DNA from: Cupriavidus basilensis
Lineage (GTDB): Bacteria > Pseudomonadota > Gammaproteobacteria > Burkholderiales > Burkholderiaceae
Assembly (NCBI RefSeq): GCF_008801925.2
Contig: NZ_CP062803.1
Coordinates: 2,542,001 to 2,606,000 of the forward strand
Direction: 5' to 3'
DNA: 64,000 nt
Part shown: positions 1 through 64,000 of the stretch, piece by piece
Layout of the letters: each line of letters begins with the position of its first letter
Numbering within the stretch: position 1 is the stretch's first letter
Made by a program: the position numbers and the translations under genes
The notes under the pieces: generated by a model
The model's database searches: none
What the model was told of the DNA's origin: nothing
Seen by the model: only the letters and a program-made list of their open reading frames with translations

Positions 1-243
1 CAGGTCGGTGTCGATCAACAGGTGGTGGTGGCCGACGTTGGCCATGTCGACGCCCTTGGGGGCGATCCCCATATTACGCAGGCCCATGCGCACCCAGAAT
101 TTGCCGCCATCGATCACGGCGCCGTCGGGCGGCCAGATGATGTAGACCTCGGCATTGGGCGGGGATGTCGTGGACAACGAGATCGAAGGCAACGGAGCCA
201 GCAGCGACGCTGCCAATGTGCCGAGCACGGTTCGCCTGTGCAT
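1..243 (-). CDS. DUF4399 domain protein, truncated by the window edge
   Basis: The reverse strand opens at the ATG complementary to 241-243, after a GGGAGGG ribosome site, and runs off the left edge in frame (81 codons seen). The N-terminus MHRRTVLGTLAASLLA has a twin-arginine followed by a hydrophobic stretch, so it is probably an exported protein. The visible part contains the pairs PPDGAVIDG and GIAPKGVDMANVGHHHLLID, which is the signature I associate with DUF4399, a small periplasmic family of unknown function with a His-rich core. The C-terminus lies outside the window. It is transcribed away from the caspase-like gene at 666 and shares its upstream region. Function is unknown. Confidence 0.75.
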   Translation of the reverse strand, partial: MHRRTVLGTLAASLLAPLPSISLSTTSPPNAEVYIIWPPDGAVIDGGKFWVRMGLRNMGIAPKGVDMANVGHHHLLIDTDL

Positions 244-665
244 ACGTTAGCCCTCCCGAACAGCTTGTCTCGAAACGCGGTGAATTCTTGCTATTGGTGC
301 TTGGCTTCTGGCTGATTCGTTGATTGGCTTCAGGCCGGCGCGCTGCATTTCGCCATCCGATTTCGTCATTCAGCTTAGAACGGAAAACAGCAAAAAGATA
401 CTTGGCGATACCCTGCGCCGCGTAGGCGCCGCGTGGCTGTGAGCTTGCTACGCCACCCGGTGTTGCGAAGCACCTCCGGATTCACAATCGCTGTGCTATG
501 GTTGATTGAGCCAGCCCAGTGCCGCTAGCGCTGCATCACGTCGGCGCAAAGGACGAGGCGGTCCGGCCAGGTGATGGCCGGGCATCATCGCTCTCGCGTG
601 CCGCGCCACGCCGTTGGCACGTGGACCGCCGATGCACTTCGGCGCCGTACGAACAAGGCCTGCAT
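244..665. other. Divergent intergenic region
   Basis: This 422-base stretch lies between the DUF4399 gene and the caspase-like gene and must carry both promoters. It is less GC-rich near 270-400 than its surroundings, as expected for promoter DNA, but I could not pick convincing -35/-10 pairs. No RNA gene or small gene is supported. An open frame does extend the caspase gene upstream to 519, but that part lacks a signal peptide and looks non-coding. Confidence 0.5.
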
Positions 666-2675
666 ATGTGGCGAAAATTCCTTGTCGTGTGCCTGCTCGG
701 GTTGGCTGCGGCCGTGCGCGCCGAAGCCGGTATCGACACGCCAACCCTGCCCCCCCAAGCAACAAGGCAACCGGCCGCCGCCCCCGCAGGCGCTCCGGGC
801 AAGCGCCTCGCCCTGGTCATCGGCAACGGCGCCTATGTGGACGAGCCGCTGCCCAACGCCGCCAATGACGCAAGGGCAATGCGCCGCACCTTGGCCGCGC
901 TCGGCTTCGACGTCATGTTCCGCGAGAACCTGGACTGGGAAGGCATGGCGCGCGCGCTTGCCGAATTCCAGCAGCGCCTGCAGACCGGTGGCATGGGGTT
1001 GTTCTATTTCGCGGGGCACGGCATCGAGGTCGCGGACAGCCCGGTGATGATTCCCGTCGATGCCGGCAGCCGTACACCTGGCCGCTTGCTCACCGCGGGC
1101 ACCGCGCTTGACGCCATACTGGCCAGCATGTCGGCGCCAAGGCCGGACATGCTTAACGTGGTGATCCTCGATAGCTGCCTGGACAACCCCTATCGCGGCA
1201 GTGCCGTCAAGCCGCCCGCCGCCCCCGCCAACACGCTGATCGCCTATGCCACGGCCCCAGGTGCCGTGGCGGCCGAGGGCGCGCGGCACGGCGCGTTCAC
1301 CGGCGCCCTGCTGCGCACGATGCGCATGCCCGGCCTTGATGCCGAGGCGGCCCTGCGCCGGGCTGGTGAAATCGTGAGCCAGCAAACCGGGCGGCGGCAG
1401 CAACCGTGGATATCATCGTCGTTATCCGCCCCGCTTCGATTCATGGCAAACGCCGGAGCCACCACCGGAAGCGACAACATCGACCACGACGACGCAGCCT
1501 TCACGCACGCGCACACGCAAGCCGATCCGCTGATCCTTGCGCAGCATCGCGGCATCCTTCCCAAGGACAGCGACGAGCAGTACGAGCTCAGCTTCTGGGA
1601 CTCCATCAAGAACAGCAACTTCGCAAGCGACTACGAGGCCTACCTCAAAGCCTATCCAAACGGCCGCTTCGCGCCGCTGGCGCGTGCCAGGATCGAGCGG
1701 CTGCGCGCGGCGGGGCCGCAGGCCGGCGCGCCTGCCGAGCGTGCTCGCACGCCAGGCGCCTCATCCGGGCAAGCCACCGCGCAAGGCACCGTCACGCCAC
1801 CGCCAGCGCGCGCGCAGTCGGGCAAGGTGCAGGCGCTGCCTGCCGCGCCCACAGCAACCGCACCTGCCGCATCCACTCCACCCGCCCCGGCCGCAAGCGC
1901 ACCTTCACCCGCCACGCAGCGAGCTGCCGCGGCCGGCGCCGTGACGGTCGAGATCAAGCCGGGCGAGATCAAGGACTGCCCTGCCTGTCCCGTGTTGCAC
2001 AGCCTGCCGGCGGGCAGCTTCACCATGGGCAGCAACGGCGGTGACCCGACCGAGAAACCGCCGCATCACGTCACCATCGGCCAGCCCTTTGCCATCGGCA
2101 AGTACGAAGTCACGGTGGAACAATGGGGTGCCTGCGCTGATGCGGGGGCATGCCAGCGCATCGCCACTGTCGCCAATGCACCCAGGAACGCCCCAGTGCG
2201 CGATGTGAGCTGGGACGATGCCCAGCAGTACGTCGCCTGGCTGAGCAAGGTCAGCGGCAAGCACTACCGCCTGCCGACCGAAGCCGAGTGGGAGTACGCC
2301 GCCCGGGGCGGCACCACCACGCTCTACTGGTGGGGCGACCAGATGCGCAAAGGCACGGCCAACTGCAAGGACTGCGGCGAACCGTGGAATGCCGACGCAC
2401 CCGCCAACGTCGGCTCCTTTGCCGCCAACGGCTATGGCCTCCACGACATGAACGGCAGCGTGTGGGAATGGGTTGCCGACTGCTGGCACGTCTCTTACAA
2501 GAACGCACCTGCCGACGCACGCGCCTGGGACGAGCCCGGCTGCGGCGTACGCGTGATCCGCGGCGGCTCATGGCATGAAGGCGCGAGCTACATGCTCTCC
2601 TCCACCCGCTTCAAGTACAGCGCGAGCGTACGCCAGTCGCAAAACGGCTTTCGCGTCGTACGGGACCTGAAGTAG
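666..2675 (+). CDS. Secreted caspase-like (peptidase C14) protein with C-terminal FGE/SUMF1-like domain
   Basis: 669 residues from the ATG at 666; this start gives a clean signal peptide (MWRKFLVVCLLGLAAAVRAEA), whereas an in-frame ATG at 519 does not. Residues ~46-260 form a caspase-like p20 domain: GKRLALVIGNGAY, then YFAGHG with catalytic His118, then VVILDSC with catalytic Cys171, so the dyad is present. Residues ~305-348 carry the repeat-like motif SFWDSIKNSNFASDYEAYL...YPNGRF often seen next to bacterial caspases. A Pro/Ala-rich linker (~350-430) leads to an FGE-sulfatase/SUMF1-type domain (~440-669) with FTMGS, VSWDDA, YRLPTEAEWEYAARGG, MNGSVWEWV and RVIRGGSW. The C-terminal cysteine pair of true formylglycine-generating enzymes is not visible, so this domain may be structural. 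Convergent with the kinase gene, 25 bp apart. The substrate is unknown. Confidence 0.85.
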   Translation: MWRKFLVVCLLGLAAAVRAEAGIDTPTLPPQATRQPAAAPAGAPGKRLALVIGNGAYVDEPLPNAANDARAMRRTLAALGFDVMFRENLDWEGMARALAEFQQRLQTGGMGLFYFAGHGIEVADSPVMIPVDAGSRTPGRLLTAGTALDAILASMSAPRPDMLNVVILDSCLDNPYRGSAVKPPAAPANTLIAYATAPGAVAAEGARHGAFTGALLRTMRMPGLDAEAALRRAGEIVSQQTGRRQQPWISSSLSAPLRFMANAGATTGSDNIDHDDAAFTHAHTQADPLILAQHRGILPKDSDEQYELSFWDSIKNSNFASDYEAYLKAYPNGRFAPLARARIERLRAAGPQAGAPAERARTPGASSGQATAQGTVTPPPARAQSGKVQALPAAPTATAPAASTPPAPAASAPSPATQRAAAAGAVTVEIKPGEIKDCPACPVLHSLPAGSFTMGSNGGDPTEKPPHHVTIGQPFAIGKYEVTVEQWGACADAGACQRIATVANAPRNAPVRDVSWDDAQQYVAWLSKVSGKHYRLPTEAEWEYAARGGTTTLYWWGDQMRKGTANCKDCGEPWNADAPANVGSFAANGYGLHDMNGSVWEWVADCWHVSYKNAPADARAWDEPGCGVRVIRGGSWHEGASYMLSSTRFKYSASVRQSQNGFRVVRDLK

Positions 2676-2700
2676 CCACAGCCAATGGGGCCTTGCCTGG

Positions 2701-4782
2701 CTAGCGCGGGTTGGTGGATATCTGCACCATGTCGGCACCGATGTGGCTTTCTCCGTGCTTCGCCGCCATCGGACCCAGTTGCCTGTCGAGCGCGCGCAGG
2801 TAGTCCTGCCTGGGCTCTGACTCGGGGCGCAGCGCGTCGAACAGCGGCGCAGGCGTGGTGAGCAGCACGATCAACTCCGTGCCGAACGGCTTCGAGATCA
2901 CCCAGTCCCCGAGGCTGCCCACGGCAGCGGTGTAGCTGGCGGGTGCCTGGTTGGCCTTGGCACGCTGGCTTGGCACCATATGCACGACCTTGCCATCGGC
3001 CATGTAGTAGTCGACGTAGACGTAAGTGTCGTAAGGCGGCGTCGTGATATCCACGATCAGTGGCGTTCCCTCCGTGAGTTGCGCGCCGGGCGCTCGGGTG
3101 TGGATCGTGGTCAGCGCGGTTGCGCTGCGGCGCCCCGACCAGTAAGGCGAGATCAGCTTGACCACGTCGCACTTGTCATCGCCCAGCGTCTGCACGTCCA
3201 GGTTCAGCGTCTGCACGCCGGGCACTGCGCCCAGTTCGTCTTTCAGGCGCTTGATGCCAAAGCGCTCCGCCACGTAGCCACGCACCTGCAGTACATGGCC
3301 CTGCCCGGTGGCCGACAGCAGCGAGCAAGGCGCGCGTGCCAGCACCGGCGCCACGGCCTGCATGGAGAGCGCGCGCTCGGGCCGGGCTTGCTCCCTCGGT
3401 TGCGCCAGCGGCGGCGACCCCGGCGCGGCGGATGGCGTCACTGCGGCTTGGGGCGTGGCGGATACCACCGCGCTTGCCGAGGATTGCGCGGCAGGCTGCC
3501 GGCCCTCCTGCGCGGTGCGCGCGCGCCACACGTAGTAACCCAGCCCGCCGGCCAGCAGCACGCCGGCCACGGACGCGGCGCCCAGCTTGGCCATTGGCAT
3601 GCCACCGTGGCGCTCGGCGCCCATCTCGGCCAGGAAGCGCGCCACGGTAGGCGTGCGCGTCGCGCGATCGAAAGACAGCGCCGCGCGCAGTGCTCGCCAC
3701 TGCCCGCGGCTGAGCACCTTGGGGCGCTGTGGCTTGAGGCCGGCGCCGCGCGCCTGGTTAGCCGACAGACGCTCATAGGGGTGCCTGCCGGTCAGCAGTT
3801 CATAGGTCACGCAAGCCAGCGCGTAGATGTCGTCGCGCGGATCCGGCTCCCGATGCTCGAACATCTCGGGGCTGGCATAGGCGGGGGTCATGCCACCGAG
3901 CGTCCCCGGGTCGAACACGGTCGGGTCCGCGTCGTCCGCCGGTTGCTGGAAGACGCGCGCGATACCGAAATCGATCACCTTCACTTCGCCGCTATCGGTG
4001 AGGAAGACATTGGCGGGCTTGAAGTCGCAGTGGACGAAGCCGCGCTCGTGCGCATAAGACAAAGCCCGGCCCATGCCGGTGATGATCGGCAGCGCCTTGG
4101 CGTAAGGCATGCCGGCAAAGTCTGGCGCGCGCAAGACACGATTGAGCGACTTGCCCGACAGGTACTCCATGGTCAGGTAGACCACCGAGCCATCGCGGTC
4201 GAAGTCATAGACCGTCACGATATTGCGGTGCGCCAGCGTCTGCGCCTTGCGCGCCTCGCGCTGCAGCGCGATCAGCGATTTCGGATGACCGCGGAACTGC
4301 ACATTGAGAACCTTGATGGCGATGTACGGCTTGCGGTCCGAGGCCTCGAGCTTGCGCAGATCGAGCGCCTTGTAGACCGTTCCCATGCCGCCCACGCCCA
4401 GGCACTCCTCCAGCACGAAGCGGCCATTCAAGGTATCGCCCACCCCTTTGGTCTGCTCCGCCCCGGCAATTGCCTGATCGCTCGTGCTCGGCTGCCGTGG
4501 CGGGGAGGGCGTGGACGCCATGCCGGCGTGGCCAGTCTGCACACGGGTTTCCTCGCCGCCATCCTCGAACTGGGTTGCCCCGCGGCGCTCGATGCGCCGC
4601 AACACCTCTTCATAAACGCCAGGCGGCAGCGGGAAGCGGGTGTTCTCCTCGCTGAGCATGTCCGCTAGCTGCGTGGCGCTCGCCTGGTCCGCGGCCAAGG
4701 TGCTGTCAATGCGGGCCAACAGTTCGTCGTGCGACAGACCACCGCTTTGGAAGGTACGTATCAGGTCTGGAATGCTAGGCAT
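2701..4782 (-). CDS. Membrane Ser/Thr protein kinase (PknB type) with extracytoplasmic DUF4384-like domain
   Basis: 693 residues using the ATG at 4782 (MPSIPDLIRTFQSGG); an upstream ATG at 4878 adds an unconvincing 32-residue tail. A short N-terminal segment (~1-110) precedes a Hanks-type kinase domain (~120-385): glycine loop LGVGGMGTVYKA, IAIKVLN (Lys157), FVHCDFKPANVFL, VIDFGIAR and YASPEMFE. The Arg of HRD is Cys, so it is a non-RD kinase. One membrane segment lies at ~401-418, then an Ala/Pro-rich spacer and a C-terminal region with TYVYVDYYMADGKVVHMVPS, resembling DUF4384. The catalytic part should be cytoplasmic and the C-terminus outside. It ends beside the caspase-like gene and diverges from the small-protein cluster; kinase, caspase-fold and DUF4384 modules do co-occur in bacterial signalling loci. 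Targets are unknown. Confidence 0.85.
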   Translation of the reverse strand: MPSIPDLIRTFQSGGLSHDELLARIDSTLAADQASATQLADMLSEENTRFPLPPGVYEEVLRRIERRGATQFEDGGEETRVQTGHAGMASTPSPPRQPSTSDQAIAGAEQTKGVGDTLNGRFVLEECLGVGGMGTVYKALDLRKLEASDRKPYIAIKVLNVQFRGHPKSLIALQREARKAQTLAHRNIVTVYDFDRDGSVVYLTMEYLSGKSLNRVLRAPDFAGMPYAKALPIITGMGRALSYAHERGFVHCDFKPANVFLTDSGEVKVIDFGIARVFQQPADDADPTVFDPGTLGGMTPAYASPEMFEHREPDPRDDIYALACVTYELLTGRHPYERLSANQARGAGLKPQRPKVLSRGQWRALRAALSFDRATRTPTVARFLAEMGAERHGGMPMAKLGAASVAGVLLAGGLGYYVWRARTAQEGRQPAAQSSASAVVSATPQAAVTPSAAPGSPPLAQPREQARPERALSMQAVAPVLARAPCSLLSATGQGHVLQVRGYVAERFGIKRLKDELGAVPGVQTLNLDVQTLGDDKCDVVKLISPYWSGRRSATALTTIHTRAPGAQLTEGTPLIVDITTPPYDTYVYVDYYMADGKVVHMVPSQRAKANQAPASYTAAVGSLGDWVISKPFGTELIVLLTTPAPLFDALRPESEPRQDYLRALDRQLGPMAAKHGESHIGADMVQISTNPR

Positions 4783-5215
4783 CGATGCAGCCACGACGTG
4801 ATTGCGCGAAGTTGCGCATTGAGCGCCCACTCGCCCGTCTACAGCGAGTACCTGCCCACGATGGATACTAGTGCGCACTCACGCCAATCGCAAACCCCTC
4901 GTGCTTTGCACCAACGCCGGCAAGCCACGCCAGCGGCACGATGGCGCCGCAAGAGTCGCTGCCTGTCGCACATGCGCGAACACCCGGTGTTGTTGTGTTG
5001 GCCGCCGCCCATCAGATCCAGGCCACCCCGGACCGCCTGCTGGCACGTCTTTTCCGGCTCGATAAATTTTTTCCCCAGGCCCCGCCTGCGTTTGCGGGCG
5101 ATCTGCGATGGCATGGCCCGCCTTGGCACACTCCATGCGTTTGTACCTCCCGAGCGCAGCACAGATGCTCAACCCAAATGAACCCAAGTCCCAATCGCTC
5201 CCAAGGAGAACTGCC
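4783..5215. other. Divergent region between the kinase gene and the small-protein cluster
   Basis: 433 bases with no supported gene. It must contain the kinase promoter (minus strand) and the promoter of the small-protein operon (plus strand). An AT-rich patch around 5058-5075 (cgataaattttttcc) is the most promoter-like spot on the plus strand, about 145 bases before the first small gene, but no clear -35 accompanies it. Open frames crossing this stretch lack ribosome sites and recognisable protein character. Confidence 0.45.
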
Positions 5216-5315
5216 ATGACTACCATCCTCGCCATCAAGGACCTGTCGGTCACCGAAGAACTCGACACCCGCGCCATGCGCGCCGTGCGCGGCGGCTTCG
5301 TGCCCTTCATGCCTG
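5205..5315 (+). repeat. Direct repeat, copy 1 (111 bp, identical to 5521-5631)
   Basis: Reading both copies side by side, the 111 bases from the ribosome site ggagaa through codon 33 of each small protein are identical, and the sequences diverge on either side of the block. The copies start 316 bases apart. The identity covers synonymous positions, so this is either a recent tandem duplication with a diversified cargo end or a segment kept identical by gene conversion. Confidence 0.9.
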
Positions 5316-5473
5316 TCTTCAGCTCGGTCAAGCTCGACTCGACCTTCAACGCCTCGCAGCTGATCGGCCAGACCCAGAACGTCGTGAACATGAACGGCAA
5401 CAACGCCGCCTTCGTGACCGACATCAAGTCCCATGTCGACTCGACGCAAAACGCCACCAACAACATCTACTGA
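5216..5473 (+). CDS. Small Gly-Gly-leader protein 1, Asn-rich cargo
   Basis: 85 residues from the ATG at 5216, chosen because an AAGGAGAA ribosome site lies 5 bases upstream and because the same start is used by the paralogue at 5532. The first 27 residues (MTTILAIKDLSVTEELD...AMRAVRGG) look like a double-glycine leader: an ELD/LxxxE-type amphipathic stretch followed by VRGG. The remaining 58 residues (FVPFMPVF..., GQTQNVVNMNGNN, TQNATNNIY) are rich in Asn, Gln, Ser and Thr, contain no cysteine and no membrane segment. First of four such genes in a row. Function is not recognised; secreted peptide, bacteriocin-like or surface-fibre subunit are all possible. Confidence 0.8.
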   Translation: MTTILAIKDLSVTEELDTRAMRAVRGGFVPFMPVFSSVKLDSTFNASQLIGQTQNVVNMNGNNAAFVTDIKSHVDSTQNATNNIY

Positions 5474-5520
5474 GCCGCGGGCCACGCCCCAAGCCGAATT
5501 CGCCATCCACTGAATACCCC

Positions 5521-5631
5521 GGAGAACTGCCATGACTACCATCCTCGCCATCAAGGACCTGTCGGTCACCGAAGAACTCGACACCCGCGCCATGCGCGCC
5601 GTGCGCGGCGGCTTCGTGCCCTTCATGCCTG
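5521..5631 (+). repeat. Direct repeat, copy 2 (111 bp, identical to 5205-5315)
   Basis: Second copy of the repeat covering the ribosome site, the start codon and the whole leader-coding part of the second small gene. It begins ggagaactgccatgac. Downstream of position 5631 the two genes remain clearly related in protein but differ in DNA. Confidence 0.9.
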
Positions 5632-5789
5632 CCTTCAGCCTGACCAAGATCGACTCGACCTTCAATGCCCAGCAGCTGATCGGCCAGACGCAAAACGTCG
5701 TCAACATGAACGGCAACAACACCGCCTTTGCCGACGACATCAAGTCCCACGTGACGTCGACCCAGAACGCCAGCAACAACATCTATTGA
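5532..5789 (+). CDS. Small Gly-Gly-leader protein 2, paralogue of protein 1
   Basis: 85 residues, same length as its neighbour at 5216. The leader through VRGG is identical in protein and DNA; the cargo differs at about a quarter of positions (for example FMPAFSLTKIDSTFNAQQ) while keeping LIGQTQNVVNMNGNN, IKSHV and the C-terminal NNIY. The ribosome site GGAGAA precedes the ATG by 5 bases. Lies 58 bases after protein 1 and probably on the same transcript; a 7-bp inverted repeat (5809-5815/5821-5827) follows it. No cysteine, so disulfides, lanthionines and formylglycine are all ruled out in the product. Function unknown. Confidence 0.8.
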   Translation: MTTILAIKDLSVTEELDTRAMRAVRGGFVPFMPAFSLTKIDSTFNAQQLIGQTQNVVNMNGNNTAFADDIKSHVTSTQNASNNIY

Positions 5790-5889
5790 ATGGTCCCGGC
5801 ACCGGCAAGAGGCGGTCCCGCCGCCTCCGCTGCCAGCCAGGACCCGCCATTTCCAGCGATCAAGTCAAGTGAAGTCTAGGAGAACCATC

Positions 5890-6153
5890 ATGTCATCCAT
5901 CATCGTGCGCGACCTCGCCCTTAACCAAGACCTCGACAGCAAGTCCCTGGCCGAGGTGCGCGGCGGCAATTCCTGGTTGCAAGGACTGGGCCCGGTGGCC
6001 AACGTCAATGTCAACGTCAACCAGAACATCGCCCAGCTACAGAGCATCAACGTAAACACGCTCAACAACGTCGGCGTGATCGGCTCCGGCTTCGGCCCGC
6101 TGAGCATCGACGTCAACCCGTCGCAGTGGGCCGCAACCCACGCCGCGGTCTGA
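5890..6153 (+). CDS. Small Gly-Gly-leader protein 3, Asn-Val repeat cargo
   Basis: 87 residues from the ATG at 5890, preceded by TAGGAGAACC. The leader (MSSIIVRDLALNQDLDSKS LAEVRGG, split here for length) follows the same plan as proteins 1 and 2: Ile-rich start, (K/R)DL, xDLD, hydrophobic, VRGG. The cargo is distinctive: NVNVNVNQNIAQLQSINVNT followed by NNVGVIGSGFGPLSIDVNP, an alternating Asn/hydrophobic pattern that suggests a beta-strand or beta-solenoid structure. No cysteine. The leader is related to those of its neighbours but the cargo is not, which is the usual picture for leader-directed export. Function unknown. Confidence 0.75.
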   Translation: MSSIIVRDLALNQDLDSKSLAEVRGGNSWLQGLGPVANVNVNVNQNIAQLQSINVNTLNNVGVIGSGFGPLSIDVNPSQWAATHAAV

Positions 6154-6332
6154 GCGAGATGCGCCCCGCTCCGTGGGAACCCAAGGGTTTCCACGGCTGT
6201 TGCGCACGAGCTGGCACTGCCCCGGAGGTAAAACCCGTGGCCTATACTGATCTGGCTGGGCTTGCCGCATCGCGCGCACCCACCCGGCGAGCCCCGGCCA
6301 AGCCGGCCTTCGCCACCCTGCAGGAGGAAGTC

Positions 6333-6551
6333 ATGGCCGTCATCGTCATCAAGGATTTGCCCGACAGCGTGGATCTCGACAGAGAAGCCATGGTGGCAAT
6401 CACAGGCGGCGCGAGAACGCGCGCCGGTCATGCATGGACGTCGCGCAAGCTCGGGGGATCCTTGCGCGTCATCAGCTATCCGGAGGGCTTTCCAGGCCAA
6501 CCGCTGGCAGGCACGCAGTCGCGGCCGGCCGGGGACATCAAGCGCAAGTAA
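6333..6551 (+). CDS. Small Gly-Gly-leader protein 4, basic cargo
   Basis: 72 residues from the ATG at 6333, which has the best ribosome site of the group (CAGGAGGAAGTC). The leader MAVIVIKDLPDSVDLDREAM ends VAITGG, so it keeps the IKDL and DLD features and the Gly-Gly but lacks the Arg before Gly-Gly found in the other three. The cargo (ARTRAGHAWTSRK...DIKRK) is short and strongly basic, unlike the Asn-rich cargoes upstream. It lies 179 bases after protein 3, so it may have its own promoter. A hairpin follows at 6592. Function unknown; a basic cargo is compatible with an antimicrobial or nucleic-acid-binding peptide, but that is a guess. Confidence 0.65.
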   Translation: MAVIVIKDLPDSVDLDREAMVAITGGARTRAGHAWTSRKLGGSLRVISYPEGFPGQPLAGTQSRPAGDIKRK

Positions 6552-6591
6552 GTCGAATCAGAAGCGCAAGGCAGCGATATTCTGCCCTCCG

Positions 6592-6618
6592 CGCCCGTTG
6601 CCCTGCCGGCAACGGGCG
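6592..6618 (+). terminator. Hairpin after the small-protein cluster
   Basis: An 11-bp perfect stem, cgcccgttgcc (6592-6602) with ggcaacgggcg (6608-6618) and a 5-base loop. The following sequence tcagtgtttctg has only a short T stretch, so termination may be weak or factor-assisted. It sits between the convergent ends of small protein 4 and the FMN reductase. Confidence 0.5.
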
Positions 6619-6681
6619 TCAGTGTTTCTGGGGGGTGGGATTTGAGAACTTTGGCGGTTACTTTGCCGGCTATCTTGCCGA

Positions 6682-7242
6682 TTAACGAGCCGCGTTGCGC
6701 TCGATCCAGGCGGCATAGGTAGCCAGGTATTTGCCCAGGAATCCGCGGGTGGACTCGTTGGCGATGCCGCCCTGCTCGTCGAAGAGCTTGTCGACGCCGC
6801 TGATGTAGGCTTCCGGCTGCTGGAGGACCGGGATATTGAGGAACACTAGCGACTGGCGCAGGTGGTGGTTGGCGCCAAAGCCGCCGACGGCGCCGGGCGA
6901 GGCGCTGATGACGCCGCCAGGCTTGCCGTCCCAGGCGCTCTGGCCATAGGGGCGCGAGCCGACGTCGATGGCGTTCTTGAGCGCGGCAGGCACCGAGCGG
7001 TTGTACTCGGGTGTCACGAAGAGCACGGCGTCGGCGCGCCGGATCCGGTCGCGAAAGGCGACCCATGGCGCGGGCGGGCTGGCATCTTCGTCCTGGTTGT
7101 ACAGCGGCAACTGCCCGATTTCGACGATGTCGAGCTTAAGCGCGGCCGGCGCCATCGCGGCGAGCGCGAGCGCCAGCTTGCGGTTGAAGGAGTCCTTGCG
7201 CAGGCTGCCTACCAATACGGCTACATCACGTGGAGTACTCAT
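6682..7242 (-). CDS. NADPH-dependent FMN reductase (flavodoxin-like, ChrR/azoreductase type)
   Basis: 186 residues from the ATG at 7242, which follows a GAAAGGA ribosome site; an upstream start at 7335 adds an unconserved tail. The N-terminus VAVLVGSLRKDSFNRKLA is the FMN phosphate-binding loop of the NADPH-dependent FMN reductase family, and FVTPEYNRSVPAALKNAIDVGSR (in two pieces: FVTPEYNRS and PAALKNAID) is the second flavin-contact signature. PGAVGGFGANHHLRQSL is also typical. Members reduce quinones, chromate or azo compounds with NAD(P)H as two-electron reductases in the cytosol, often in oxidative-stress defence. The physiological substrate cannot be read from sequence. It is a single gene, convergent with the small-protein cluster. 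Confidence 0.9.
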   Translation of the reverse strand: MSTPRDVAVLVGSLRKDSFNRKLALALAAMAPAALKLDIVEIGQLPLYNQDEDASPPAPWVAFRDRIRRADAVLFVTPEYNRSVPAALKNAIDVGSRPYGQSAWDGKPGGVISASPGAVGGFGANHHLRQSLVFLNIPVLQQPEAYISGVDKLFDEQGGIANESTRGFLGKYLATYAAWIERNAAR

Positions 7243-7374
7243 CGCGATTCCTTTCTCGTTCACGGCACTATGGGTGGGCGGAGCCGGCGCTCGCGCGCCG
7301 CATTGCTGCGCCGCGCCGGCCGGTCCAAGCGTCACTCTAATCCATTTACGTGAGGGGAACCGCCTGTCGCCAAC

Positions 7375-8451
7375 CTACAGCGCCGCCAGCGGATGCTCAC
7401 CGTGCGCCCAGGGGCTGTCGAAAAACGCGTGCACGCGCTCGCGGGTGACTTCATCGAGCCGCGCTGGCTGCCACTTCGGCGCATGGTCCTTGTCGACCGC
7501 CAGCGCGCGAATGCCTTCGACGCCGTCGCCCTGGCGGAACACGTAGTACATCATGTCCAGCTCCATGCGCAGCTCGTCGTTCAGCGCCATGGTGCGAGCG
7601 CGGCGGATCTGCTCCAGCGTGACGTTGAGCATCAGCGGCGAGCGCGCGCGCAGCATGGCGGCTGTCTGCGCGGCCCAGTCGGAGCCGGCATCGCTCACCG
7701 CCGCCACGATCGCACTCACCGAGACGCCGGCAAACAGGCCGTCGATCTCGTCCTGCAGCTTGGCCAGCTGGCTTTCGCCCGGCGGGCAGGCGGCGCGGTG
7801 CGCCGCGGTGGCCTCGTCGATGCAAGCGAGCACAGCGTCGCCGTCGGCAAACTCACGCGCGCGCAGCGCCTCCACCAGTTCCGCCATGGCATTGCCCGGC
7901 AGGTAGCCATCCGCCAGGCCTGCGTACAGCGCGTCGGCAGCATGAATCATGGTGCCGGTCAGGCCCAGGTATTCACCCAGGCGGCCGGGCGTGCGCGACA
8001 GGAACCAGCCGCCGCCCACGTCCGGGAACAAGCCGATATTGGTCTCCGGCATTGCCATCTTGGTCCGCTCGGTCACCAGACGGCGGCGTGCGCCTTGCGA
8101 GATGCCCATGCCGCCGCCCATCACCACGCCGTCCATCAGCGCGATGTAAGGCTTGGCGTAGGTATGGATCAAGTGATTGAGCGCGTATTCCTCGACGAAG
8201 AACTGATCGAGCGCCGGATCGCCGGCGAGCGCGGCCTTGTGGAAGAAGCGGATGTCGCCTCCGGCGCAAAAAGCCTTGCCGCCCGCACCGGCGATGATGA
8301 CAGCCGCCACTTCGGGCGCCACCGCCCACGCGTTGAGCGCCTGGGTGATGGCGCGAATCATCTCGAGCGATAGTGCGTTGAGCGCCTGGGGCCGGTTCAG
8401 CGTCAGGTAGCCGATGCCACCCCGGATCTCGCTTGTGACCAAGTCAGTCAT
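7375..8451 (-). CDS. Enoyl-CoA hydratase/isomerase family, 3-hydroxyisobutyryl-CoA hydrolase type
   Basis: 358 residues from the ATG at 8451 (MTDLVTSEIRGG), with GGAGAAAAGAGAC upstream. The crotonase fold is clear: LNRPQALNALSLEM, the oxyanion-hole segment GKAFCAGGDIRFF, and VMGGGMGISQGARRRLVTE. MPETNIGLFPDVGGGWFL, together with a length well above the ~260 of ordinary hydratases and an extra C-terminal domain, points to the 3-hydroxyisobutyryl-CoA hydrolase subgroup, which removes CoA from 3-hydroxyisobutyryl-CoA in valine breakdown. Other beta-hydroxyacyl-CoA hydrolase activities remain possible. No other valine-catabolism gene is adjacent. Confidence 0.85.
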   Translation of the reverse strand: MTDLVTSEIRGGIGYLTLNRPQALNALSLEMIRAITQALNAWAVAPEVAAVIIAGAGGKAFCAGGDIRFFHKAALAGDPALDQFFVEEYALNHLIHTYAKPYIALMDGVVMGGGMGISQGARRRLVTERTKMAMPETNIGLFPDVGGGWFLSRTPGRLGEYLGLTGTMIHAADALYAGLADGYLPGNAMAELVEALRAREFADGDAVLACIDEATAAHRAACPPGESQLAKLQDEIDGLFAGVSVSAIVAAVSDAGSDWAAQTAAMLRARSPLMLNVTLEQIRRARTMALNDELRMELDMMYYVFRQGDGVEGIRALAVDKDHAPKWQPARLDEVTRERVHAFFDSPWAHGEHPLAAL

Positions 8452-8539
8452 GTCTCTTTTCTCCGCGAATGCAACCCGCAACTTTACACCAGCCAAGCTG
8501 CGCGCCGCCCCCCCCTGAGCGGCGTCCGAGACACTGCGT

Positions 8540-10102
8540 TCAGGCCACCCGGAATGCCGACATCAGCCCGGTGAGCCGCTGCGCCTGGTCCTCCAGCGAA
8601 GCCGCTGCCGCAGCGGCCTGCTCCACCAGCGCGGCGTTCTGCTGGGTCATGCCGTCCATCTGCGTCACCGCCTGGTTGACCTGCTCGATGCCGCGCGATT
8701 GCTCATCGGATGCCGAACTGATGCCGCCCATGATGCCGCTCACGCGGCGCACCGCACCCACCATCTCCTGCATCACCTGCCCCGCTTGCTCGACCATCTC
8801 GCCGCCGGCGCGCACGCGCGATACGGAGTCGCCGATCAGCGTGCGGATCTCCTTGGACGCGCCCGCGCAACGCTGCGAGAGATCGCGCACATCGCCCGCG
8901 ACCACCGCGAAGCCTCGTCCGTGCTCGCCGGCCCGCGCAGCTTCCACCGCCGCGTTGAGGGCGAGGATATTGGTCTGGAATGCGATCTTCTCGATCACGT
9001 CGATGATGTCGACGATCTTGTTGGCGCTGGCGTCGATCGCCTGCATGGTGCTGGCTACGCGCGCCACCGCGTCGCTGCCACGTTCCGCCAGGCCGGTGGC
9101 GCTGCTGGCCAGGTCATTGGCCTCACGCGCGCTATCCGCGTTCTGGCGCACCGTGCCTGTGAGCTCCTCCATGCTGGACGCCGTCTCCTCGAGCGACGCA
9201 GCCTGCTGCTCCGTGCGTTGCGACAAGTCGCTGTTGCCGCTGGCAATCTGCTTGCTGGCGGCGGCAATGGAATCGGCCCCGCCGCGCACGTCGCTCACCA
9301 TCGCGGCCAGGCTCTCTTGCATGCGCCCGAGCATGGCGAGCATGCGGCCGGTCTCGCTGCGCTCTGCCTCGGCGCCCGAGCCGGCGCCATCCGCCTTCGC
9401 GCCAAGATCGCCGGCGGCGATGCGTTCGAAGCGGGCGATGGCCGTATCGAGCGGCCCAACGATGGAGCGGCGCAGGCGCCAGGCCACCACCGTGCTGAAG
9501 CACAAGCCAAACCCCAGCACGCCGATCGACAGCGAGCGCAGCGTCGTGTAGCGCTCCTGCGACCCGTGATAGACCTCCAGCGCGCCGGCGAGCTGCAGCT
9601 TGCCCAACTCGGTATTGACGGCCGTGAAAGCAATGTCGAGCTTGGGAATGGTTTCCAGCACGGCGCGCATCACCGCCTCGCGGTCGCCTTGCTTGAGCGC
9701 GGCGATCATCGGCGACACGCCTTGCGTGAACAGCGCCTCGCGCTTGGCGGCGACATCCTCGGCCGCGCGGGCTTCTTGCGCCGAACGCGGCAGCGCCAGA
9801 TAGGCCTTCCAGGCCGCATCGGACTGGCGCGCAAAGCCCTCGGCGGTATCGGCGCGCGCGCGGGCGTCGGCGGGATCGGTGGCAAAGGTGGCCTGGTCGA
9901 GCAAGACCCGCACGAGCAACTGGTTGGAACGCGCCTCGGCCAGGTTGACCGCGGCGGAGAGCTGATGCTGGTAGATCTGCCGCGTCGCGTCATTGCTGCG
10001 CGACATGCCAAGCCAGCCTACAGCACCGACAATCAGCAACAATGCGTTGGTGACGATAGTCAGAATCCACAATCTTGTACCGATAGTCGTGTTGCGAAAC
10101 AT
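8540..10102 (-). CDS. Methyl-accepting chemotaxis protein
   Basis: 520 residues. An N-terminal membrane segment (about 10-30, [20 protein letters not shown]) is followed by a periplasmic four-helix-bundle-type sensor (~35-185), a second membrane segment (~190-210), a HAMP domain ([19 protein letters not shown]) and the signalling domain, whose hairpin tip reads [20 protein letters not shown]. The sensor binds small ligands in related Tar/Tsr receptors; the ligand here is unknown. The C-terminus ends SAFRVA and lacks the NWETF-type pentapeptide that tethers CheR/CheB. No che genes are nearby, so it is an orphan receptor feeding a distant chemotaxis array. Confidence 0.93.
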
Positions 10103-10344
10103 GAGGGCTCCCCGTTGGTTTTAGCACTGATGCGGCTGCGTTTTTGGCCGCCCCGCTATAACGGCGCCCCTCACCTCTCCTTGACCCCGAGCATGTGGAT
10201 ATTCAGTCGTGCAAAATGGTCAGGAATACGAATGTGCGCAGGAAGCATTTTTGGGTGCGCTAGCGTACGCATTTGGCAACACCGCACGACCGTATAGAGG
10301 ATCGCCTCCAGGCAAAACGGACAAAATCGGGCAACACTTTGCGC

Positions 10345-11241
10345 ATGACACCGTCAACAATCGATCCCGGCCTGATCCTGCTGGCCTTCGCGCCGGTTTT
10401 CCTGCTGACCATCGGCGCGGAGGCCTGGTACTGGGCACGCCGCGACCCCGCCATCTACAGCCTGCGCGATACCGCGTCCAACGCCGCGCTGGCGTTGATG
10501 CACCAGGCGTCGGACGCGTTCTTCCTGTGGCTGATGGTGCGCACGGTCTACACGTGGAGCTACCAGCATGGTCTGAAGGCGATGCCGCAGACGGCCTGGT
10601 CGTTCCTGCTCTTGCTGCTGCTGCAGGATTTTCTTTACTACTGGTTTCATCGCGCCAGCCATCGGGTGCGCTGGATGTGGGCTTCGCACGTCACCCATCA
10701 CTCCTCGGAGGGCATGAATTTCTCAACGGCGTTCCGCCAGAGCCTGACGTATCCGCTTTCGGGCATGTGGTTGTTCTGGATTCCGCTGGCGCTGATCGGC
10801 TTCACGCCCGACTGGGTGATTCTGGCCGTGGGGTTGAACCTGGCCTTCCAGTTTTTCGTGCACACCCGGCTGGGCGACCGCTGGCATCGGCTTGAATGGC
10901 TGTTCAATACGCCATCGGTACACCGGGTACACCATGCACGCAACCCGCAGTACATCGACCGCAACTATGCGGGCGTGCTGACCGTGTGGGACCGCATGTT
11001 CGGCTCCTTCGTGCCTGAAGAGGCGCAGCCCGAATACGGCATTGCGCGTCGCATCGACAGCCATAACCCGATCACTCTCACCTTCCATGAGTGGCGCGAC
11101 ATGTTCGCCGACGCGTGGCGTCATCGCGACCTGCGGCACCTCTGGAAACCGCCCGAGTGGCGTCATCCGCGCGACCTGGCGGCCGGGGACGCGCCGCTGA
11201 CCGGCACCGCATTTGGGACCGATCGCAGCCAGGACGCATGA
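10345..11241 (+). CDS. Sterol desaturase/fatty acid hydroxylase family membrane protein
   Basis: 298 residues from the ATG at 10345 (MTPSTIDPGLILL); an ATG at 10273 would add a charged stretch unlike the family. Four hydrophobic segments surround the di-iron histidine motifs: HRASH, HVTHH, and HTRLGDRWH followed by HRVHH. Enzymes of this superfamily use a membrane-bound non-haem di-iron centre and O2 to hydroxylate or desaturate lipids; bacterial substrates include fatty acyl chains, carotenoids and hopanoids. The exact substrate cannot be assigned. A second, distant member of the family lies at 62527. The gene stands alone, ending at a bidirectional terminator shared with typA. Confidence 0.88.
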   Translation: MTPSTIDPGLILLAFAPVFLLTIGAEAWYWARRDPAIYSLRDTASNAALALMHQASDAFFLWLMVRTVYTWSYQHGLKAMPQTAWSFLLLLLLQDFLYYWFHRASHRVRWMWASHVTHHSSEGMNFSTAFRQSLTYPLSGMWLFWIPLALIGFTPDWVILAVGLNLAFQFFVHTRLGDRWHRLEWLFNTPSVHRVHHARNPQYIDRNYAGVLTVWDRMFGSFVPEEAQPEYGIARRIDSHNPITLTFHEWRDMFADAWRHRDLRHLWKPPEWRHPRDLAAGDAPLTGTAFGTDRSQDA

Positions 11242-11285
11242 TGGCCGGACAGGCTGGATAGCCAAAGACGCCAAGAAAGACGGGC

Positions 11286-11320
11286 AACAAAAAACCGCGC
11301 ACAAGGCGCGGTTTTTTGTT
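11286..11320. terminator. Bidirectional intrinsic terminator
   Basis: A perfect 15-bp inverted repeat, aacaaaaaaccgcgc (11286-11300) and gcgcggttttttgtt (11306-11320), with loop acaag. The stem core is GC-rich and each strand ends in six Ts, so it can end transcription of both the fatty-acid hydroxylase gene and the convergent typA. Confidence 0.92.
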
Positions 11321-11346
11321 GGCAAAGTAGCCTGGGACGAAAACGC

Positions 11347-13167
11347 TTACGCGGATTCGCGCGAAGCACGCTTACGCTCGTGCTCCTTCAGGTGACGCTT
11401 GCGCAGACGGATGCTCTTCGGCGTGATTTCCACCAGCTCGTCGTCGGCGATGAACTCCACGGCGTATTCCAGCGACATCTGGATCGGCGTGACCAGGCGC
11501 ACGGCTTCGTCGGTACCCGAGGCGCGCACGTTGGTCAGCTGCTTGCCCTTGATCGGGTTCACAACCAGGTCGTTGTCGCGGCTGTGGATGCCGATGATCA
11601 TGCCTTCGTACAGCGCATCGCCCGGCTTGACGAACATGCGGCCGCGATCCTGCAGCTTCCACAGCGCGTAGGCCACGGCATCGCCGTCGTCCTGCGAGAT
11701 CAGCACGCCGTTGTGGCGCTCACCCAGGCCGCCTTCGCGCAGGGGCGCGTAGTCGTCGAAGATGTGGCTGATCAGGCCGGTGCCGCGGGTCAGCGTCAGG
11801 AACTCGCCCTGGAAGCCGATCAGGCCACGGGCCGGAACGCGGTACTCGAGGCGGGTGCGGCCCTTGCCGTCGGACGCCATGTCGAGCAGTTCGCCCTTGC
11901 GGCGGCCCAGCTCTTCCATCACGCTGCCCTGGTGGCCGTCTTCGACGTCCACGGTCAGCAGTTCGTACGGCTCGTGCTTGACGCCGTCGATTTCCTTGAA
12001 CACCACGCGCGGGCGCGACACGGCCAGCTCGTAGCCTTCGCGGCGCATGTTTTCCAGCAGGATGGTCAGGTGCAGCTCGCCGCGGCCCGACACTTCGAAG
12101 ATGGTGTCGTCGCCGGTCTCGGCCACGCGCAGCGCCACGTTCGACTTCAGTTCGCGGTCCAGGCGTTCGCGCAGCTGGCGGCTGGTCACGAACTTGCCTT
12201 CACGGCCGGCCAGCGGCGACGTGTTGACGCAGAAGTTCATGGTCAGCGTGGGCTCGTCGACCTTCAGCATCGGCAGCGCGTCTTGCGCGTCCGGTGCACA
12301 CACGGTGCAACCAATGCCCAGTTCTTCGATGCCGTTGATCAGCACGATGTCGCCGGCTTCGGCTTCCGCCACGATTTCGCGCTCCAGGCCCTGGAACTTC
12401 AGCACCTGGTTGATACGACCCTTGATGGGGTTGCCTTCCGGGCCGAACTTGACCACCACGTCTTGCAGCGAACGGGCGCGACCACGCGAAATGCGGCCTA
12501 CGCCGATCTTGCCGACATAGCTGTTGTAATCGAGCGAGATGATCTGCAGCTGCAGCGGACCGTCCGGGTTGTCGTCACGGACCGGCACCTTGGCCAGCAC
12601 GGTCTCGAACAGCGGCTTCATGTCGCCTTCGCGCACGTCGTCGGTCAGGCCAGCATAGCCGTTCAGGCCGGATGCGTAGATCACCGGGAAATCGAGCTGC
12701 TCATCGGTGGCGCCCAGCTTGTCGAACAGGTCGAACGTCTGGTTGATCACCCATTCCGGACGCGCGCCCGGACGGTCGACCTTGTTGATCACCACGATCG
12801 GCTTCAAGCCCAGCGCCAGCGCCTTGCGCGTGACGAAACGGGTCTGCGGCATCGGGCCTTCGACAGCGTCAACCAGCAGCAGCACACCGTCAACCATCGA
12901 CAGCACGCGCTCCACTTCACCGCCGAAGTCGGCGTGGCCAGGGGTATCGACGATATTGATGTGCGTGCCGTTGTATTCGACAGCACAGTTCTTCGCGAGG
13001 ATGGTGATCCCGCGTTCCTTTTCAATGTCGTTCGAGTCCATCACGCGCTCGACCATTTGCTGGTTGTCGCGGAAGGTGCCTGCCTGGCGCAGGAGTTGGT
13101 CGACCAGAGTGGTCTTGCCATGATCGACGTGAGCGATGATGGCGATATTGCGGATGGCGCGGGTCAT
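11347..13167 (-). CDS. typA: Translational GTPase TypA/BipA
   Basis: 606 residues, the usual length. G-domain motifs are complete: [15 protein letters not shown] (G1), the RGITI switch region, [16 protein letters not shown] (G3) and [10 protein letters not shown] (G4), followed by elongation-factor-like domains and the TypA-specific C-terminal domain ending in a basic tail ([14 protein letters not shown]). TypA binds the 70S ribosome in a GTP-dependent way and supports ribosome assembly and growth at low temperature or under stress. It diverges from marR, sharing the 13168-13390 region, and has an extended -10 promoter candidate at 13212. Confidence 0.97.
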
Positions 13168-13208
13168 TGCAGCGTCTCGCTTTGGGGCTGAGCATCAAAA
13201 GATAACCC

Positions 13209-13220
13209 GAAATTATAGCA
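13209..13220 (-). promoter_or_regulatory. typA extended -10 promoter candidate
   Basis: On the minus strand the sequence reads TGCTATAAT (TATAAT complementary to 13212-13217), an extended -10 element 45 bases upstream of the typA start codon. The -35 region is weak, which is tolerated when the extended TG is present. Confidence 0.5.
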
Positions 13221-13285
13221 TGCTGCGGCGCAAAAACCGAGGACGACGTTGGGAAGCTTCCCAAGCCGCCACCCCGCCACAAACC

Positions 13286-13316
13286 CAATTATTGCGATAT
13301 CCGCAATAGCAAATTG
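13286..13316. promoter_or_regulatory. Candidate MarR-family operator
   Basis: attgcgatatccgcaat (13291-13307) is a palindrome with 6-bp arms ATTGCG/CGCAAT around a 5-base centre, nested within an outer caatt...aattg pair. MarR-type dimers bind near-palindromes of this size. It lies ~80 bases before the marR-like gene and ~120 bases before typA, in the divergent region, so it could autoregulate the efflux operon. Confidence 0.5.
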
Positions 13317-13390
13317 ACGTCCTTGCGAATCGGCGAACGTGAACATATAGTTGCCACGGCAAACATTGCACCGACAAGCACCGAACCGAG

Positions 13391-13870
13391 ATGTCCGAGC
13401 AGAGCCAGCCCATTTCCGACGAAGCCTACCCGTTCGACCCGGCCGAGTACCGCATGGGCGAGAGCATCGGCTATCTGATGGCACGCGCCAAGAACGTGCT
13501 GTCGCACGGCGTGGAGCAGGAGGTCGATGGCCTGGACATCACACATGCCCAGGCCACCTGCCTGATGATGCTGGCCGCCGGCCGCGGCAGCACGGTGACT
13601 GACCTTGGCCGGGAGCTCAACTGCGATATGGGTTCGGTCACGCGCCTGCTCAGCCGCCTGGAAAAGCGCGGCCTGATCGAGCGCCAGCGCAGCGATGCCG
13701 ACCGGCGCGTGGTCGATCTGTCGATCACGCCCGCCGGCCAGATCCTCGTGAACCAGTTACCCCAGATCTATTGCCGCGTGCTGAACCGGCATTTCCGCGG
13801 CTTCTCCGAAGCCGAATTACAGACCTTCCGCTCGATGCTGCACCGGATCATCGGCAACAACAGCGGGTAG
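13391..13870 (+). CDS. MarR family transcriptional regulator
   Basis: 159 residues. The winged-helix region reads TVTDLGRELNCDMGSVTRLL, then SRLEKRGLIERQRSDADRR and VVDLSITPAG, the standard MarR recognition helix and wing. Flanking helices would form the dimer interface. These proteins are usually repressors released by small aromatic ligands. The gene is 89 bases upstream of a three-gene efflux operon in the same direction, so it most likely represses that operon and itself; an operator candidate is at 13291. The inducing ligand is unknown. Confidence 0.92.
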   Translation: MSEQSQPISDEAYPFDPAEYRMGESIGYLMARAKNVLSHGVEQEVDGLDITHAQATCLMMLAAGRGSTVTDLGRELNCDMGSVTRLLSRLEKRGLIERQRSDADRRVVDLSITPAGQILVNQLPQIYCRVLNRHFRGFSEAELQTFRSMLHRIIGNNSG

Positions 13871-13959
13871 CGGCCAGGCTTGGCGGCCAGTGACGCTAGC
13901 GGCGCCGCGATCTCTCAAATACAAGAACAAACACTAACGCTCTATCGCAGGGCACCCTG

Positions 13960-15480
13960 ATGAACCAAGCTCTCTCTTCTCTTTCCGCTTTGTCGCCGCG
14001 CGGGCGCGCGGCAGGCCGCCGCACAGGCACGCTGGTGCTGACCGCGCTGGCAGCCACTGTGCTGGCGGGCTGCGCCGCGTTCGGCAACTCGCACAGCACG
14101 CAGACCGTTACCGCGCCGGCCTCGCTCGCCAGCGCCCAGGCCCTGCCCTCGCAGCATGGCCAGTGGCCTTCGCTTGACTGGGTCGACCAGTTCAAGGATC
14201 CGCAACTGCGCACCCTGGTCGACGAGGCGGTAAAGGACAGCCCCAACCTGCAAGCCGCTTTCGCGCGTGTGGAAGCCTCCCGCGCGATGGCGGACGCCAC
14301 GCGCAGCGCGCTGTACCCGCACGTCGACTTCGACGGCAGCCTGGTACGCCAGCGTTTCTCGCAAACGGACCTGTTCGAAGGCACGCCGCTGGCCGGCTCG
14401 TGGCAGAACCAGTCACGCCTGCAAGCCGGGCTTTCCTATGATTTCGACTTCTGGGGCAAGAACCGCAAGGCGCTCGAAGCCGCGCTGTCCGACGACCGCG
14501 CCGCCGAGGCCGAAAGCCAGGCTTCGCGCCTGATCCTGACCACGTCGGTCGCGCGCGCCTATGCTCGCCTGGCCGCCTTGTACGCGCAACGCGACGTGGC
14601 CGAGCGCGCCATTGCCCAGCGCCGCGGCCTGAGCGACCTGTCACGCGACCGGCTCAACGCCGGCCTGGACACGCAGGTCGAAACCACGCAGGCGCGCGGC
14701 ACGGTGGCATCGGCACAGACCGACCTGCTGCGCGTGGATGAAGACATCCTGCTGGCGCGCAACCAGCTCGCCGCGCTGCTGGGCAAGGGCCCGGACCGCG
14801 GCCTGGCGATCCAGCGCCCGACCATCCTGGCACAAGGCACGCCGCTGCTGCCGGACAACCTCACCATCGACCTGCTGGGCCGCCGCCCGGACCTGGTTGC
14901 CGCACGCTGGCGCGTGGAGGCCACCAGCAAGGATATCGAGGTGGCGCGCACGGAATTCCTGCCGGCCGTCACCTTGTCCGCTTTTGCCGGCGTCGCGTCG
15001 CTGGACCCATCCAACCTGCTGATGGGCATCAGCCGGACCTTTGGCATCGGTCCGGCGATACGCCTGCCGATCTTCGAGGGCGGCAAGCTGCGCGCCAACC
15101 TGAAGGGCAAGTACGCGCAATACGACCTCGCCGTGGCCAACTACAACCAGGCGCTGGTCGATGCGCTGCGCGAAACCGCCGACACGGTGGCCAGCATCCG
15201 CAGCGTGGACACGCAGATTACGGCCCAGCGCGAGGCGCTGGCTCTCGCCGAGCGCGCCTACTCACTGTCCACCATCCGCTACAAGGCCGGGCTGGGCACC
15301 CAGCTCACGGTGCTCAATGCCGAAAGCAACGTGCTGCAGCAACGCCGCCTTGCCACCGACCTGCAGGCGCGCCGCCTGGACCTGCAGATGGGCCTGATGA
15401 AAGCGCTCGGCGGAGGTTACCAGGAGCAAGCCGAAGGCGCCGGGACGGATGTGCAGAAGCCGGCCGAGGCACGCGGCTAA
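13960..15480 (+). CDS. Outer-membrane efflux lipoprotein, NodT/OprM family
   Basis: 506 residues. The N-terminus has a basic stretch, a hydrophobic core and the lipobox LAGC (Cys about residue 38), so it is a lipoprotein. Two repeated outer-membrane-efflux (TolC-like) domains follow: LQAAFARVEASRAMADATRS, SYDFDFWGKNRKALEA and TLLGRRPDLVAARWRVEATS-type segments are diagnostic. It forms the outer-membrane channel of a tripartite pump together with the EmrA-like and EmrB-like products encoded immediately downstream. First structural gene behind marR; 72 bases separate it from the next gene. Confidence 0.93.
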   Translation: MNQALSSLSALSPRGRAAGRRTGTLVLTALAATVLAGCAAFGNSHSTQTVTAPASLASAQALPSQHGQWPSLDWVDQFKDPQLRTLVDEAVKDSPNLQAAFARVEASRAMADATRSALYPHVDFDGSLVRQRFSQTDLFEGTPLAGSWQNQSRLQAGLSYDFDFWGKNRKALEAALSDDRAAEAESQASRLILTTSVARAYARLAALYAQRDVAERAIAQRRGLSDLSRDRLNAGLDTQVETTQARGTVASAQTDLLRVDEDILLARNQLAALLGKGPDRGLAIQRPTILAQGTPLLPDNLTIDLLGRRPDLVAARWRVEATSKDIEVARTEFLPAVTLSAFAGVASLDPSNLLMGISRTFGIGPAIRLPIFEGGKLRANLKGKYAQYDLAVANYNQALVDALRETADTVASIRSVDTQITAQREALALAERAYSLSTIRYKAGLGTQLTVLNAESNVLQQRRLATDLQARRLDLQMGLMKALGGGYQEQAEGAGTDVQKPAEARG

Positions 15481-15552
15481 ACGGCTAGGTGGCTACAGCC
15501 AGGCAGCCGGAAGAACAACGAGCAGTACTGACAGCATTCTTAAAAGACGATC

Positions 15553-16806
15553 ATGAGCGATAACAAGCAAGCGGCCCAGACTCCCGCCTCCCCGGCGGCT
15601 CCCGTCAACAACAACGGCAAGCGCAAGCGCCTGCTGCTCTCGCTGACGGCCGCGGTAGTGGTGGCCGGCGTGGCCTACGGCATCTACTGGGGCATGTACG
15701 CGCGCCACTTCGAGAGCACCGACGACGCGTATGTCGCGGGCAACGTGGTGCAGGTCACGCCACTGGTAGGCGGCACCGTGATTTCGATCGCGGCCGACGA
15801 CACACAGCTGGTCACCGCGGGCCAGCCCCTGATCCAGCTCGACCGCGCCGACTCGCAGGTCGCCTTGGAGCAGGCCGAAGCGCAGCTGGCGCAAGCCGTG
15901 CGTGAAGTGCGCACGCTCTACGTCAACAACGGCTCGCTGGCGGCGAACGTGACCATGCGCGAAGCCGATGTGGCCAAGGCGCGTGAAGATCTGAAGCGCC
16001 GAGAGGCCATCGCCGGCTCCGGCGCGGTTTCGGGCGAAGAAATCTCCCACGCGCAGACCGCCCTCGCGGCCGCGCAATCGGCACTGCTGGCCACGCGCGA
16101 GCAACTGGCATCCAACAAGGTGCTGACCGACCAGACCACGGTGGAGAAGCACCCCAACGTGCAGCGCGCCGCCGCGAACCTGCGTGCCGCCTATCTCGCG
16201 TTCGCACGCTCGACGCTGCCCGCGCCGGTGACCGGCTATGTGGCCAAGCGCTCGGTGCAGGTCGGCCAGCGCGTAGCCCCGGGCGCACCACTGATGGCCG
16301 TGGTGCCGCTGGACCAGGTGTGGGTCGACGCCAACTTCAAGGAAGTGCAGATCACGCATATGCGCGTGGGCCAGCCGGTCACGCTGGAGGCCGACCTGTA
16401 CGGCTCCAAGGTGACCTACAACGGCAAGGTGGAAGGCTTTTCGGCCGGCACCGGCTCAGCCTTCTCGCTGCTGCCGGCGCAGAACGCCACCGGCAACTGG
16501 ATCAAGGTGGTGCAACGCCTGCCGGTGCGCATCGCGCTGGACCCGCAGCAGCTCAAGGACCACCCGCTGCGGGTTGGCTTGTCGATGAACGTGACTGTGG
16601 ATGTGCGCAAGGAAGAAGGCGCGGCCATGACCAACGCTACGGTTGCGCGCCCGATGCAGACCGACGTCTATGAGAAGGTCGCGCAGGACGCCGACGCGCT
16701 GATCGCCCGCATCATCTCGCTGAACAACGGCGGCCGCCAGGCGGCCGAGCCCATGGCAGCGCCGGTATCGTCGGCGCCGGCCGCCGCCAAGCCCGCCAAC
16801 ACCTGA
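15553..16806 (+). CDS. Membrane-fusion (periplasmic adaptor) protein, EmrA/HlyD family
   Basis: 417 residues. One N-terminal membrane anchor at about residues 24-45 (LLLSLTAAVVVAGVAYGIYW) is followed by DDAYVAGNVVQVTPLVGGTV, the biotinyl-lipoyl-like half motif, an alpha-helical hairpin (~100-210), the second lipoyl half (STLPAPVTGYVAKRSVQVG) and a beta-barrel. It links the inner-membrane MFS pump to the outer-membrane channel. Its stop is only 2 bases before the start of the pump gene, indicating translational coupling. The C-terminal ~40 residues are Ala-rich and variable. Confidence 0.94.
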   Translation: MSDNKQAAQTPASPAAPVNNNGKRKRLLLSLTAAVVVAGVAYGIYWGMYARHFESTDDAYVAGNVVQVTPLVGGTVISIAADDTQLVTAGQPLIQLDRADSQVALEQAEAQLAQAVREVRTLYVNNGSLAANVTMREADVAKAREDLKRREAIAGSGAVSGEEISHAQTALAAAQSALLATREQLASNKVLTDQTTVEKHPNVQRAAANLRAAYLAFARSTLPAPVTGYVAKRSVQVGQRVAPGAPLMAVVPLDQVWVDANFKEVQITHMRVGQPVTLEADLYGSKVTYNGKVEGFSAGTGSAFSLLPAQNATGNWIKVVQRLPVRIALDPQQLKDHPLRVGLSMNVTVDVRKEEGAAMTNATVARPMQTDVYEKVAQDADALIARIISLNNGGRQAAEPMAAPVSSAPAAAKPANT

Positions 16807-16808
16807 AC

Positions 16809-18413
16809 ATGGCTACCTCCCTCCCCGCGCGCGACGGCGCCTCGCCCGGCCCGGCGGCGCCAGCGGCGCGCCCCGCCGCGCCAGTGCCGTTGTCGGGCGC
16901 AAAGCTGATCGTCGGCACGATCGCGCTGTCGCTGGCCACGTTCATGAACGTGCTCGACTCCTCGATCGCCAACGTATCGATCCCGGCCATCTCGGGCGAC
17001 CTTGGCGTGGCGCCCAATCAGGGCACCTGGGTCATCACCTCGTTCGCGGTGGCGAACGCCATCTCGGTGCCGCTGACCGGATGGATGACCACACGCTTCG
17101 GGGCGGTGCGGCTGTTCATCACGTCGATCCTGCTGTTTGTGATCTCGTCGTGGCTGTGCGGCGTCGCGCCCAACCTCGAAGTGCTGCTGGCCGCGCGCGT
17201 GCTGCAAGGTGCCGTGGCGGGGCCGATGATTCCGCTGTCGCAATCGCTGCTGCTGTCGAGCTATCCGCCGCAGAAAAGCACCATGGCGCTCGCCCTATGG
17301 GGCATGACCACGCTGGTGGCGCCAATCATGGGGCCGCTGCTGGGCGGCTGGATCTCGGACAACATGACCTGGCCGTGGATCTTCTATATCAACATCCCGG
17401 TGGGTCTGGGCGCCGCCTATGCGACCTGGACGATCTACCGCGACCGCGAGACGCCGATCAAGATCCTGCCGATCGACCGGATCGGGCTGGCGCTGCTGGT
17501 GATCTGGGTAGGCTCGATGCAGCTCATGCTCGACAAGGGCAAGGAGCTCGACTGGTTCCACTCGACCTCGATCGTCGTGCTGACGGTAGTGGCCATTGTG
17601 GGTTTCCTGTTCTTCCTGATCTGGGAGAGCTACGAGAAGCATCCGATCGTCGATATCACCCTGTTCAAGGGACGTAACTTCAGCGCCGGCGTGGTGGCCA
17701 TCTCGGTGGCCTACGGCCTGTTCTTCGGCAACCTGGTGATCCTGCCGCTGTGGCTGCAAACCATTGTCGGCTATACCGCAACAGACGCCGGCATCGTGAT
17801 GGCGCCGGTCGGGATCTTCGCCATCCTGCTGTCGCCGCTGATCGGCAAGAACCTGCCCAAGATGGATGCGCGCTGGGTCGCGACCCTGGCCTTCGTCACC
17901 TTTGGCGTGGTCAGCCTGATGCGCTCAGGATTCACCTTGCAGGTCGATACCCGCACGTTGATGATCCCGACGCTGATCCAGGGTGCGGCGATGGCGATGT
18001 TCTTCATCCCGCTGACCTCAGTCATCCTGTCGGGCCAGCCACCGGAGAAAATCCCGTCGGCCTCCGGGGTGTCCAACTTCGTGCGGATCACGTTCGGTGC
18101 GATCGGTGCGTCGATCTCGACCACCATCTGGGAAAACCGCACGGCGCTGCATCACGCGCAACTGGTTGAACAGGTCAACCCGTATAACCCGACCTATATC
18201 GACCAGCTCAACCACCTGATGCAGATGGGCATGAGCCAGGCCCAGGCCAACGGCCAGATCGAGCGCAGCATTTCGCAGCAGGCGGCCATGCTGGGCGCCA
18301 ACGATATCTTCTGGATCTCGGGCGTGCTGTTCTTCGTGCTGATTGTCTTTGTCTGGCTGACCAAGCCTAAGAAGGGAGGCGATCTGGACGCCTCCGCGGC
18401 CGGGGCGCACTAG
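16809..18413 (+). CDS. MFS drug efflux transporter, DHA2/EmrB family (14 membrane segments)
   Basis: 534 residues. After a Pro/Ala-rich cytoplasmic lead, hydrophobic segments consistent with the 14-helix DHA2 group follow. Motifs: LDSSIANVSIPAISGDLG, WVITSFAVANAISVPLTGW, and the antiporter motif VLQGAVAGPMIPLSQSLLL. It should export hydrophobic or aromatic compounds by proton antiport, working with the adaptor and channel encoded just upstream. Substrates cannot be predicted from sequence. Last gene of the marR-led operon; a hairpin follows at 18449. Confidence 0.94.
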   Translation: MATSLPARDGASPGPAAPAARPAAPVPLSGAKLIVGTIALSLATFMNVLDSSIANVSIPAISGDLGVAPNQGTWVITSFAVANAISVPLTGWMTTRFGAVRLFITSILLFVISSWLCGVAPNLEVLLAARVLQGAVAGPMIPLSQSLLLSSYPPQKSTMALALWGMTTLVAPIMGPLLGGWISDNMTWPWIFYINIPVGLGAAYATWTIYRDRETPIKILPIDRIGLALLVIWVGSMQLMLDKGKELDWFHSTSIVVLTVVAIVGFLFFLIWESYEKHPIVDITLFKGRNFSAGVVAISVAYGLFFGNLVILPLWLQTIVGYTATDAGIVMAPVGIFAILLSPLIGKNLPKMDARWVATLAFVTFGVVSLMRSGFTLQVDTRTLMIPTLIQGAAMAMFFIPLTSVILSGQPPEKIPSASGVSNFVRITFGAIGASISTTIWENRTALHHAQLVEQVNPYNPTYIDQLNHLMQMGMSQAQANGQIERSISQQAAMLGANDIFWISGVLFFVLIVFVWLTKPKKGGDLDASAAGAH

Positions 18414-18448
18414 CTGGTTTGGTTGCACTCGGTACACGCGCTGCACAG

Positions 18449-18480
18449 CGAGGCCGATGCCGTCACAGGCATCGGCCTCG
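18449..18480 (+). terminator. Hairpin after the efflux operon
   Basis: A perfect 13-bp stem, cgaggccgatgcc (18449-18461) and ggcatcggcctcg (18468-18480), loop gtcaca. It is followed by tgctttctgg rather than a T run, so it may need Rho or act as an mRNA stabiliser; its position 35 bases after the stop codon fits a transcript end. Confidence 0.6.
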
Positions 18481-18572
18481 TGCTTTCTGGCCCTGCCCCC
18501 TGGCCCCGGGCTCAAGCCGTCAGGATCTCCCGCCCGATGCAGCCGCATTGCGCGTTGGCCGCATTGAGCACG

Positions 18573-19520
18573 TTAGAGCTTGACCAGCCGCTCGGGCCGC
18601 AAGGCGCCTTCACGCATGCGCGCCACGCCAAGCAAGCGGCGCGGCTCGCCGCCATAGACACTGGCGAGTTCGTCTTCCGCCAGCGCCACGCCCGCCGGCA
18701 GGTCGCGCTGCGCGATGCGCTGGCCCTGCAGGAAGCGCGCCATCGCGGCCTCGTCGAGCGTCACCGCTACGCAACGCTGCAGCAGCGCATCGACCGGCGC
18801 AAGCATTGCGGGGCGCTCTTCGTCGGAGCGCTGCTCGATCTGCTCCAGCGTGACCGCGCCTTCCAGGCTCAGGTCGCCCACCGCCGTACGGCGCAGGCCG
18901 GTCAGGTGCGCGCCGCAGCCGAGCGCCTCGCCGATGTCCTCGGCCAGGGTGCGGATGTAAGTGCCCTTGCTGCAGGTCACGCGCATGCTGAAGGCGGGCA
19001 CCTGCGGCAGCCCGCAATCGAGCAGCGTGATTTCGTGGATGGTGACGCGGCGCGCGGCGCGCTCCACGGTCTGGCCGGCTCGTGCGTATTCGTACAGCGG
19101 ACGTCCGTCCTTCTTCAGTGCGGAATGCATCGGCGGCACCTGCTCGATTTCGCCCGCGAAGCGCTGCATTGCGGCGCGCAGCGCCGCGATATCGCAGGTT
19201 ACCGCACGCTCGGCGATCACCTCGCCCTCGGCGTCGCCGGTCGCGGTCTTGAGGCCCAGCCGCACGGTGGCTTCGTACGTCTTGTCGGCCTCGAGCAGGT
19301 CCTGCGAGAACTTGGTCGCCTCGCCAAAGCACAGCGGCAGCAAGCCGGTAGCCAGCGGGTCGAGCGTGCCGGTGTGTCCGGCCTTCAGCGCGCGCAGCAT
19401 GCGCTTGGCACGCACCAGCGCATCGTTGGACGAAAGGCCGAGCGGCTTGTCGAGCAGCAGCACGCCATGCACCTCGCGGCGCGGTTGCCGGGGCGGGCGA
19501 TTGGTGTTGGGATGGGTCAT
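18573..19520 (-). CDS. truB: tRNA pseudouridine-55 synthase TruB
   Basis: 315 residues. VHGVLLLDKPLGLSSNDALV is the N-terminal motif, and GHTGTLDPLATGLLPLC carries the catalytic Asp. The C-terminal part (PVDALLQRCVAVTLDEAAM and RLLGVARM) matches the TruB C-terminal/PUA-like region. It converts U55 of the T-arm to pseudouridine in most tRNAs. It is downstream of rbfA on the minus strand, but a terminator-like hairpin lies in the 117-base gap, so its expression may be lower than that of the rest of the operon. Confidence 0.96.
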   Translation of the reverse strand: MTHPNTNRPPRQPRREVHGVLLLDKPLGLSSNDALVRAKRMLRALKAGHTGTLDPLATGLLPLCFGEATKFSQDLLEADKTYEATVRLGLKTATGDAEGEVIAERAVTCDIAALRAAMQRFAGEIEQVPPMHSALKKDGRPLYEYARAGQTVERAARRVTIHEITLLDCGLPQVPAFSMRVTCSKGTYIRTLAEDIGEALGCGAHLTGLRRTAVGDLSLEGAVTLEQIEQRSDEERPAMLAPVDALLQRCVAVTLDEAAMARFLQGQRIAQRDLPAGVALAEDELASVYGGEPRRLLGVARMREGALRPERLVKL

Positions 19521-19606
19521 GACGGGGAGCTATGTGACGCCGGCAAAGCCTCGGGGCCGGGCGCGACAGACAGGGACAAAGGAGACGCGAAGCAACCAGC
19601 ACCAAC

Positions 19607-19634
19607 AAGAAAACGGCCCGTGGTTACGGGCCGT
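19607..19634 (-). terminator. Intrinsic terminator-like hairpin between rbfA and truB
   Basis: acggcccg (19613-19620) pairs with cgggccgt (19627-19634) around a 6-base loop. On the minus strand the stem is followed by TTTTCTT. It lies just after the rbfA stop codon and before truB, inside the presumed operon. Confidence 0.65.
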
Positions 19635-19637
19635 CTT

Positions 19638-20006
19638 TCAGTCTTCTTTTGCGCGCGTGGAGTTGGCTTCTTTGATCAGCTTGGACATCTCGATCGCTTG
19701 TTCCACCGAGGTATCGTGGAAGAAACGCAGCGTCGGCACGGTATGGATATGCAACCGCTTGTAAAGCAGCGAATGCAGGTAACCGGACTTTTCGTTGAGA
19801 ATGCCCTCCACTTCCGCGGCATCAGCCGCCAGGACGGTGAAGTACACCTTGGCGTGCGCGTAGTCGGGGGTCAGCGTGACCGACTGCAGTGTGACGAGCC
19901 CCAGGCGGGGATCGCGCAGCTCACGCTGGATCATCTCGGCCAGGTCGCGCTGGATCTGGTCGGAAATCCGGAGATTACGAGAGGAGATATTGCCTTTCTT
20001 GGCCAT
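19638..20006 (-). CDS. rbfA: 30S ribosome-binding factor RbfA
   Basis: 122 residues, standard length. The KH-like fold signature is visible: [38 protein letters not shown] and HAKVYFTVL, with [17 protein letters not shown] near the C-terminus. RbfA assists late 30S maturation by acting near the 5' end of 16S rRNA and is needed for cold adaptation. It lies 63 bases downstream of infB in the conserved rimP-nusA-infB-rbfA order and is followed by a terminator-like hairpin. Confidence 0.96.
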
Positions 20007-20069
20007 TCAATACGCTTGCTGTCGAGAAGGGCAGCGGCGGGCCAGTTGGCCCGCCGCCCGCAACACGCC

Positions 20070-22970
20070 TTACAGCGTGCGCGCCACCTCGGTGATTTCA
20101 TACACTTCGAGCTGGTCGCCTTCCTGAACGTCGTTGAAGTTCTTGATCGACAAACCGCACTCGAAGCCTTGCTTGACTTCCTTGACGTCATCCTTGAAGC
20201 GCTTGAGCGAATCAAGCTCGCCGGTATGGATGACCACGTTGTTGCGCAGCACCCGTACCAGGGCGGTACGCTTGACCAGCCCGTCGGTGACCATACAACC
20301 AGCCACCGCGCCAATCTTCGGCACGCGGAAGACCTGGCGCACTTCCACCGTACCCAGCGTGACTTCCCGCTTTTCCGGTGCCAGCATGCCCGACATTGCC
20401 GCCTTGATCTCGTCTACCGCATCGTAAATGATGTTGTAGTAGCGAATATCGATGCCGTTGTTCTCGGCCAGCTTGCGCGCGCCAGCATCGGCACGTACGT
20501 TGAAGCCGATGATGACCGCCTTCGAGGCCGTAGCCAGGTTGACGTCCGACTCCGAGATGCCACCCACGCCGCCGTGCACGATCTGTACGCGCACTTCTTC
20601 GGTGGAGAGCTTCTGCAGCGATTGCACCAGTGCTTCCTGCGACCCCTGAACGTCGGCCTTGACGATCAACGGCAGCGTCTGCACTTCGCCTTCGCTCATC
20701 TGCTCCAGCATCGTTTCCAGCTTGGCCGCCTGCTGCTTGGCCAGCTTGACGTCGCGGTACTTGCCTTGACGGAACAGCGCAATTTCGCGCGCCTTGCGCT
20801 CGTCCGGCAGCACCAGCACTTCTTCACCAGCCGCCGGCACTTCGGACAGGCCCTGGATCTCGACCGGAATCGAGGGACCGGCTTCCTTGGTCGGCTTGCC
20901 GGTTTCGTCCAGCATGGCGCGAACGCGGCCATAAGCGCTGCCAGCCAGCACCACATCGCCACGCTTGAGCGTGCCGCTGGTGACCAGGATGGTCGCGATC
21001 GGGCCCTTGCCCTTGTCCAGCTGAGCCTCCACCACCAGGCCCTTGGCCGGGGCGTCCACCGGCGCCTTCAACTCCAGCACTTCGGCCTGCAGCAATACTT
21101 GCTCCAGCAGGTCGTCGATGCCGGCGCCGGTCTTGGCGGACACCGGGACGAACGGCGAATCACCGCCATACTCTTCCGGCAGCACCTGCTCGGCCACCAG
21201 TTCCTGCTTGACGCGGTCCGGGTTGGCTTCGGGCTTGTCGATCTTGTTGATCGCGACCACGATGGGCACGCCCGCCGCCTTGGCGTGGGCAATGGCTTCC
21301 TTCGTCTGCGGCATCACGCCGTCGTCGGCCGCGACCACCAGGATCACGATGTCGGTTGCCTTGGCACCACGAGCACGCATGGCCGTGAAGGCCTCGTGAC
21401 CCGGGGTGTCCAGGAAGGTGATCACGCCGCGCTCGGTTTCCACATGGTAGGCACCGATGTGCTGCGTAATCCCGCCGGCTTCGCCCGCCGCAACCTTGGC
21501 ACGACGGATGTAGTCCAGCAGCGAGGTCTTGCCGTGGTCGACGTGACCCATCACGGTCACCACCGGCGGACGCGGCAACTGCTCGGCGTCAGTGTGGTCT
21601 TCACCACCCACGACCAGCAGCGCTTCCGGATCGTCCAGCTTGGCGGCAAACGCCTTGTGGCCCATTTCTTCCACCACGATCATGGCGGTTTCCTGGTCCA
21701 GCACCTGGTTGATGGTCACCATCTGGCCGAGCTTCATCATCTGCTTGATGACCTCGGAAGCCTTGACGGCCATCTTGTGCGCCAGGTCGGCCACCGAAAT
21801 GGTCTCGGGGATGTGCACTTCGCGCACCACCGGCTCCGTCGGCGCCTGGAAATTCGTGCCGCGATCGTCTTGCTGGTGACGGTTGCCACGGCCGCGCGGA
21901 CCGCCGCGCCAGCCGCCAACGCCACCGGACGAATCGCCGCGGGTCTTCAGGCCGCTGCCCTTCTTCTTCGAGCCTTCGTCCTGCCAGGTCGAGGAAGTCC
22001 CTGCCTTCACTACCTTGCCGGTCTTCTTATCGACGGTGGTGGTAGCGGTGGCCGTGGTCGTTACGGGCTTCTTCTCGTCCTTCTTGACTTCGGTGCCAGG
22101 CGGCTTGACCGGCTTGTGCAGCGTGCCGGTCTGCTCGGCCTTCTTTTCTTCAGCCTTGCGTTCCGACGGTGCCTTGAGCACGCGCGCCGGCGCATTCAGC
22201 ATCTGCTGAATGGCACGGGCTTCGGCTTCGGCGGCCTCGCGGCGCTTGCGCGCTGCGTCCTGCTCGGCACGCGCCTTGTCGGCGGCCTGCTTGGCGTCGT
22301 CGGCGGCCTTCTGCGCGGCTGCGCGTTCGGCGGCCAGGCGAGCCTTTTCGTCTTCGGCCTTCTTGCGCGAATCGTCGTCTTCCGGCGCCTTGGCCGTAGC
22401 GGCGGCGCGCAGGGCGGCAGCTTCCTCTTCCGCCTTGCGGGCGGCGAGTTCAGCCTGGCGACGTTCTTCAGCCTCCAGCGCTTCCTGCTTGGCGCGACGC
22501 TCGGCCTCCTCGCGTTCGGCCGCCTCCTGGCGTGCCTTCGACTCGGCTTCCTGGCGTGCCAGCAACTCGGCCTGCTGACGATCTTCCTCGTCCTGGCGAG
22601 CCTGTTCGGCCGCATCGACCGGCAGCTCGACCACTTCGTGGCCATCGGCGCCATCGGTGGAAGCCTCGTCGCGCTTGATCAGGACGCGCTTCTTGCGCAC
22701 CTCGACCTGCACCGTGCGAGTCTTGCCGGTGGAATCAGCCTGGCGGATCTCGGAGGTCTCACGCTTGGTCAACGTGATTTTCTTGCGCGCGCTGTCATCG
22801 GCCGCCCCGTGGGAACGCTTGAGGTAATCCAGCAACTTGGTCTTGTCGGATTCGGTGATGATGTCGTCAGGCGTCACCTTGCCCACCCCAGCTGCCTGCA
22901 ATTGTTCCAGCAGGGCAGCTGCGCTGCGGCTCAGTTCTGCGGCCAGTTGGGCAACTGTTGTGCTTGCCAT
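20070..22970 (-). CDS. infB: Translation initiation factor IF-2
   Basis: 966 residues. The N-terminus carries the IF2 N-domain ([19 protein letters not shown]); residues ~130-300 form a long Ala/Glu/Lys/Arg-rich, probably coiled or extended region, followed by a Gly/Arg-rich stretch. The GTPase domain starts near residue 470 with [12 protein letters not shown], then [10 protein letters not shown] and [13 protein letters not shown], followed by the beta-barrel and C-terminal domains that bind fMet-tRNA. IF-2 places initiator tRNA on the 30S subunit and promotes 50S joining. Part of the rimP-nusA-infB-rbfA operon. Internal initiation giving shorter isoforms occurs in E. coli; I cannot tell here. 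Confidence 0.97.
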
Positions 22971-23063
22971 TCAAACCCTTTCAATGCTTGGTTATACGTC
23001 GGGACAATTGTGTGTGGAATGCGCGCTCAAGCAGCCTGGAAAAGCACTACGTGAGCGTGTCCC

Positions 23064-24539
23064 TCAGTTAAACCAATGTTCCCGTGCTTTCATGATCAGC
23101 GCGCGTGCATCATCCTCGCCAAGACCAACCATGTCGACGAGTTCGTCGACGGCCAATTCGGCCAGTTCGTCACGCGTGTGGATATTGCCTTCGGCCAGCT
23201 TGCCGATCAGTTCCGGGGTCAGGCCGTCGAGCGAGCGCAGATCCTGCGACACCTCTTCCACCTTTTCTTCCCGGGCCAGTTCCATCGTCAAGAGCGCATC
23301 GCGGGCGCGGTTGCGCAGCTCGTTGACGGTATCTTCATCGAAGGCGTCGATTTCCAACATCTCGCTGATGGGCACATAGGCCACTTCTTCCAGCGTGGAG
23401 AAACCTTCGTCGATCAAGATGTCAGCCACTTCTTCGTCCACGTCCAGCTTGGCCATGAACAACTTGCGCACCACGTCGCTTTCCTCGGCTTGCTTCTGTG
23501 CCGATTCTTCCTGCGTCATGATGTTGATCTGCCAGCCGGTCAGCTCGGACGCCAGGCGTACGTTCTGACCACTGCGGCCGATGGCGACGGCGAGGTTTTC
23601 CTCGTCGACCACCACGTCCATGCTGTGCTTTTCCTCGTCTACCACAATCGACTGTACTTGTGCCGGCGCCAGGGCGCCAATCACGAACTGCGCCGGGTCT
23701 TCCGACCACAGCACGATGTCGACCGCTTCGCCGCCAATCTCGTTACGGACCGCGGTCACCCGCGTGCCGCGCACGCCGACGCAGGTACCGATCGGATCGA
23801 TACGCTTGTCATGCGCCACCACGGCGATCTTGGCGCGCACGCCGGGGTCGCGGGCAGCTGCCTTGATTTCCAGCAGGCCCTGCTCCATCTCCGGCACTTC
23901 GTTCTCGAACAGCTTGATCAGGAACTCGGGCGCGGTGCGCGAGAGCTCGATCTGCGGGCCGCGTGCGGTGCGATCCACATTCAGGATATAGGCGCGGACA
24001 CGGTCGCCGGTGCGCAGGTTTTCCTTGGGGATGATCTGGTCGCGGGCCAGCAGCGCTTCCACGCGGCCGGACTCGACGATCAAGCCCTTCTTGTCGGCAC
24101 GCTTGACCGTGCCGGTCATGACCTTCTCGCCACGATCGAGGTAATCGTTGAGGATCTGCTCGCGCTCGGCGTCACGGATCTTCTGCAGGATCACCTGCTT
24201 GGCGGCTTGCGCACCGATGCGGCCGAACTCGACCGACTCGATCTGCTCTTCGACAAACTCATCCAGCTGGATGTCCGGATCCTGCTCACGGGCCTCGAAC
24301 ATGAGGATTTGCTTGTCCGGCTCCTGCAGACCCTGTTCATCGGGGACTACAAGCCAGCGGCGGAACGTCTCGTGCTCACCGGACTCACGATCGATGGCGA
24401 CGCGAATATCCACGTCTTCCTCGAAACGCTTCTTGGTTGCCGAAGCGAGTGCCGCTTCCAGCGCACCGAATACCACATCCTTGTCGACGTTCTTCTCACG
24501 CGCAAGCGCATCGACGAGCAACAGAACTTCGCGGCTCAT
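23064..24539 (-). CDS. nusA: Transcription termination/antitermination factor NusA
   Basis: 491 residues. The N-terminal RNA-polymerase-binding domain ([20 protein letters not shown]) is followed by an S1 domain (~135-200), two KH domains ([20 protein letters not shown] and [19 protein letters not shown]) and two C-terminal helix-hairpin acidic repeats ending KAREHWF. It modulates pausing, intrinsic termination and antitermination. Its start codon overlaps the rimP stop by 4 bases, so the two are translationally coupled, and infB follows after 93 bases. Confidence 0.97.
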
Positions 24540-25024
24540 TGCTTGTTCCCTTTTTTCTGATTTCCTTTGAAGTCGATCACCGGCACCAGGCGTGCGCGAT
24601 CAACATCGGATATGGTGAATTCCAGCAGCGCCGTGCCGTTCTGGCCTTCGAACTCGAGGCCAATCTGCTCTGCCCCCGGCTCACCGGTAGGCGTCTGCAG
24701 GATGCCGACGAAGTTCTTCTGCCCGTTGACCGGAAGGCGCAAGGTAACCCTGGCTTCCTGGCCCGCGAAGCGGACGAAGTCAGCCAGTTTCTTGAGCGGC
24801 CGGTCCAGCCCCGGCGAGGACACTTCGAGGCGCTCGTAGTCGATATTCTCGACGGTGAGCACGTGGGTAAGCTGACGGCTTACCTTCTCGCAATCCTCAA
24901 TGACGATGCCGGTTTCAGGCTGATCGATATAGACGCGCATGAGTCCGCCTGGAGCGCGCTCGAGCTCAACCAGCTCGTACCCCATGCCGTTCAGGGTGGT
25001 TTCGATCAAATCTGCCAGATGCAC
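24536..25024 (-). CDS. rimP: Ribosome maturation factor RimP, GTG start
   Basis: 162 residues, starting at a GTG (complement of cac at 25022-25024) that encodes the usual N-terminus [19 protein letters not shown]. The motifs [17 protein letters not shown] and [12 protein letters not shown] are characteristic. RimP helps assemble the 30S subunit. First gene of the rimP-nusA-infB-rbfA operon; the ribosome site is poor, consistent with the GTG start and low expression. Between it and its promoter candidate (25239-25267) is a terminator-like hairpin. Confidence 0.95.
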
Positions 25025-25170
25025 TGTATTCCCGAATAATGGCCATCAATACCGTGGCAGACCCAGCCCATCGGCACGGCCGTCTTGGATGACGGCTTCA
25101 GCCAGCTTGCCTGCCAGTCATCCCGACCGGCGCGCCGCGAAACACGGCAAGCACACGAAACGGGCGAAGC

Positions 25171-25195
25171 AAAAAAAAATGGGCGCAATGCCCAT
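25171..25195 (-). terminator. Intrinsic terminator upstream of rimP
   Basis: On the minus strand ATGGGC (25195-25190) pairs with GCCCAT (25184-25179) around loop ATTGC, followed by a run of nine Ts (25179-25171 including the last stem base region). It ends transcripts from rluB, but it also lies downstream of the promoter candidate at 25239-25267, so it could attenuate the rimP operon or end a short RNA. Confidence 0.8.
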
Positions 25196-25238
25196 CATTC
25201 GCCCACCCTTTTGCAGGATGACTTTTGAATAGACTTTG

Positions 25239-25267
25239 ATTATACGCTGTCGCGGTGCAAAAGGCAA
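25239..25267 (-). promoter_or_regulatory. Sigma-70 promoter candidate for the rimP operon or a short RNA
   Basis: Minus strand: TTGCCT (complement of 25262-25267), a 17-base spacer, then a perfect TATAAT (complement of 25239-25244). The predicted start near 25232 is about 208 bases before the rimP start codon and about 37 bases before the terminator hairpin. Confidence 0.65.
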
Positions 25268-25354
25268 AGGCACCCGACTTTGGCAAGACAGGGATGCGGC
25301 CCGTGCCGCTCTTTTCCCTGCCAGGCCCGCCCAAGGCGCCTTGCCTCGCATCAC

Positions 25355-27325
25355 TCAACGATTGCCGTCGCGGCCACCGCCACGAGGACGGCGGTTGCCG
25401 TTGGGCTTGCCGGCCTGCGGCATCACATTCCCATTGGCTTCGCCACCACCGCGGCGCTGGGAACGATTCTGACCGCCACCCATGCCACCCATGCCACCCA
25501 TGCCGCCCATACCTCCCATACCTCCCATGCCGCCCATGCCAGCGCCACGGCCACCACTGCGGCCCGGACGGCCCGGGCCGCGCGGGGAACCCGCCGCACC
25601 GCCGCCCAGCTTGGTCGTATGGGACGTCAGCAGGGTCGGGCCACCGATGTAGCCCATCGACGTTTGCATCGGATCCGGCTGCCCGCGGCCAGCGCCGCTG
25701 CCGCGCGGGCCGTTGCCGCGATTGACGCGCGGCAGGCCGTCCATGCCGGTCGGCATCGGCATGCCGGCAATGGCCGCCTCGGTGCGCTGCTGGCGCCCAC
25801 CCACCTTACTGCCGCCGCGGGGACCGCTATCGCCCTTGGACGGCGCCTTCAGGCCGATGGATGCCATCAGCGCGCGCACGTCGTCCGCCGCAAGTTCTTG
25901 CCAGCGGCCACGCTTCAGGCCGCGCGGCAGCAGGAACTGGCCGTAACGGGTACGAATCAGGCGCGACACGGTCAGGCCGACTGCCTCGAACATGCGGCGC
26001 ACTTCGCGGTTGCGGCCTTCGGTCAGCGCCACGTGGTACCAGTGGTTGATGCCTTCGCCACCACCGTCCGCGATGCGCAGAAAATTAGCCTCGCCATCGT
26101 CGAGCTTGATGCCATGCAGCAGGCGCTGGCGATCGGCCTCGGCCAGCTCGCCCAGTGTGCGCACCGCATATTCGCGCTCCACGCCGTAGCGCGGATGCAT
26201 GAACTTGTTGGCGATATCGCCGGAGGAGGTAAAGATCAGCAAGCCCTCGGTATTGAAGTCGAGGCGGCCCACGGCCACCCACTTCCCTGCCTTGATGCGC
26301 GGCAGGCTGTCGAACACGGTCGGACGGCCTTCCGGATCCGACTGACTGACGATCTCGCCGGACGGCTTGTGATACAGCAACACGCGCGGCGGCTTGGACG
26401 ACACACGGCGGTGGATCAGCTTGCCGTTGACCCGGACCTGGTCGGCCGGCAGGATGCGCTGGCCAATGTGGGCAGGCAGGCCATTGACCGAAACCCGGCC
26501 CTGCAGAATCAGCTCTTCCATTTCCCTGCGCGAGCCCAGCCCGCCTTCGGCGAGCACCTTGTGCAGCTTTGGCGCATCGTCGTCTGCAGACAGCTCGCGC
26601 ACCGGCTTGACCCGGGCCTGCGGACCACTCGACTCTTCCTGGTCATACTGACCGGAAATGACAAAGCGGAACAGGTCCTCACCGCTAGCGGCGGCGGCGG
26701 GCGCCTTCTCGGGCACACCCGCGGCCGGGCGCTGCGCCCCGCCCTTACCCTTGCCGCCCTTGCCTTGCTGGCGCGGGCCGCCTTGCTGCCCTTCGCCGCC
26801 GCCGCGGCGGGCCGCGCCTTGCGGCTGCTGGCCTTGCTGCGGCTTGCGCTTGCGGGCGCCACTCCCATTCGGGTTGGGGCGAGCGCCATCGCGCTGGCGC
26901 TCGCCCGCGACCTCGCTTACACCTTCGGCGGTGTCACCGGTGAAGTTGCGGCGGCCTCGCGGCGCCGGGCGCTCGCCCTGCGCTTCGCCTGCCTGCACAG
27001 CCTCGCCTTCCGCAGGCTTGCGCTTGCCACGCGTACGCCCCTTCCTTGCGCCGTCGCCACGCGCGTCCTGCGCGGTGCCGGCATCGGGGCTGCCCGCAGG
27101 GTTTAGCGTCCCGCCGTCCGCGGCACGGTCGCCATCGCGGTCCTGCGCGGCCTGGCGGCGCGTGGCCACCAGATTGCGCAAGCCACGGCGCAGGCCCTTG
27201 CGGCGCGGCGCGCCATCGGTGCCGGCGCCGCCTTCGGCGCCATTACCGGCATCGCCGGCCGGCGTATCCGCCTGGCGGACGTCTTGATCAGAATCGGACA
27301 AGGTATTCACATTCGGATGTTGCAT
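25355..27325 (-). CDS. rluB: 23S rRNA pseudouridine synthase RluB with long low-complexity extensions
   Basis: 656 residues, more than twice the usual ~290. Residues ~252-300 form an S4 RNA-binding domain ([20 protein letters not shown]), and ~312-490 the synthase domain, with the catalytic Asp356 in [15 protein letters not shown]. The first ~245 residues are Gly/Arg/Gln/Lys-rich and disordered-looking; the last ~150 include a GMG repeat (DNA repeat at 25482) and RGGG-type RNA-binding-like stretches. RluB modifies U2605 (E. coli numbering) in 23S rRNA helix 89/90 region. Starts 5 bases after the scpB stop, so the two are one operon. The extensions may add RNA affinity, which is inference. Confidence 0.93.
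25482..25541 (-). repeat. 9-bp tandem repeat encoding Gly-Met-Gly units in RluB
   Basis: Six contiguous 9-base units of the type atgcc(a/g)ccc or atacctccc start at 25482, 25491, 25500, 25509, 25518 and 25527, with a degenerate unit after. On the coding strand they give a run of Gly-Met-Gly. The array is in frame, so copy-number change would lengthen or shorten the tail without a frameshift. Confidence 0.85.
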
Positions 27326-27330
27326 GGTGT

Positions 27331-28407
27331 TCAGTTGGACACGCGCTGGTCGTGCTCGTCGTGCTCGCTGGGGTGCGCCGGATTCGTCGTGGACGCCCCC
27401 GGGACTTCGGACGCCTGCTCGCCGGAGGCCACTTGTACGTGGTAACCGTTGGCGGGCGTGTCCGTTTGCTCATTTGTTTCACCGTCTTCGACGGCTTGCT
27501 CCTCGGCTGCGTCGCCGGACCGCGCGCCGGCGGGCTCGGCGGCCACCGGCTCGCTCCCTGGCTTACCGTCCGGCTCAGGCGTCGCCGGCACTTCCGCCTC
27601 GGCCTCGGGCGTGGGTGTGAACCCAGCTTCCGCTTGCGCCACGGCCTCCTTTCTTTCAAACGCATCCACCAAACCGGCAATGCCGTCCGTGGCGCCGGCC
27701 GCTAGACCGTCGGGGGCAGCCACGCCCGAAGGGGTCGATTCACCCTCTCCGGGATCCGCCACAACCAGCTCGGCAGCGCCGGCCTGATCATCGCCAGGTT
27801 CCGCGAATGCCTCTTCGTCGCTATCGGCCGGCACCGTGCCCAGCGCCTCGAAGTCGATCGGCTCCTGATTCAGCATTGCGACCTGCGCCTGGGCCTGGAT
27901 GTCTTCCAGCGGCGGCAATTCATCGAGCGTGCGCAGGCCGAGGTCATCAAGGAAGTTCTTGGTGGTGGCATAAAGCGCAGGCCGTCCGGGCACGTCACGG
28001 TGGCCGATCACCTCGATCCAGCTGCGGTCCTCGAGCTTCTTCACGACTTCGGTGCTGACCGCGACACCGCGGATTTCCTCGATATCGCCCCGCGTGACCG
28101 GTTGCCGGTAGGCGATGATCGCCAGCGTCTCCATCACGGCGCGGGAGTACTTGGGCGGCTTTTCCGGATTCAGCCGATCCAGGTACTCGCGCATGACAGG
28201 GCGGCTCTGGAAACGCCAGCCACTGGCCAGTGCCACGAGTTCCACGCCGCGTTGCTCCCAGTCGCGGCGCAACTCTTCCAGCAGCACGCGAATGGTGTCG
28301 GCACCGACTTCGTCGGCAAACAGCCGGCGCAAGTCATTGACGCGCAACGGTTCCTGCGCGCAGATCAGCGCGGTCTCGAGGACGATCTTCGCCTCTTGGG
28401 TATTCAT
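27331..28407 (-). CDS. scpB: Chromosome segregation/condensation protein ScpB with long acidic tail
   Basis: 358 residues. Residues ~1-180 are the two winged-helix domains of Scp[57 protein letters not shown] and [20 protein letters not shown]. The rest (~180-358) is an Ala/Glu/Asp/Pro-rich, probably disordered tail not found in short ScpB proteins. ScpB dimers bind ScpA and the SMC ATPase to form the condensin-like complex. scpA is not visible in the window. It is co-transcribed with rluB, the usual neighbour. Confidence 0.93.
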
Positions 28408-28998
28408 GTTGATTGCGTGCAGCCTGTCTTTGCACCTGCGCCCCGGTTGATCCCGGGCGCACTGGAGATTGCGGGTTCAGCGGTAGGGATTGCCACCGCC
28501 ATCTGGCCGCGCAGCCAACCGCATGCTTGATGCATGCCAGCCGTGCGCCTTCTTTTATTGCATCGGGTGCCGGACCTGACCGGCAGGAGATCGCCCGGCC
28601 ACCGGCTTTATCTGCCAGTCGACGGAGCCCTTGCGTCGCGCCTTCCCCCTGATGTGGCGGACCTGTCCGGCGCGGCGTTTATCATCGAACGCGCCGGGTG
28701 CAAGAAAATACGGATATCGGGCCTGCTGGCCTATTTCACCCCGCCCTGCCGTGGCTGGTCTTTTGAACCGAATCTTTTGAACCGGACGGCGGATGGGGAA
28801 CGGTCCCTGGCGCTGATGCCTGCCTGGGTGTTCCTGGCATGCATCCCTGAGCAGCGGATGCTACCTGACGATGCCACGATGAAATACGCTGCGCGATATC
28901 GCTGTTCTTGCGATTGTATGGCATTCCCTGGCAAACCTGCAACCGATTCGCACAGCTACCTCAGCGAGGAAGTGACAGATACACCACGAAACGGCGCT
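28408..28998. other. Intergenic region without a recognised gene
   Basis: 591 bases between the scpB start and the end of the TauE-like gene. It must hold the scpB promoter. An open frame on the plus strand (28534-29043) has no ribosome site, overlaps the 3' end of the TauE-like gene and shows no protein family character, so I do not call it. The base composition is more even around 28680-28940 than in the flanking genes. No tRNA, riboswitch or clear terminator was seen. Confidence 0.4.
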
Positions 28999-29763
28999 TC
29001 AGAAGACCAGGCAGAATCCATGCGCGGCAAGCGTCTCAGGTAAAAGCAGCGCGCGCGCCACCCCGGCCAAGCCAAAAGCCACCACCGCAAGGCCAGCGCC
29101 AGCGCGCAACGCCGGGCGCCGCGAAAGCTGCCTGAGATAGCCGGACAGGCCCGAGATCACCAGCAGGTTCGGCAGGGTGCCCAGGCCAAACACGGCCATC
29201 ACCAGCGCGCCCGACAGAGCATTGCCGGCCAGCAACGCCATGGCAAGAGCACCGTACACCATGCCGCACGGGACCAGCCCCCAGGCTAGCCCCATGCCGT
29301 AGCGGCGCAGCAAGCGGCCCTGCCCATGCGCCCGGGCCACAGCTGGCAAGCGCGCCCCGACAGCGCCAAGGCCGCGCAGCAAGCCACCCGCGCCCCGGGC
29401 GGCGAGCCGCTCAAGCCCACCCGTACCCATGGTGCGCCCGCACAACATCCACAAGCCCGACAGCACCAGCATCACGCTGCCGATCCCGAACAGCCAACGC
29501 TGCAGCGGCAGGTACTGTGCCTTCCAGACACCGGCACCAAGGGCACCCAGCAAGCCTCCCAGCACCGCATACATGCTCAGCCGCCCGGCATGCATGACAA
29601 GCAGTTCCAGCAACCAATGGCCGGGACGCCGGAGCACCGTGGCAGGCACGCGCGCAACGCCGCCCTGCTCCGCCGCCAGCGCGATCCCGCCGCACATGGC
29701 GGCGCAGTGCACGCCGCCCAGCAAAGCCAGGGTAAATACGCTGATAAGCACGCCTATGGTCAA
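28999..29763 (-). CDS. Sulfite exporter TauE/SafE-type (DsbD-like) membrane protein of the cbb3 cluster
   Basis: 254 residues from a TTG at 29763, chosen because GGGAGGAGAAG lies right before it and the protein then begins directly with its first membrane segment (LTIGVLISVFTLALLGGVHC); an ATG at 29835 is the alternative. About six hydrophobic segments are visible. GGVHCAAMCGGIALA, with two cysteines in the first helix, and WGLVPCGMVYGALAMALL, with a third, match the TauE/SafE/UreH-like group often found near cco genes and thought to handle copper or thiols for oxidase maturation. That role is inference from context. Next to fnr, divergent. Confidence 0.8.
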   Translation of the reverse strand: MTIGVLISVFTLALLGGVHCAAMCGGIALAAEQGGVARVPATVLRRPGHWLLELLVMHAGRLSMYAVLGGLLGALGAGVWKAQYLPLQRWLFGIGSVMLVLSGLWMLCGRTMGTGGLERLAARGAGGLLRGLGAVGARLPAVARAHGQGRLLRRYGMGLAWGLVPCGMVYGALAMALLAGNALSGALVMAVFGLGTLPNLLVISGLSGYLRQLSRRPALRAGAGLAVVAFGLAGVARALLLPETLAAHGFCLVF

Positions 29764-30061
29764 CTTCTCCTCCCAATCACACAATCGCAACGTCCGGCGC
29801 GGTAAAATGCGGCGAACGCGCCCCCGCAGCTCCAAGAGGCGCTATCAACATGAAGCTTGGCGCCCGCGTACATCAGCGCGCTCGCACAACATGACGACGG
29901 GCACGGCAAGCCGCGCTGCACAGATAGCGCACTGCCGCAAGACCCGCGCGCCAGGCCGATGTGGATAGCGCTTCCAACCGACGACTCTCAACGTCAAGCT
30001 CTCAACTCAATGCGCCTGCCACATCGCGCTTGATTGACTGCGCTAAACCGACAGGCCCCAA

Positions 30062-30787
30062 TTGCTCACCACCATTCCCATTACCGAGATGTCGCCCCGC
30101 TGCTCCACTTGCTCGCTCGGCCAGCTCTGCCTGCCCGTCGGCATGTCGCAGCAGGACCTCGAAAAGATGGATACGCTGGTCCAGGACCGGGTGCGCGTAC
30201 GCAAGGGCGAAACCCTGTACCGCCTCGGCGATCCTCTCACCGCCGTCTACGCGATTCGCTTCGGCACGCTCAAGACCCACCTGACAATGGAAGACGGCCG
30301 CTCGCAGATCACGGGCTTCCACCTTCCCGGCGAAGTCGTCGGCCTCGACGGCCTTGGCGAGATGCAACACGCGTCGGACGCCACCGCACTGGAAGATACC
30401 GAAGTCTGCGTGGTGCGCTTTGGCGATCTCCAGACGCTGTCCAACGTCCTGCCTTCCCTGCAGCATCAGTTCATGCGCCTGATGAGCAAGGAGATCTCGC
30501 AGGACCAGGTCATGTTGATCACGCTCGGATCGATGCGCGCCGAGGAGCGGCTTGCCGCTTTCCTGATCAACCTGTCCGAGCGCTTGTCCGCGCGCGGCTA
30601 TTCGGCCTCCGAATTTGTGCTGCGCATGAGCCGCGAGGAAATCGGCAGCTACCTGGGGCTCAAGCTCGAAACCGTCAGCCGCCTGTTCTCGCGCTTTGCG
30701 GAAGCCGGCCTGATCCAGATTCGCCAGCGCCACGTCAAGCTGGTCGACATGGTGGGGATCAAGCAGATCGTCAACAAGTCCTGCTGA
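30062..30787 (+). CDS. fnr: Fnr/Crp family oxygen-responsive regulator
   Basis: 241 residues from a TTG at 30062 (ATG at 30089 is an alternative start that keeps all key residues). The N-terminus contains CSTCSLGQLC, and a further cysteine follows in TEVCVVRFGD; together these supply the four ligands of the [4Fe-4S] oxygen sensor of true Fnr. The cyclic-nucleotide-like beta-roll is followed by the helix-turn-helix MSREEIGSYLGLKLETVSRL, with the E..SR recognition pattern that reads TTGAT half-sites. It should activate the cbb3 genes in this cluster, which carry perfect TTGAT-N4-ATCAA boxes at 36338 and 39204. Confidence 0.93.
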   Translation: MLTTIPITEMSPRCSTCSLGQLCLPVGMSQQDLEKMDTLVQDRVRVRKGETLYRLGDPLTAVYAIRFGTLKTHLTMEDGRSQITGFHLPGEVVGLDGLGEMQHASDATALEDTEVCVVRFGDLQTLSNVLPSLQHQFMRLMSKEISQDQVMLITLGSMRAEERLAAFLINLSERLSARGYSASEFVLRMSREEIGSYLGLKLETVSRLFSRFAEAGLIQIRQRHVKLVDMVGIKQIVNKSC

Positions 30788-30873
30788 CGTGCACGTCGCG
30801 GGCCGCCCTCGCCCGCGGCGGCTCGCCGCGATGCCGCGCCTGCTGGCCTGAACCGGCAAGGCGCGCATCACAG

Positions 30874-31119
30874 TCACTCCAGCTCGTCCGTGTCCGCCAG
30901 CCGCGTGGGCATGGTGTACAACGTCAAGCCGCTCGACAGCGAGCACAGCACCCACGCGATCAGGAAGCCCACGGTGTAGACCGCCTCCCGCGATGCCTCG
31001 ACCGGCTGGCCGAAGAAGCGCAGGTCACCGGGATCGACCATGGAGAATACCAGCGCGGTCGTCAGCCCGGCGACCAGGAAAGCGGGCCACAACACCCACA
31101 TCAGCCAGCGTAGCCTCAT
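30874..31119 (-). CDS. Small membrane protein of the cbb3 cluster
   Basis: 81 residues from the ATG at 31119, preceded by GAGGTGATC; a GTG at 31125 overlapping the stop of the fixH-like gene is an alternative. Two membrane segments are visible: LMWVLWPAFLVAGLTTALVF and VYTVGFLIAWVLCSLSSGL. I do not recognise a family. It follows the fixH-like gene with overlapping or adjacent codons, so it is the last gene of the cco operon. A role in oxidase assembly is a guess from position. Confidence 0.7.
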   Translation of the reverse strand: MRLRWLMWVLWPAFLVAGLTTALVFSMVDPGDLRFFGQPVEASREAVYTVGFLIAWVLCSLSSGLTLYTMPTRLADTDELE

Positions 31120-31121
31120 GA

Positions 31122-31340
31122 TCACCTCGCTTGCGCCGCGACCGGCGCTGCCTGGCGTGCCGCGCTGCCCGCCTTCTCGACCACCAGGCCGTGGCGAGCG
31201 ACCCCTTCCTCAATGGGCGGATCCGGGTGGGTCATGGCCAGCCAGATCGTGACCCCGCAGGCCACCATGGCCACGAACGGCCCACTCATCAGCAGCCACG
31301 GCCATGGCTCCTTCCACCAGGGATTGCTTTGCTGCGTCAT
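31122..31340 (-). CDS. ccoH: FixH/CcoH-like cbb3 oxidase assembly protein
   Basis: 72 residues from the ATG at 31340, with GGAGGCCAG as ribosome site. MTQQSNPWWKEPWPWLLMSG followed by a single membrane helix (PFVAMVACGVTIWLAM) and DPPIEEG is the FixH N-terminal signature. The periplasmic domain is much shorter than in classical FixH (~150-170 residues); the beta-proteobacterial cbb3 clusters often have this short form. CcoH is needed for stable assembly of the oxidase, close to CcoN/CcoI. Lies 68 bases after ccoG. Confidence 0.78.
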   Translation of the reverse strand: MTQQSNPWWKEPWPWLLMSGPFVAMVACGVTIWLAMTHPDPPIEEGVARHGLVVEKAGSAARQAAPVAAQAR

Positions 31341-31408
31341 CTGGCCTCCTCTAGTTCTAGATCGCGTCTGTAGCGTACGGATTGGTGCATCCAGCGTCCC
31401 CCGTCGCC

Positions 31409-32908
31409 TCATAGATTGCGCGGCACGATAAAGCTGGTGCTCTGTCGAATCTCCGCGCCATGCCCCCCCGCGCCCTTGTCGGGCACCGCGGTCACCGTGA
31501 CCTCGATCTTGTGCGTGCCCTGCGCCGCGGACTCGATCGGCACGCGCACCCGGATGGGAATCAGGCGATTGGACGTGGGCTCCAGGTTGCCGGCAGCGTG
31601 ATCATATTCCACGGCCAAGCCCTTGAGCTCATCGCTGCCCGCGCTGACGGCGACGCGCGTCGGCGCCTCGGTCGTGTTGATCAGCTGCAGCCGGTACACG
31701 TTCTCGATCCAGCGCCCTTCCACTTCCCGCCCCAGCGCGCCGCGGTCGCGGATGATATCGACCTTGAGCGGCGTGCGCATGGCCAGCGAGGCCATGAAGC
31801 CGGCGACCAGCGCCAGCCAGATCACCGAGTAGATCACCGTGCGCGGCCGCACCAGGCGCTTGCGTGCCACGGTCTCCGAGAGCGCGCTGCGCATGGCGTT
31901 CTCAGACGTATAGCCGATCAGCCCGCGCGGGTAAGCCATCTTGTCCATGACCTGGTTGCAGGCGTCGATACAGGCGCCGCAGCCAATGCAGTCGTACTGC
32001 AGGCCATCTCGGATATCGATGCCGGTAGGACAGACCTGCACGCAGATGCTGCAATTCACGCACGAGCCCAGCCCGGCAGCCTTGTGGTCCGCCTTGCGCG
32101 AGCGGCTGCCGCGCGGCTCGCCGCGGCCTACGTCATAGGTGACCACATAGGTGTCGCGATCCACCATCACGCTCTGGAAACGCGCATACGGGCACATGTA
32201 CTTGCAGACCTGCTCGCGCATGAAGCCGGCGTTGCCCCAGGTGGCAAACGAGTAAAACAGCATCCAGAACGTCTGCCACGGACCCAGCGAGAGGCTCAGC
32301 ACCTGCGCGCCGAGCGTGCGAATGGGCGAGAAGTAGCCGACGAAGGTAAAGCCCGTCCATAGCGCGATCACGATCCAGAGCGTGTGCTTGGTGGCCTTCA
32401 GGCGCAGCTTGCGCACGCTCCAGGGGTCGCCGTCCAGGCGGATGCGGGCAAAGCGGTCGCCTTCCACATGCCGCTCGATCCACATGAAGATCTCGGTGTA
32501 CACCGTTTGCGGACACGCGTAGCCGCAGAACAGCCGCCCCGCAATCGCCGTGAAGAGAAACAGCGACACCGCGGAGATCACCAGCAGCACGGCAAGGTAG
32601 ATCACGTCCTGCGGCCACAGCACCAGGCCGAAGATATAAAACTTGCGCGCGCCGAGATCGAACAACATGGCCTGGCGGCCGTTCCACTGCAGCCAGGGCA
32701 TGCCATAGAAGAACAGCTGGGTCAGGACCACCATCCAGACCCGCCAGCTCGAGAACGCACCCGACACCGAGCGCGGATAGATCTTGCGGCGGACTTCATA
32801 CAGGGTCTCGTCCGACGTTTCCGCGTCAGCCGAATCAGGCGTGGGCGCTCGCAGCGGCGCCCACGCGGCCCCGTTCCTTTCAAGCGGCTCCGGTCCGGGG
32901 GCGTTCAT
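31409..32908 (-). CDS. ccoG: Cytochrome oxidase accessory protein CcoG (FixG family, polyferredoxin)
   Basis: 499 residues from the ATG at 32908 (MNAPGPEPLERN). About five membrane segments are mixed with iron-sulfur motifs: FCGYACPQTVYTEIFMWIER on the first loop, and the ferredoxin pair CVNCSICVQVCPTGIDI and CIGCGACIDACNQVMDKM. The C-terminal ~120 residues form an Ig-like extracytoplasmic domain. CcoG is a membrane iron-sulfur protein implicated in reducing copper for cbb3 oxidase assembly. It follows ccoP after 55 bases in the operon. Confidence 0.95.
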   Translation of the reverse strand: MNAPGPEPLERNGAAWAPLRAPTPDSADAETSDETLYEVRRKIYPRSVSGAFSSWRVWMVVLTQLFFYGMPWLQWNGRQAMLFDLGARKFYIFGLVLWPQDVIYLAVLLVISAVSLFLFTAIAGRLFCGYACPQTVYTEIFMWIERHVEGDRFARIRLDGDPWSVRKLRLKATKHTLWIVIALWTGFTFVGYFSPIRTLGAQVLSLSLGPWQTFWMLFYSFATWGNAGFMREQVCKYMCPYARFQSVMVDRDTYVVTYDVGRGEPRGSRSRKADHKAAGLGSCVNCSICVQVCPTGIDIRDGLQYDCIGCGACIDACNQVMDKMAYPRGLIGYTSENAMRSALSETVARKRLVRPRTVIYSVIWLALVAGFMASLAMRTPLKVDIIRDRGALGREVEGRWIENVYRLQLINTTEAPTRVAVSAGSDELKGLAVEYDHAAGNLEPTSNRLIPIRVRVPIESAAQGTHKIEVTVTAVPDKGAGGHGAEIRQSTSFIVPRNL

Positions 32909-32963
32909 GTGCGAACGCCCCCGCCGCCGCGCGGGTCCGCCTGACAAGCATAAGCGCAGTGGC

Positions 32964-33890
32964 TCATTGCTTTGCCCCCTCGCCTGCGCCGCCGGTGTTG
33001 GACAGGCCCCAGACATAGGCCGTCAACATGCGGATACGCTCCGGCGTGAGGATTTCCTCGTGCGCCGGCATATGGTTGTTGTGGCCCTTCAGGATGGCAT
33101 CGACGATGTTCGCCTCCGAGCTGCCGTACAGCCACACGCGGTCCGACAGGTTAGGCGCGCCAAGCGCCTGGTTGCCCTTGCCGGTGGAGCCATGGCAGGC
33201 CGCGCAGGTGGACTTGAACGTGCTCTCGCCGCGCGAGGCGCGAATCGGGTCGGAAGACAGGCCGGACAGCGAGCGCACGTATTGCGCCACGTCGCCAGCG
33301 AGCTTGCCGTCGATGGTCGAGGCGAACGACGGCATCACGCCGTTGCGGCCCTTGGTAATGGTCTGCGTGATGGTCTCGGGATCTCCGCCGTACAGCCAGT
33401 CGTTATCGGTCAGGTTGGGAAAGCCGCGGCTGCCGCGCGCATCGGAGCCGTGGCATTGCGCGCAGTAGTTGAGAAACAGGCGTTGCCCGATTTCGCGCGC
33501 CGCCGGGTCGGCCGCCACCTGCTTGACGTCCATCTGCATGTACTTGCCATAGACCTCGCGTTGCAGTTGTTCGGCTGCCTGGCGGTGCGCCTCCAGCTCA
33601 ACCCGGCTGGAGGTCTTGAGCACGCCGGCGTACGAACCCAGGCCGGGGTACAGCACCAGGTAACCCAGGCCAAAGATGCATGCCAGCAGGAACATCCACA
33701 TCCACCAGCGTGGCAGCGGGTTGTTCAGCTCGCGCAGGTCGCCATCCCACACGTGGCCGGTGTCCTCAGGCGCGCCCACAACCTTGGTGACCTTGCGCTG
33801 GGAGAACAGCAGCCACACGCACCAGACGATGCCGACCAGCGCGATGGCGGCAATGTAGTAGCTCCAGAAATCCGTGAAGAAGTCGCTCAT
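32964..33890 (-). CDS. ccoP: cbb3-type cytochrome c oxidase subunit III, di-haem CcoP
   Basis: 308 residues. Two N-terminal membrane segments (DFWSYYIAAIALVGIVWCVW and WMWMFLLACIFGLGYLVLY) precede two cytochrome c domains with CAQCHGSDARGSRGFPNLTD and CAACHGSTGKGNQALGAPNLSD. Methionine ligands are present in each domain (GRNGVMPSF, NNHMPAHEE). CcoP passes electrons from soluble cytochrome c to the catalytic subunit. Spacing to ccoQ is 3 bases. Confidence 0.97.
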   Translation of the reverse strand: MSDFFTDFWSYYIAAIALVGIVWCVWLLFSQRKVTKVVGAPEDTGHVWDGDLRELNNPLPRWWMWMFLLACIFGLGYLVLYPGLGSYAGVLKTSSRVELEAHRQAAEQLQREVYGKYMQMDVKQVAADPAAREIGQRLFLNYCAQCHGSDARGSRGFPNLTDNDWLYGGDPETITQTITKGRNGVMPSFASTIDGKLAGDVAQYVRSLSGLSSDPIRASRGESTFKSTCAACHGSTGKGNQALGAPNLSDRVWLYGSSEANIVDAILKGHNNHMPAHEEILTPERIRMLTAYVWGLSNTGGAGEGAKQ

Positions 33891-33893
33891 GAC

Positions 33894-34121
33894 TCAGTGT
33901 TCCTGCGTGGTGTTGTTTGCGCCGCCGGCATGACGCGCGACGCGGTGGCCGGCGTCGGGCCTGTCTTCCTGGCGTGCGGCCAGCGGCTCGTCGGGCAAGG
34001 CGAACGGCAGCATGGCCGACTCCTGGTTGGCGGCCTTGCGCCCGGACGACCAGGCCCACCAGCAGATGGCGATGAAGGCAGCCATCGAGATCACGGTGGA
34101 AAACGCGGTGATCATTGCCAT
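33894..34121 (-). CDS. ccoQ: cbb3-type oxidase subunit IV CcoQ
   Basis: 75 residues: MAMITAFSTVISMAAFIAIC and a Trp-rich end of the single membrane helix (CWWAWSSGRK), then a polar tail containing LPFALPDEP, a common CcoQ motif. CcoQ is a small subunit that stabilises the complex. The position between ccoO and ccoP with 3-base gaps on both sides is the standard arrangement. Confidence 0.9.
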   Translation of the reverse strand: MAMITAFSTVISMAAFIAICWWAWSSGRKAANQESAMLPFALPDEPLAARQEDRPDAGHRVARHAGGANNTTQEH

Positions 34122-34124
34122 GGC

Positions 34125-34802
34125 TTACTCCTTGGCCGGCGTGGCCGCGGGCTGCGCAGCGGCCGCGGTATCGACCCGCACATTGCGCTTGGCGATGCCA
34201 AGCTCCTGCAGGTAGGCGACCATCGCGTCTTCCTCGGTCTTGCCGGCCAGCGTGGCAGGCGCCTGCTCGATCTCGGCGTCGGTGTACGGCACGCCGAGAC
34301 GGCGCAGCGCACGCATGCGGTCGCGGACATCGTTGGTCTGCAGCGGCGTTTTCTCCAGCCACGGGTAGGACGGCATCACCGATTCGGGCACCACGTCGCG
34401 CGGATTGCGCAAGTGGATGCGCTGCCAGTCATCGGAGTAGCGTCCGCCCACGCGCGCCAGGTCGGGACCGGTACGCTTGGAGCCCCACAGGAAGGGATGG
34501 TCGTAGACCGACTCGCCCGCCGTGGAGTAATGACCATAGCGCTCGACATCGCCCTGCAAGGTGCGCACCTGCTGCGAATGGCAGCCCACGCAGCCCTCGC
34601 GGATATAGATATCGCGGCCCATCAGGCGCAGCGCGGAGTACGGCTTGATACCCGCGTCGGGCTCGGTGGTGGAGTGCTGGAAGAACAGCGGCACGATCTG
34701 GACGAGCCCGGCGATGCTGACCACCAGGATGGTGCAGATGATCAGCCACCCGATATTCTTCTCCAGGGTCTCGTGCGTAAAGAAGCTTCGTTTTTCGGAC
34801 AT
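34125..34802 (-). CDS. ccoO: cbb3-type cytochrome c oxidase subunit II, mono-haem CcoO
   Basis: 225 residues. An N-terminal membrane anchor ([20 protein letters not shown]) is followed by a cytochrome c domain with [16 protein letters not shown] (haem site) and [12 protein letters not shown] (Met ligand region). CcoO is the membrane-anchored haem c subunit that hands electrons to the haem b/b3-CuB centre. Starts 19 bases after the ccoN stop. Confidence 0.97.
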
Positions 34803-34821
34803 CGTTTCTATCCTGGAATGA

Positions 34822-36270
34822 TCAATGGGCGGAGGCGGAAACGCTGGTCGGGATCAGTGCATCCACGGCAGGCTTGCCGATGATGGTCCTGGCCACGTTG
34901 TATGCCATCAGCAGCATGCCGGAGAGGAAGCACAAGCCACCCAGCAAGCGGATCAGGTAGAACGGGTACTTGGCCTTGACCGCTTCCACGAAGGCGTAGG
35001 TCAGCGTGCCGTCGGGCTGGGTGGCGCGCCACATCAGGCCCTCCATCACACCGGCGATCCACATCGAGGCGATGTACAGCACCACGCCGATGGTGGCGAT
35101 CCAGAAATGCAGCTCGATCAGGCGCACGCTGTACATCTCTTTCTCGCCAAAGAGCCGCGGGATCAGGTAGTAGAGCGAACCGATCGAGATCATCGCGACC
35201 CAGCCCAGCGCGCCGGAGTGCACGTGGCCAATGGTCCAGTCCGTGTAGTGCGACAGCGCGTTGACGGTCTTGATCGACATCATCGAGCCCTCGAAGGTCG
35301 CCATGCCGTAGAACGACAGCGCCACCACCAGGAACTTGAGGATGGGATCGGTGCGCAGCTTGTGCCAGGCACCTGACAAGGTCATGATGCCGTTGATCAT
35401 GCCGCCCCACGAAGGTGCCAGCAGGATCAGCGAGAACACCATGCCGAGCGATTGCGCCCAGTCCGGCAGCGAGGTGAACTGCAGGTGGTGGGGACCAGCC
35501 CACATATAAGTGAAGTTGAGCGCCCAGAAGTGAACGATCGACAGGCGGTAGGAATAGATCGGGCGGCCGGCCTGCTTGGGGATGAAGTAATACATCATGC
35601 CCAGGAAGCTGGTGGTCAGGAAGAAGCCCACCGCGTTATGGCCGTACCACCACTGCACCATGGCGTCCTGCACGCCGGCATACGCCGAGTAGGACTTCCA
35701 CATGCCCACCGGCATCTCGGCGTTGTTGACGATATGCAGGATGGCGATGGTCAGGATATAGGCGCCGAAGAACCAGTTGGCCACGTAGATATGGCGGGTC
35801 TTGCGCTTCATGATGGTGCCGAAGAACACGATGGCATAAGCCACCCAGACCAGCGTGATCAGGATGTCGATCGGCCATTCGAGCTCGGCGTATTCCTTCG
35901 AGCTGGTGATGCCCAGCGGCAGCGTGATGACCGCGGCCACGATCACCAGTTGCCAGCCCCAGAACGTGAAGGCCGCCAGCGGTCCGCAGAACAGGCGCGC
36001 CTGGCAGGTGCGCTGCACGATGTAGTACGAAGTAGCAAACAGCGCGCTGCCACCGAAGGCGAAGATGACCGCATTGGTGTGCAGCGGGCGCAAGCGGCCG
36101 AACGACAGCCATGGCGTGTTGAAATTAAGCTCCGGCCAGATCAACTGTGCCGCGAGCAGAACGCCTACGGCCATACCGACAATCCCCCAGACTACCGTCA
36201 TGACGGCAAACTGCCGCACAACGCCGTAATTGAAGGTGTCGGCGCGAGAATACGCGGCGGTGACAGCCAT
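34822..36270 (-). CDS. ccoN: cbb3-type cytochrome c oxidase catalytic subunit I CcoN
   Basis: 482 residues with about twelve membrane helices. Haem and copper ligands are visible in their usual contexts: [54 protein letters not shown] and [17 protein letters not shown]. This is the high-affinity oxygen-reducing proton pump used at low oxygen. The start at 36270 follows GGGGGTCTGA. An FNR box lies 67 bases upstream, so the ccoNOQPGH unit should be induced by oxygen limitation. Confidence 0.97.
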
Positions 36271-36337
36271 TCAGACCCCCAGATTGGATAAACATGAATT
36301 GATGTTGTGACTGTAGGAAAAGCGCGCGCAAGCTGTC

Positions 36338-36351
36338 TTGATCTGTATCAA
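36338..36351 (-). promoter_or_regulatory. FNR box upstream of ccoN
   Basis: TTGATCTGTATCAA, a perfect TTGAT-N4-ATCAA FNR site, centred about 74 bases before the ccoN start codon. A transcription start ~41 bases downstream would leave a ~33-base leader, the spacing of a class II activator site. It is the exact reverse complement of the box upstream of ccoI. Confidence 0.9.
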
Positions 36352-36448
36352 GCGCACCGGAAAGCATGGGAACTCAGGTGCAACGGCGTCTCGCATCCGC
36401 ACACACGGCAACGCAGCCGCGCGCGGGCACGGCCGCATTGGCGATCAC

Positions 36449-36595
36449 TCAGGGCTTGTCGTTGTCGAGCAGAATGGCTTCGCCGGGACGGTCGAGGTCG
36501 TCGTATTGCCCGGCGTGCAGCGCCCACCAGAGCGCGCCGGCGATCACCGCGACCAGCACCAAGCTCATCGGCACCAGCAGGTAGAGCATGTCCAT
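36449..36595 (-). CDS. ccoS: cbb3 oxidase maturation protein CcoS
   Basis: 48 residues from the ATG at 36595 (MDMLYLLVPMSLVLVAVIAG). A single N-terminal membrane helix is followed by ALWWALHAGQYDDLDRPGE, the invariant CcoS motif ending AILLDND. CcoS is required for insertion of the redox cofactors into cbb3 oxidase. It starts 4 bases after the ccoI stop, so the two are one transcript, with the ccoN promoter region downstream. Confidence 0.93.
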   Translation of the reverse strand: MDMLYLLVPMSLVLVAVIAGALWWALHAGQYDDLDRPGEAILLDNDKP

Positions 36596-36599
36596 GGCA

Positions 36600-39152
36600 T
36601 CAGTCTCCGGGCTTGCCGGCGCGCAACAGGCGCCAGGCATTGGCCACCACCAGCAGCGACGACACCGACATGCCGATGCCCGCCATCCAGGCGGTGACAT
36701 AGCCGGTTGCCGCCAGCGGAATGGCGATCACGTTATAGGCAAAAGCCCAGGCGAGGTTCTGGCGCACCACACTGCGTGCACGGCGGGCCATCTTGAGCGC
36801 GTTCGCGATCTCCGCGACGCGGCCATGGGTCAGCACCGCGTCAGCGCCGGCCTGCGCAAGCGGCGCGCCGCTGCCGATGGCGATCGAGACTTGCGCCTGC
36901 GCCAGCACCGGCGCGTCATTGATGCCGTCACCCACCGCCAGCACCACGGCGCCGCCGCGCTGCAGGCGTGCCACGTACTCGCGCTTGCCTTCGGGCGTGA
37001 CGCCGCCCTCGCGGCGCGGGATCTGGAAATGATCGGCCCACCAGCCGACAGTGGCCGGCGTATCGCCCGAGACGAGATGGCAGGTCACGCCGAGCGCGCG
37101 CAATTCGTTGAGCAAGCGCGCGGATTGCTCGCGCGCCACATCGGCCAGTTCGAACACCGCCAGCACACCGGCGGCGCTGCCCAGCCACACCAGCGTGGCG
37201 CCCCGGCGCTCGCTGCCGCCGAGTTCGGCATGCCAGTTGGCAGCGCTGCCGTGCTCGCACAGCGCCTCCACGAACTCGCGCCGGCCAAGACGGTAACGCC
37301 GCCCATCCAGATCGGCTTCAAGGCCCTGCCCCGGCACATTGCGCATGGCGTCGATGGCGAGCGTCTCGTGCGCAAGGCCTTGCGCCTGCGCGGCTTCGAC
37401 GATGCCGCGCGCGATGGGGTGCTCGCCGGAGCGTTCCATGGCCGCTGCCAGGCGCAGGCAGGTGGCGGCGTCGGCATCGCTGCTGGACTGCGTGCGCACC
37501 AGCGCGAAACGCCCCTGCGTGAGCGTGCCGGTCTTGTCGAGCATCACGTCCGTGACGCTGGCCAGGGTCTCCAGCGCGTGCCCCCGCGTGAGCAGCAAGC
37601 CACGGCGCGACAATGCGGCCCCGGCCGCGGCCAGCGCCGCCGGCGTGGCCAGCGAGAGCGCGCACGGGCAACTCACCACCAGCACCGATACCGTCACAAG
37701 CAACGCGCGCGCGGGATCGATCCAGGCCCACCAGACGGCGCCGGTGACGGCCGCCAGCACCAGCAGGATGGCGACGAACCAGCCCGCCACGCGGTCGGCC
37801 ACGGTGGCCAGGCGCGGCTTCTCGGCCAGCGCGCGGTCCAGCACGGCGACGATCTCCGCCAGCCGGGTGCCCGCCCCTACCTTGGCCACGCACAACTCAA
37901 GCGGACTCGCGGTGTTGAAGCAACCTGCCAGCACGGGATCCCCGATTCCGCGGGGCACCGGCCGGCTCTCGCCGGTCAGCATGGATTCATCGAGCTCGCT
38001 CGCACCAGCGATCACCGTGCCATCGGCGGGTACCACCTCGCCTGCCTTGACGCGGATCAGGTCGCCTGCGCGCAGGCGCGCCACCGGCACCCGCTCGCCC
38101 GCGCCGCCCTCGGCACGCAGGCGCTCGCAGGTGGCGGGCAGTTGCCGCGCCAGCATCTCGGCACCACTGCGCGATGCCTGGCGCACGCGCAGCTCCAGGT
38201 AGCGCGCCAGCAGCAAGAACGCGACAAACATGGTGACGGAATCGAAGTACACCTCGCCGGTGCCGCGCAGCGTCGCCACGGTGCTTGCGATAAAGCCCGC
38301 GCCCACGCCCAGCGCCACCGGCACATCCATGCCCAGGTGGCGCTGCCGCAGCCCGCGCCACGCCCCGGCGAAGATCGGCGAGGCCGAGTACAGCACCACG
38401 GGCAAGGTCAGCACCAGGCTGGCCCAGCGCATCAGCTGCAGCTGGCCGGGATCGATGGTGGCTTCATGGGTATAGATGGGCCACGCGTACATCATCACCT
38501 GCATCATGCCGAGCATGGCCACCGCCATGCGCATCAGCAGGCCACGGCGCGCGTGGCGGTCCTGCCGGTCCGAGCGCGAAACCTCGAACGGCCACGCCAG
38601 GTAGCCGATCCCCGCCAGCGCGGCAAGCAAGGCAGAGACCGGCTGCTCGGCCGCGCGCCAGCGCACCACTACGCGGCGCGTGGCCACGTTGGCGATCACC
38701 GATTCCACGCCGGGCAGGCTGCCCAGGTGCTGCTCGATGAGCCAGGCGCAGGCGGCGCAGCGGATATTCTCCGGCGCCAGCGTAATCTCGGCCCGGTGTT
38801 CGTCCAACGGGCGCACGAACTGGGCCCGTAGCTCCTCGGTGTCGTAGGCGGCCCAGACGGGCTCGGCCTCGCGCCGCGCCGCGTCGTCGATCGGCCGGGC
38901 AAAGCGGGCCTGATCGCCATAGAGATGGCCGAAGCCGGCTGCGTGCAGTGTCTGAGCCAGTGCCTGGCAGCCACCGCAGCAAAATGCCTGTTCTTCGCCG
39001 TTGATGCTGGCATGCAAGGGCGGCTCGCCGGCCACGAGCGGCTGTCCGCAGTGGAAGCAGCCCGCATGCCCGGCGGCCGCTTGCACGCCGCTTGCGCGTG
39101 CGAGCGGCGGATTGGGCAGGGACCGGGCGGGATAGGCTGAGGAAGTCGGCAT
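36600..39152 (-). CDS. ccoI: Copper-translocating P-type ATPase CcoI (FixI)
   Basis: 850 residues. The N-terminus has an extra Cys-rich segment (CFHCGQPL and FCCGGCQAL), then a heavy-metal-associated domain whose site reads RCAACAWLIEQHL. Eight membrane helices are expected; the transport motif VSCPCALSLATPAAL, the phosphatase motif MLTGESRPV, the phosphorylation site DKTGTLTQGRF and GDGINDAPVL are all intact. CcoI supplies copper for the CuB site of the cbb3 oxidase. An FNR box is 51 bases upstream of the start. Co-transcribed with ccoS. Confidence 0.96.
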   Translation of the reverse strand: MPTSSAYPARSLPNPPLARASGVQAAAGHAGCFHCGQPLVAGEPPLHASINGEEQAFCCGGCQALAQTLHAAGFGHLYGDQARFARPIDDAARREAEPVWAAYDTEELRAQFVRPLDEHRAEITLAPENIRCAACAWLIEQHLGSLPGVESVIANVATRRVVVRWRAAEQPVSALLAALAGIGYLAWPFEVSRSDRQDRHARRGLLMRMAVAMLGMMQVMMYAWPIYTHEATIDPGQLQLMRWASLVLTLPVVLYSASPIFAGAWRGLRQRHLGMDVPVALGVGAGFIASTVATLRGTGEVYFDSVTMFVAFLLLARYLELRVRQASRSGAEMLARQLPATCERLRAEGGAGERVPVARLRAGDLIRVKAGEVVPADGTVIAGASELDESMLTGESRPVPRGIGDPVLAGCFNTASPLELCVAKVGAGTRLAEIVAVLDRALAEKPRLATVADRVAGWFVAILLVLAAVTGAVWWAWIDPARALLVTVSVLVVSCPCALSLATPAALAAAGAALSRRGLLLTRGHALETLASVTDVMLDKTGTLTQGRFALVRTQSSSDADAATCLRLAAAMERSGEHPIARGIVEAAQAQGLAHETLAIDAMRNVPGQGLEADLDGRRYRLGRREFVEALCEHGSAANWHAELGGSERRGATLVWLGSAAGVLAVFELADVAREQSARLLNELRALGVTCHLVSGDTPATVGWWADHFQIPRREGGVTPEGKREYVARLQRGGAVVLAVGDGINDAPVLAQAQVSIAIGSGAPLAQAGADAVLTHGRVAEIANALKMARRARSVVRQNLAWAFAYNVIAIPLAATGYVTAWMAGIGMSVSSLLVVANAWRLLRAGKPGD

Positions 39153-39203
39153 CGGGGCTCTTTTTTACCAACTGCATGGTAAGAGCCCCGGCGGCAAGCC
39201 GCC

Positions 39204-39217
39204 TTGATACAGATCAA
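39204..39217 (-). promoter_or_regulatory. FNR box upstream of ccoI
   Basis: TTGATACAGATCAA, a perfect FNR half-site pair (TTGAT-N4-ATCAA), 51 bases upstream of the ccoI start codon and 43 bases beyond the zapE stop codon. It indicates oxygen-limited induction of ccoI-ccoS independent of zapE. Confidence 0.9.
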
Positions 39218-39260
39218 GCGGGTGGCCAGGCGGCGCAAGGCGCGCCGCTTGCGCTGGGTG

Positions 39261-40358
39261 TCAGGTCAGCGAGGTATCGACCGTGCGGCGCGGCGCTTCC
39301 AGGTACTCGCGCGACTGCATCTCGATGATGCGCGACACCGTGCGGCTGAACTCGTTGGCCATCTGGCCTTCGGTGTAGAGTTCATCCGCCGGCACTTCCG
39401 CCGAGATCAGCAGCTTGACCTTGTGGTCATAGAACACGTCGATCAGCCAGGTGAAACGGCGTGCCTCCGACGACATGCGCGGCGTCATCCTGGGCACGTC
39501 GGAGAGGATCACCGTGTGGAACTCGGTGGCGAGCTCCAGGTAGTCGTTCTGCGAGCGCGGGCCGCCGCACAGTGTATTGAAATCGAACCAGACCACCCCG
39601 CCCGCCTTGCGCAGCGCGCGCAGTTCGCGGTGCTCGATATGCAGGATGGGAGATTCGTCGGCCACGCCGGCAATGCCGGTGAAAGCATGGCGCAGGGCCG
39701 AGCTGGCCTCGGGTCCCAGCGGCGTGTGATACGCCTGCACCTGCTCCAGCGCGCGCTTGCGGTAGTCGATGCCGGCATCGACATTGAGCACGTCGAGCTT
39801 GTCCTGCAGCAGCGCGATGGCCGGCAGCACGCGATCCCGGTGCAAGCCGTCGGGGTACAGCAGGTCTGGCCGGTAGTTCGACGTCATCACGAACTGCACG
39901 CCATTCTCGAACATCTGCTGCAGCAGGCGGTGCAGGATCATCGCATCGGCCACGTCGCTGACATGGAACTCATCAAAGCAGATCAGGCGGAACCGCCGCG
40001 CGATGCGCTTGGCCAGTTCGTCCAGCGGATCCGGGCGCCCGCGCAGCTCTTCGAGCTGGCGATGCACCTCGCGCATGAATTCGTGGAAATGCAGCCGAGT
40101 CTTGCGCACCACCGGCACGCAGGTATAGAAGCTGTCCATCAGGAAGGACTTGCCGCGCCCTACCCCGCCCCACAGGTACACGCCCTTGGGCACGTCCGGG
40201 TGCACCAGCAGCTTTTTCAGCGTGCTGTTGCGCCGGCTCTTGTAGGCCACCCACTCGTCATAGCATTGCTGCAGGCGCTCGACGGCGCGCAACTGCGCGG
40301 GGTCGGTGGTGTAGCCGCGTTGCTTCAGTTCCTGCTCGTAGTACTCACGGACGTTCAT
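39261..40358 (-). CDS. zapE: Cell division ATPase ZapE (AFG1 family)
   Basis: 365 residues. Walker A GGVGRGKSFLMDSFY, the Walker B-type LICFDEFHVSDVADAMIL and the C-terminal TWLIDVFYDHKVKLLISAE are hallmarks of the AFG1/ZapE family. In E. coli, ZapE associates with the Z-ring and is important for division under low oxygen or heat; mitochondrial relatives act in oxidase subunit turnover. It follows lpdA on the same strand, separated by a strong terminator, and is immediately upstream of the ccoI promoter. Confidence 0.94.
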   Translation of the reverse strand: MNVREYYEQELKQRGYTTDPAQLRAVERLQQCYDEWVAYKSRRNSTLKKLLVHPDVPKGVYLWGGVGRGKSFLMDSFYTCVPVVRKTRLHFHEFMREVHRQLEELRGRPDPLDELAKRIARRFRLICFDEFHVSDVADAMILHRLLQQMFENGVQFVMTSNYRPDLLYPDGLHRDRVLPAIALLQDKLDVLNVDAGIDYRKRALEQVQAYHTPLGPEASSALRHAFTGIAGVADESPILHIEHRELRALRKAGGVVWFDFNTLCGGPRSQNDYLELATEFHTVILSDVPRMTPRMSSEARRFTWLIDVFYDHKVKLLISAEVPADELYTEGQMANEFSRTVSRIIEMQSREYLEAPRRTVDTSLT

Positions 40359-40450
40359 GCTGACTGCTTGCGCTGGATGCCGGGAGGCGCCGGCTTGAAT
40401 GAGGATCGGGGCGCGTGACAGGGCAATCCGCCCCTGCCGCCCCGAAAGCG

Positions 40451-40480
40451 AAAACGGCGCGCCGCTGGAGCGGCGCGCCG
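40451..40480 (-). terminator. Intrinsic terminator after lpdA
   Basis: cggcgcgccgc (40455-40465) pairs with gcggcgcgccg (40470-40480), loop of 4 bases; on the minus strand the stem is followed by TTTTCGCTTT. It lies 27 bases after the lpdA stop and separates the odh operon from zapE. Confidence 0.85.
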
Positions 40481-40507
40481 GTACTCAACAATACGAAGGC
40501 CGATGCC

Positions 40508-41944
40508 TTACATATTGAGCTGGCGCTTGTCGACAGCGAGCGCGGCTTCGCGCATGACTTCCGACATCGACGGATGCGGATGGCAGGTGCGGCCGATGTC
40601 TTCGCTGGCAGCCTTGAACTCCATCGCCACCACGGCTTCGGCGATCAGGTCCGACGCATTCGCGGCAACCACGTGCACGCCCAGGATCTCATCGGTCTTG
40701 GCATCGGCCAGCATCTTGACGAAGCCTTCCGAGTGACCCATGCCCAGTGCACGGCCGTTGGCCATGAACGGGAACTGGCCGGACTTGTACTCGCGGCCTT
40801 CGGCCTTGAGTTGCTGCTCGGTCTTGCCCACCCATGCGATTTCCGGGAAGGTGTAGATCACCCACGGAATGCAGTTGTAGTCGATGTGCGGCTTCTGGCC
40901 GGCGATGCGCTCGGCAACCGCCACGCCTTCGTCCTCTGCCTTGTGGGCCAGCATCGGGCCACGCACCACGTCGCCGATGGCCCACAGGCCCGGCACCTTG
41001 GTCGCGCAGTGGTCATCCACCTCGATGAAGCCACGCTGGTCAGCCGCCAGGCCGATGGCGTCGAGGCCGAGGTTGTCGGTGTTGGGCACGCGGCCAACCG
41101 ACACGATCAGGCGATCGACTTCCAGGGTCTGGGCAGCGCCGTCCTTGTCGGTGTAGCTGACGGTGACGTTGTCCTTGCCGGTCTTGACTTCATTGACCTT
41201 CACGCCCAGGCTGAACTTCAGGCCTTGCTTGGTCAGCAGCTTCTGCGCTTCCTTGGCCACGCCTTCGTCGGCGGCGCCCAGGAACGACGGCAGCGCTTCC
41301 AGCACGGTCACTTCGGCGCCCAGGCGGCGCCACACGGAACCCAGCTCGAGGCCGATCACGCCAGCGCCGATCACGCCCAGCTTCTTCGGCACGCCAGCGA
41401 ACTTGAGCGCGCCTTCGTTATCGCTGACCAGCACGTTGTCCACCGCGATGCCCGGCAGGTGACGCGCCTTGGAACCCGTGGCGACAATGACCTGCTTGGC
41501 CGTCACGACTTCGGTTCCTGCCTTGCCGGCGACCTCGACCTGGAAGCCCTCGGCGGTCTTGCCGACGAACTTGCCGTAGCCCTTGAGCAGCGTGACCTTG
41601 TTCTTGCGGAACAGGAACTCGATGCCCTTGGTCATCTTGCCGACGATATCGTCCTTGCGCTTGAGCATCTTGGCCACGTCGACCTTGACATCGCCAACCG
41701 TGATGCCGTGGTCGCCCAGGTGATGCTGTACGTTCTCGAATTCTTCCGAGGATGCCAGCAGTGCCTTGGAGGGGATGCAACCCACGTTCAGGCAGGTGCC
41801 GCCCAGGCGCGGTTCGTCCTTGGGATCGTCGTAGGCATTGCCTTCGCAGCAGGCCACATTCAGGCCCAGCTGGCCGGCACGAATGGCGGCGATGTAGCCG
41901 CCGGGGCCGGCACCGATGACCAGCACGTCGAATTGTTTGCTCAT
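40508..41944 (-). CDS. lpdA: Dihydrolipoyl dehydrogenase, E3 of 2-oxoglutarate dehydrogenase
   Basis: 478 residues from the ATG at 41944 ([17 protein letters not shown]), preceded by AAGGAATCTCC. FAD-binding [15 protein letters not shown], the redox-active disulfide in [16 protein letters not shown]-binding [16 protein letters not shown] and the active-site HPHPSMSEV are all present. It reoxidises dihydrolipoamide on the E2 subunit with NAD+. Third gene of odhA-odhB-lpdA; gap to odhB is 143 bases, and a terminator follows. Confidence 0.97.
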
Positions 41945-42087
41945 GGAGATTCCTTTTGCAACCACGGCGGGGCAACGTCGCCCGCCAGGCCGCTTTCAAC
42001 TCTTCGGTCCGTCATGCCCGCCAGTGCCGCGCCCGATGACAGGCGCGGCGGGATCAATGCGGGCAAGACCTCAGGCTTTGCAGATGA

Positions 42088-43341
42088 TTACAGGTCCAGC
42101 AGCAGGCGCGCCGGATCTTCCAGCGCGTCCTTCATGGCGACCAGGCCCAGGACGGCTTCGCGGCCGTCGATGATGCGGTGGTCGTAGGACATGGCGAGGT
42201 AGTTCATCGGACGGATCACGATCTGGCCGTCTTCCACCACGGGGCGGTCCTTGGTGGCGTGCACGCCCAGGATCGCGGATTGCGGCGGGTTGATGATCGG
42301 CGTCGACAGCATCGAGCCGAAGGTACCGCCGTTGGAGATCGAGAACGTACCACCGGTCAGCTCTTCCAGCGACAGCTTGCCGTCGCGGGCCTTGGCACCG
42401 AATTCAGCAATCTTCTTTTCGATGTCGGCCAGGCTCATCTGGTCGGCGTTGCGCAGGATAGGCACCACCAGGCCACGCGGCGAGCCCACCGCGATACCGA
42501 TGTCGAAGTAGCCGTGATAGACGATGTCGTTGCCGTCGATCGATGCGTTGATCAGCGGGAACTTCTTCAGCGCGTGGACCGCGGCCTTGACGAAGAAGGA
42601 CATGAAGCCCAGCTTCACGCCGTGTTCCTTCTCGAAGCGGTCCTTGTACTTGTTGCGCAGGTCCATCACCGGCTTCATGTTCACTTCATTGAAGGTGGTA
42701 AGGATGGCGTTGGTGCTTTGCGATTGCAGCAGGCGCTCGGCGATACGGGCGCGCAGGCGGCTCATCGGCACGCGCTCTTCCGGGCGGTCGCCCAGGGCGG
42801 CGAAGTCCACCGGGGCGGAAACCTGCTGCAGCGCCGGCTTGGCGGCGGCCGGAGCCGGTGCTGCCTTGGCGGCCGGTGCGGGAGCGGGCGCGGCGGTCGC
42901 GGCCAGCACGTCACCCTTGGTGATGCGGCCATCCTTGCCCGTGCCTGCAACCTGGCCGGCGGACAGGCCGCCTTCGGCCATCAGCTTGGCTGCCGAAGGC
43001 ATGGCCACGGCGCCGGCTGCTGCCGGAGCGGCTGCGGGGGCCGGGGCGGCGGCTGCGGGGGCCGGTGCAGCAGCGGCCGGAGCGACGGCACCAGCGGTGG
43101 CTTCGGTATCGATCTTGGCGATCACTTCGTCGGCAACCACGGTGTCGCCGTCGTTGCGGATGATCTGCGACAGCACGCCAGCCGACGGAGCCGGCACTTC
43201 GAGCACGACTTTGTCGGTTTCGATTTCGATCAGGATTTCGTCTTGGGCAACAGCTTCGCCCGGCTTCTTCTTCCAGTTCAGCATGGTTGCTTCTGCAACC
43301 GATTCAGAGAGTTGCGGAACCTTGACGTCAACAATAGCCAT
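42088..43341 (-). CDS. odhB: Dihydrolipoyl succinyltransferase, E2 of 2-oxoglutarate dehydrogenase
   Basis: 417 residues from the ATG at 43341 ([15 protein letters not shown]), the conserved E2 start. A single lipoyl domain has its lipoylated Lys in [11 protein letters not shown], followed by a long Ala/Pro linker (~80-120), a peripheral subunit-binding domain ([19 protein letters not shown]) and the acyltransferase domain with catalytic [13 protein letters not shown]. It transfers the succinyl group to CoA. A very strong hairpin with five Ts lies between odhA and this gene. Confidence 0.97.
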
Positions 43342-43387
43342 GGTTGGAATTTCCTTGATGTATTCGTTTTTGCTTAAGGCAGGTGGC

Positions 43388-43430
43388 AAAAAGCATGGCG
43401 GTGCGCGCTCTTCGCGCGCGCCGCCATGCT
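43388..43430 (-). terminator. Strong hairpin with T tract between odhA and odhB
   Basis: agcatggcgg (43392-43401) pairs with ccgccatgct (43421-43430), and the pairing continues through the GC-rich interior to a 5-base loop, about 17 bp in all with one G-U pair. On the minus strand the stem is followed by TTTTT (43392-43388). It lies 8 bases after the odhA stop codon and 46 bases before odhB. Confidence 0.8.
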
Positions 43431-43438
43431 GGCCACGA

Positions 43439-46294
43439 TCATTTGGTCAGGACAAAGCCCTTGAGCTTGGAGAACGCCGCATCCAGCAGCGCCTTTTGTT
43501 GCTCGTTGTGCTTGGCGTAGTAGCCCACCGCCGGCGATGCCGAGGCGGGACGACCCGCGTAACCGAGCTTCTGGCCTTCCGCCATGTTTTCCATGATGAA
43601 GTGCTGGACGAAGAACCAGGCACCCTGGTTCTGCGGCTCGTCCTGGCACCACACGATTTCGTTGGCGTTCGGGTACTTCTTCAGCTCGGCTGCCACTGCC
43701 TTGTGCGGGAACGGATACAGCTGTTCCATGCGGATGACGGCCGTGTCGGTTGCGCCACGTTCCTTGCGGGTGTTGACCAGGTCGTAGTAGACCTTGCCCG
43801 AGCACATGATCACGCGCTTGACCTTGCTTGCGTTCAGTTCCTCGTGATCGGGGATGACCGTCTCGAAGTGACCCTTGGCCAGGTCGGACAGCGGCGAGAC
43901 CGCATCCTTGTTACGCAGCAGCGACTTCGGCGTCATGATCACCAGCGGCTTGCGGAACAGACGGATCATCTGGCGGCGCAGCAGGTGGAAGATCTGGGCC
44001 GGGGTGGTCGGCTGGCAGACTTGCATGTTGTGGTCCGCGCACAGCTGCAGGAAGCGCTCGATGCGCGCCGAGCTGTGTTCCGGGCCCTGGCCTTCGTAGC
44101 CGTGCGGCAGCATCAGGGTCAGGCCCGAGGCGCGGCCCCACTTCACTTCGCCGGAGGAGATGAACTGGTCGATCACCACCTGGGCGCCGTTGACGAAGTC
44201 GCCGAACTGGGCTTCCCAGATCACGAGTGCGTTCGGCTCAGCGGTGGAGAAGCCGTATTCAAAGCCGAGCACAGCCTCTTCCGACAGCACCGAGTCGATC
44301 ACCGTGAACGGTGCCTGATTTTCCGACACGTTCTGCAGGGGCACGTAGCTGCCTGCATCCCAGCGCTCGCGGTTCTGGTCGTGCAGCACCGAGTGGCGGT
44401 GGGTAAAGGTGCCACGGCCGGCGTCCTGGCCGGTGATGCGCACCGGGTAGCCCGAAGCCACCAGCGAGGCGAAGGCCAGATGCTCGCCCATGCCCCAGTC
44501 CAGCGGCTGGTCGCCGCGGCCCATGTTGGCGCGATCCTTCACCACCTTCTCGACCAGCGGATGCAGCTTGAGGTGCTCGGGGATGGTGGTGATGCGTTCG
44601 GCCAGGCGCTTGAGCTCGGTCACCGGCACGGCGGTGTCTGCGGCGTCGGTCCACTTGCGGTTCAGGAACGGCATCCAGTCCACAGCGAACTTGTTCTTGA
44701 AGTTCGACAGGACGGGGTCGACCGTGTGCTTGCCCGCGTCCATCGCGGCACGGTATTCCTTGACCAGCTGGTCGCCGAAGTCGGCAGGCACCAGGTTCTG
44801 CGCGATCAGCTTGTCAGCGTACAGCTTGCGCGTGCCCGGGTGTTGGGCGATCTTCTTGTACATCAGCGGCTGGGTAACGGCCGGGGTGTCCTGCTCGTTG
44901 TGGCCCAGCTTGCGGAAGCAGATGATGTCGACCACGACATCCTTCTTGAACTCCATGCGGAAGTCCACGGCCAGCTGCATGGCGAACACCACGGCTTCGG
45001 GATCGTCGCCGTTGACGTGCAGCACCGGTGCCTCGATCATCTTGACGACGTCGGTGCAATACAGCGTGGAACGCGAGTCGCGCGGATCCGAGGTGGTGAA
45101 GCCGATCTGGTTGTTGATCACGATGTGCATCGTGCCGCCCGTGCCGTAGCCGCGGGTCTGCGCCAGGTTCAGCGTTTCCATCACCACGCCCTGGCCTGCG
45201 AATGCCGCGTCGCCGTGCACTTGCACCGGCAGCACTTCCGCATGGCCCGCGGGCTCGCCGCGGCGTTCCTGGCGGGCCTTGACCGAGCCTTCGACGACCG
45301 GGTTGACGATTTCCAGGTGGGACGGGTTGAAGGCGAGCGACAGGTGGACCGGGCCGCCTTCGGTGGAGACGTCGCTGGAGAAGCCCTTGTGGTACTTCAC
45401 GTCGCCGGCCGGCAGGTCATCGACGTGCTTGCCTTCGAACTCGGCGAACAGGTCAGCCGGCATCTTGCCCAGCGTATTGACCAGCACGTTCAGGCGGCCG
45501 CGGTGGGCCATGCCGATCACGATTTCCTGCACGCCCTTGCTGCCGCTGTGCTGAATCAGTTCGTCCATGGCAGCGATGAAGCTTTCGCCGCCTTCCAGCG
45601 AGAAGCGCTTCTGGCCAACGTACTTGGTGTGGAGGAAGCGCTCCAGGCCTTCAGCCGCGGTCAGGCGCTCGAGCACGTGCTTCTTCTTCTCGAGGGTGAA
45701 CACCGGCTTGGAACGCGTGGTTTCCAGGCGCTCTTGCCACCAGCGCTTTTGCGCCTGGTCGCTGATGTACATGAACTCGGCGCCGATGCTGCTGCAGTAC
45801 GTTTCACGCAGGTTGTTGAGCAGCTCGCGCAGGCTCATCGATTCCTTGCCGAAATACGTATTGCTGGCGTTGAAGACGATGTCGAGATCGCTTTCGGAGA
45901 AGCCGTAGAACGCGGGGTCGAGGTCCGGCAGGGGCGGACGCTCCTGGCGCTTGAGCGGATCCAGGTCTGCCCAGTGCGAACCGATGTTGCGGTAAGCGGC
46001 GATCAGCTGCGTGGCAGCGACGCGCTTGCGCCCCATATCGGAGTCGGCCGAGGCAACAATAGTCTTGATCGGGCCCGCCTTGGCACGCTCGGCGAACGAG
46101 GCGACGATGGGAGCGTGGGGGATATCGCGGGCGTTGGAGCCATCGACAGCCGGCACGTTCTGCATCGCGTCGAAGTACGCGCGCCAGTTATCGGGAACCG
46201 AGGAGGGATTTTCGAGGTAGGCCTCGTATAGCTCTTCTACATAGGGGGCATTGCCGCCGAAGAGGTACGAATTGCTCTGATACTGCTGCATCAT
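43439..46294 (-). CDS. odhA: 2-oxoglutarate dehydrogenase E1 component
   Basis: 951 residues. The N-terminal [20 protein letters not shown] is the E2-binding segment; thiamine-diphosphate binding is indicated by [19 protein letters not shown] and [19 protein letters not shown], and the transketolase-like central part contains [19 protein letters not shown]. It decarboxylates 2-oxoglutarate and succinylates the lipoyl group of OdhB in the TCA cycle. First gene of the operon; its promoter must lie in 46295-46670. Also called sucA. Confidence 0.97.
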
Positions 46295-46670
46295 GGGGCG
46301 CTCACTATTATCCGGGAATGCCGGAATAAAGCGGGTTCATCAACCTTCCGCGACACGGCTTGACCGGTTAGCGGATTGCAAACAACTCTTTCCGGGCAGC
46401 AACTGAAACACATCAAATGCATCATTATGCAAACGGCACCGCAGCGGGTGCCGATCTGTTCAGTCGCCCTGAAAGGGTCAGTTGTGCGTGGAAGGACCTA
46501 AGTCTTCACTCGCATAAGAATAGCACGTTTGCCGCGTGAGCCGAGGGAAATTTGCCGTAACGCGCGCGGGCCGCTTCGCAGTGTTGCGAAGCGGCCAAGA
46601 CCGCCTCCCGTAGGAGATGACGAAACCCATGCGTTCGATAGCATGGAGCCGTAAACCAAAGGAGCGATCC
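46295..46670. other. Divergent region between odhA and the SulP transporter
   Basis: 376 bases carrying the odhA promoter (minus) and the promoter of the small reading frame and SulP gene (plus). The stretch 46380-46530 is AT-richer; on the minus strand TTTGCATAATGATG offers a possible -10 (CATAAT) for odhA, with no strong -35. A 12-bp perfect hairpin lies at 46569-46596. Open frames reading leftward through this region lack ribosome sites and protein character. Confidence 0.45.
46569..46596. other. Perfect 12-bp inverted repeat
   Basis: ggccgcttcgca (46569-46580) and tgcgaagcggcc (46585-46596), loop gtgt. There is no T run on either side. It sits ~75 bases before the small reading frame that precedes the SulP gene, so it could be an operator or a structured part of the leader RNA. 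Confidence 0.6.
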
Positions 46671-46721
46671 ATGCATCTCTTGCCACACCTGCCGCGGGCC
46701 AGCGCCCGGCCCCGCCAATGA
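46671..46721 (+). CDS. Putative 16-residue leader peptide coupled to the SulP gene
   Basis: ATG at 46671 follows a strong AAAGGAG ribosome site with 6-base spacing. The frame encodes MHLLPHLPRASARPRQ and stops at TGA 46719-46721, which overlaps the SulP start ATG (46718-46720) as ATGA. The SulP start itself has no ribosome site of its own, so its translation probably depends on ribosomes finishing this short frame. The peptide may have no function beyond coupling. Too short to test by homology here. Confidence 0.55.
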   Translation: MHLLPHLPRASARPRQ

Positions 46722-48379
46722 TGCCCTCCCCCACCGCCGACGCCTCTGCGCCGGGCGCTTCTTCCATCACATGGCGCGCAGACCTGGTGGCCGGCCTGGC
46801 CATCGCCGGACTGCTGCTGCCCGAGGCCGTGGCCTACTCCGGCATTGCCGGGCTGCCGCCGCAAGCCGGCGTGATCGCGCTGTTCGCGGGCCTCCTGGTC
46901 TACGGCCTGCTTGGCAGCAGCCGCTTTGCCATCGTTTCAGCCACCTCGTCGTCTGCCGCGGTGCTGCTGGCAGCCACCACGGCTGCGGCCGAGGGCGACG
47001 CCGGACTGCGCATGGCCCTCGGCGCAGGCGTGATCCTGCTGGCGGGGGTGCTGTTCCTGCTGGCGTCGCTGGCGCGCCTGGGGGCGATCTCCAACCTGAT
47101 CGCCAAGCCGGTGCTGCGTGGCTTCGCGCTGGGACTCGCGCTGACCATCGTGCTTAAGCAATGCCCGAAGGTCCTGGACGTGCATCCGGCGCACGGCGAC
47201 TTCCTGCGCCTGGCTTGGGAGCTGCTCGCCAGCTGGCGCCACTGGAACCTGGCTGGCGCTGCGGTGGCACTGGTTGCGCTGGCGCTGCTGCACGTGTTCG
47301 CGCGCTGGCGCGCCATGCCGGGCGCGCTGCTGGTCATCGCCGCCGGCATCATGCTCGACCTCAGCGGCTGGACCCAGGCACATGGCGTGGCAGCCGTCGG
47401 CAACATCGCCCTGCAGTTCTCCGCGCCCCGGGTGCCGGACCTGAGCATGGCCGACTGGATGCGGGTGGGCGAACTGGCCGCCGCGCTGGCCCTGATCCTG
47501 TATGCCGAGAGCTACGGCTCGATCCGCACCTTTGCCATGCGCCACGGCGACATCGTCTCGCCCAACCGCGACCTGGCGGCGCTGGGGCTAGCCAACCTCG
47601 CTTCGGGGTTGTTCCAGGGCATGCCGGTGGGCGCGGGTTTTTCCGGCACCTCGGCTAACGAAGCAGCCGGCGCGCAAAGCCGCCGTGCCGGCTTGATTGC
47701 GGGTGCCGTGGTCTTTACCGCGGTATGCACCCTGCTTCCCTGGATCTCGCACACACCAGAACCGGTACTCGCGGCCATCGTGATCCGCGCGGTCGGGCAC
47801 AGCCTCAACCCCGGCAGCCTCAGGCCTTATTTCGACTGGCGGCGCGACCGCCTGGTCGCGGTGACCGCCTTTGCCGGCGTGCTGTTGCTGGGCGTGCTGC
47901 ATGGGCTGCTGCTGGCAATCGGGGTCAGCCTGGCGATGCTGCTGCAACGCTTGTCGCGCCCGCAGGTGAGCTGGCTGGGGCGTTGGGCCGATAGCCACGA
48001 CTTCGTCGACACGGCGCGCCACCCCGAGGCCACTGCGCCCAAGGGACTGCTGATCGCGCGCCCGGAAGTGCCGCTTTTCTTCGGCAACGTCGATAGCGTG
48101 CTGGGCACCGTGCGCCAGGCACTGGCGCGCGAGCATCCCCAGTACGGCCTGATACTCAGCCTGGAAGAATCGTCGGACCTCGACGGCACTGCCCTTGAAG
48201 CCTTGGGCGAACTGGCAGTGTTCGCGAAGGCCCACGGCATGCCGCTGCGGCTCGCGCGGGTCAAGGACGAGGTGCGCGACCTGCTGGCGCATGCAAGCAA
48301 CCCCGCCCTGCCCGAGGAAATATGGCGCGGCTGGAGCGTGGACGATGCGGTGCGCGACGCGTTGGCGCAGCCTGCCTGA
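46718..48379 (+). CDS. SulP (SLC26) family anion transporter with STAS domain
   Basis: 553 residues. About a dozen membrane segments, with the SulP signature LLLPEAVAYSGIAGLPPQAG near the N-terminus and GFSGTSANEAAGAQSRRAG in the middle, then a C-terminal STAS domain (~430-545: PEVPLFFGNVDSVLGTV and SLEESSDLDGTALEALGEL). SulP proteins carry sulfate, bicarbonate or dicarboxylates, usually with sodium or protons; the substrate cannot be assigned. The start overlaps the stop of a 16-codon upstream frame. No carbonic anhydrase or sulfate gene is adjacent. Confidence 0.9.
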   Translation: MMPSPTADASAPGASSITWRADLVAGLAIAGLLLPEAVAYSGIAGLPPQAGVIALFAGLLVYGLLGSSRFAIVSATSSSAAVLLAATTAAAEGDAGLRMALGAGVILLAGVLFLLASLARLGAISNLIAKPVLRGFALGLALTIVLKQCPKVLDVHPAHGDFLRLAWELLASWRHWNLAGAAVALVALALLHVFARWRAMPGALLVIAAGIMLDLSGWTQAHGVAAVGNIALQFSAPRVPDLSMADWMRVGELAAALALILYAESYGSIRTFAMRHGDIVSPNRDLAALGLANLASGLFQGMPVGAGFSGTSANEAAGAQSRRAGLIAGAVVFTAVCTLLPWISHTPEPVLAAIVIRAVGHSLNPGSLRPYFDWRRDRLVAVTAFAGVLLLGVLHGLLLAIGVSLAMLLQRLSRPQVSWLGRWADSHDFVDTARHPEATAPKGLLIARPEVPLFFGNVDSVLGTVRQALAREHPQYGLILSLEESSDLDGTALEALGELAVFAKAHGMPLRLARVKDEVRDLLAHASNPALPEEIWRGWSVDDAVRDALAQPA

Positions 48380-48415
48380 ACAGGCCGCGCCAGCACCGCC
48401 GGGAGGACTAGTGGA

Positions 48416-49162
48416 CTAGGCCTGACGCGGCGCGATCAGGTTGACCGCGTCGGTAATCAGTGTGTCCAGCCCCCAGCTCAGCAGTTCCGTCGCGCGCGCC
48501 GGGTCATTGACGGTATAGCAGGCCACCCGGAAGCCGGCCGCATGGGCCGCCTGGATGACCTCGGCGGTAAGCTCGCGATGGTTGGCATCGAGCGCCACGC
48601 AGTCCAGCCGGCGCAGCCGCTCCAGCCAGTCGGGCGGCAGCTTGTCCAGCAGTAGCGCGCGCGGCAAGCCGGGCGCGGCCTTGCGGGCCGCTTCCAGCGA
48701 CTCTTCCGAGAATGACGACAGCAGCGGCAGCACATCGCTGCCGGCCCACAGTGCCTGGGCGTCGAGGGCTACCGCCGCGCCGGTGCGCCATTCCGCGCCG
48801 GGCACGGGCTTGATCTCGATATTGACGAAGAAGCCGTTGGCACGGGTATAGCGAGCAATCGCCGCCAGCGTGGGCACTGGTTCGCCGGCGTAGGCAGGGC
48901 TGTGCCAGCTGCCCGCGTCCAGCATGGCGATCTCGCCCAACGTCAGCGCATCGGCCCGCCCCTGGCCGTTGGTGGTGCGGTCCAGCGTGGCGTCGTGCAG
49001 CAGCACCGGGCGTCCGTCGCCCGACAGCTTCACGTCGAACTCGAACATGCGGTAGCCAAACGATGCCCCGTGGCGGAATGCCGCCAGGGTGTTCTCAGGC
49101 GCGAGCTTGCCCGCGCCCCGATGGGCAACATGGCGCGGATAGGGCCAGGCGGCTAGGGTCAT
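48416..49162 (-). CDS. ugpQ: Glycerophosphodiester phosphodiesterase
   Basis: 248 residues from the ATG at 49162 (MTLAAWPYPRHVAHRGAG). HRGAGKLAPENTLAAFRHG contains the catalytic His and metal ligands, and FEFDVKLSGDGRPVLLHD the second His site; VNIEIKP adds the third metal-binding Glu. It splits glycerophosphodiesters into sn-glycerol-3-phosphate and an alcohol in the cytosol. It starts one base after the ugpC stop, so it closes the ugpBAECQ operon, giving a complete uptake-and-hydrolysis route. Confidence 0.95.
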   Translation of the reverse strand: MTLAAWPYPRHVAHRGAGKLAPENTLAAFRHGASFGYRMFEFDVKLSGDGRPVLLHDATLDRTTNGQGRADALTLGEIAMLDAGSWHSPAYAGEPVPTLAAIARYTRANGFFVNIEIKPVPGAEWRTGAAVALDAQALWAGSDVLPLLSSFSEESLEAARKAAPGLPRALLLDKLPPDWLERLRRLDCVALDANHRELTAEVIQAAHAAGFRVACYTVNDPARATELLSWGLDTLITDAVNLIAPRQA

Positions 49163-49163
49163 G

Positions 49164-50267
<1,104 letters not shown>

Positions 50268-50334
50268 TGCTATTCTTTCTCGCTGGCAAGCGTGGCGGGC
50301 GCGCCATCACATGGGCACGCCCCGCCCCGCCCGC

Positions 50335-51183
50335 TTATTTTTCGGTTTCGACCAGGCCCTTGACGAACCACTTCTGCATCAGCACCACCACGATCGCGGG
50401 CGGCACCATGGCCAGCATCACCGTGGCCATCACCAGGTTCCAGTCGGTCGCGGCATCCCCGGAGCGGGAGATCATCTGCGTGACCCCCACCACCACCGGC
50501 GTCATCGACTTCTGCGTGGTGATCAGGAGTGGCCACAGGTACTGGTTCCAGCCGTAGATGAACTGGATCACAAAGAGCGCCGCGATGCTGGTCTTGGACA
50601 GCGGCAGCACCACGTCCTTGAAGAAGCGCAGCGGCCCGGCGCCGTCGATGCGCGCGGCCTCGGCCAGCTCATCCGGAATGGTCAGGAAGAACTGGCGGAA
50701 CAGGAAGGTCGCGGTCGCCGAGGCGATGATCGGGATGGTCAGGCCGAAGTAGCTGTCCAGCATGCCGAGATCGGACACCACCTTGTAGGTCGGCAGGATC
50801 CGCACTTCCACCGGCAGCATCAGCGTGATGAAGATCATCCAGAAGAAGGTCTTGCGCAGCGGGAACTTGAAGTACACCACCGCGAAGGCCGAGATGATCG
50901 AGATCGTGATCTTGCCCAGCGCGATGCCCAGCGCCATGATCAAGCTGTTCAACATCATGGTGGAGACAGGCGAGGCGGCATTGCCCACGCCGGCCACCAG
51001 CACGGTGCGATAGTTCTCCAGGAAATGGCTGCCCGGCAGCAGCGTCATCGGTGCCTGCAGCACCTCGTCGGCGGTCAGCGTCGAGGCAACAAACGTGACA
51101 TAGACGGGGAAAGCCACTACCACTACGCCCAGCACCAGCATCAGGTGCGAGAGAAAATCTAGAAAGGGTCGTCGTTCTACCAT
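50335..51183 (-). CDS. ugpE: ABC transporter permease for sn-glycerol-3-phosphate
   Basis: 282 residues with six membrane segments. [20 protein letters not shown] is the EAA loop that contacts the ATPase. The N-terminus [19 protein letters not shown] matches UgpE-type MalG-like permeases. It forms the membrane channel with UgpA. Starts 12 bases after the ugpA stop. Confidence 0.94.
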
Positions 51184-51195
51184 TTTGCCAATCCT

Positions 51196-52077
51196 TCAGT
51201 ACTGCACCTTGCGTTCCACGTAGCGGAACTGCACCACCGTGAGAACAATCACGATCCCCATCAGCACAACCGACTGCGCGGCCGAGCCGCCGATATCGAG
51301 TCCGCGGAAGCCATCCTGGTAGACCTTGTAGACCAGCGTATTGGTAGCGTTGACGGGGCCGCCATGGGTCACCGCGTCGATAATGGCAAAGGTGTCGAAG
51401 AAGGCGTACACCACATTGATCACCATCAGGAAGAACGTGGTCGGCGACAGTAACGGGAATATGATCGACCAGAACCGGCGCCAAGGCCCTGCACCATCGA
51501 TGGCGGCTGCCTCGATCAGCGATTTAGGGATGCTCTGCAAGCCGGCCAGGAAGAACAGGAAGTTGTAGCTGATCTGCTTCCACGCTGCGATCAGCACCAC
51601 GAGCAGCATGGCCTGGTTGCTATTGAGCAAGAAGTTCCAGTCTACGCCGAACCGATGCAGCGCGTAGGACACCACGCCCAGCGTCGGGTTGAACATGAAC
51701 ATCCACAGCACGCCCGCCACCGCCGGCGCCACGGCATACGGCCAGATCAGCAGCATCTTGTAGCCACTGGCGCCCCGCACCACGCGATCGGCGAAGTAGG
51801 CAAGCATCAGCGAGACCGTCAGCCCGACCAGCGTCACCCCGACGGCGAACACGCCCGTGACGCGAAACGCGTTCAGGTACTGCGCATCGCTGAACAGATC
51901 GCGGAAGTTCTCCAGGCCGACGAACTGGAGATCAATACCGAAGGCATCCTGCCGCAGCACAGACTGATACAGCGCCTGTCCGGCCGGCCAAAAAAAGAAG
52001 ATCAGCGTCACCGCCATCTGCGGCAGCACCAGCAGATAAGGCAACCATGAAGATCGGAATACGACCCGTTTTTCCAT
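51196..52077 (-). CDS. ugpA: ABC transporter permease for sn-glycerol-3-phosphate
   Basis: 293 residues from the ATG at 52077 ([20 protein letters not shown]). Six membrane segments, the EAA motif in [20 protein letters not shown] and the family motif [21 protein letters not shown] near the C-terminus. It pairs with UgpE to form the transmembrane pathway. A double hairpin lies between ugpB and this gene. Confidence 0.94.
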
Positions 52078-52155
52078 CACGCATCCAAGCCACCGCTGTG
52101 CGCGGCGCGTCATCAGTCATAGCCAGTGCGGCGAGGCTGCCGCACAAACCAAAGA

Positions 52156-52172
52156 CGGAGGCACAGCCTCCG
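52156..52172 (-). other. Stem-loop between ugpB and ugpA
   Basis: cggaggc (52156-52162) and gcctccg (52166-52172), loop aca, followed on the minus strand by TCTTTGGTTT. A second stem, gtgcggc with gccgcac, lies just downstream at about 52129-52145. Such structures after a binding-protein gene usually protect or partially terminate its mRNA so that the binding protein is made in excess. Confidence 0.55.
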
Positions 52173-52201
52173 CCTACTAAACACTCAAGAAGCCGCAGCG
52201 C

Positions 52202-53518
52202 CTATTCGCGGACCGTCTTCTGGAAGCGCTCCAGCAGTTCATTGCCGCGCGCAACCGCAGAATCCAGAGCCTCCTTAGGCTGCTTCTTGCCGGTCCACAC
52301 TGCCTCGAGCTCTTCGTCGATCACCGTACGGATCTGCGGGAAGTTCCCCAGGCGGATGCCTCGCGACTTGTCCGTGGTCTTGACGATCATCTGCTTGACC
52401 GCCACGTCCGCGCCGGGGTTCTTCTCATAGAAGCCCGATTTCTTGGTGAGTTCGTAGGCTGCCATCGTTACCGGCAGGTAGCCGGTCGACTGGTGCCAGT
52501 CGGCCTGCACCTCGGGGCGCGACAGATAGGTGAAGAACTTGGCTACGCCCTTGTATTCCTCGGCCTTCTTGCCGCCCATCACCCACAACGAAGCACCGCC
52601 GATGATGGTGTTTTGCGGGGCGCCCGGCACGCCTTGCTCGTACGGCAGTTGCGCCACGGTGAAATCGAACTTGGCGTTCTTGCGGATATTCGCCAGCGCC
52701 GCAGAGGAACCGGTCAGCATCGCGCACTGGCCGGCAATAAACTTCGCCTTCGGCTCGTCCTTGCGGCCGCCGTAGACAAAGTAGCCCTTCTGCTGCATGT
52801 CGAGCAGGTTGGCAATATGCTTGACGTGCAGCGGCGAATTGAACACCAGGCGCGCGCCCGTGCCACCGAAGCCATTGTTCTCGGTGGCGAACAAGACGTT
52901 GTGCCAGGCCGAGAAGCTTTCCAGATGCACCCACGACTGCCAGTCAGTGGTGTAACCGCAAGAGATGCCGGCAGCCTTGAGCTTGGCGGAATCCGTGGCC
53001 ACCTCTTGCCAGGTCACGGGCGGCTTGTTCGGATCCAGCCCGGCCTTCTTGAAGGCGTCCTTGTTGTAGTACATCACCGTGGTGGAGCTATTGAACGGGA
53101 ACGACAGCATCTCACCCTTGCTCGAGGTGTAGTAGCCAGCCACCGCCGGGATGTACATCTTCGCGTCGAACTTTTCGCCAGCGTCCTTCATGACCGTCGC
53201 CACCGGCTTGATTGCACCCTTGGCGCTCATCATGGTGGCCGTGCCCACCTCGAATACCTGCAGGATCGCCGGCGCGTTGCCCGAGCGGAAGGCGGCGATG
53301 CCCGCCGCCAGCGACTCGTCGTACTGGCCCTTGTAGATCGGTACGATCTTGTAATCGGACTGGCTGGCATTGAACTGCGTGGCGATCGCGTTCACCTTCT
53401 CATTGAGCGCACCTTCCATCGAATGCCACCACTGGATCTCGACGGCGGCATTGGCCGATCCTGCGCCGGCCAGCATGGCAAAAGCCGCCAGGGTCAACGC
53501 GGTACGTTTTACGGTCAT
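52202..53518 (-). CDS. ugpB: Periplasmic sn-glycerol-3-phosphate-binding protein
   Basis: 438 residues from the ATG at 53518, preceded by AACAGGAGAGATTTCC. A clear signal peptide ([20 protein letters not shown], cleavage after SANA) is followed by [18 protein letters not shown], the UgpB N-terminal motif, and later [20 protein letters not shown] and [13 protein letters not shown]. It captures glycerol-3-phosphate or glycerophosphodiesters for the UgpAE-C transporter. First gene of the operon; a degenerate Pho-box-like sequence lies ~52 bases upstream. Confidence 0.95.
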
Positions 53519-53569
53519 GGAAATCTCTCCTGTTCTATCTTGTGGCATTGGACAAAAATCGCCCGACTG

Positions 53570-53588
53570 TATGCAGTTTTTGTGACAG
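53570..53588 (-). promoter_or_regulatory. Possible Pho box upstream of ugpB
   Basis: On the minus strand CTGTCACAAAAACTGCATA resembles two PhoB half-sites (CTGTCAC and CTGCATA for consensus CTGTCAT), but the half-site spacing is 12 rather than 11 bases and the second half is imperfect. ugp operons are PhoB-regulated in E. coli, which makes the position meaningful. Confidence 0.35.
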
Positions 53589-53694
53589 GCGGATGTTACC
53601 CCGCCTTGTTGGATTGGAAAACCGGGCATTTCTACTAAATTACAATAATATGACAACGATTTATCGGCAGCTTGACAGGGTAGAATCTCGCGCT

Positions 53695-54486
53695 ATGCAA
53701 GCCATACAAAGCCTTCCCGCCCCGGCGCTGCGCCGGATTCGCGGCGTACTGACCGATATCGACGGCACCATCACCACTGACGGCAGGCTGCCTGCTGCCA
53801 CCTACATGGCGCTCGACCGCCTCAAGGCAGCCGGGCTGCACGTGATCCCGGTCACGGGACGCTGCATCGCCTGGGCCGAGATCCTGACGCGGTTGTGGCC
53901 GGTGGACGCCATCATCGGTGAAAACGGCGCCTTCTACTCCCACCTGCGCGCGGGCAAGCTGGTGACCCGTTACCTGGACGACGCCGCCACGCGAGCCGAT
54001 AACCTGTCGCGCATCCACGCGCTTGGCAAACGCATCGTGCAAGAGGTGCCAGGCTGCGCGCTGGCCTCGGACCAGGCCTGGCACGCCGCCGACCTGGCTG
54101 TCGACCACGCCGAGGACGTCGCCCCCCTGCCGCCCGCCGCGGTCGAGCGCATTGCCGGGCTGATGCGGGAAGCCGGCATGACCGCCACGGTCTCGTCCAT
54201 TCACGTCAACGGCTGGTTCGGGGATCACGACAAGCTCAGCATGAGCCGTTTGTGCGTGGCGGAGTTACTGGGCGCGGACCTGGATGCCGAGCGGGAGGAA
54301 TGGCTGTTTATCGGCGACTCCGCGAACGACGCCAGCATGTTTGCTCATTTCCCGCTGTCGGTCGGGGTGGCTAATATCCGCGACATCCTGCCTCAGCTGC
54401 CAGCCAAGCCGGCCTATATCACCGAGGCGGCCTGCGGCGAGGGCTTCGCGGAAATGGCTGAACTTCTGCTGGCCGCGCGCAGCTGA
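53695..54486 (+). CDS. HAD family phosphatase (HAD-IIB type)
   Basis: 263 residues from the ATG at 53695; an ATG at 53650 would add 15 residues and cannot be excluded because neither has a good ribosome site. HAD motifs: VLTDIDGTITTDGRLP (nucleophile Asp), PVTGRCIAW (motif II Thr) and FIGDSANDASMF (motif IV), with a C2-type cap between. The family dephosphorylates sugar phosphates or similar compounds in the cytosol. It diverges from ugpB; a role in handling the phosphoester taken up by Ugp is an inference. It ends at a bidirectional terminator. Confidence 0.85.
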   Translation: MQAIQSLPAPALRRIRGVLTDIDGTITTDGRLPAATYMALDRLKAAGLHVIPVTGRCIAWAEILTRLWPVDAIIGENGAFYSHLRAGKLVTRYLDDAATRADNLSRIHALGKRIVQEVPGCALASDQAWHAADLAVDHAEDVAPLPPAAVERIAGLMREAGMTATVSSIHVNGWFGDHDKLSMSRLCVAELLGADLDAEREEWLFIGDSANDASMFAHFPLSVGVANIRDILPQLPAKPAYITEAACGEGFAEMAELLLAARS

Positions 54487-54509
54487 CCTGCCAAAGGCGA
54501 GCACCCAAT

Positions 54510-54543
54510 AAAAAAACAGCCAGGCAAGCCCGGCTGTTTTTTT
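54510..54543. terminator. Bidirectional intrinsic terminator
   Basis: aaaaaaacagcc (54510-54521) and ggctgttttttt (54532-54543) form a 12-bp stem with a 10-base loop; both strands end in seven Ts. It separates the HAD phosphatase gene from the convergent ntrC. Confidence 0.92.
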
Positions 54544-54572
54544 ATGTGCTGCAACGACGGGCATGACCCGAT

Positions 54573-56117
54573 TCAATCGAAGCCCAGCTCCTGCAGCTTG
54601 CGCGTGATGGTATTGCGGCCAATGCCCAAGCGCGTGGCCGCCTCGACGCGGCGCCCGCGGGTAACGCCCAGCGCAGCCTCCAGCACCGCCTTCTCGAAAC
54701 GCCGCGTCAGTACGTCCATGACTTCCGGCTGGCCGGACTCCAGCATGGCGCGGGCTTCCCCCGCCAGCAGGTGCTCCCAGCCGGCCAGCGCGCTGGCCGC
54801 AGCCGAGCGGCCAGCGTAAGCCAGCGCGGTATCTGGCTCCCCGCCCAAGGTGGAAGGCGCGGCGCCGTAGTCGACGGCGTCATGGCCATCGGCATCGTCC
54901 GCCCTGCCCTCTGCCCGGAACTCCGCCTGGCGCACGGCGCCGGCACCGCCGCCCGGCGCCGTGCCAGTGCCGATCATCTCGGCCGGCATGTCCTTGACCT
55001 CGATGGTCTGTGCGGGCGCCATCACGGTCAGCCAGTTGCACAGGTTCTCCAGCTGACGCACGTTGCCAGGGAACGGCAGTGTGCTGACATAGGCCAGTGC
55101 CTCGTCCGACATGCGCTTGGGCTCCACGCCCAGTTCCTTGGCACTCTTCTGCAGGAAATGACGCGCCAGCAGGGTGATGTCTTCCGGCCGTTCGCGCAGC
55201 GGCGGCAAGCGCAGGCGGATCACGTTGAGGCGGTGGAACAAGTCCTCGCGGAACAGGCCTTCCTTGACGCGCGTTTCCAGGTTCTGGTGGGTGGCGGCAA
55301 TCACACGCACGTTGGCGCGCAGCGGATTGTGGCCCCCCACGCGGTAGAAGTTGCCATCCGACAGCACACGCAGCAGGCGCGTTTGCAGGTCGAAGGGCAT
55401 GTCGCCGATTTCGTCGAGGAACAGCGTGCCGCCCTCGGCCTGCTCGAAGCGGCCGCGGCGCATGGTCTGCGCGCCGGTAAAGGCGCCGCGCTCATGGCCG
55501 AACAGCTCCGACTCCAGCAGGTCCTTCGGAATGGCTGCGGTATTGAGGGCGATAAAGGGCCCGTTGGCCCGCGGGCTGTGCTTGTGCAGCGCCTGCGCCA
55601 CCAGTTCCTTGCCGGTACCGGACTCGCCGGTGATCAGCACCGTCACGTTCGATTGCGACAGGCGGCCGATGGCGCGGAACACGTCCTGCATGGCCGGCGC
55701 CTGGCCGAGGATTTCCGGCGCGTCGACCAGTCGGTCTTCGAGCTCCTCCTCGCGCAGGCTTTCCTGCAGCGCGCGGCGAATCAACTCGACCGCCTTATCC
55801 ACATCGAAGGGCTTGGCCAGGTACTCGAAGGCGCCACCCTGGAAGGCCGCTACCGCGCTATCCAGGTCGGAGTACGCCGTCATCACGATGACCGGCAACC
55901 CAGGATGCCGCGCCTTGAGCGCTTGCAGCAGGTCCAGGCCCGAGCCACCCGGCATGCGGATATCGGAGATCAGGACCTGTGGTTCGTCGTCTTCCAGTGC
56001 GGCCAGTACGTCGCGCACGTTGGTGAAGCTGCGTGAGAGCAGGCTTTCGCGGGCGAGGGCCTTCTCAAGAACCCAGCGGATTGATTGATCGTCGTCGACT
56101 ATCCAGATCGGCTTCAT
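54573..56117 (-). CDS. ntrC: Nitrogen regulation response regulator NtrC
   Basis: 514 residues from the ATG at 56117 (MKPIWIVDDDQSIRWVLEKA). The receiver domain has its phosphorylation Asp in VLISDIRMPGGSGLDLL. The sigma-54 AAA+ domain contains GESGTGKELVA (Walker A), GAFTGAQ (sigma-54 contact loop) and FLDEIGDMP. A Gly/Ala/Asp-rich linker of roughly 90 residues, longer than in E. coli NtrC (469 residues), precedes the Fis-like helix-turn-helix RRVEAATRLGIGRNTITRKL. It activates sigma-54 promoters of nitrogen-assimilation genes. Follows ntrB after 115 bases. Confidence 0.95.
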   Translation of the reverse strand: MKPIWIVDDDQSIRWVLEKALARESLLSRSFTNVRDVLAALEDDEPQVLISDIRMPGGSGLDLLQALKARHPGLPVIVMTAYSDLDSAVAAFQGGAFEYLAKPFDVDKAVELIRRALQESLREEELEDRLVDAPEILGQAPAMQDVFRAIGRLSQSNVTVLITGESGTGKELVAQALHKHSPRANGPFIALNTAAIPKDLLESELFGHERGAFTGAQTMRRGRFEQAEGGTLFLDEIGDMPFDLQTRLLRVLSDGNFYRVGGHNPLRANVRVIAATHQNLETRVKEGLFREDLFHRLNVIRLRLPPLRERPEDITLLARHFLQKSAKELGVEPKRMSDEALAYVSTLPFPGNVRQLENLCNWLTVMAPAQTIEVKDMPAEMIGTGTAPGGGAGAVRQAEFRAEGRADDADGHDAVDYGAAPSTLGGEPDTALAYAGRSAAASALAGWEHLLAGEARAMLESGQPEVMDVLTRRFEKAVLEAALGVTRGRRVEAATRLGIGRNTITRKLQELGFD

Positions 56118-56232
56118 GTGCGTCGCTTGTCTGCTCGGTGTCATTTGGTCTTCCGTGAACCTGGCCGCACACCGCCGGCAAGCCGGTCGGCAGCAATCAT
56201 TGGGGCAGTTCCAATTGCTGTCGCCGATGCGA

Positions 56233-57384
56233 TCAATGCAGGGGCAGCAGGATACGGAAGTCGGTACAGCCCGGCCGGCTCTCGCATTCGATCAAGCCCT
56301 CGTGCTGCTGCACGAAGGTTTGAGCGAGTGTGAGACCGAGGCCGCTACCGCCATCCCTGCCCGACACCAGCGGGTAGAAGATGCGTTCGCGGATATCCTC
56401 GGGGATGCCCGGACCGTTATCAATGACATGCAAGTCCAATGCCAGCTTGAATAGTCGCTTCGCAATGGTGACCTGGCGGGCCACCCGGGTCCGCAGGATG
56501 ATCTGCGCATCGCCCCGCGCCACGCGCTCCGCGAGTGCCTGGGCAGCGTTGTGGACGATGTTGAGCACGGCCTGGATCAACTGCTCCATGTCGCCGCGCA
56601 GGTCGGGCAGGCTCGCGTCGTAGTCGCGCACGATATCCAGCCCTGAGGGGAATTCGGCCAGCACCACCGAGCGCACGCGCTCCAGCACCTCATGGATGTT
56701 GAGGTCGGACACGATGTGCGGATGGCGGTGCGGCTCCAGCAGGCGGTCCACCAGCGTCTGCAGGCGGTCCGACTCCTTGATGATGACCTGGGTGTACTCC
56801 CGCAGCGAACGGTCAGGCAACTCGAACTCTAGCAATTGCGCCGCGCCTCGGATGCCGCCCAGCGGGTTCTTGATCTCATGCGCCAGATTGCGGATGAGCT
56901 CCTTGTTGGCCGAGGTCAGGTCGAGGATGCGCTCCTCGCGGTCGCTGCGGACCTTTTGCTCGTTGGGAAGCACTTCCACCAGTACCGTGTCGGCCGTGGC
57001 ATCCAGCGCGCCGATCACCACGTGCGCGTGCATCGGCTCCTGCAGGGGCGGATGCAGAACCACATCCTGCCGGCGCGCGTCGAACTGCCGTGAAATCACG
57101 GTCTCGATCATGCTGCCGAGCTCTTCCGAAGCGCCGAACAGGTCTGCCAGCGACAGCTCCACCATGGCTTTGCGCGACACCGCAAAGCTGGCCTCGGCGG
57201 CGGGATTGGCGTAGACGATGCGCAGGCCGGGCTGGCGTACCAGCAACACGGGGTTGGCGACCACGTCCAGCCCCTGGTGGTAGGACACATCGCCTAGTGG
57301 CAGCACCACGGCTCCACCCTCGGCCGGCGTGCCAGCCCCGGCCAAAGCCACCTTGCGCGAGACGCTGCGAATCAGGCGACGCAT
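56233..57384 (-). CDS. ntrB: Nitrogen regulation sensor histidine kinase NtrB
   Basis: 383 residues. A PAS domain (~30-145) precedes the H-box RNLAHEIKNPLGGIRGAAQLL with the phosphoacceptor His, and the ATPase domain carries VLNIVHNAAQALAE (N box), DNGPGIPEDIRERIF (G1) and DGGSGLGLTLAQTFVQQHEG (G2). No membrane segment. Together with PII proteins it reports glutamine and 2-oxoglutarate status and phosphorylates NtrC. It lies between the DUF4124 gene (4-base gap) and ntrC, downstream of glnA. Confidence 0.95.
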   Translation of the reverse strand: MRRLIRSVSRKVALAGAGTPAEGGAVVLPLGDVSYHQGLDVVANPVLLVRQPGLRIVYANPAAEASFAVSRKAMVELSLADLFGASEELGSMIETVISRQFDARRQDVVLHPPLQEPMHAHVVIGALDATADTVLVEVLPNEQKVRSDREERILDLTSANKELIRNLAHEIKNPLGGIRGAAQLLEFELPDRSLREYTQVIIKESDRLQTLVDRLLEPHRHPHIVSDLNIHEVLERVRSVVLAEFPSGLDIVRDYDASLPDLRGDMEQLIQAVLNIVHNAAQALAERVARGDAQIILRTRVARQVTIAKRLFKLALDLHVIDNGPGIPEDIRERIFYPLVSGRDGGSGLGLTLAQTFVQQHEGLIECESRPGCTDFRILLPLH

Positions 57385-57388
57385 AGTG

Positions 57389-57913
57389 CTAGTCCTTCAA
57401 ATTGGAGAGTTCGCGCCGCAGCGAAGCGGCATTGGCCTCGCCACGCGCGATGTCGTCGCGCAGCGTGGCGGTACGGTCGAGGTACTTCTGGTAGTTACGT
57501 TCATTGCCCTGGCGCTCGGGCTGGCCGTTGTTGAACTCGGCGCGCAACGCGGCCAGTTTGGCCTCCTCGCTTTGCAGCTCCTGCTCAAGCACCGCGCGGC
57601 GCTCGCTATCGCGGCTTTTCTGGGTAGCACTGTCCACGCGCGGAAACGCGGTGGGCGCCATCGTGGGCCCGACGCCCTTGCCTGCCGAAGGGGCGCTCAC
57701 GCGCCCGCCCGGCACCGTCGTGACTTCCGGCAGGCTGAGCCGCTTGCAGCCCTTGCCGCCGTTGCCGTTGCGGTACTCAGGCACGCCGTTGGGGCCAGCG
57801 CAGACATAAATATCCGACTGCGCCGGGGCCGGCCGGCTCCAGCACAACAGCACAAGCGCCAGCATGGCGCAGGCAGCCGCCGATACGTGCATGGAGGCAC
57901 TGAACCGGTGCAT
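57389..57913 (-). CDS. Exported DUF4124-like protein
   Basis: 174 residues with the ATG at 57913, chosen because MHRFSASMHVSAAACAMLAL then forms a signal peptide ending ...APAQS; ATGs at 57952, 57892 and 58012 are alternatives, and none has a good ribosome site. After cleavage, IYVCAGPNGVPEYRNGNGG resembles DUF4124, then a Pro/Ser linker and a C-terminal coiled-coil-like helix (RRAVLEQELQSEEAKLAALR). A similar gene between glnA and ntrB is common in this group. Function is unknown; it is probably periplasmic. Confidence 0.75.
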   Translation of the reverse strand: MHRFSASMHVSAAACAMLALVLLCWSRPAPAQSDIYVCAGPNGVPEYRNGNGGKGCKRLSLPEVTTVPGGRVSAPSAGKGVGPTMAPTAFPRVDSATQKSRDSERRAVLEQELQSEEAKLAALRAEFNNGQPERQGNERNYQKYLDRTATLRDDIARGEANAASLRRELSNLKD

Positions 57914-58015
57914 GGGTCGAAGCGAGGAAAGCGGGAATTCGAGCGCGTCCATTGACATCAGCATGGGATGGTGGGAAAGGAGCCCCATTCTAGCGATCAA
58001 ACCGGCGAGCAAAAC

Positions 58016-58040
58016 AAAAAGGGACAGCCGAGGCCGCCCC
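58016..58040 (-). terminator. Intrinsic terminator after glnA
   Basis: On the minus strand GGGGCGGC (58040-58033) pairs with GCTGTCCC (58028-58021), two of the eight pairs being G-U, around loop CTCG, followed by TTTTTGTTTT. It lies 46 bases after the glnA stop and separates glnA from the DUF4124-ntrB-ntrC unit. Confidence 0.85.
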
Positions 58041-58086
58041 TTCCTGGTGCAACTGTTGCCCGGTCACAACCTGGCAACGCCTCGCC

Positions 58087-59502
58087 TTACAGCGAGTAGT
58101 ACATATCGAACTCGATCGGGTGCGTGGTCATGCGGAAGCGGGTCACTTCTTCCATCTTCAGCTCGATGTAGGCATCGATCATGGAGTTGGAGAACACGCC
58201 GCCGCGCGTCAGGAACTCGCGGTCGTTGTCGAGGTATTCCAGGGCTTGGTCGAGGCTGGAGCACACGGTCGGGATCTTTGCATCCTCTTCCGGCGGCAGG
58301 TCGTACAGGTTCTTGTCGGCAGCTTCGCCCGGGTGGATCTTGTTCTGCACGCCGTCCAGGCCTGCCATCAGCAGCGCCGAGAAGCCCAGGTACGGGTTCA
58401 TCAGCGGATCCGGGAAGCGCGTCTCGATACGACGGCCCTTCGGGTTGGCAACGTACGGAATACGGATCGATGCCGAACGGTTGCGAGCCGAGTAAGCCAG
58501 CTTGACCGGTGCTTCGAAGCCCGGCACCAGACGCTTGTACGAGTTCGTGCCCGGGTTGGTCAGGGCGTTCAGCGCGCGCGCGTGCTTGATGATGCCGCCG
58601 ATGTAGTACAGCGCGAATTCCGACAGGCCAGCGTAGCCGTTGCCTGCGAACAGGTTCTGGCCGTCCTTCCATACGGACTGGTGCACGTGCATGCCCGAAC
58701 CGTTGTCGCCAACGACCGGCTTCGGCATGAACGTAGCCGTCTTGCCGTAGGTGTGGGCAACGTTCTGGATCACGTACTTTTGCAGCTGCGTCCAGTCAGC
58801 GCGCTGCACCAGCGTGCTGAACTTGGTGCCGATTTCGTTCTGGCCCTGGCCAGCCACTTCGTGGTGGTGGACTTCCACGGGGATGCCCAGCGATTCCAGG
58901 ATCAGGCACATTTCCGAACGGATGTCCTGGAAGGTGTCGATCGGGGCAACCGGGAAGTAGCCGCCCTTCTTGCCCGGACGGTGGCCGCTGTTGCCGTGTT
59001 CGAACTCCTTGCCCGACGACCACGGTGCTTCTTCCGAGTGGATCTTGACGGAGCAACCCTGCATGTCAATGTTCCAGGTCACGCCGTCGAAAATGAAGAA
59101 CTCGGGTTCCGGGCCGAAGAAGGCGGTGTCGCCCAGGCCGGTGCTCTTCAGGTAAGCCTCGGCGCGCTTGGCGATGGAACGCGGGTCGCGGTCGTAGCCC
59201 TTGCCATCCGACGGCTCAACCACGTCGCAGGTCAGGATCAGGGTCGGTTCTTCGTAAAACGGATCGACGTTAGCGGTATTCGGATCCGGCATCAGCAGCA
59301 TGTCCGAAGCCTCGATACCCTTCCAGCCGGCGATCGACGAGCCGTCGAAAGCGTGGCCGCTTTCAAACTTGTCTTCATCGAAGTGCGACACGGGTACCGA
59401 CACGTGCTGCTCTTTGCCTTTGGTATCGGTGAAACGGAAGTCGACGAACTTGACGTCGTTTTCCTTCACAAGCTTCATCACATCTGCAACGCTGTGGGCC
59501 AT
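58087..59502 (-). CDS. glnA: Glutamine synthetase, type I
   Basis: 471 residues. [15 protein letters not shown] and [17 protein letters not shown] are in the N-terminal beta-grasp domain; the catalytic barrel contains [29 protein letters not shown] and [16 protein letters not shown]. The adenylylation Tyr is in NLYDLPPEE. It makes glutamine from glutamate and ammonia with ATP as a dodecamer, controlled by GlnE adenylylation. It has its own terminator; a sigma-54 promoter candidate is at 59879, ~377 bases upstream of the start codon. Confidence 0.98.
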
Positions 59503-59846
59503 GCCTATCTCCTGGAAATTCGGCTGAATCTAGAAAAGCCATTCTTGCGTCGATCTCCGCTGTGCAACGCATCAAAGACGTTTGCATCAACACAAAGATC
59601 GGCCACGAAAGGGACGAGGAATGTTAGCAGAAAGCATGCCAAGGCAACCCCCTAGTTACCCCTGCGTTCCCGAAAAAAGTGCAGCCAGACGGCGCGATAC
59701 GGGGGGGCAGGCGCGTTTCGGGTGCCGCATATGGCATACGCATAAATCCGTTCGGCTTCCGCCTCATTCCGGGGACGCCAGCGAGTCTCCCCGGCCCCCG
59801 CGGAAATCACCAAAAGTGTGCATACTGGCGCCTTATTGCCCTTTTT

Positions 59847-59862
59847 TGGTGCCAACGCACCA
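59847..59862. promoter_or_regulatory. TGGTGC/GCACCA inverted repeat near the glnA sigma-54 element
   Basis: TGGTGCCAACGCACCA has 6-bp arms and a 4-base centre. NtrC sites consist of TGCACC and GGTGCA half-sites, so the half-site sequence is right but the arm order is inverted and it lies downstream of the predicted start. A third half site follows at 59876. Possible NtrC binding or glnA repression; uncertain. Confidence 0.3.
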
Positions 59863-59878
59863 GATTAGAACATTGTGG

Positions 59879-59894
59879 TGCAAACCGAGTGCCG
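59879..59894 (-). promoter_or_regulatory. Sigma-54 promoter candidate for glnA
   Basis: Minus strand CGGCACTCGGTTTGCA: the invariant GG (complement of 59892-59893) and GC (complement of 59880-59881) are separated by exactly 10 bases and the flanks match TGGCAC-N5-TTGCA at nearly every position. A start near 59868 would give a leader of about 365 bases. glnA is NtrC/sigma-54 controlled in many proteobacteria, and ntrBC are adjacent. Confidence 0.55.
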
Positions 59895-60087
59895 TTGCCT
59901 ACTTGCGGTGCAAGATCCTGGCTACCAAGGGACTCGCAGCGCGCAACCAAGCCGGGCGCAACTTCGGCACAACCGATGCCGCTTGCTGCCGTTCACATCC
60001 AAAGGCCGCCGGCGAGCACGCCCGGCGCGCTAGAATATCCGGCAGCCTCTGCCAGATGCCATTTCACCCACCGATTTTGTCACCCAG

Positions 60088-60552
60088 ATGACCACCCGAG
60101 ACGATCTACTCCAAGCTGCGCGCGAGCGCCAGCAGCAAAACCAACTGCCATACTTCGGCGCCCTCTCGCCCCAGGAGGCCTTTGCACTACTGCAGGGCGA
60201 CCCGACCGCCGTGATGGTAGACGTGCGCACGCAGGCTGAGCTCGACTGGATCGGCGGGCCGGACCTGCCGGAAGCCCAATTGGCGCATGTGGAATGGAGC
60301 AGTTATCCGGGCGGCACGCAGAACGCCGCCTTTATCGCGCAGCTCAGGGCCCGCGTGCCCGCCGATGTGCCCGTGCTGTTCCTGTGCCGCAGTGCGGCAC
60401 GCTCCAAGCACGCTGCCCGCGTCGCCACGGAAGCCGGCTATCAGTTCGCCATGGACGTGCTGGAAGGCTTCGAAGGCGCTCGCGACGAGCAGCACCATCG
60501 CAAGACGGTGGAAGGCTGGTGCTTCCGCGGCCTGCCCTGGCACGGCGCCTGA
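60088..60552 (+). CDS. Rhodanese-like domain protein
   Basis: 154 residues, a single rhodanese domain. MVDVRTQAELDWIGGPDLPE is the typical first motif, and VLFLCRSAARSKHAARVA contains the active-site Cys in a CRSAARS loop. The C-terminal GFEGARDEQHHRKTVEGWCF is also characteristic. Such proteins carry a persulfide and transfer sulfur in the cytosol; the partner is unknown. Single gene ending at an intrinsic terminator. Confidence 0.9.
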   Translation: MTTRDDLLQAARERQQQNQLPYFGALSPQEAFALLQGDPTAVMVDVRTQAELDWIGGPDLPEAQLAHVEWSSYPGGTQNAAFIAQLRARVPADVPVLFLCRSAARSKHAARVATEAGYQFAMDVLEGFEGARDEQHHRKTVEGWCFRGLPWHGA

Positions 60553-60588
60553 AGCTCGGGAACGCGTACATCGCGCAAAAAAAGCAAG

Positions 60589-60616
60589 ACGGGACAGCGT
60601 GGCTGTCCCGTTTTTT
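60589..60616 (+). terminator. Intrinsic terminator after the rhodanese gene
   Basis: acgggacagc (60589-60598) pairs with gctgtcccgt (60602-60611) around a 3-base loop, followed by a run of Ts to 60616. It lies 36 bases after the stop codon and faces the convergent CinA-like gene. Confidence 0.92.
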
Positions 60617-60648
60617 CATTGCATCTGCCACGTCGGCGCCGTCACGGC

Positions 60649-61482
60649 TCAGTCCCCTGCCGGATCTCCCGGACGCCGCGCCGCAACCTCCACCAGCTCG
60701 AAGCCCATTGCCTGCACGCCTTCGCGCAGCATGGCATAGGCAGGCTCGACCTGGTCGGCCAGCCCCTTCACACCCAGGTCGATGTGGCGGCGCGCATAGA
60801 GCTCGCCGCGCTTGGCGTCGCCCACCGACGGCAGGCTGAATACGCGGATGCCTTCGAAGGCGGCCTCGACCCGCTCCATCAGCGGCGTCAGCGTGGATTC
60901 CGGCGCCTCGAACACCAGGAACGACCGCTCCACTTGCACCGCCTGATGGAACAGGTGGGAATAGTAGTTATCCAGCACCCATTCCATCATCGGCCACGCC
61001 ATGACCGGGAAGCCAGGCATGAAATGATGGTCGGCCACGGAAAAGCCGGGGATGCGGTTGTAGCTGTTCGGGATGATGCGCGCCCCGGCGGGGAATTCGC
61101 CCATCTTGAAGCGATGCTGGTTCTCCGGCAGGTTCAGGTCGGCCTTGGCGGGATCGCCCGCCGCGGTCTCCGCGATCCGCAAGGCGATCTGCTCGCGGGC
61201 ATCCGGATGCAGTTCCAGCGGCACGCCAAGCGCGGCCGCGGCGCACTGCCGGGTGTGGTCATCGGGTGTGGCGCCAATGCCGCCGGTGCAGAACACCACA
61301 TCGTTGCCAGCGAACGTGCGGCGCAGTGTGGCGGTGATGCGCGCGCGCTCGTCGCCCACGTACTCCGCCCAGTCCAGCGCCAGCCCGCGCGCCGCCAGCA
61401 GTTCGATGGCACGGCGCATATGCTTGTCTTCGCGCCGCCCCGACAGAATCTCGTCACCAATGACGATCAGGCCGAAACCCAT
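60649..61482 (-). CDS. CinA N-terminal (molybdopterin-binding-like) family protein
   Basis: 277 residues. GFGLIVIGDEILSGRREDKH, VVFCTGGIGATPDDHTRQ and NSYNRIPGFSVADHHFMPGFP are signatures of the MoaB/MogA-like fold found in the N-terminal part of CinA (competence/damage-inducible protein A). The C-terminal nicotinamide-nucleotide amidase domain of full CinA is absent. Related domains act on ADP-ribose or nucleotides; the activity here is unknown. It lies 12 bases downstream of the EI24-family gene, so the two are one operon. Confidence 0.85.
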   Translation of the reverse strand: MGFGLIVIGDEILSGRREDKHMRRAIELLAARGLALDWAEYVGDERARITATLRRTFAGNDVVFCTGGIGATPDDHTRQCAAAALGVPLELHPDAREQIALRIAETAAGDPAKADLNLPENQHRFKMGEFPAGARIIPNSYNRIPGFSVADHHFMPGFPVMAWPMMEWVLDNYYSHLFHQAVQVERSFLVFEAPESTLTPLMERVEAAFEGIRVFSLPSVGDAKRGELYARRHIDLGVKGLADQVEPAYAMLREGVQAMGFELVEVAARRPGDPAGD

Positions 61483-61494
61483 GATGCCCTCGCT

Positions 61495-62370
61495 TCAGGA
61501 TTGTTCAATGCGCCGCACATCGGACGGCGCCAGGTCGATAACGTCCACCACCGGCGCCGCCGCGGCTGCCGCAGCAGCGCGCTCGGCGCGCAACTGCTCC
61601 AGCGCGCGCAGGCAGAAATGCCCAAACCACAGTGCCGAGAAAATAAAGATCAGCACATACAGCCACAGCGTGCCCGCGAGCACGAACGGGAACAGGAAAA
61701 TCAGCGCCGCCGAGGCCACCCAGATCAGCGTCGGCGCCGAGCCCAGCAGGCCCACCGCCACGCCGATGGAGAGCAACGCCATGCGATGGCGCTTCATCAG
61801 CGTCTTGCGCTCCTCTGGCGTGGCATGCTGCGCGAGCGCGTCGTAGGTCATCACACGATAGGTCAGCCAGCCCCATAGCAAGGGCGGGATCAAGGCAAAG
61901 AAAGGCGGGATCAGCCACAGTGGCAGCGTCACCAGCGCCAGCAGCAGGAACACCATGGTGCTGCCCAGCGCCTGGAACACGCTGCCCACCATGCTGCCAC
62001 CCTTGGCCTTGACCAGGTCCGGATAGCTGCGCTCCAGGTGCCGCACCGCGGCTGGCACCGAGAACAAGCTGATAAACACCAGCATGGAAGCGATCACCAG
62101 CGGGATCATCAGCGCGATCACAAACAGCGGCGCCACCACCGTGCGCAAGGACTGCAAGCCGAACCAGTCCAGCGCGCCGTAGATCCAGCTGGTCAGCACC
62201 GACGTCTCGAGCACGCTGCGCGCGGCCGTCATGATCGGCTCCCACCCCCACAGCAGCAGGCCACCCCACAGCCCGGTGGCGAGCAGGAAAGGAATGACGG
62301 TAAGCATCAGCATGCGCGGATGCAGCTGGCTGATCAGGGCACGGCCTAGCGCGCGAAAAATATCGTTCAT
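61495..62370 (-). CDS. EI24/CysZ-like family membrane protein
   Basis: 291 residues with about six membrane segments: PRMLMLTVIPFLLATGLWGG, VVAPLFVIALMIPLVIASML, STMVFLLLALVTLPLWLIPP and others. The motif LWGWLTYRVMTYDALAQHAT near the middle and the overall plan match the EI24-domain/CysZ-like family. CysZ is a sulfate permease in some bacteria, but this branch is uncharacterised. The C-terminus is Ala-rich and cytoplasmic. Upstream of the CinA-like gene in one operon. Confidence 0.82.
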   Translation of the reverse strand: MNDIFRALGRALISQLHPRMLMLTVIPFLLATGLWGGLLLWGWEPIMTAARSVLETSVLTSWIYGALDWFGLQSLRTVVAPLFVIALMIPLVIASMLVFISLFSVPAAVRHLERSYPDLVKAKGGSMVGSVFQALGSTMVFLLLALVTLPLWLIPPFFALIPPLLWGWLTYRVMTYDALAQHATPEERKTLMKRHRMALLSIGVAVGLLGSAPTLIWVASAALIFLFPFVLAGTLWLYVLIFIFSALWFGHFCLRALEQLRAERAAAAAAAAPVVDVIDLAPSDVRRIEQS

Positions 62371-62526
62371 GCAGTAAATTGGGGTTCCACAAAGGCGGGA
62401 TTAACTAGACTAGCACACGTCATAAGTGCTGCGGGGGACGCGTGCGCCGCTAGCGCAAGACGGCAGGGCGCGGGAGGGAGCGCGCATGCACGCTCCCGGA
62501 GCTGCCGCGGCAGGCGCCCCGCCGCT

Positions 62527-63501
62527 TCAGCCCAGCCGCAACAGGCGCTTGATCCCGTACCACTGCTGGGACAGGAAGCCAGCGCCGTAGTCGCGCCCCT
62601 TGCCTGCCGGTGGCGGCATCTGGTCGCGCACCCCGGTGGGGTAGTAGGCGTCGGAGAACACGGCGGTGCGGAACAACATGTCCCACCAGGGAAAGATCAC
62701 GCCGTAGTTGCATCCGCCCAGCTTGGTGGGCCGGCCGATGGCTTCATGGCCGACGCCAACCGCATGGTGGGTGCGGTGAAAGCGCGGCGAGACCAGCAGC
62801 CGCTCGCCCCACGAGCCAAAGTGCAGGCGCAGGTTGGCATGCTGCAAACTCTGCAGCAGTTGCGACAGCGCCACCAGCAGCACGTACTGGGAAGGCTCCA
62901 CGCCCACCGCCAGCGCCGCCACCGCAAACACCACGTCGCGCAGCATGTCGTCGAGCAGGTGGTTGCGGTTATCGCTCCATAGCGTCATCTGGCGCTGGCT
63001 GTGATGCAGCGAATGCAGGCTCCACCACCAGCGGTAGGTATGCGAGAGGCGGTGGTACCAGTAGTCAAGCAGGTCGAACAGCAGCAGGTAGATAAGGAAG
63101 CTGACCAGCGGGATCGACGTCACCGCCGGCCACCAGTCTTCCACATTGACCCGCTGCCAGCCGAGCAGGCGCATATGCCCTTCCAGCCCATCCATCAGCG
63201 GATCAAGCAGGAAGAACATGGCCAGCCGGAACAGGCCGAGGCGATGCACCACGGTGTAGAGGATGTCGGTGCGAATGGCGGCGCGGTCGGTCACCGCTTC
63301 GACCGGGCGCAGCTTTTCCAGCGGCCCGAGGATCAGCACCATCACCACGATCTGCACCAGCCCGACCAGCAGCCATTCGGTGCCGGTGAAGGCGTCCTCG
63401 GCATAGCCGCCCAGCCCAAGCTGGTAGACCACCGGCAGGATCACGCCCTGGAACAGCGTGGCTTCAATCTGGCCAATCCAGCCGTTGAGCAGGTCGAGCA
63501 T
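62527..63501 (-). CDS. Sterol desaturase/fatty acid hydroxylase family membrane protein
   Basis: 324 residues. Three membrane segments precede the di-iron histidine motifs HRLSH (in DYWYHRLSHTYRWWWSLH), HSLHHS and, further on, HRTHHAVGVGHE. The start overlaps the stop of the upstream deacetylase gene by one base (TGATG), so the two are translationally coupled. It is a distant paralogue of the protein encoded at 10345. Coupling to a deacetylase-like gene suggests a lipid or surface-polymer modification role, which is inference only. Confidence 0.87.
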   Translation of the reverse strand: MLDLLNGWIGQIEATLFQGVILPVVYQLGLGGYAEDAFTGTEWLLVGLVQIVVMVLILGPLEKLRPVEAVTDRAAIRTDILYTVVHRLGLFRLAMFFLLDPLMDGLEGHMRLLGWQRVNVEDWWPAVTSIPLVSFLIYLLLFDLLDYWYHRLSHTYRWWWSLHSLHHSQRQMTLWSDNRNHLLDDMLRDVVFAVAALAVGVEPSQYVLLVALSQLLQSLQHANLRLHFGSWGERLLVSPRFHRTHHAVGVGHEAIGRPTKLGGCNYGVIFPWWDMLFRTAVFSDAYYPTGVRDQMPPPAGKGRDYGAGFLSQQWYGIKRLLRLG

Positions 63502-64000
63502 CAGCGGCTCCCGGCTGGTTGCCCGGCCACCGTGGCGGACTGCCCGCGCAGCCAGTCACGATAGGCGGGATGCTCGCGCAGCGTGGCAAAGCAGAAACCC
63601 TTGCGCTCCAGGCCGCTGATCAGCGGCTCGAGCACGCCGGGCGCCCAGGGGTCCTTGCGCGACCAGATCCCGAGGTGTGCCATGGCGATGTCGCCATCGC
63701 GCAGGCCGCGCAATGCGCGCTCCAGCAGCACCTTGTTCGGGAAACGCTCGGACGAAAGCTCGTCACCCAGGAAGCCGGCCGGCGCCCAGGCCACGTGCTT
63801 GAACCCACACTGCTCGGCCCATTGCAGCGTCTGCGGCGCGGTATGGCCACCCGGTGCCCGCCACAGCGGCGACATGGTCGCGCCGCTGAGGTGCTTCAGC
63901 GCCTGCGCGCTGCGGTTCAGCTCGCTGCAGAAGCTTTGCTGGTCCATCACCACGTCCTGCCCCGCATGCGCGCCGAACTGCGGCCGCATGGTGACCTTGC
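63501..64000 (-). CDS. Polysaccharide deacetylase family protein, 3' part only
   Basis: The gene enters from the right edge; ~166 C-terminal residues are visible, beginning near KVTMRPQFGAHAG. PLWRAPGGHTAPQTLQWAEQ and the later AMAHLGIWSRKDPWAPGVL match the NodB-homology (polysaccharide deacetylase) C-terminal motifs; the metal-binding N-terminal motifs lie outside the window. Family members remove acetyl or similar groups from surface polysaccharides, peptidoglycan or related substrates. The stop codon overlaps the fatty-acid hydroxylase start by one base. Confidence 0.78.
   Translation of the reverse strand, partial: KVTMRPQFGAHAGQDVVMDQQSFCSELNRSAQALKHLSGATMSPLWRAPGGHTAPQTLQWAEQCGFKHVAWAPAGFLGDELSSERFPNKVLLERALRGLRDGDIAMAHLGIWSRKDPWAPGVLEPLISGLERKGFCFATLREHPAYRDWLRGQSATVAGQPAGSR

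Follow-up and report, generated by a model that had tools for sequence, protein, structure and literature searches.

The four tandem genes at positions 5216 to 6551 encode small proteins with a common Gly-Gly leader, and the genes that adjoin them make it highly probable that a single dedicated system exports all four. The original prediction had raised leader-directed export or modification while reporting no C39 peptidase or ABC exporter in the window, the whole 64,000-nucleotide stretch of Cupriavidus basilensis DNA that was analysed. This absence may hold for the window itself; the genome, however, carries an exporter just to its left, which was missed at first reading because the window ends too early. 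In the sequence that adjoins the window on its left (L007, with coordinates cited as L007:n), the region 1.1-14 kb past the edge encodes, besides an inverted second pair of peptides and one more leader peptide (class E), an outer-membrane channel, an FHA protein, an HlyD adaptor, a rotamase, a 1019-aa transporter, a sigma54 activator and a PP2C phosphatase. The features are as follows.

L007:18333-18773: first of two similar DUF4399-type proteins, the copy for which Pfam shows DUF4399
1..243, - strand: second DUF4399-type protein, 5' part (3' part at L007:18818-19000)
666..2675, + strand: protein with caspase-like (Peptidase_C14) and FGE-sulfatase domains and a probable signal peptide; reading frame open from 519, putative start
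2701..4782, - strand: Ser/Thr protein kinase with a C-terminal DUF4384 stretch and a hydrophobic stretch between; putative start
4976..5786, no strand: inverted-repeat arm, 812 bp, 98.9%; the other arm, L007:17346-18157, holds inverted copies of A1 and A2
5124..5138, + strand: sigma54-type -24/-12 site TGGCACACTCCATGC, 92 nt ahead of gene 1, 9/10 consensus positions
5216..5473, + strand: peptide gene A1 (gene 1), 85 aa, leader MTTILAIKDLSVTEELDTRAMRAVRGG, Asn-rich cargo
5532..5789, + strand: peptide gene A2 (gene 2), 85 aa
5890..6153, + strand: peptide gene B (gene 3), 87 aa, Asn-Val cargo with a core homologous to A
6333..6551, + strand: peptide gene C (gene 4), 72 aa, leader type as in A and B, basic cargo

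Shine-Dalgarno-like sites, judged by eye, precede all four peptide genes. The translations agree with the original prediction in that the leader ends in VRGG in three products and ITGG in one, and that cysteine is absent from all four. The claim of unrelated cargoes stands for gene 4 but not for the others, since A1 and A2 share 88% identity and profile comparison shows their cargo to be homologous to the gene 3 cargo. Double-glycine leaders carry hydrophobic residues at -4, -7 and -12. The same pattern is found here in an N-terminal leader ending in GG, with a consensus of V at -4, M at -7 and L at -12. An AlphaFold model of gene 2 contains a single helix (residues 7-25) that stops just ahead of the GG and then no regular structure, at low confidence; the scores are pLDDT 68 and pTM 0.27 for A and pLDDT 46 and pTM 0.17 for B, too low to base a fold comparison on. 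The cargoes of classes A, B and E contain 13-17% Asn and 6-8% Gln with few charges, and their beta-alternation is weak (mean z of 0.65 for A, 1.54 for B and 1.02 for E, with -0.58 for C). The peptides matched no family above cut-off in Pfam and NCBIfam, no curlin/Fap or other amyloid family in Pfam (four products, E up to 10) and, with the class A profile, no PDB entry at E up to 1; database records that name them call them hypothetical or uncharacterized. The leader was not seen within a larger folded domain of longer homologues in a protein search limited to 0.55-1.75 times the query length and ORF scans limited to 250 or 130 aa.

The peptide genes are true genes and not chance reading frames, as shown by their conservation and by pN/pS below 1. 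At least one classified leader peptide is present in 59 of 61 transporter regions, the exceptions being L042, whose region ends at a contig edge, and L098, in which none was found by pattern; among the 80 named loci, a classified peptide was not found in 10. This confirms the set of small genes with a common leader as genuine and conserved. The pN/pS values were below 1 for both leader and cargo in the four classes tested (sampled, filtered pairs, with those outside 75-97% identity or near saturation skipped). The precursor family comprises 335 distinct ORFs of 57-109 aa, ORFs containing X excluded, that share a GG-terminated leader of ~26 residues. Classes were assigned by HMM, and one truncated 57-aa sequence was excluded from profile A2. 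In-frame stops in some class A matches were taken as natural ends, because several such peptides finish a few residues earlier. By profile, this genome has seven peptide genes, all within 20.6 kb, and the set is larger than four because the inverted A1/A2 copy and the class E leader peptide lie outside the window. Three Cupriavidus genomes searched have a swapped cargo with leader type, promoter and transporter unchanged. We also considered whether the central segment, flanked by the repeats, might be inverted in some genomes and found no flipped arrangement among the regions compared.

The transporter consists of two cNMP-binding stretches, a C39 peptidase and an ABC exporter. Its C39 cysteine aligns with the catalytic cysteine of PCAT1, and Cys317, His390 and Asp406, presumably the functional residues of the peptidase, are invariant in 13 of 13 transporters. 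Among 60 same-genus genomes, the transporter occurs in 50, the peptide profile in the identical 50, and both are absent from the identical 10; since the genomes are related, this agreement amounts to fewer than 60 independent events. Named records of Paraburkholderia, Caballeronia, Noviherbaspirillum and Aromatoleum also contain the exporter. A plasmid search returned 3 Caballeronia records, and the one region inspected among them carried no annotation. No match to this genome's HlyD and FHA proteins was obtained in 10 of the 80 named loci, 7 of which, mostly Noviherbaspirillum, were examined with 10 kb of upstream sequence; the adaptor there is therefore elsewhere or too different to match. 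Together, the C39 ABC exporter, HlyD, outer-membrane channel and rotamase beside the peptides and the co-occurrence of transporter and peptide argue for the leader-directed export originally proposed, as far as gene content can indicate it.

The sigma54-type site ahead of gene 1 has an identical counterpart in the inverted copy (L007:18008, - strand). Among 90 first-of-run peptide genes, 79 had a sigma54-type score of 9/10 and 8 had 8/10, and 81 of those 87 sites lay 86-98 nt upstream; in the control, 62 of 7320 scored at least 9 and 322 of 7320 at least 8. The named loci (n = 80) gave a score of at least 8 in 120 of 123 cases. Class C genes had a score of at least 9 in 0 of 44, with one at 8. 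All 80 named loci have a sigma54 activator directly after the transporter (71-97% identity), and the activator contains GAFTGA, which we take to be the sigma54-activator motif. We also considered the sigma54 regulator in Burkholderiaceae of PMC9088363 as the same system, and the parts of that paper that concern it point to another gene region.

The Ser/Thr kinase, the PP2C phosphatase and the FHA protein are tied to the export system. Outside the genus, all 16 transporter-positive genomes searched, of 31 such genomes, have a kinase homologue; in five of the 16 it is on another contig or ~100-160 kb from the transporter. In 16 transporter-negative genomes there was no full-length homologue and one partial kinase-domain match. 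The DUF4384 stretch of the kinase scored 26.6 bits, just under the Pfam cut-off of 27, and its location in the membrane is not sure because the hydrophobic stretch (401-419, mean 1.56) falls just under the threshold of the membrane scan. Wherever they are found, the DUF4399 genes and the kinase are on the opposite strand to the transporter (-) and the FGE gene on the same strand (+).

We propose that the activator would turn on transcription of the peptide operons and also, acting at the left-hand sigma54-type site, of the exporter genes that lie downstream in the same orientation. The C39 domain would bind the leader helix and cleave after GG, and the unfolded cargo would thread from the transporter through HlyD to the outer-membrane channel. 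Thr phosphorylation by the kinase, with the phosphatase and the FHA protein, would gate the machine, in the manner of PpkA, PppA and Fha in type VI secretion. Once exported, the cargoes may form a structural or surface layer, a role that EbfG1-4 have in Synechococcus biofilms. By this analogy, a layer is the most likely of the roles considered, with a probability that we put close to even; a role as signal or antagonist is less probable. A single function for all cargoes is doubtful because gene 4 has no sigma54 site and a basic, unrelated cargo.

The mature cargoes could instead kill or inhibit related bacteria as class II microcin- or bacteriocin-like antagonists, a reading that we regard as unlikely. 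Gly-Gly leaders with C39 exporters are typical of bacteriocins as treated in the relevant sections of PMC3140520, residues 15-37 of gene 3 match the double-glycine family Bacteriocin_IIc below threshold (12.4 bits, cut-off 27.1), the gene 4 product is small and basic, and cargo turns over between genomes. The two DUF4399 proteins, both kept near the peptides in 59 of 61 regions, could in principle confer immunity; between the peptide genes themselves, spaced by 58, 100 and 179 nt on the + strand, there is no room for an immunity gene on that strand. The purifying selection on cargo within classes, the retention of near-identical extra peptide copies and the low charge and Asn and Gln richness of class A, B and E cargo also speak against antagonists. 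Slightly better placed, and still improbable, is a signalling role, in which the secreted peptides would be sensed by the cell that makes them, for example via the kinase. The precedent is HetC, a cNMP-C39 exporter that is required for cell differentiation and whose cNMP domain binds ppGpp, according to the parts of PMC10986499 that deal with it. Class C would suit a signal, as each of the 50 same-genus genomes with the transporter gives exactly one strong class C match, including those in which A and B are not found beside the exporter. A histidine kinase near the cluster, on the other hand, is no general partner because only one of the 80 named loci gave a match to it in the sequence examined. 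Cargoes of ~60 residues in several copies are also unusual for pheromones.

Chemical modification of the cargo before export, as in RiPP precursors, was part of the original prediction and is not supported: with the FGE-domain protein apart, no maturase was recognised by Pfam among the 12 non-peptide proteins scanned, and LanM, radical-SAM, YcaO and graspetide enzymes were absent from the same 12. The FGE domain could be the modifying enzyme, as the caspase/FGE protein is matched in 58 of 61 regions, and the rotamase bears a distant resemblance to TIGR04500 'peptide maturation' proteins (100 bits, cut-off 180). The four products lack cysteine, however, and the FGE protein would hardly meet the precursor before export because of its probable signal peptide, which leaves this reading very unlikely. 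Least credible of all is a coincidental leader, with the proteins remaining cytosolic and the exporter serving other substrates. It draws on the fact that the case for export is a genomic one; against it are the identical presence in 50 and absence from 10 of the 60 genomes, the common sigma54-type sites with an activator adjoining the exporter, and the retention of the leader type while cargo is swapped.

A more far-reaching reading, to which we give rather less than even odds, is a sigma54-activated, Thr-phosphorylation-gated type I exporter, widespread in Burkholderiales, that would deposit unstructured small proteins rich in Asn and Gln as a layer outside the cell, the cargo sets changing between genomes and the leader type, promoter and machine remaining constant. 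It would be a proteobacterial EbfG counterpart with PpkA/Fha/PppA-like control. A known export principle (GG leader, C39) would be joined to control genes of the kind that type VI secretion uses. The peptides have no Pfam or NCBIfam family, yet occur with the exporter in 50 of 60 same-genus genomes, and similar gene sets in many related bacteria may build something outside the cell. Every step has its own gene, open to deletion, and the family offers a natural series of differing cargoes on one leader type. We recognised no paper that describes the system or the sigma54/C39/PpkA-Fha-PppA-like combination in the literature searched, which mostly lacks subscription papers.

Among known systems, NHLP/NHLM export (TIGR03796, TIGR03794) also has a C39 ABC exporter with HlyD. 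Membership was rejected, as the transporter scored 552 against a cut-off of 853 bits and HlyD 69 against 156, and the peptides matched no precursor family above cut-off. The control genes resemble the type VI secretion threonine phosphorylation pathway PpkA-Fha-PppA, in which, as covered in parts of PMC10482370, a Ser/Thr kinase, an FHA protein and a PP2C phosphatase surround a secretion machine as here; sigma54 activators are also known in type VI secretion from the same source. Unlike in that pathway, the machine here is a type I exporter, and Pfam recognised no type VI structural parts in the 12 non-peptide proteins examined. Rv1747 of mycobacteria reportedly offers a precedent in which a Ser/Thr kinase controls an ABC transporter through FHA.

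The closest architecture is that of the long-type C39 transporters of cyanobacterial group I/II 'bacteriocin' clusters, which, in the sections of PMC3140520 on these clusters, share an N-terminal cNMP (CAP_ED) domain with C39 and ABC domains, HlyD, a SurA-like rotamase and small GG precursors nearby. The present system differs in having two cNMP stretches, a linked outer-membrane channel, the sigma54 activator and sites, and the kinase/FHA/PP2C set; the terms 'TolC' and 'kinase' have 0 occurrences in the main text of that paper. HetC of Nostoc has the cNMP-C39-ABC architecture with one cNMP domain, and, unlike for the present cluster, the portions of PMC10986499 on hetC report neither a gene for a membrane-fusion protein nor a GG precursor nearby. 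PteB-EbfG1-4 of Synechococcus elongatus has four small GG proteins in one operon and an exporter whose peptidase cysteine is needed for efficient secretion; the EbfG cargoes have partly redundant roles, and a biofilm role and amyloid formation by EbfG1-3 have been shown (passages of PMC4997328 and PMC9981879). The present system is like it in having four small GG proteins with several cargoes and a cNMP, C39 and ABC transporter with HlyD and rotamase, a likeness of architecture and not of sequence comparison; it differs in regulation, and biofilm and amyloid are known for EbfG whereas the present system is described from its genes. We suggest that its architecture makes it a relative, in Burkholderiales, of the cyanobacterial long-C39 exporters of the PteB-EbfG type, and that it would export unstructured proteins, possibly for an extracellular matrix.

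The window (2542001-2606000) contains four small peptide genes in tandem, each preceded by a Shine-Dalgarno-like site:

5216-5473, + strand, gene 1, class A, 85 aa
5532-5789, + strand, gene 2, class A, 85 aa
5890-6153, + strand, gene 3, class B, 87 aa
6333-6551, + strand, gene 4, class C, 72 aa

As the original prediction described, the products share a Gly-Gly leader, ending in VRGG in three and in ITGG in one, and none contains a cysteine. It had placed them in no named family, and indeed products 1-4 gave no Pfam or NCBIfam match above cut-off; residues 15-37 of gene 3 gave a sub-threshold Pfam match to Bacteriocin_IIc (E 0.17). In a protein search with gene 2, restricted to 0.55-1.75 times the query length and thus leaving longer proteins outside its range, 24 of 24 candidates matched at E up to 10; the named matches are hypothetical or uncharacterized proteins, mostly from Cupriavidus, and a few deposited matches lack the full leader. 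The AlphaFold model of gene 2 (pLDDT 68, pTM 0.27) shows one helix (7-25) directly before the Gly-Gly and a cargo without regular structure, while that of gene 3 is too uncertain to use.

The absence of a C39 peptidase or ABC exporter, noted from the window, does not extend to the genome. A C39 and ABC protein lies just outside the window, in L007 (2523001-2542000 of the same genome, to the left), within the following set:

L007:15633-17147, − strand, outer-membrane channel
L007:12828-15470, − strand, FHA protein
L007:11477-12862, − strand, HlyD adaptor
L007:10615-11394, − strand, rotamase
L007:7535-10594, − strand, 1019-aa transporter (Pfam: two cNMP-binding stretches, Peptidase_C39, ABC_membrane, ABC_tran)
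L007:6142-7464, − strand, sigma54 activator
L007:5336-6112, + strand, PP2C phosphatase

The own-genome search also found, 1.1 kb beyond the left edge of the window (2540346-2540916), a second, inverted pair of genes 1 and 2; the − strand order leading away from it is channel, FHA, HlyD, rotamase, transporter and activator. The C39 domain can be aligned to PCAT1 with the cysteine conserved in position; this column is A in two of the five PDB rows listed for the alignment, which we take as mutant entries.

Two similar DUF4399-type proteins lie beside and across the window edge (L007:18333-18773 and L007:18818 to window 243); the domain was identified in the first, a 205-bp stretch of the pair is 85% identical, and the pair adjoins the peptides in 59 of 61 regions around the transporter. 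Pfam also identified a caspase/FGE-domain protein inside the window (519-2675). The caspase-like domain is N-terminal to the FGE domain in the C. basilensis species group and several other genera, and in most Cupriavidus regions the best match covers the C-terminal FGE part only.

The class A profile, built from 27 class A sequences, had eight matches in this genome at E ≤5. Seven of them are leader peptides within 2527939-2548551 (four of class A and one each of B, C and E); the eighth (E 0.49, internal stop) was taken as chance. Genes 1 and 2 and their promoter are carried on both arms of an 812-bp inverted repeat (window 4976-5786 versus L007:17346-18157, 98.9% identical) that flank the central segment. 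Arms of at least 280 bp were present in 36 of 58 regions examined, with identity above 95% in four besides this one (L039, L040, L043 and L064) and 72-93% in the remainder. The sequences suggest that the arms were recently homogenised in some species.

The transporter and the peptides occur together. Among 60 same-genus genomes, the transporter was found in 50, as a single copy each (E up to 1e-150), and the class A profile matched 50 (E up to 0.01), the ten match-free genomes being identical for the two. The class C profile matched 51, with one strong match (E ≤2.4e-25) in each of the 50 and a weak partial match without leader in the extra genome, G016 (positions 22-70, E 0.003). The transporter was present in 41 of the 150 genomes drawn at family level, in 7 of 25 genera with the own genus counted (E up to 1e-200), and in 5 of 166 at class level with the own genome counted (E up to 1e-180), three of them at 36-38% identity. 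Named genomes yielded 281 relatives, and the analysis used the best 80 of these: Cupriavidus, Paraburkholderia, Caballeronia, Noviherbaspirillum, Herbaspirillum, Aromatoleum, Trinickia, records labelled Burkholderia sp. and Ralstonia sp., and MAGs. Kinship among all these genomes means that the counts are not independent trials.

For promoter-type sites, the 130 nt upstream of every peptide gene were scored against the sigma54 consensus TGGCAC-N5-TTGC, and only sites with correctly spaced GG and GC were accepted. The 61 regions contain 91 non-C first-of-run genes, one without 130 nt; of the 90 scored, 79 reached 9/10, eight 8/10 and three less, and the site lies 86-98 nt 5' of the ATG in 81 of the 87 scoring at least 8. 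Later genes in runs scored 9 in 1/90 and 8 in 2/90, class C genes scored 9 in 0/44 and 8 in one, and random ATGs from the same regions, with true sites left in, scored at least 9 in 62 and at least 8 in 322 of 7320. The class E peptide (L007:4939-5226) has a 9/10 site at L007:4853. Among the best 80 of the 281 named loci, many conspecific with the first region set, 120 of 123 first genes scored at least 8 (one further gene was short of sequence), and an activator 71-97% identical directly follows the transporter in all 80. Since a 9/10 site is still present before the channel gene in L056 and L065, two loci where no class A gene was found, the left-hand site probably drives the exporter genes too.

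A kinase inside the window, with a DUF4384 stretch (Pfam, 26.6 bits against a cut-off of 27), is matched in 45 of the 61 regions, three of the 16 negative regions ending early. Homologues (E <1e-60) were found in 16 of 16 transporter-positive genomes taken from the 31 of other genera in the family-level draw, with partial alignments in G159 (from residue 103 onward) and G074 (two pieces); the gene is on another contig in G152 and ~100-160 kb from the transporter in G087, G159, G180 and G135. No full-length homologue was found in 16 transporter-negative genomes (ten genus, six family) at E up to 1e-20, G067 matching the kinase domain only (121-338, E 7e-33). This presence and absence relative to the transporter is the strongest indication that the kinase is part of the export system. 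In the FHA protein, two FHA stretches are followed by a single hydrophobic segment (386-404) and then a long tail. A hydrophobic stretch is also present in the kinase (401-419), but its mean of 1.56 is just under the scan threshold of 1.6, so the scan did not list it.

The 335 distinct leader ORFs comprise 186 of class A, 38 of B, 48 of C, 10 of D and 51 of E; two unclassified ones look spurious. Cargo profiles were compared with leaders removed, at most 60 sequences per class and 40 column shuffles each. The scores of 29.6 for A-B, 29.2 for A-E and 32.5 for B-E (probability 76-85%) compare with at most 15.6 in shuffles, whereas C and D against A, B and E were indistinct from shuffles. The cargoes, originally predicted to be unrelated, are thus related in genes 1-3, and gene 4 alone stands apart. 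The core common to A, B and E is Q-x-I-x-Q-x-Q-x-V with Asn around it. Within each of these classes except D, pN/pS ranges over 0.18-0.78 for leaders and 0.22-0.40 for cargoes; the value of 0.78, that of the A leaders, reflects a pS that is unusually low rather than a pN that is high. Leader and cargo pS are 0.098 and 0.287 in A and 0.135 and 0.342 in C, with no such drop in E. The low value in A could be due to gene conversion of leaders; C, however, is single-copy.

At six loci (L056, L065, L067, L068, L070 and L073), a pattern search found C but not A or B at the site. Genome searches in three of these (G014, G023 and G059) gave 12, 19 and 15 matches on several contigs, counts that include C and weak matches. 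The peptides there have the leader MSLTIQNLPLEQDLDHAKMGAVRGG, or one near it, with a different cargo, and the arrays open with a gene that has a 9/10 sigma54-type site 82-88 nt upstream. The cargo is swapped in these genomes, with leader type, promoter and single transporter constant. Arrays of leader peptides whose cargo is Gly-rich (class D or similar) replace or supplement A and B at L058:15111-17507 (G037) and on other contigs in G014, G023 and G059. G058 has an A-B pair and more leader-only matches roughly 0.75-0.95 Mb from the exporter.

The gene content, co-occurrence, promoter-type sites and C39 cysteine position are consistent with a system activated through sigma54, in which the leader would be bound and then cleaved and the cargo exported via HlyD and the channel. 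The kinase, FHA and PP2C proteins may gate the exporter through Thr phosphorylation, and the cNMP domains may also have a role; in HetC, the cNMP domain is required and was found to bind ppGpp in vitro (PMC10986499). For the cargo we tentatively favour a matrix or surface role, because several near-copies exist, no gene lies between the peptides, classes A, B and E contain 13-17% Asn and 6-8% Gln, and in the closest system studied so far biofilm requires four GG proteins that are exported with the assistance of PteB (PMC4997328), of which EbfG1-3 formed amyloid in a heterologous test (PMC9981879). Against such a role, the beta-alternation signal in the cargo is weak, Pfam gave no amyloid family match among the four products, and class C looks different in kind.

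No published account of this system was recognised in the literature listings searched, which leaves its absence unproven. The kinase, FHA and PP2C set is reminiscent of the type VI secretion proteins PpkA, Fha and PppA (PMC10482370). The export core resembles the cyanobacterial group I/II clusters by description, membership not being claimed: these also combine a long C39 transporter, HlyD and a SurA-like rotamase (PMC3140520), whereas the doubled cNMP stretch, linked channel, sigma54-type control and kinase/FHA/PP2C set distinguish the system described here.
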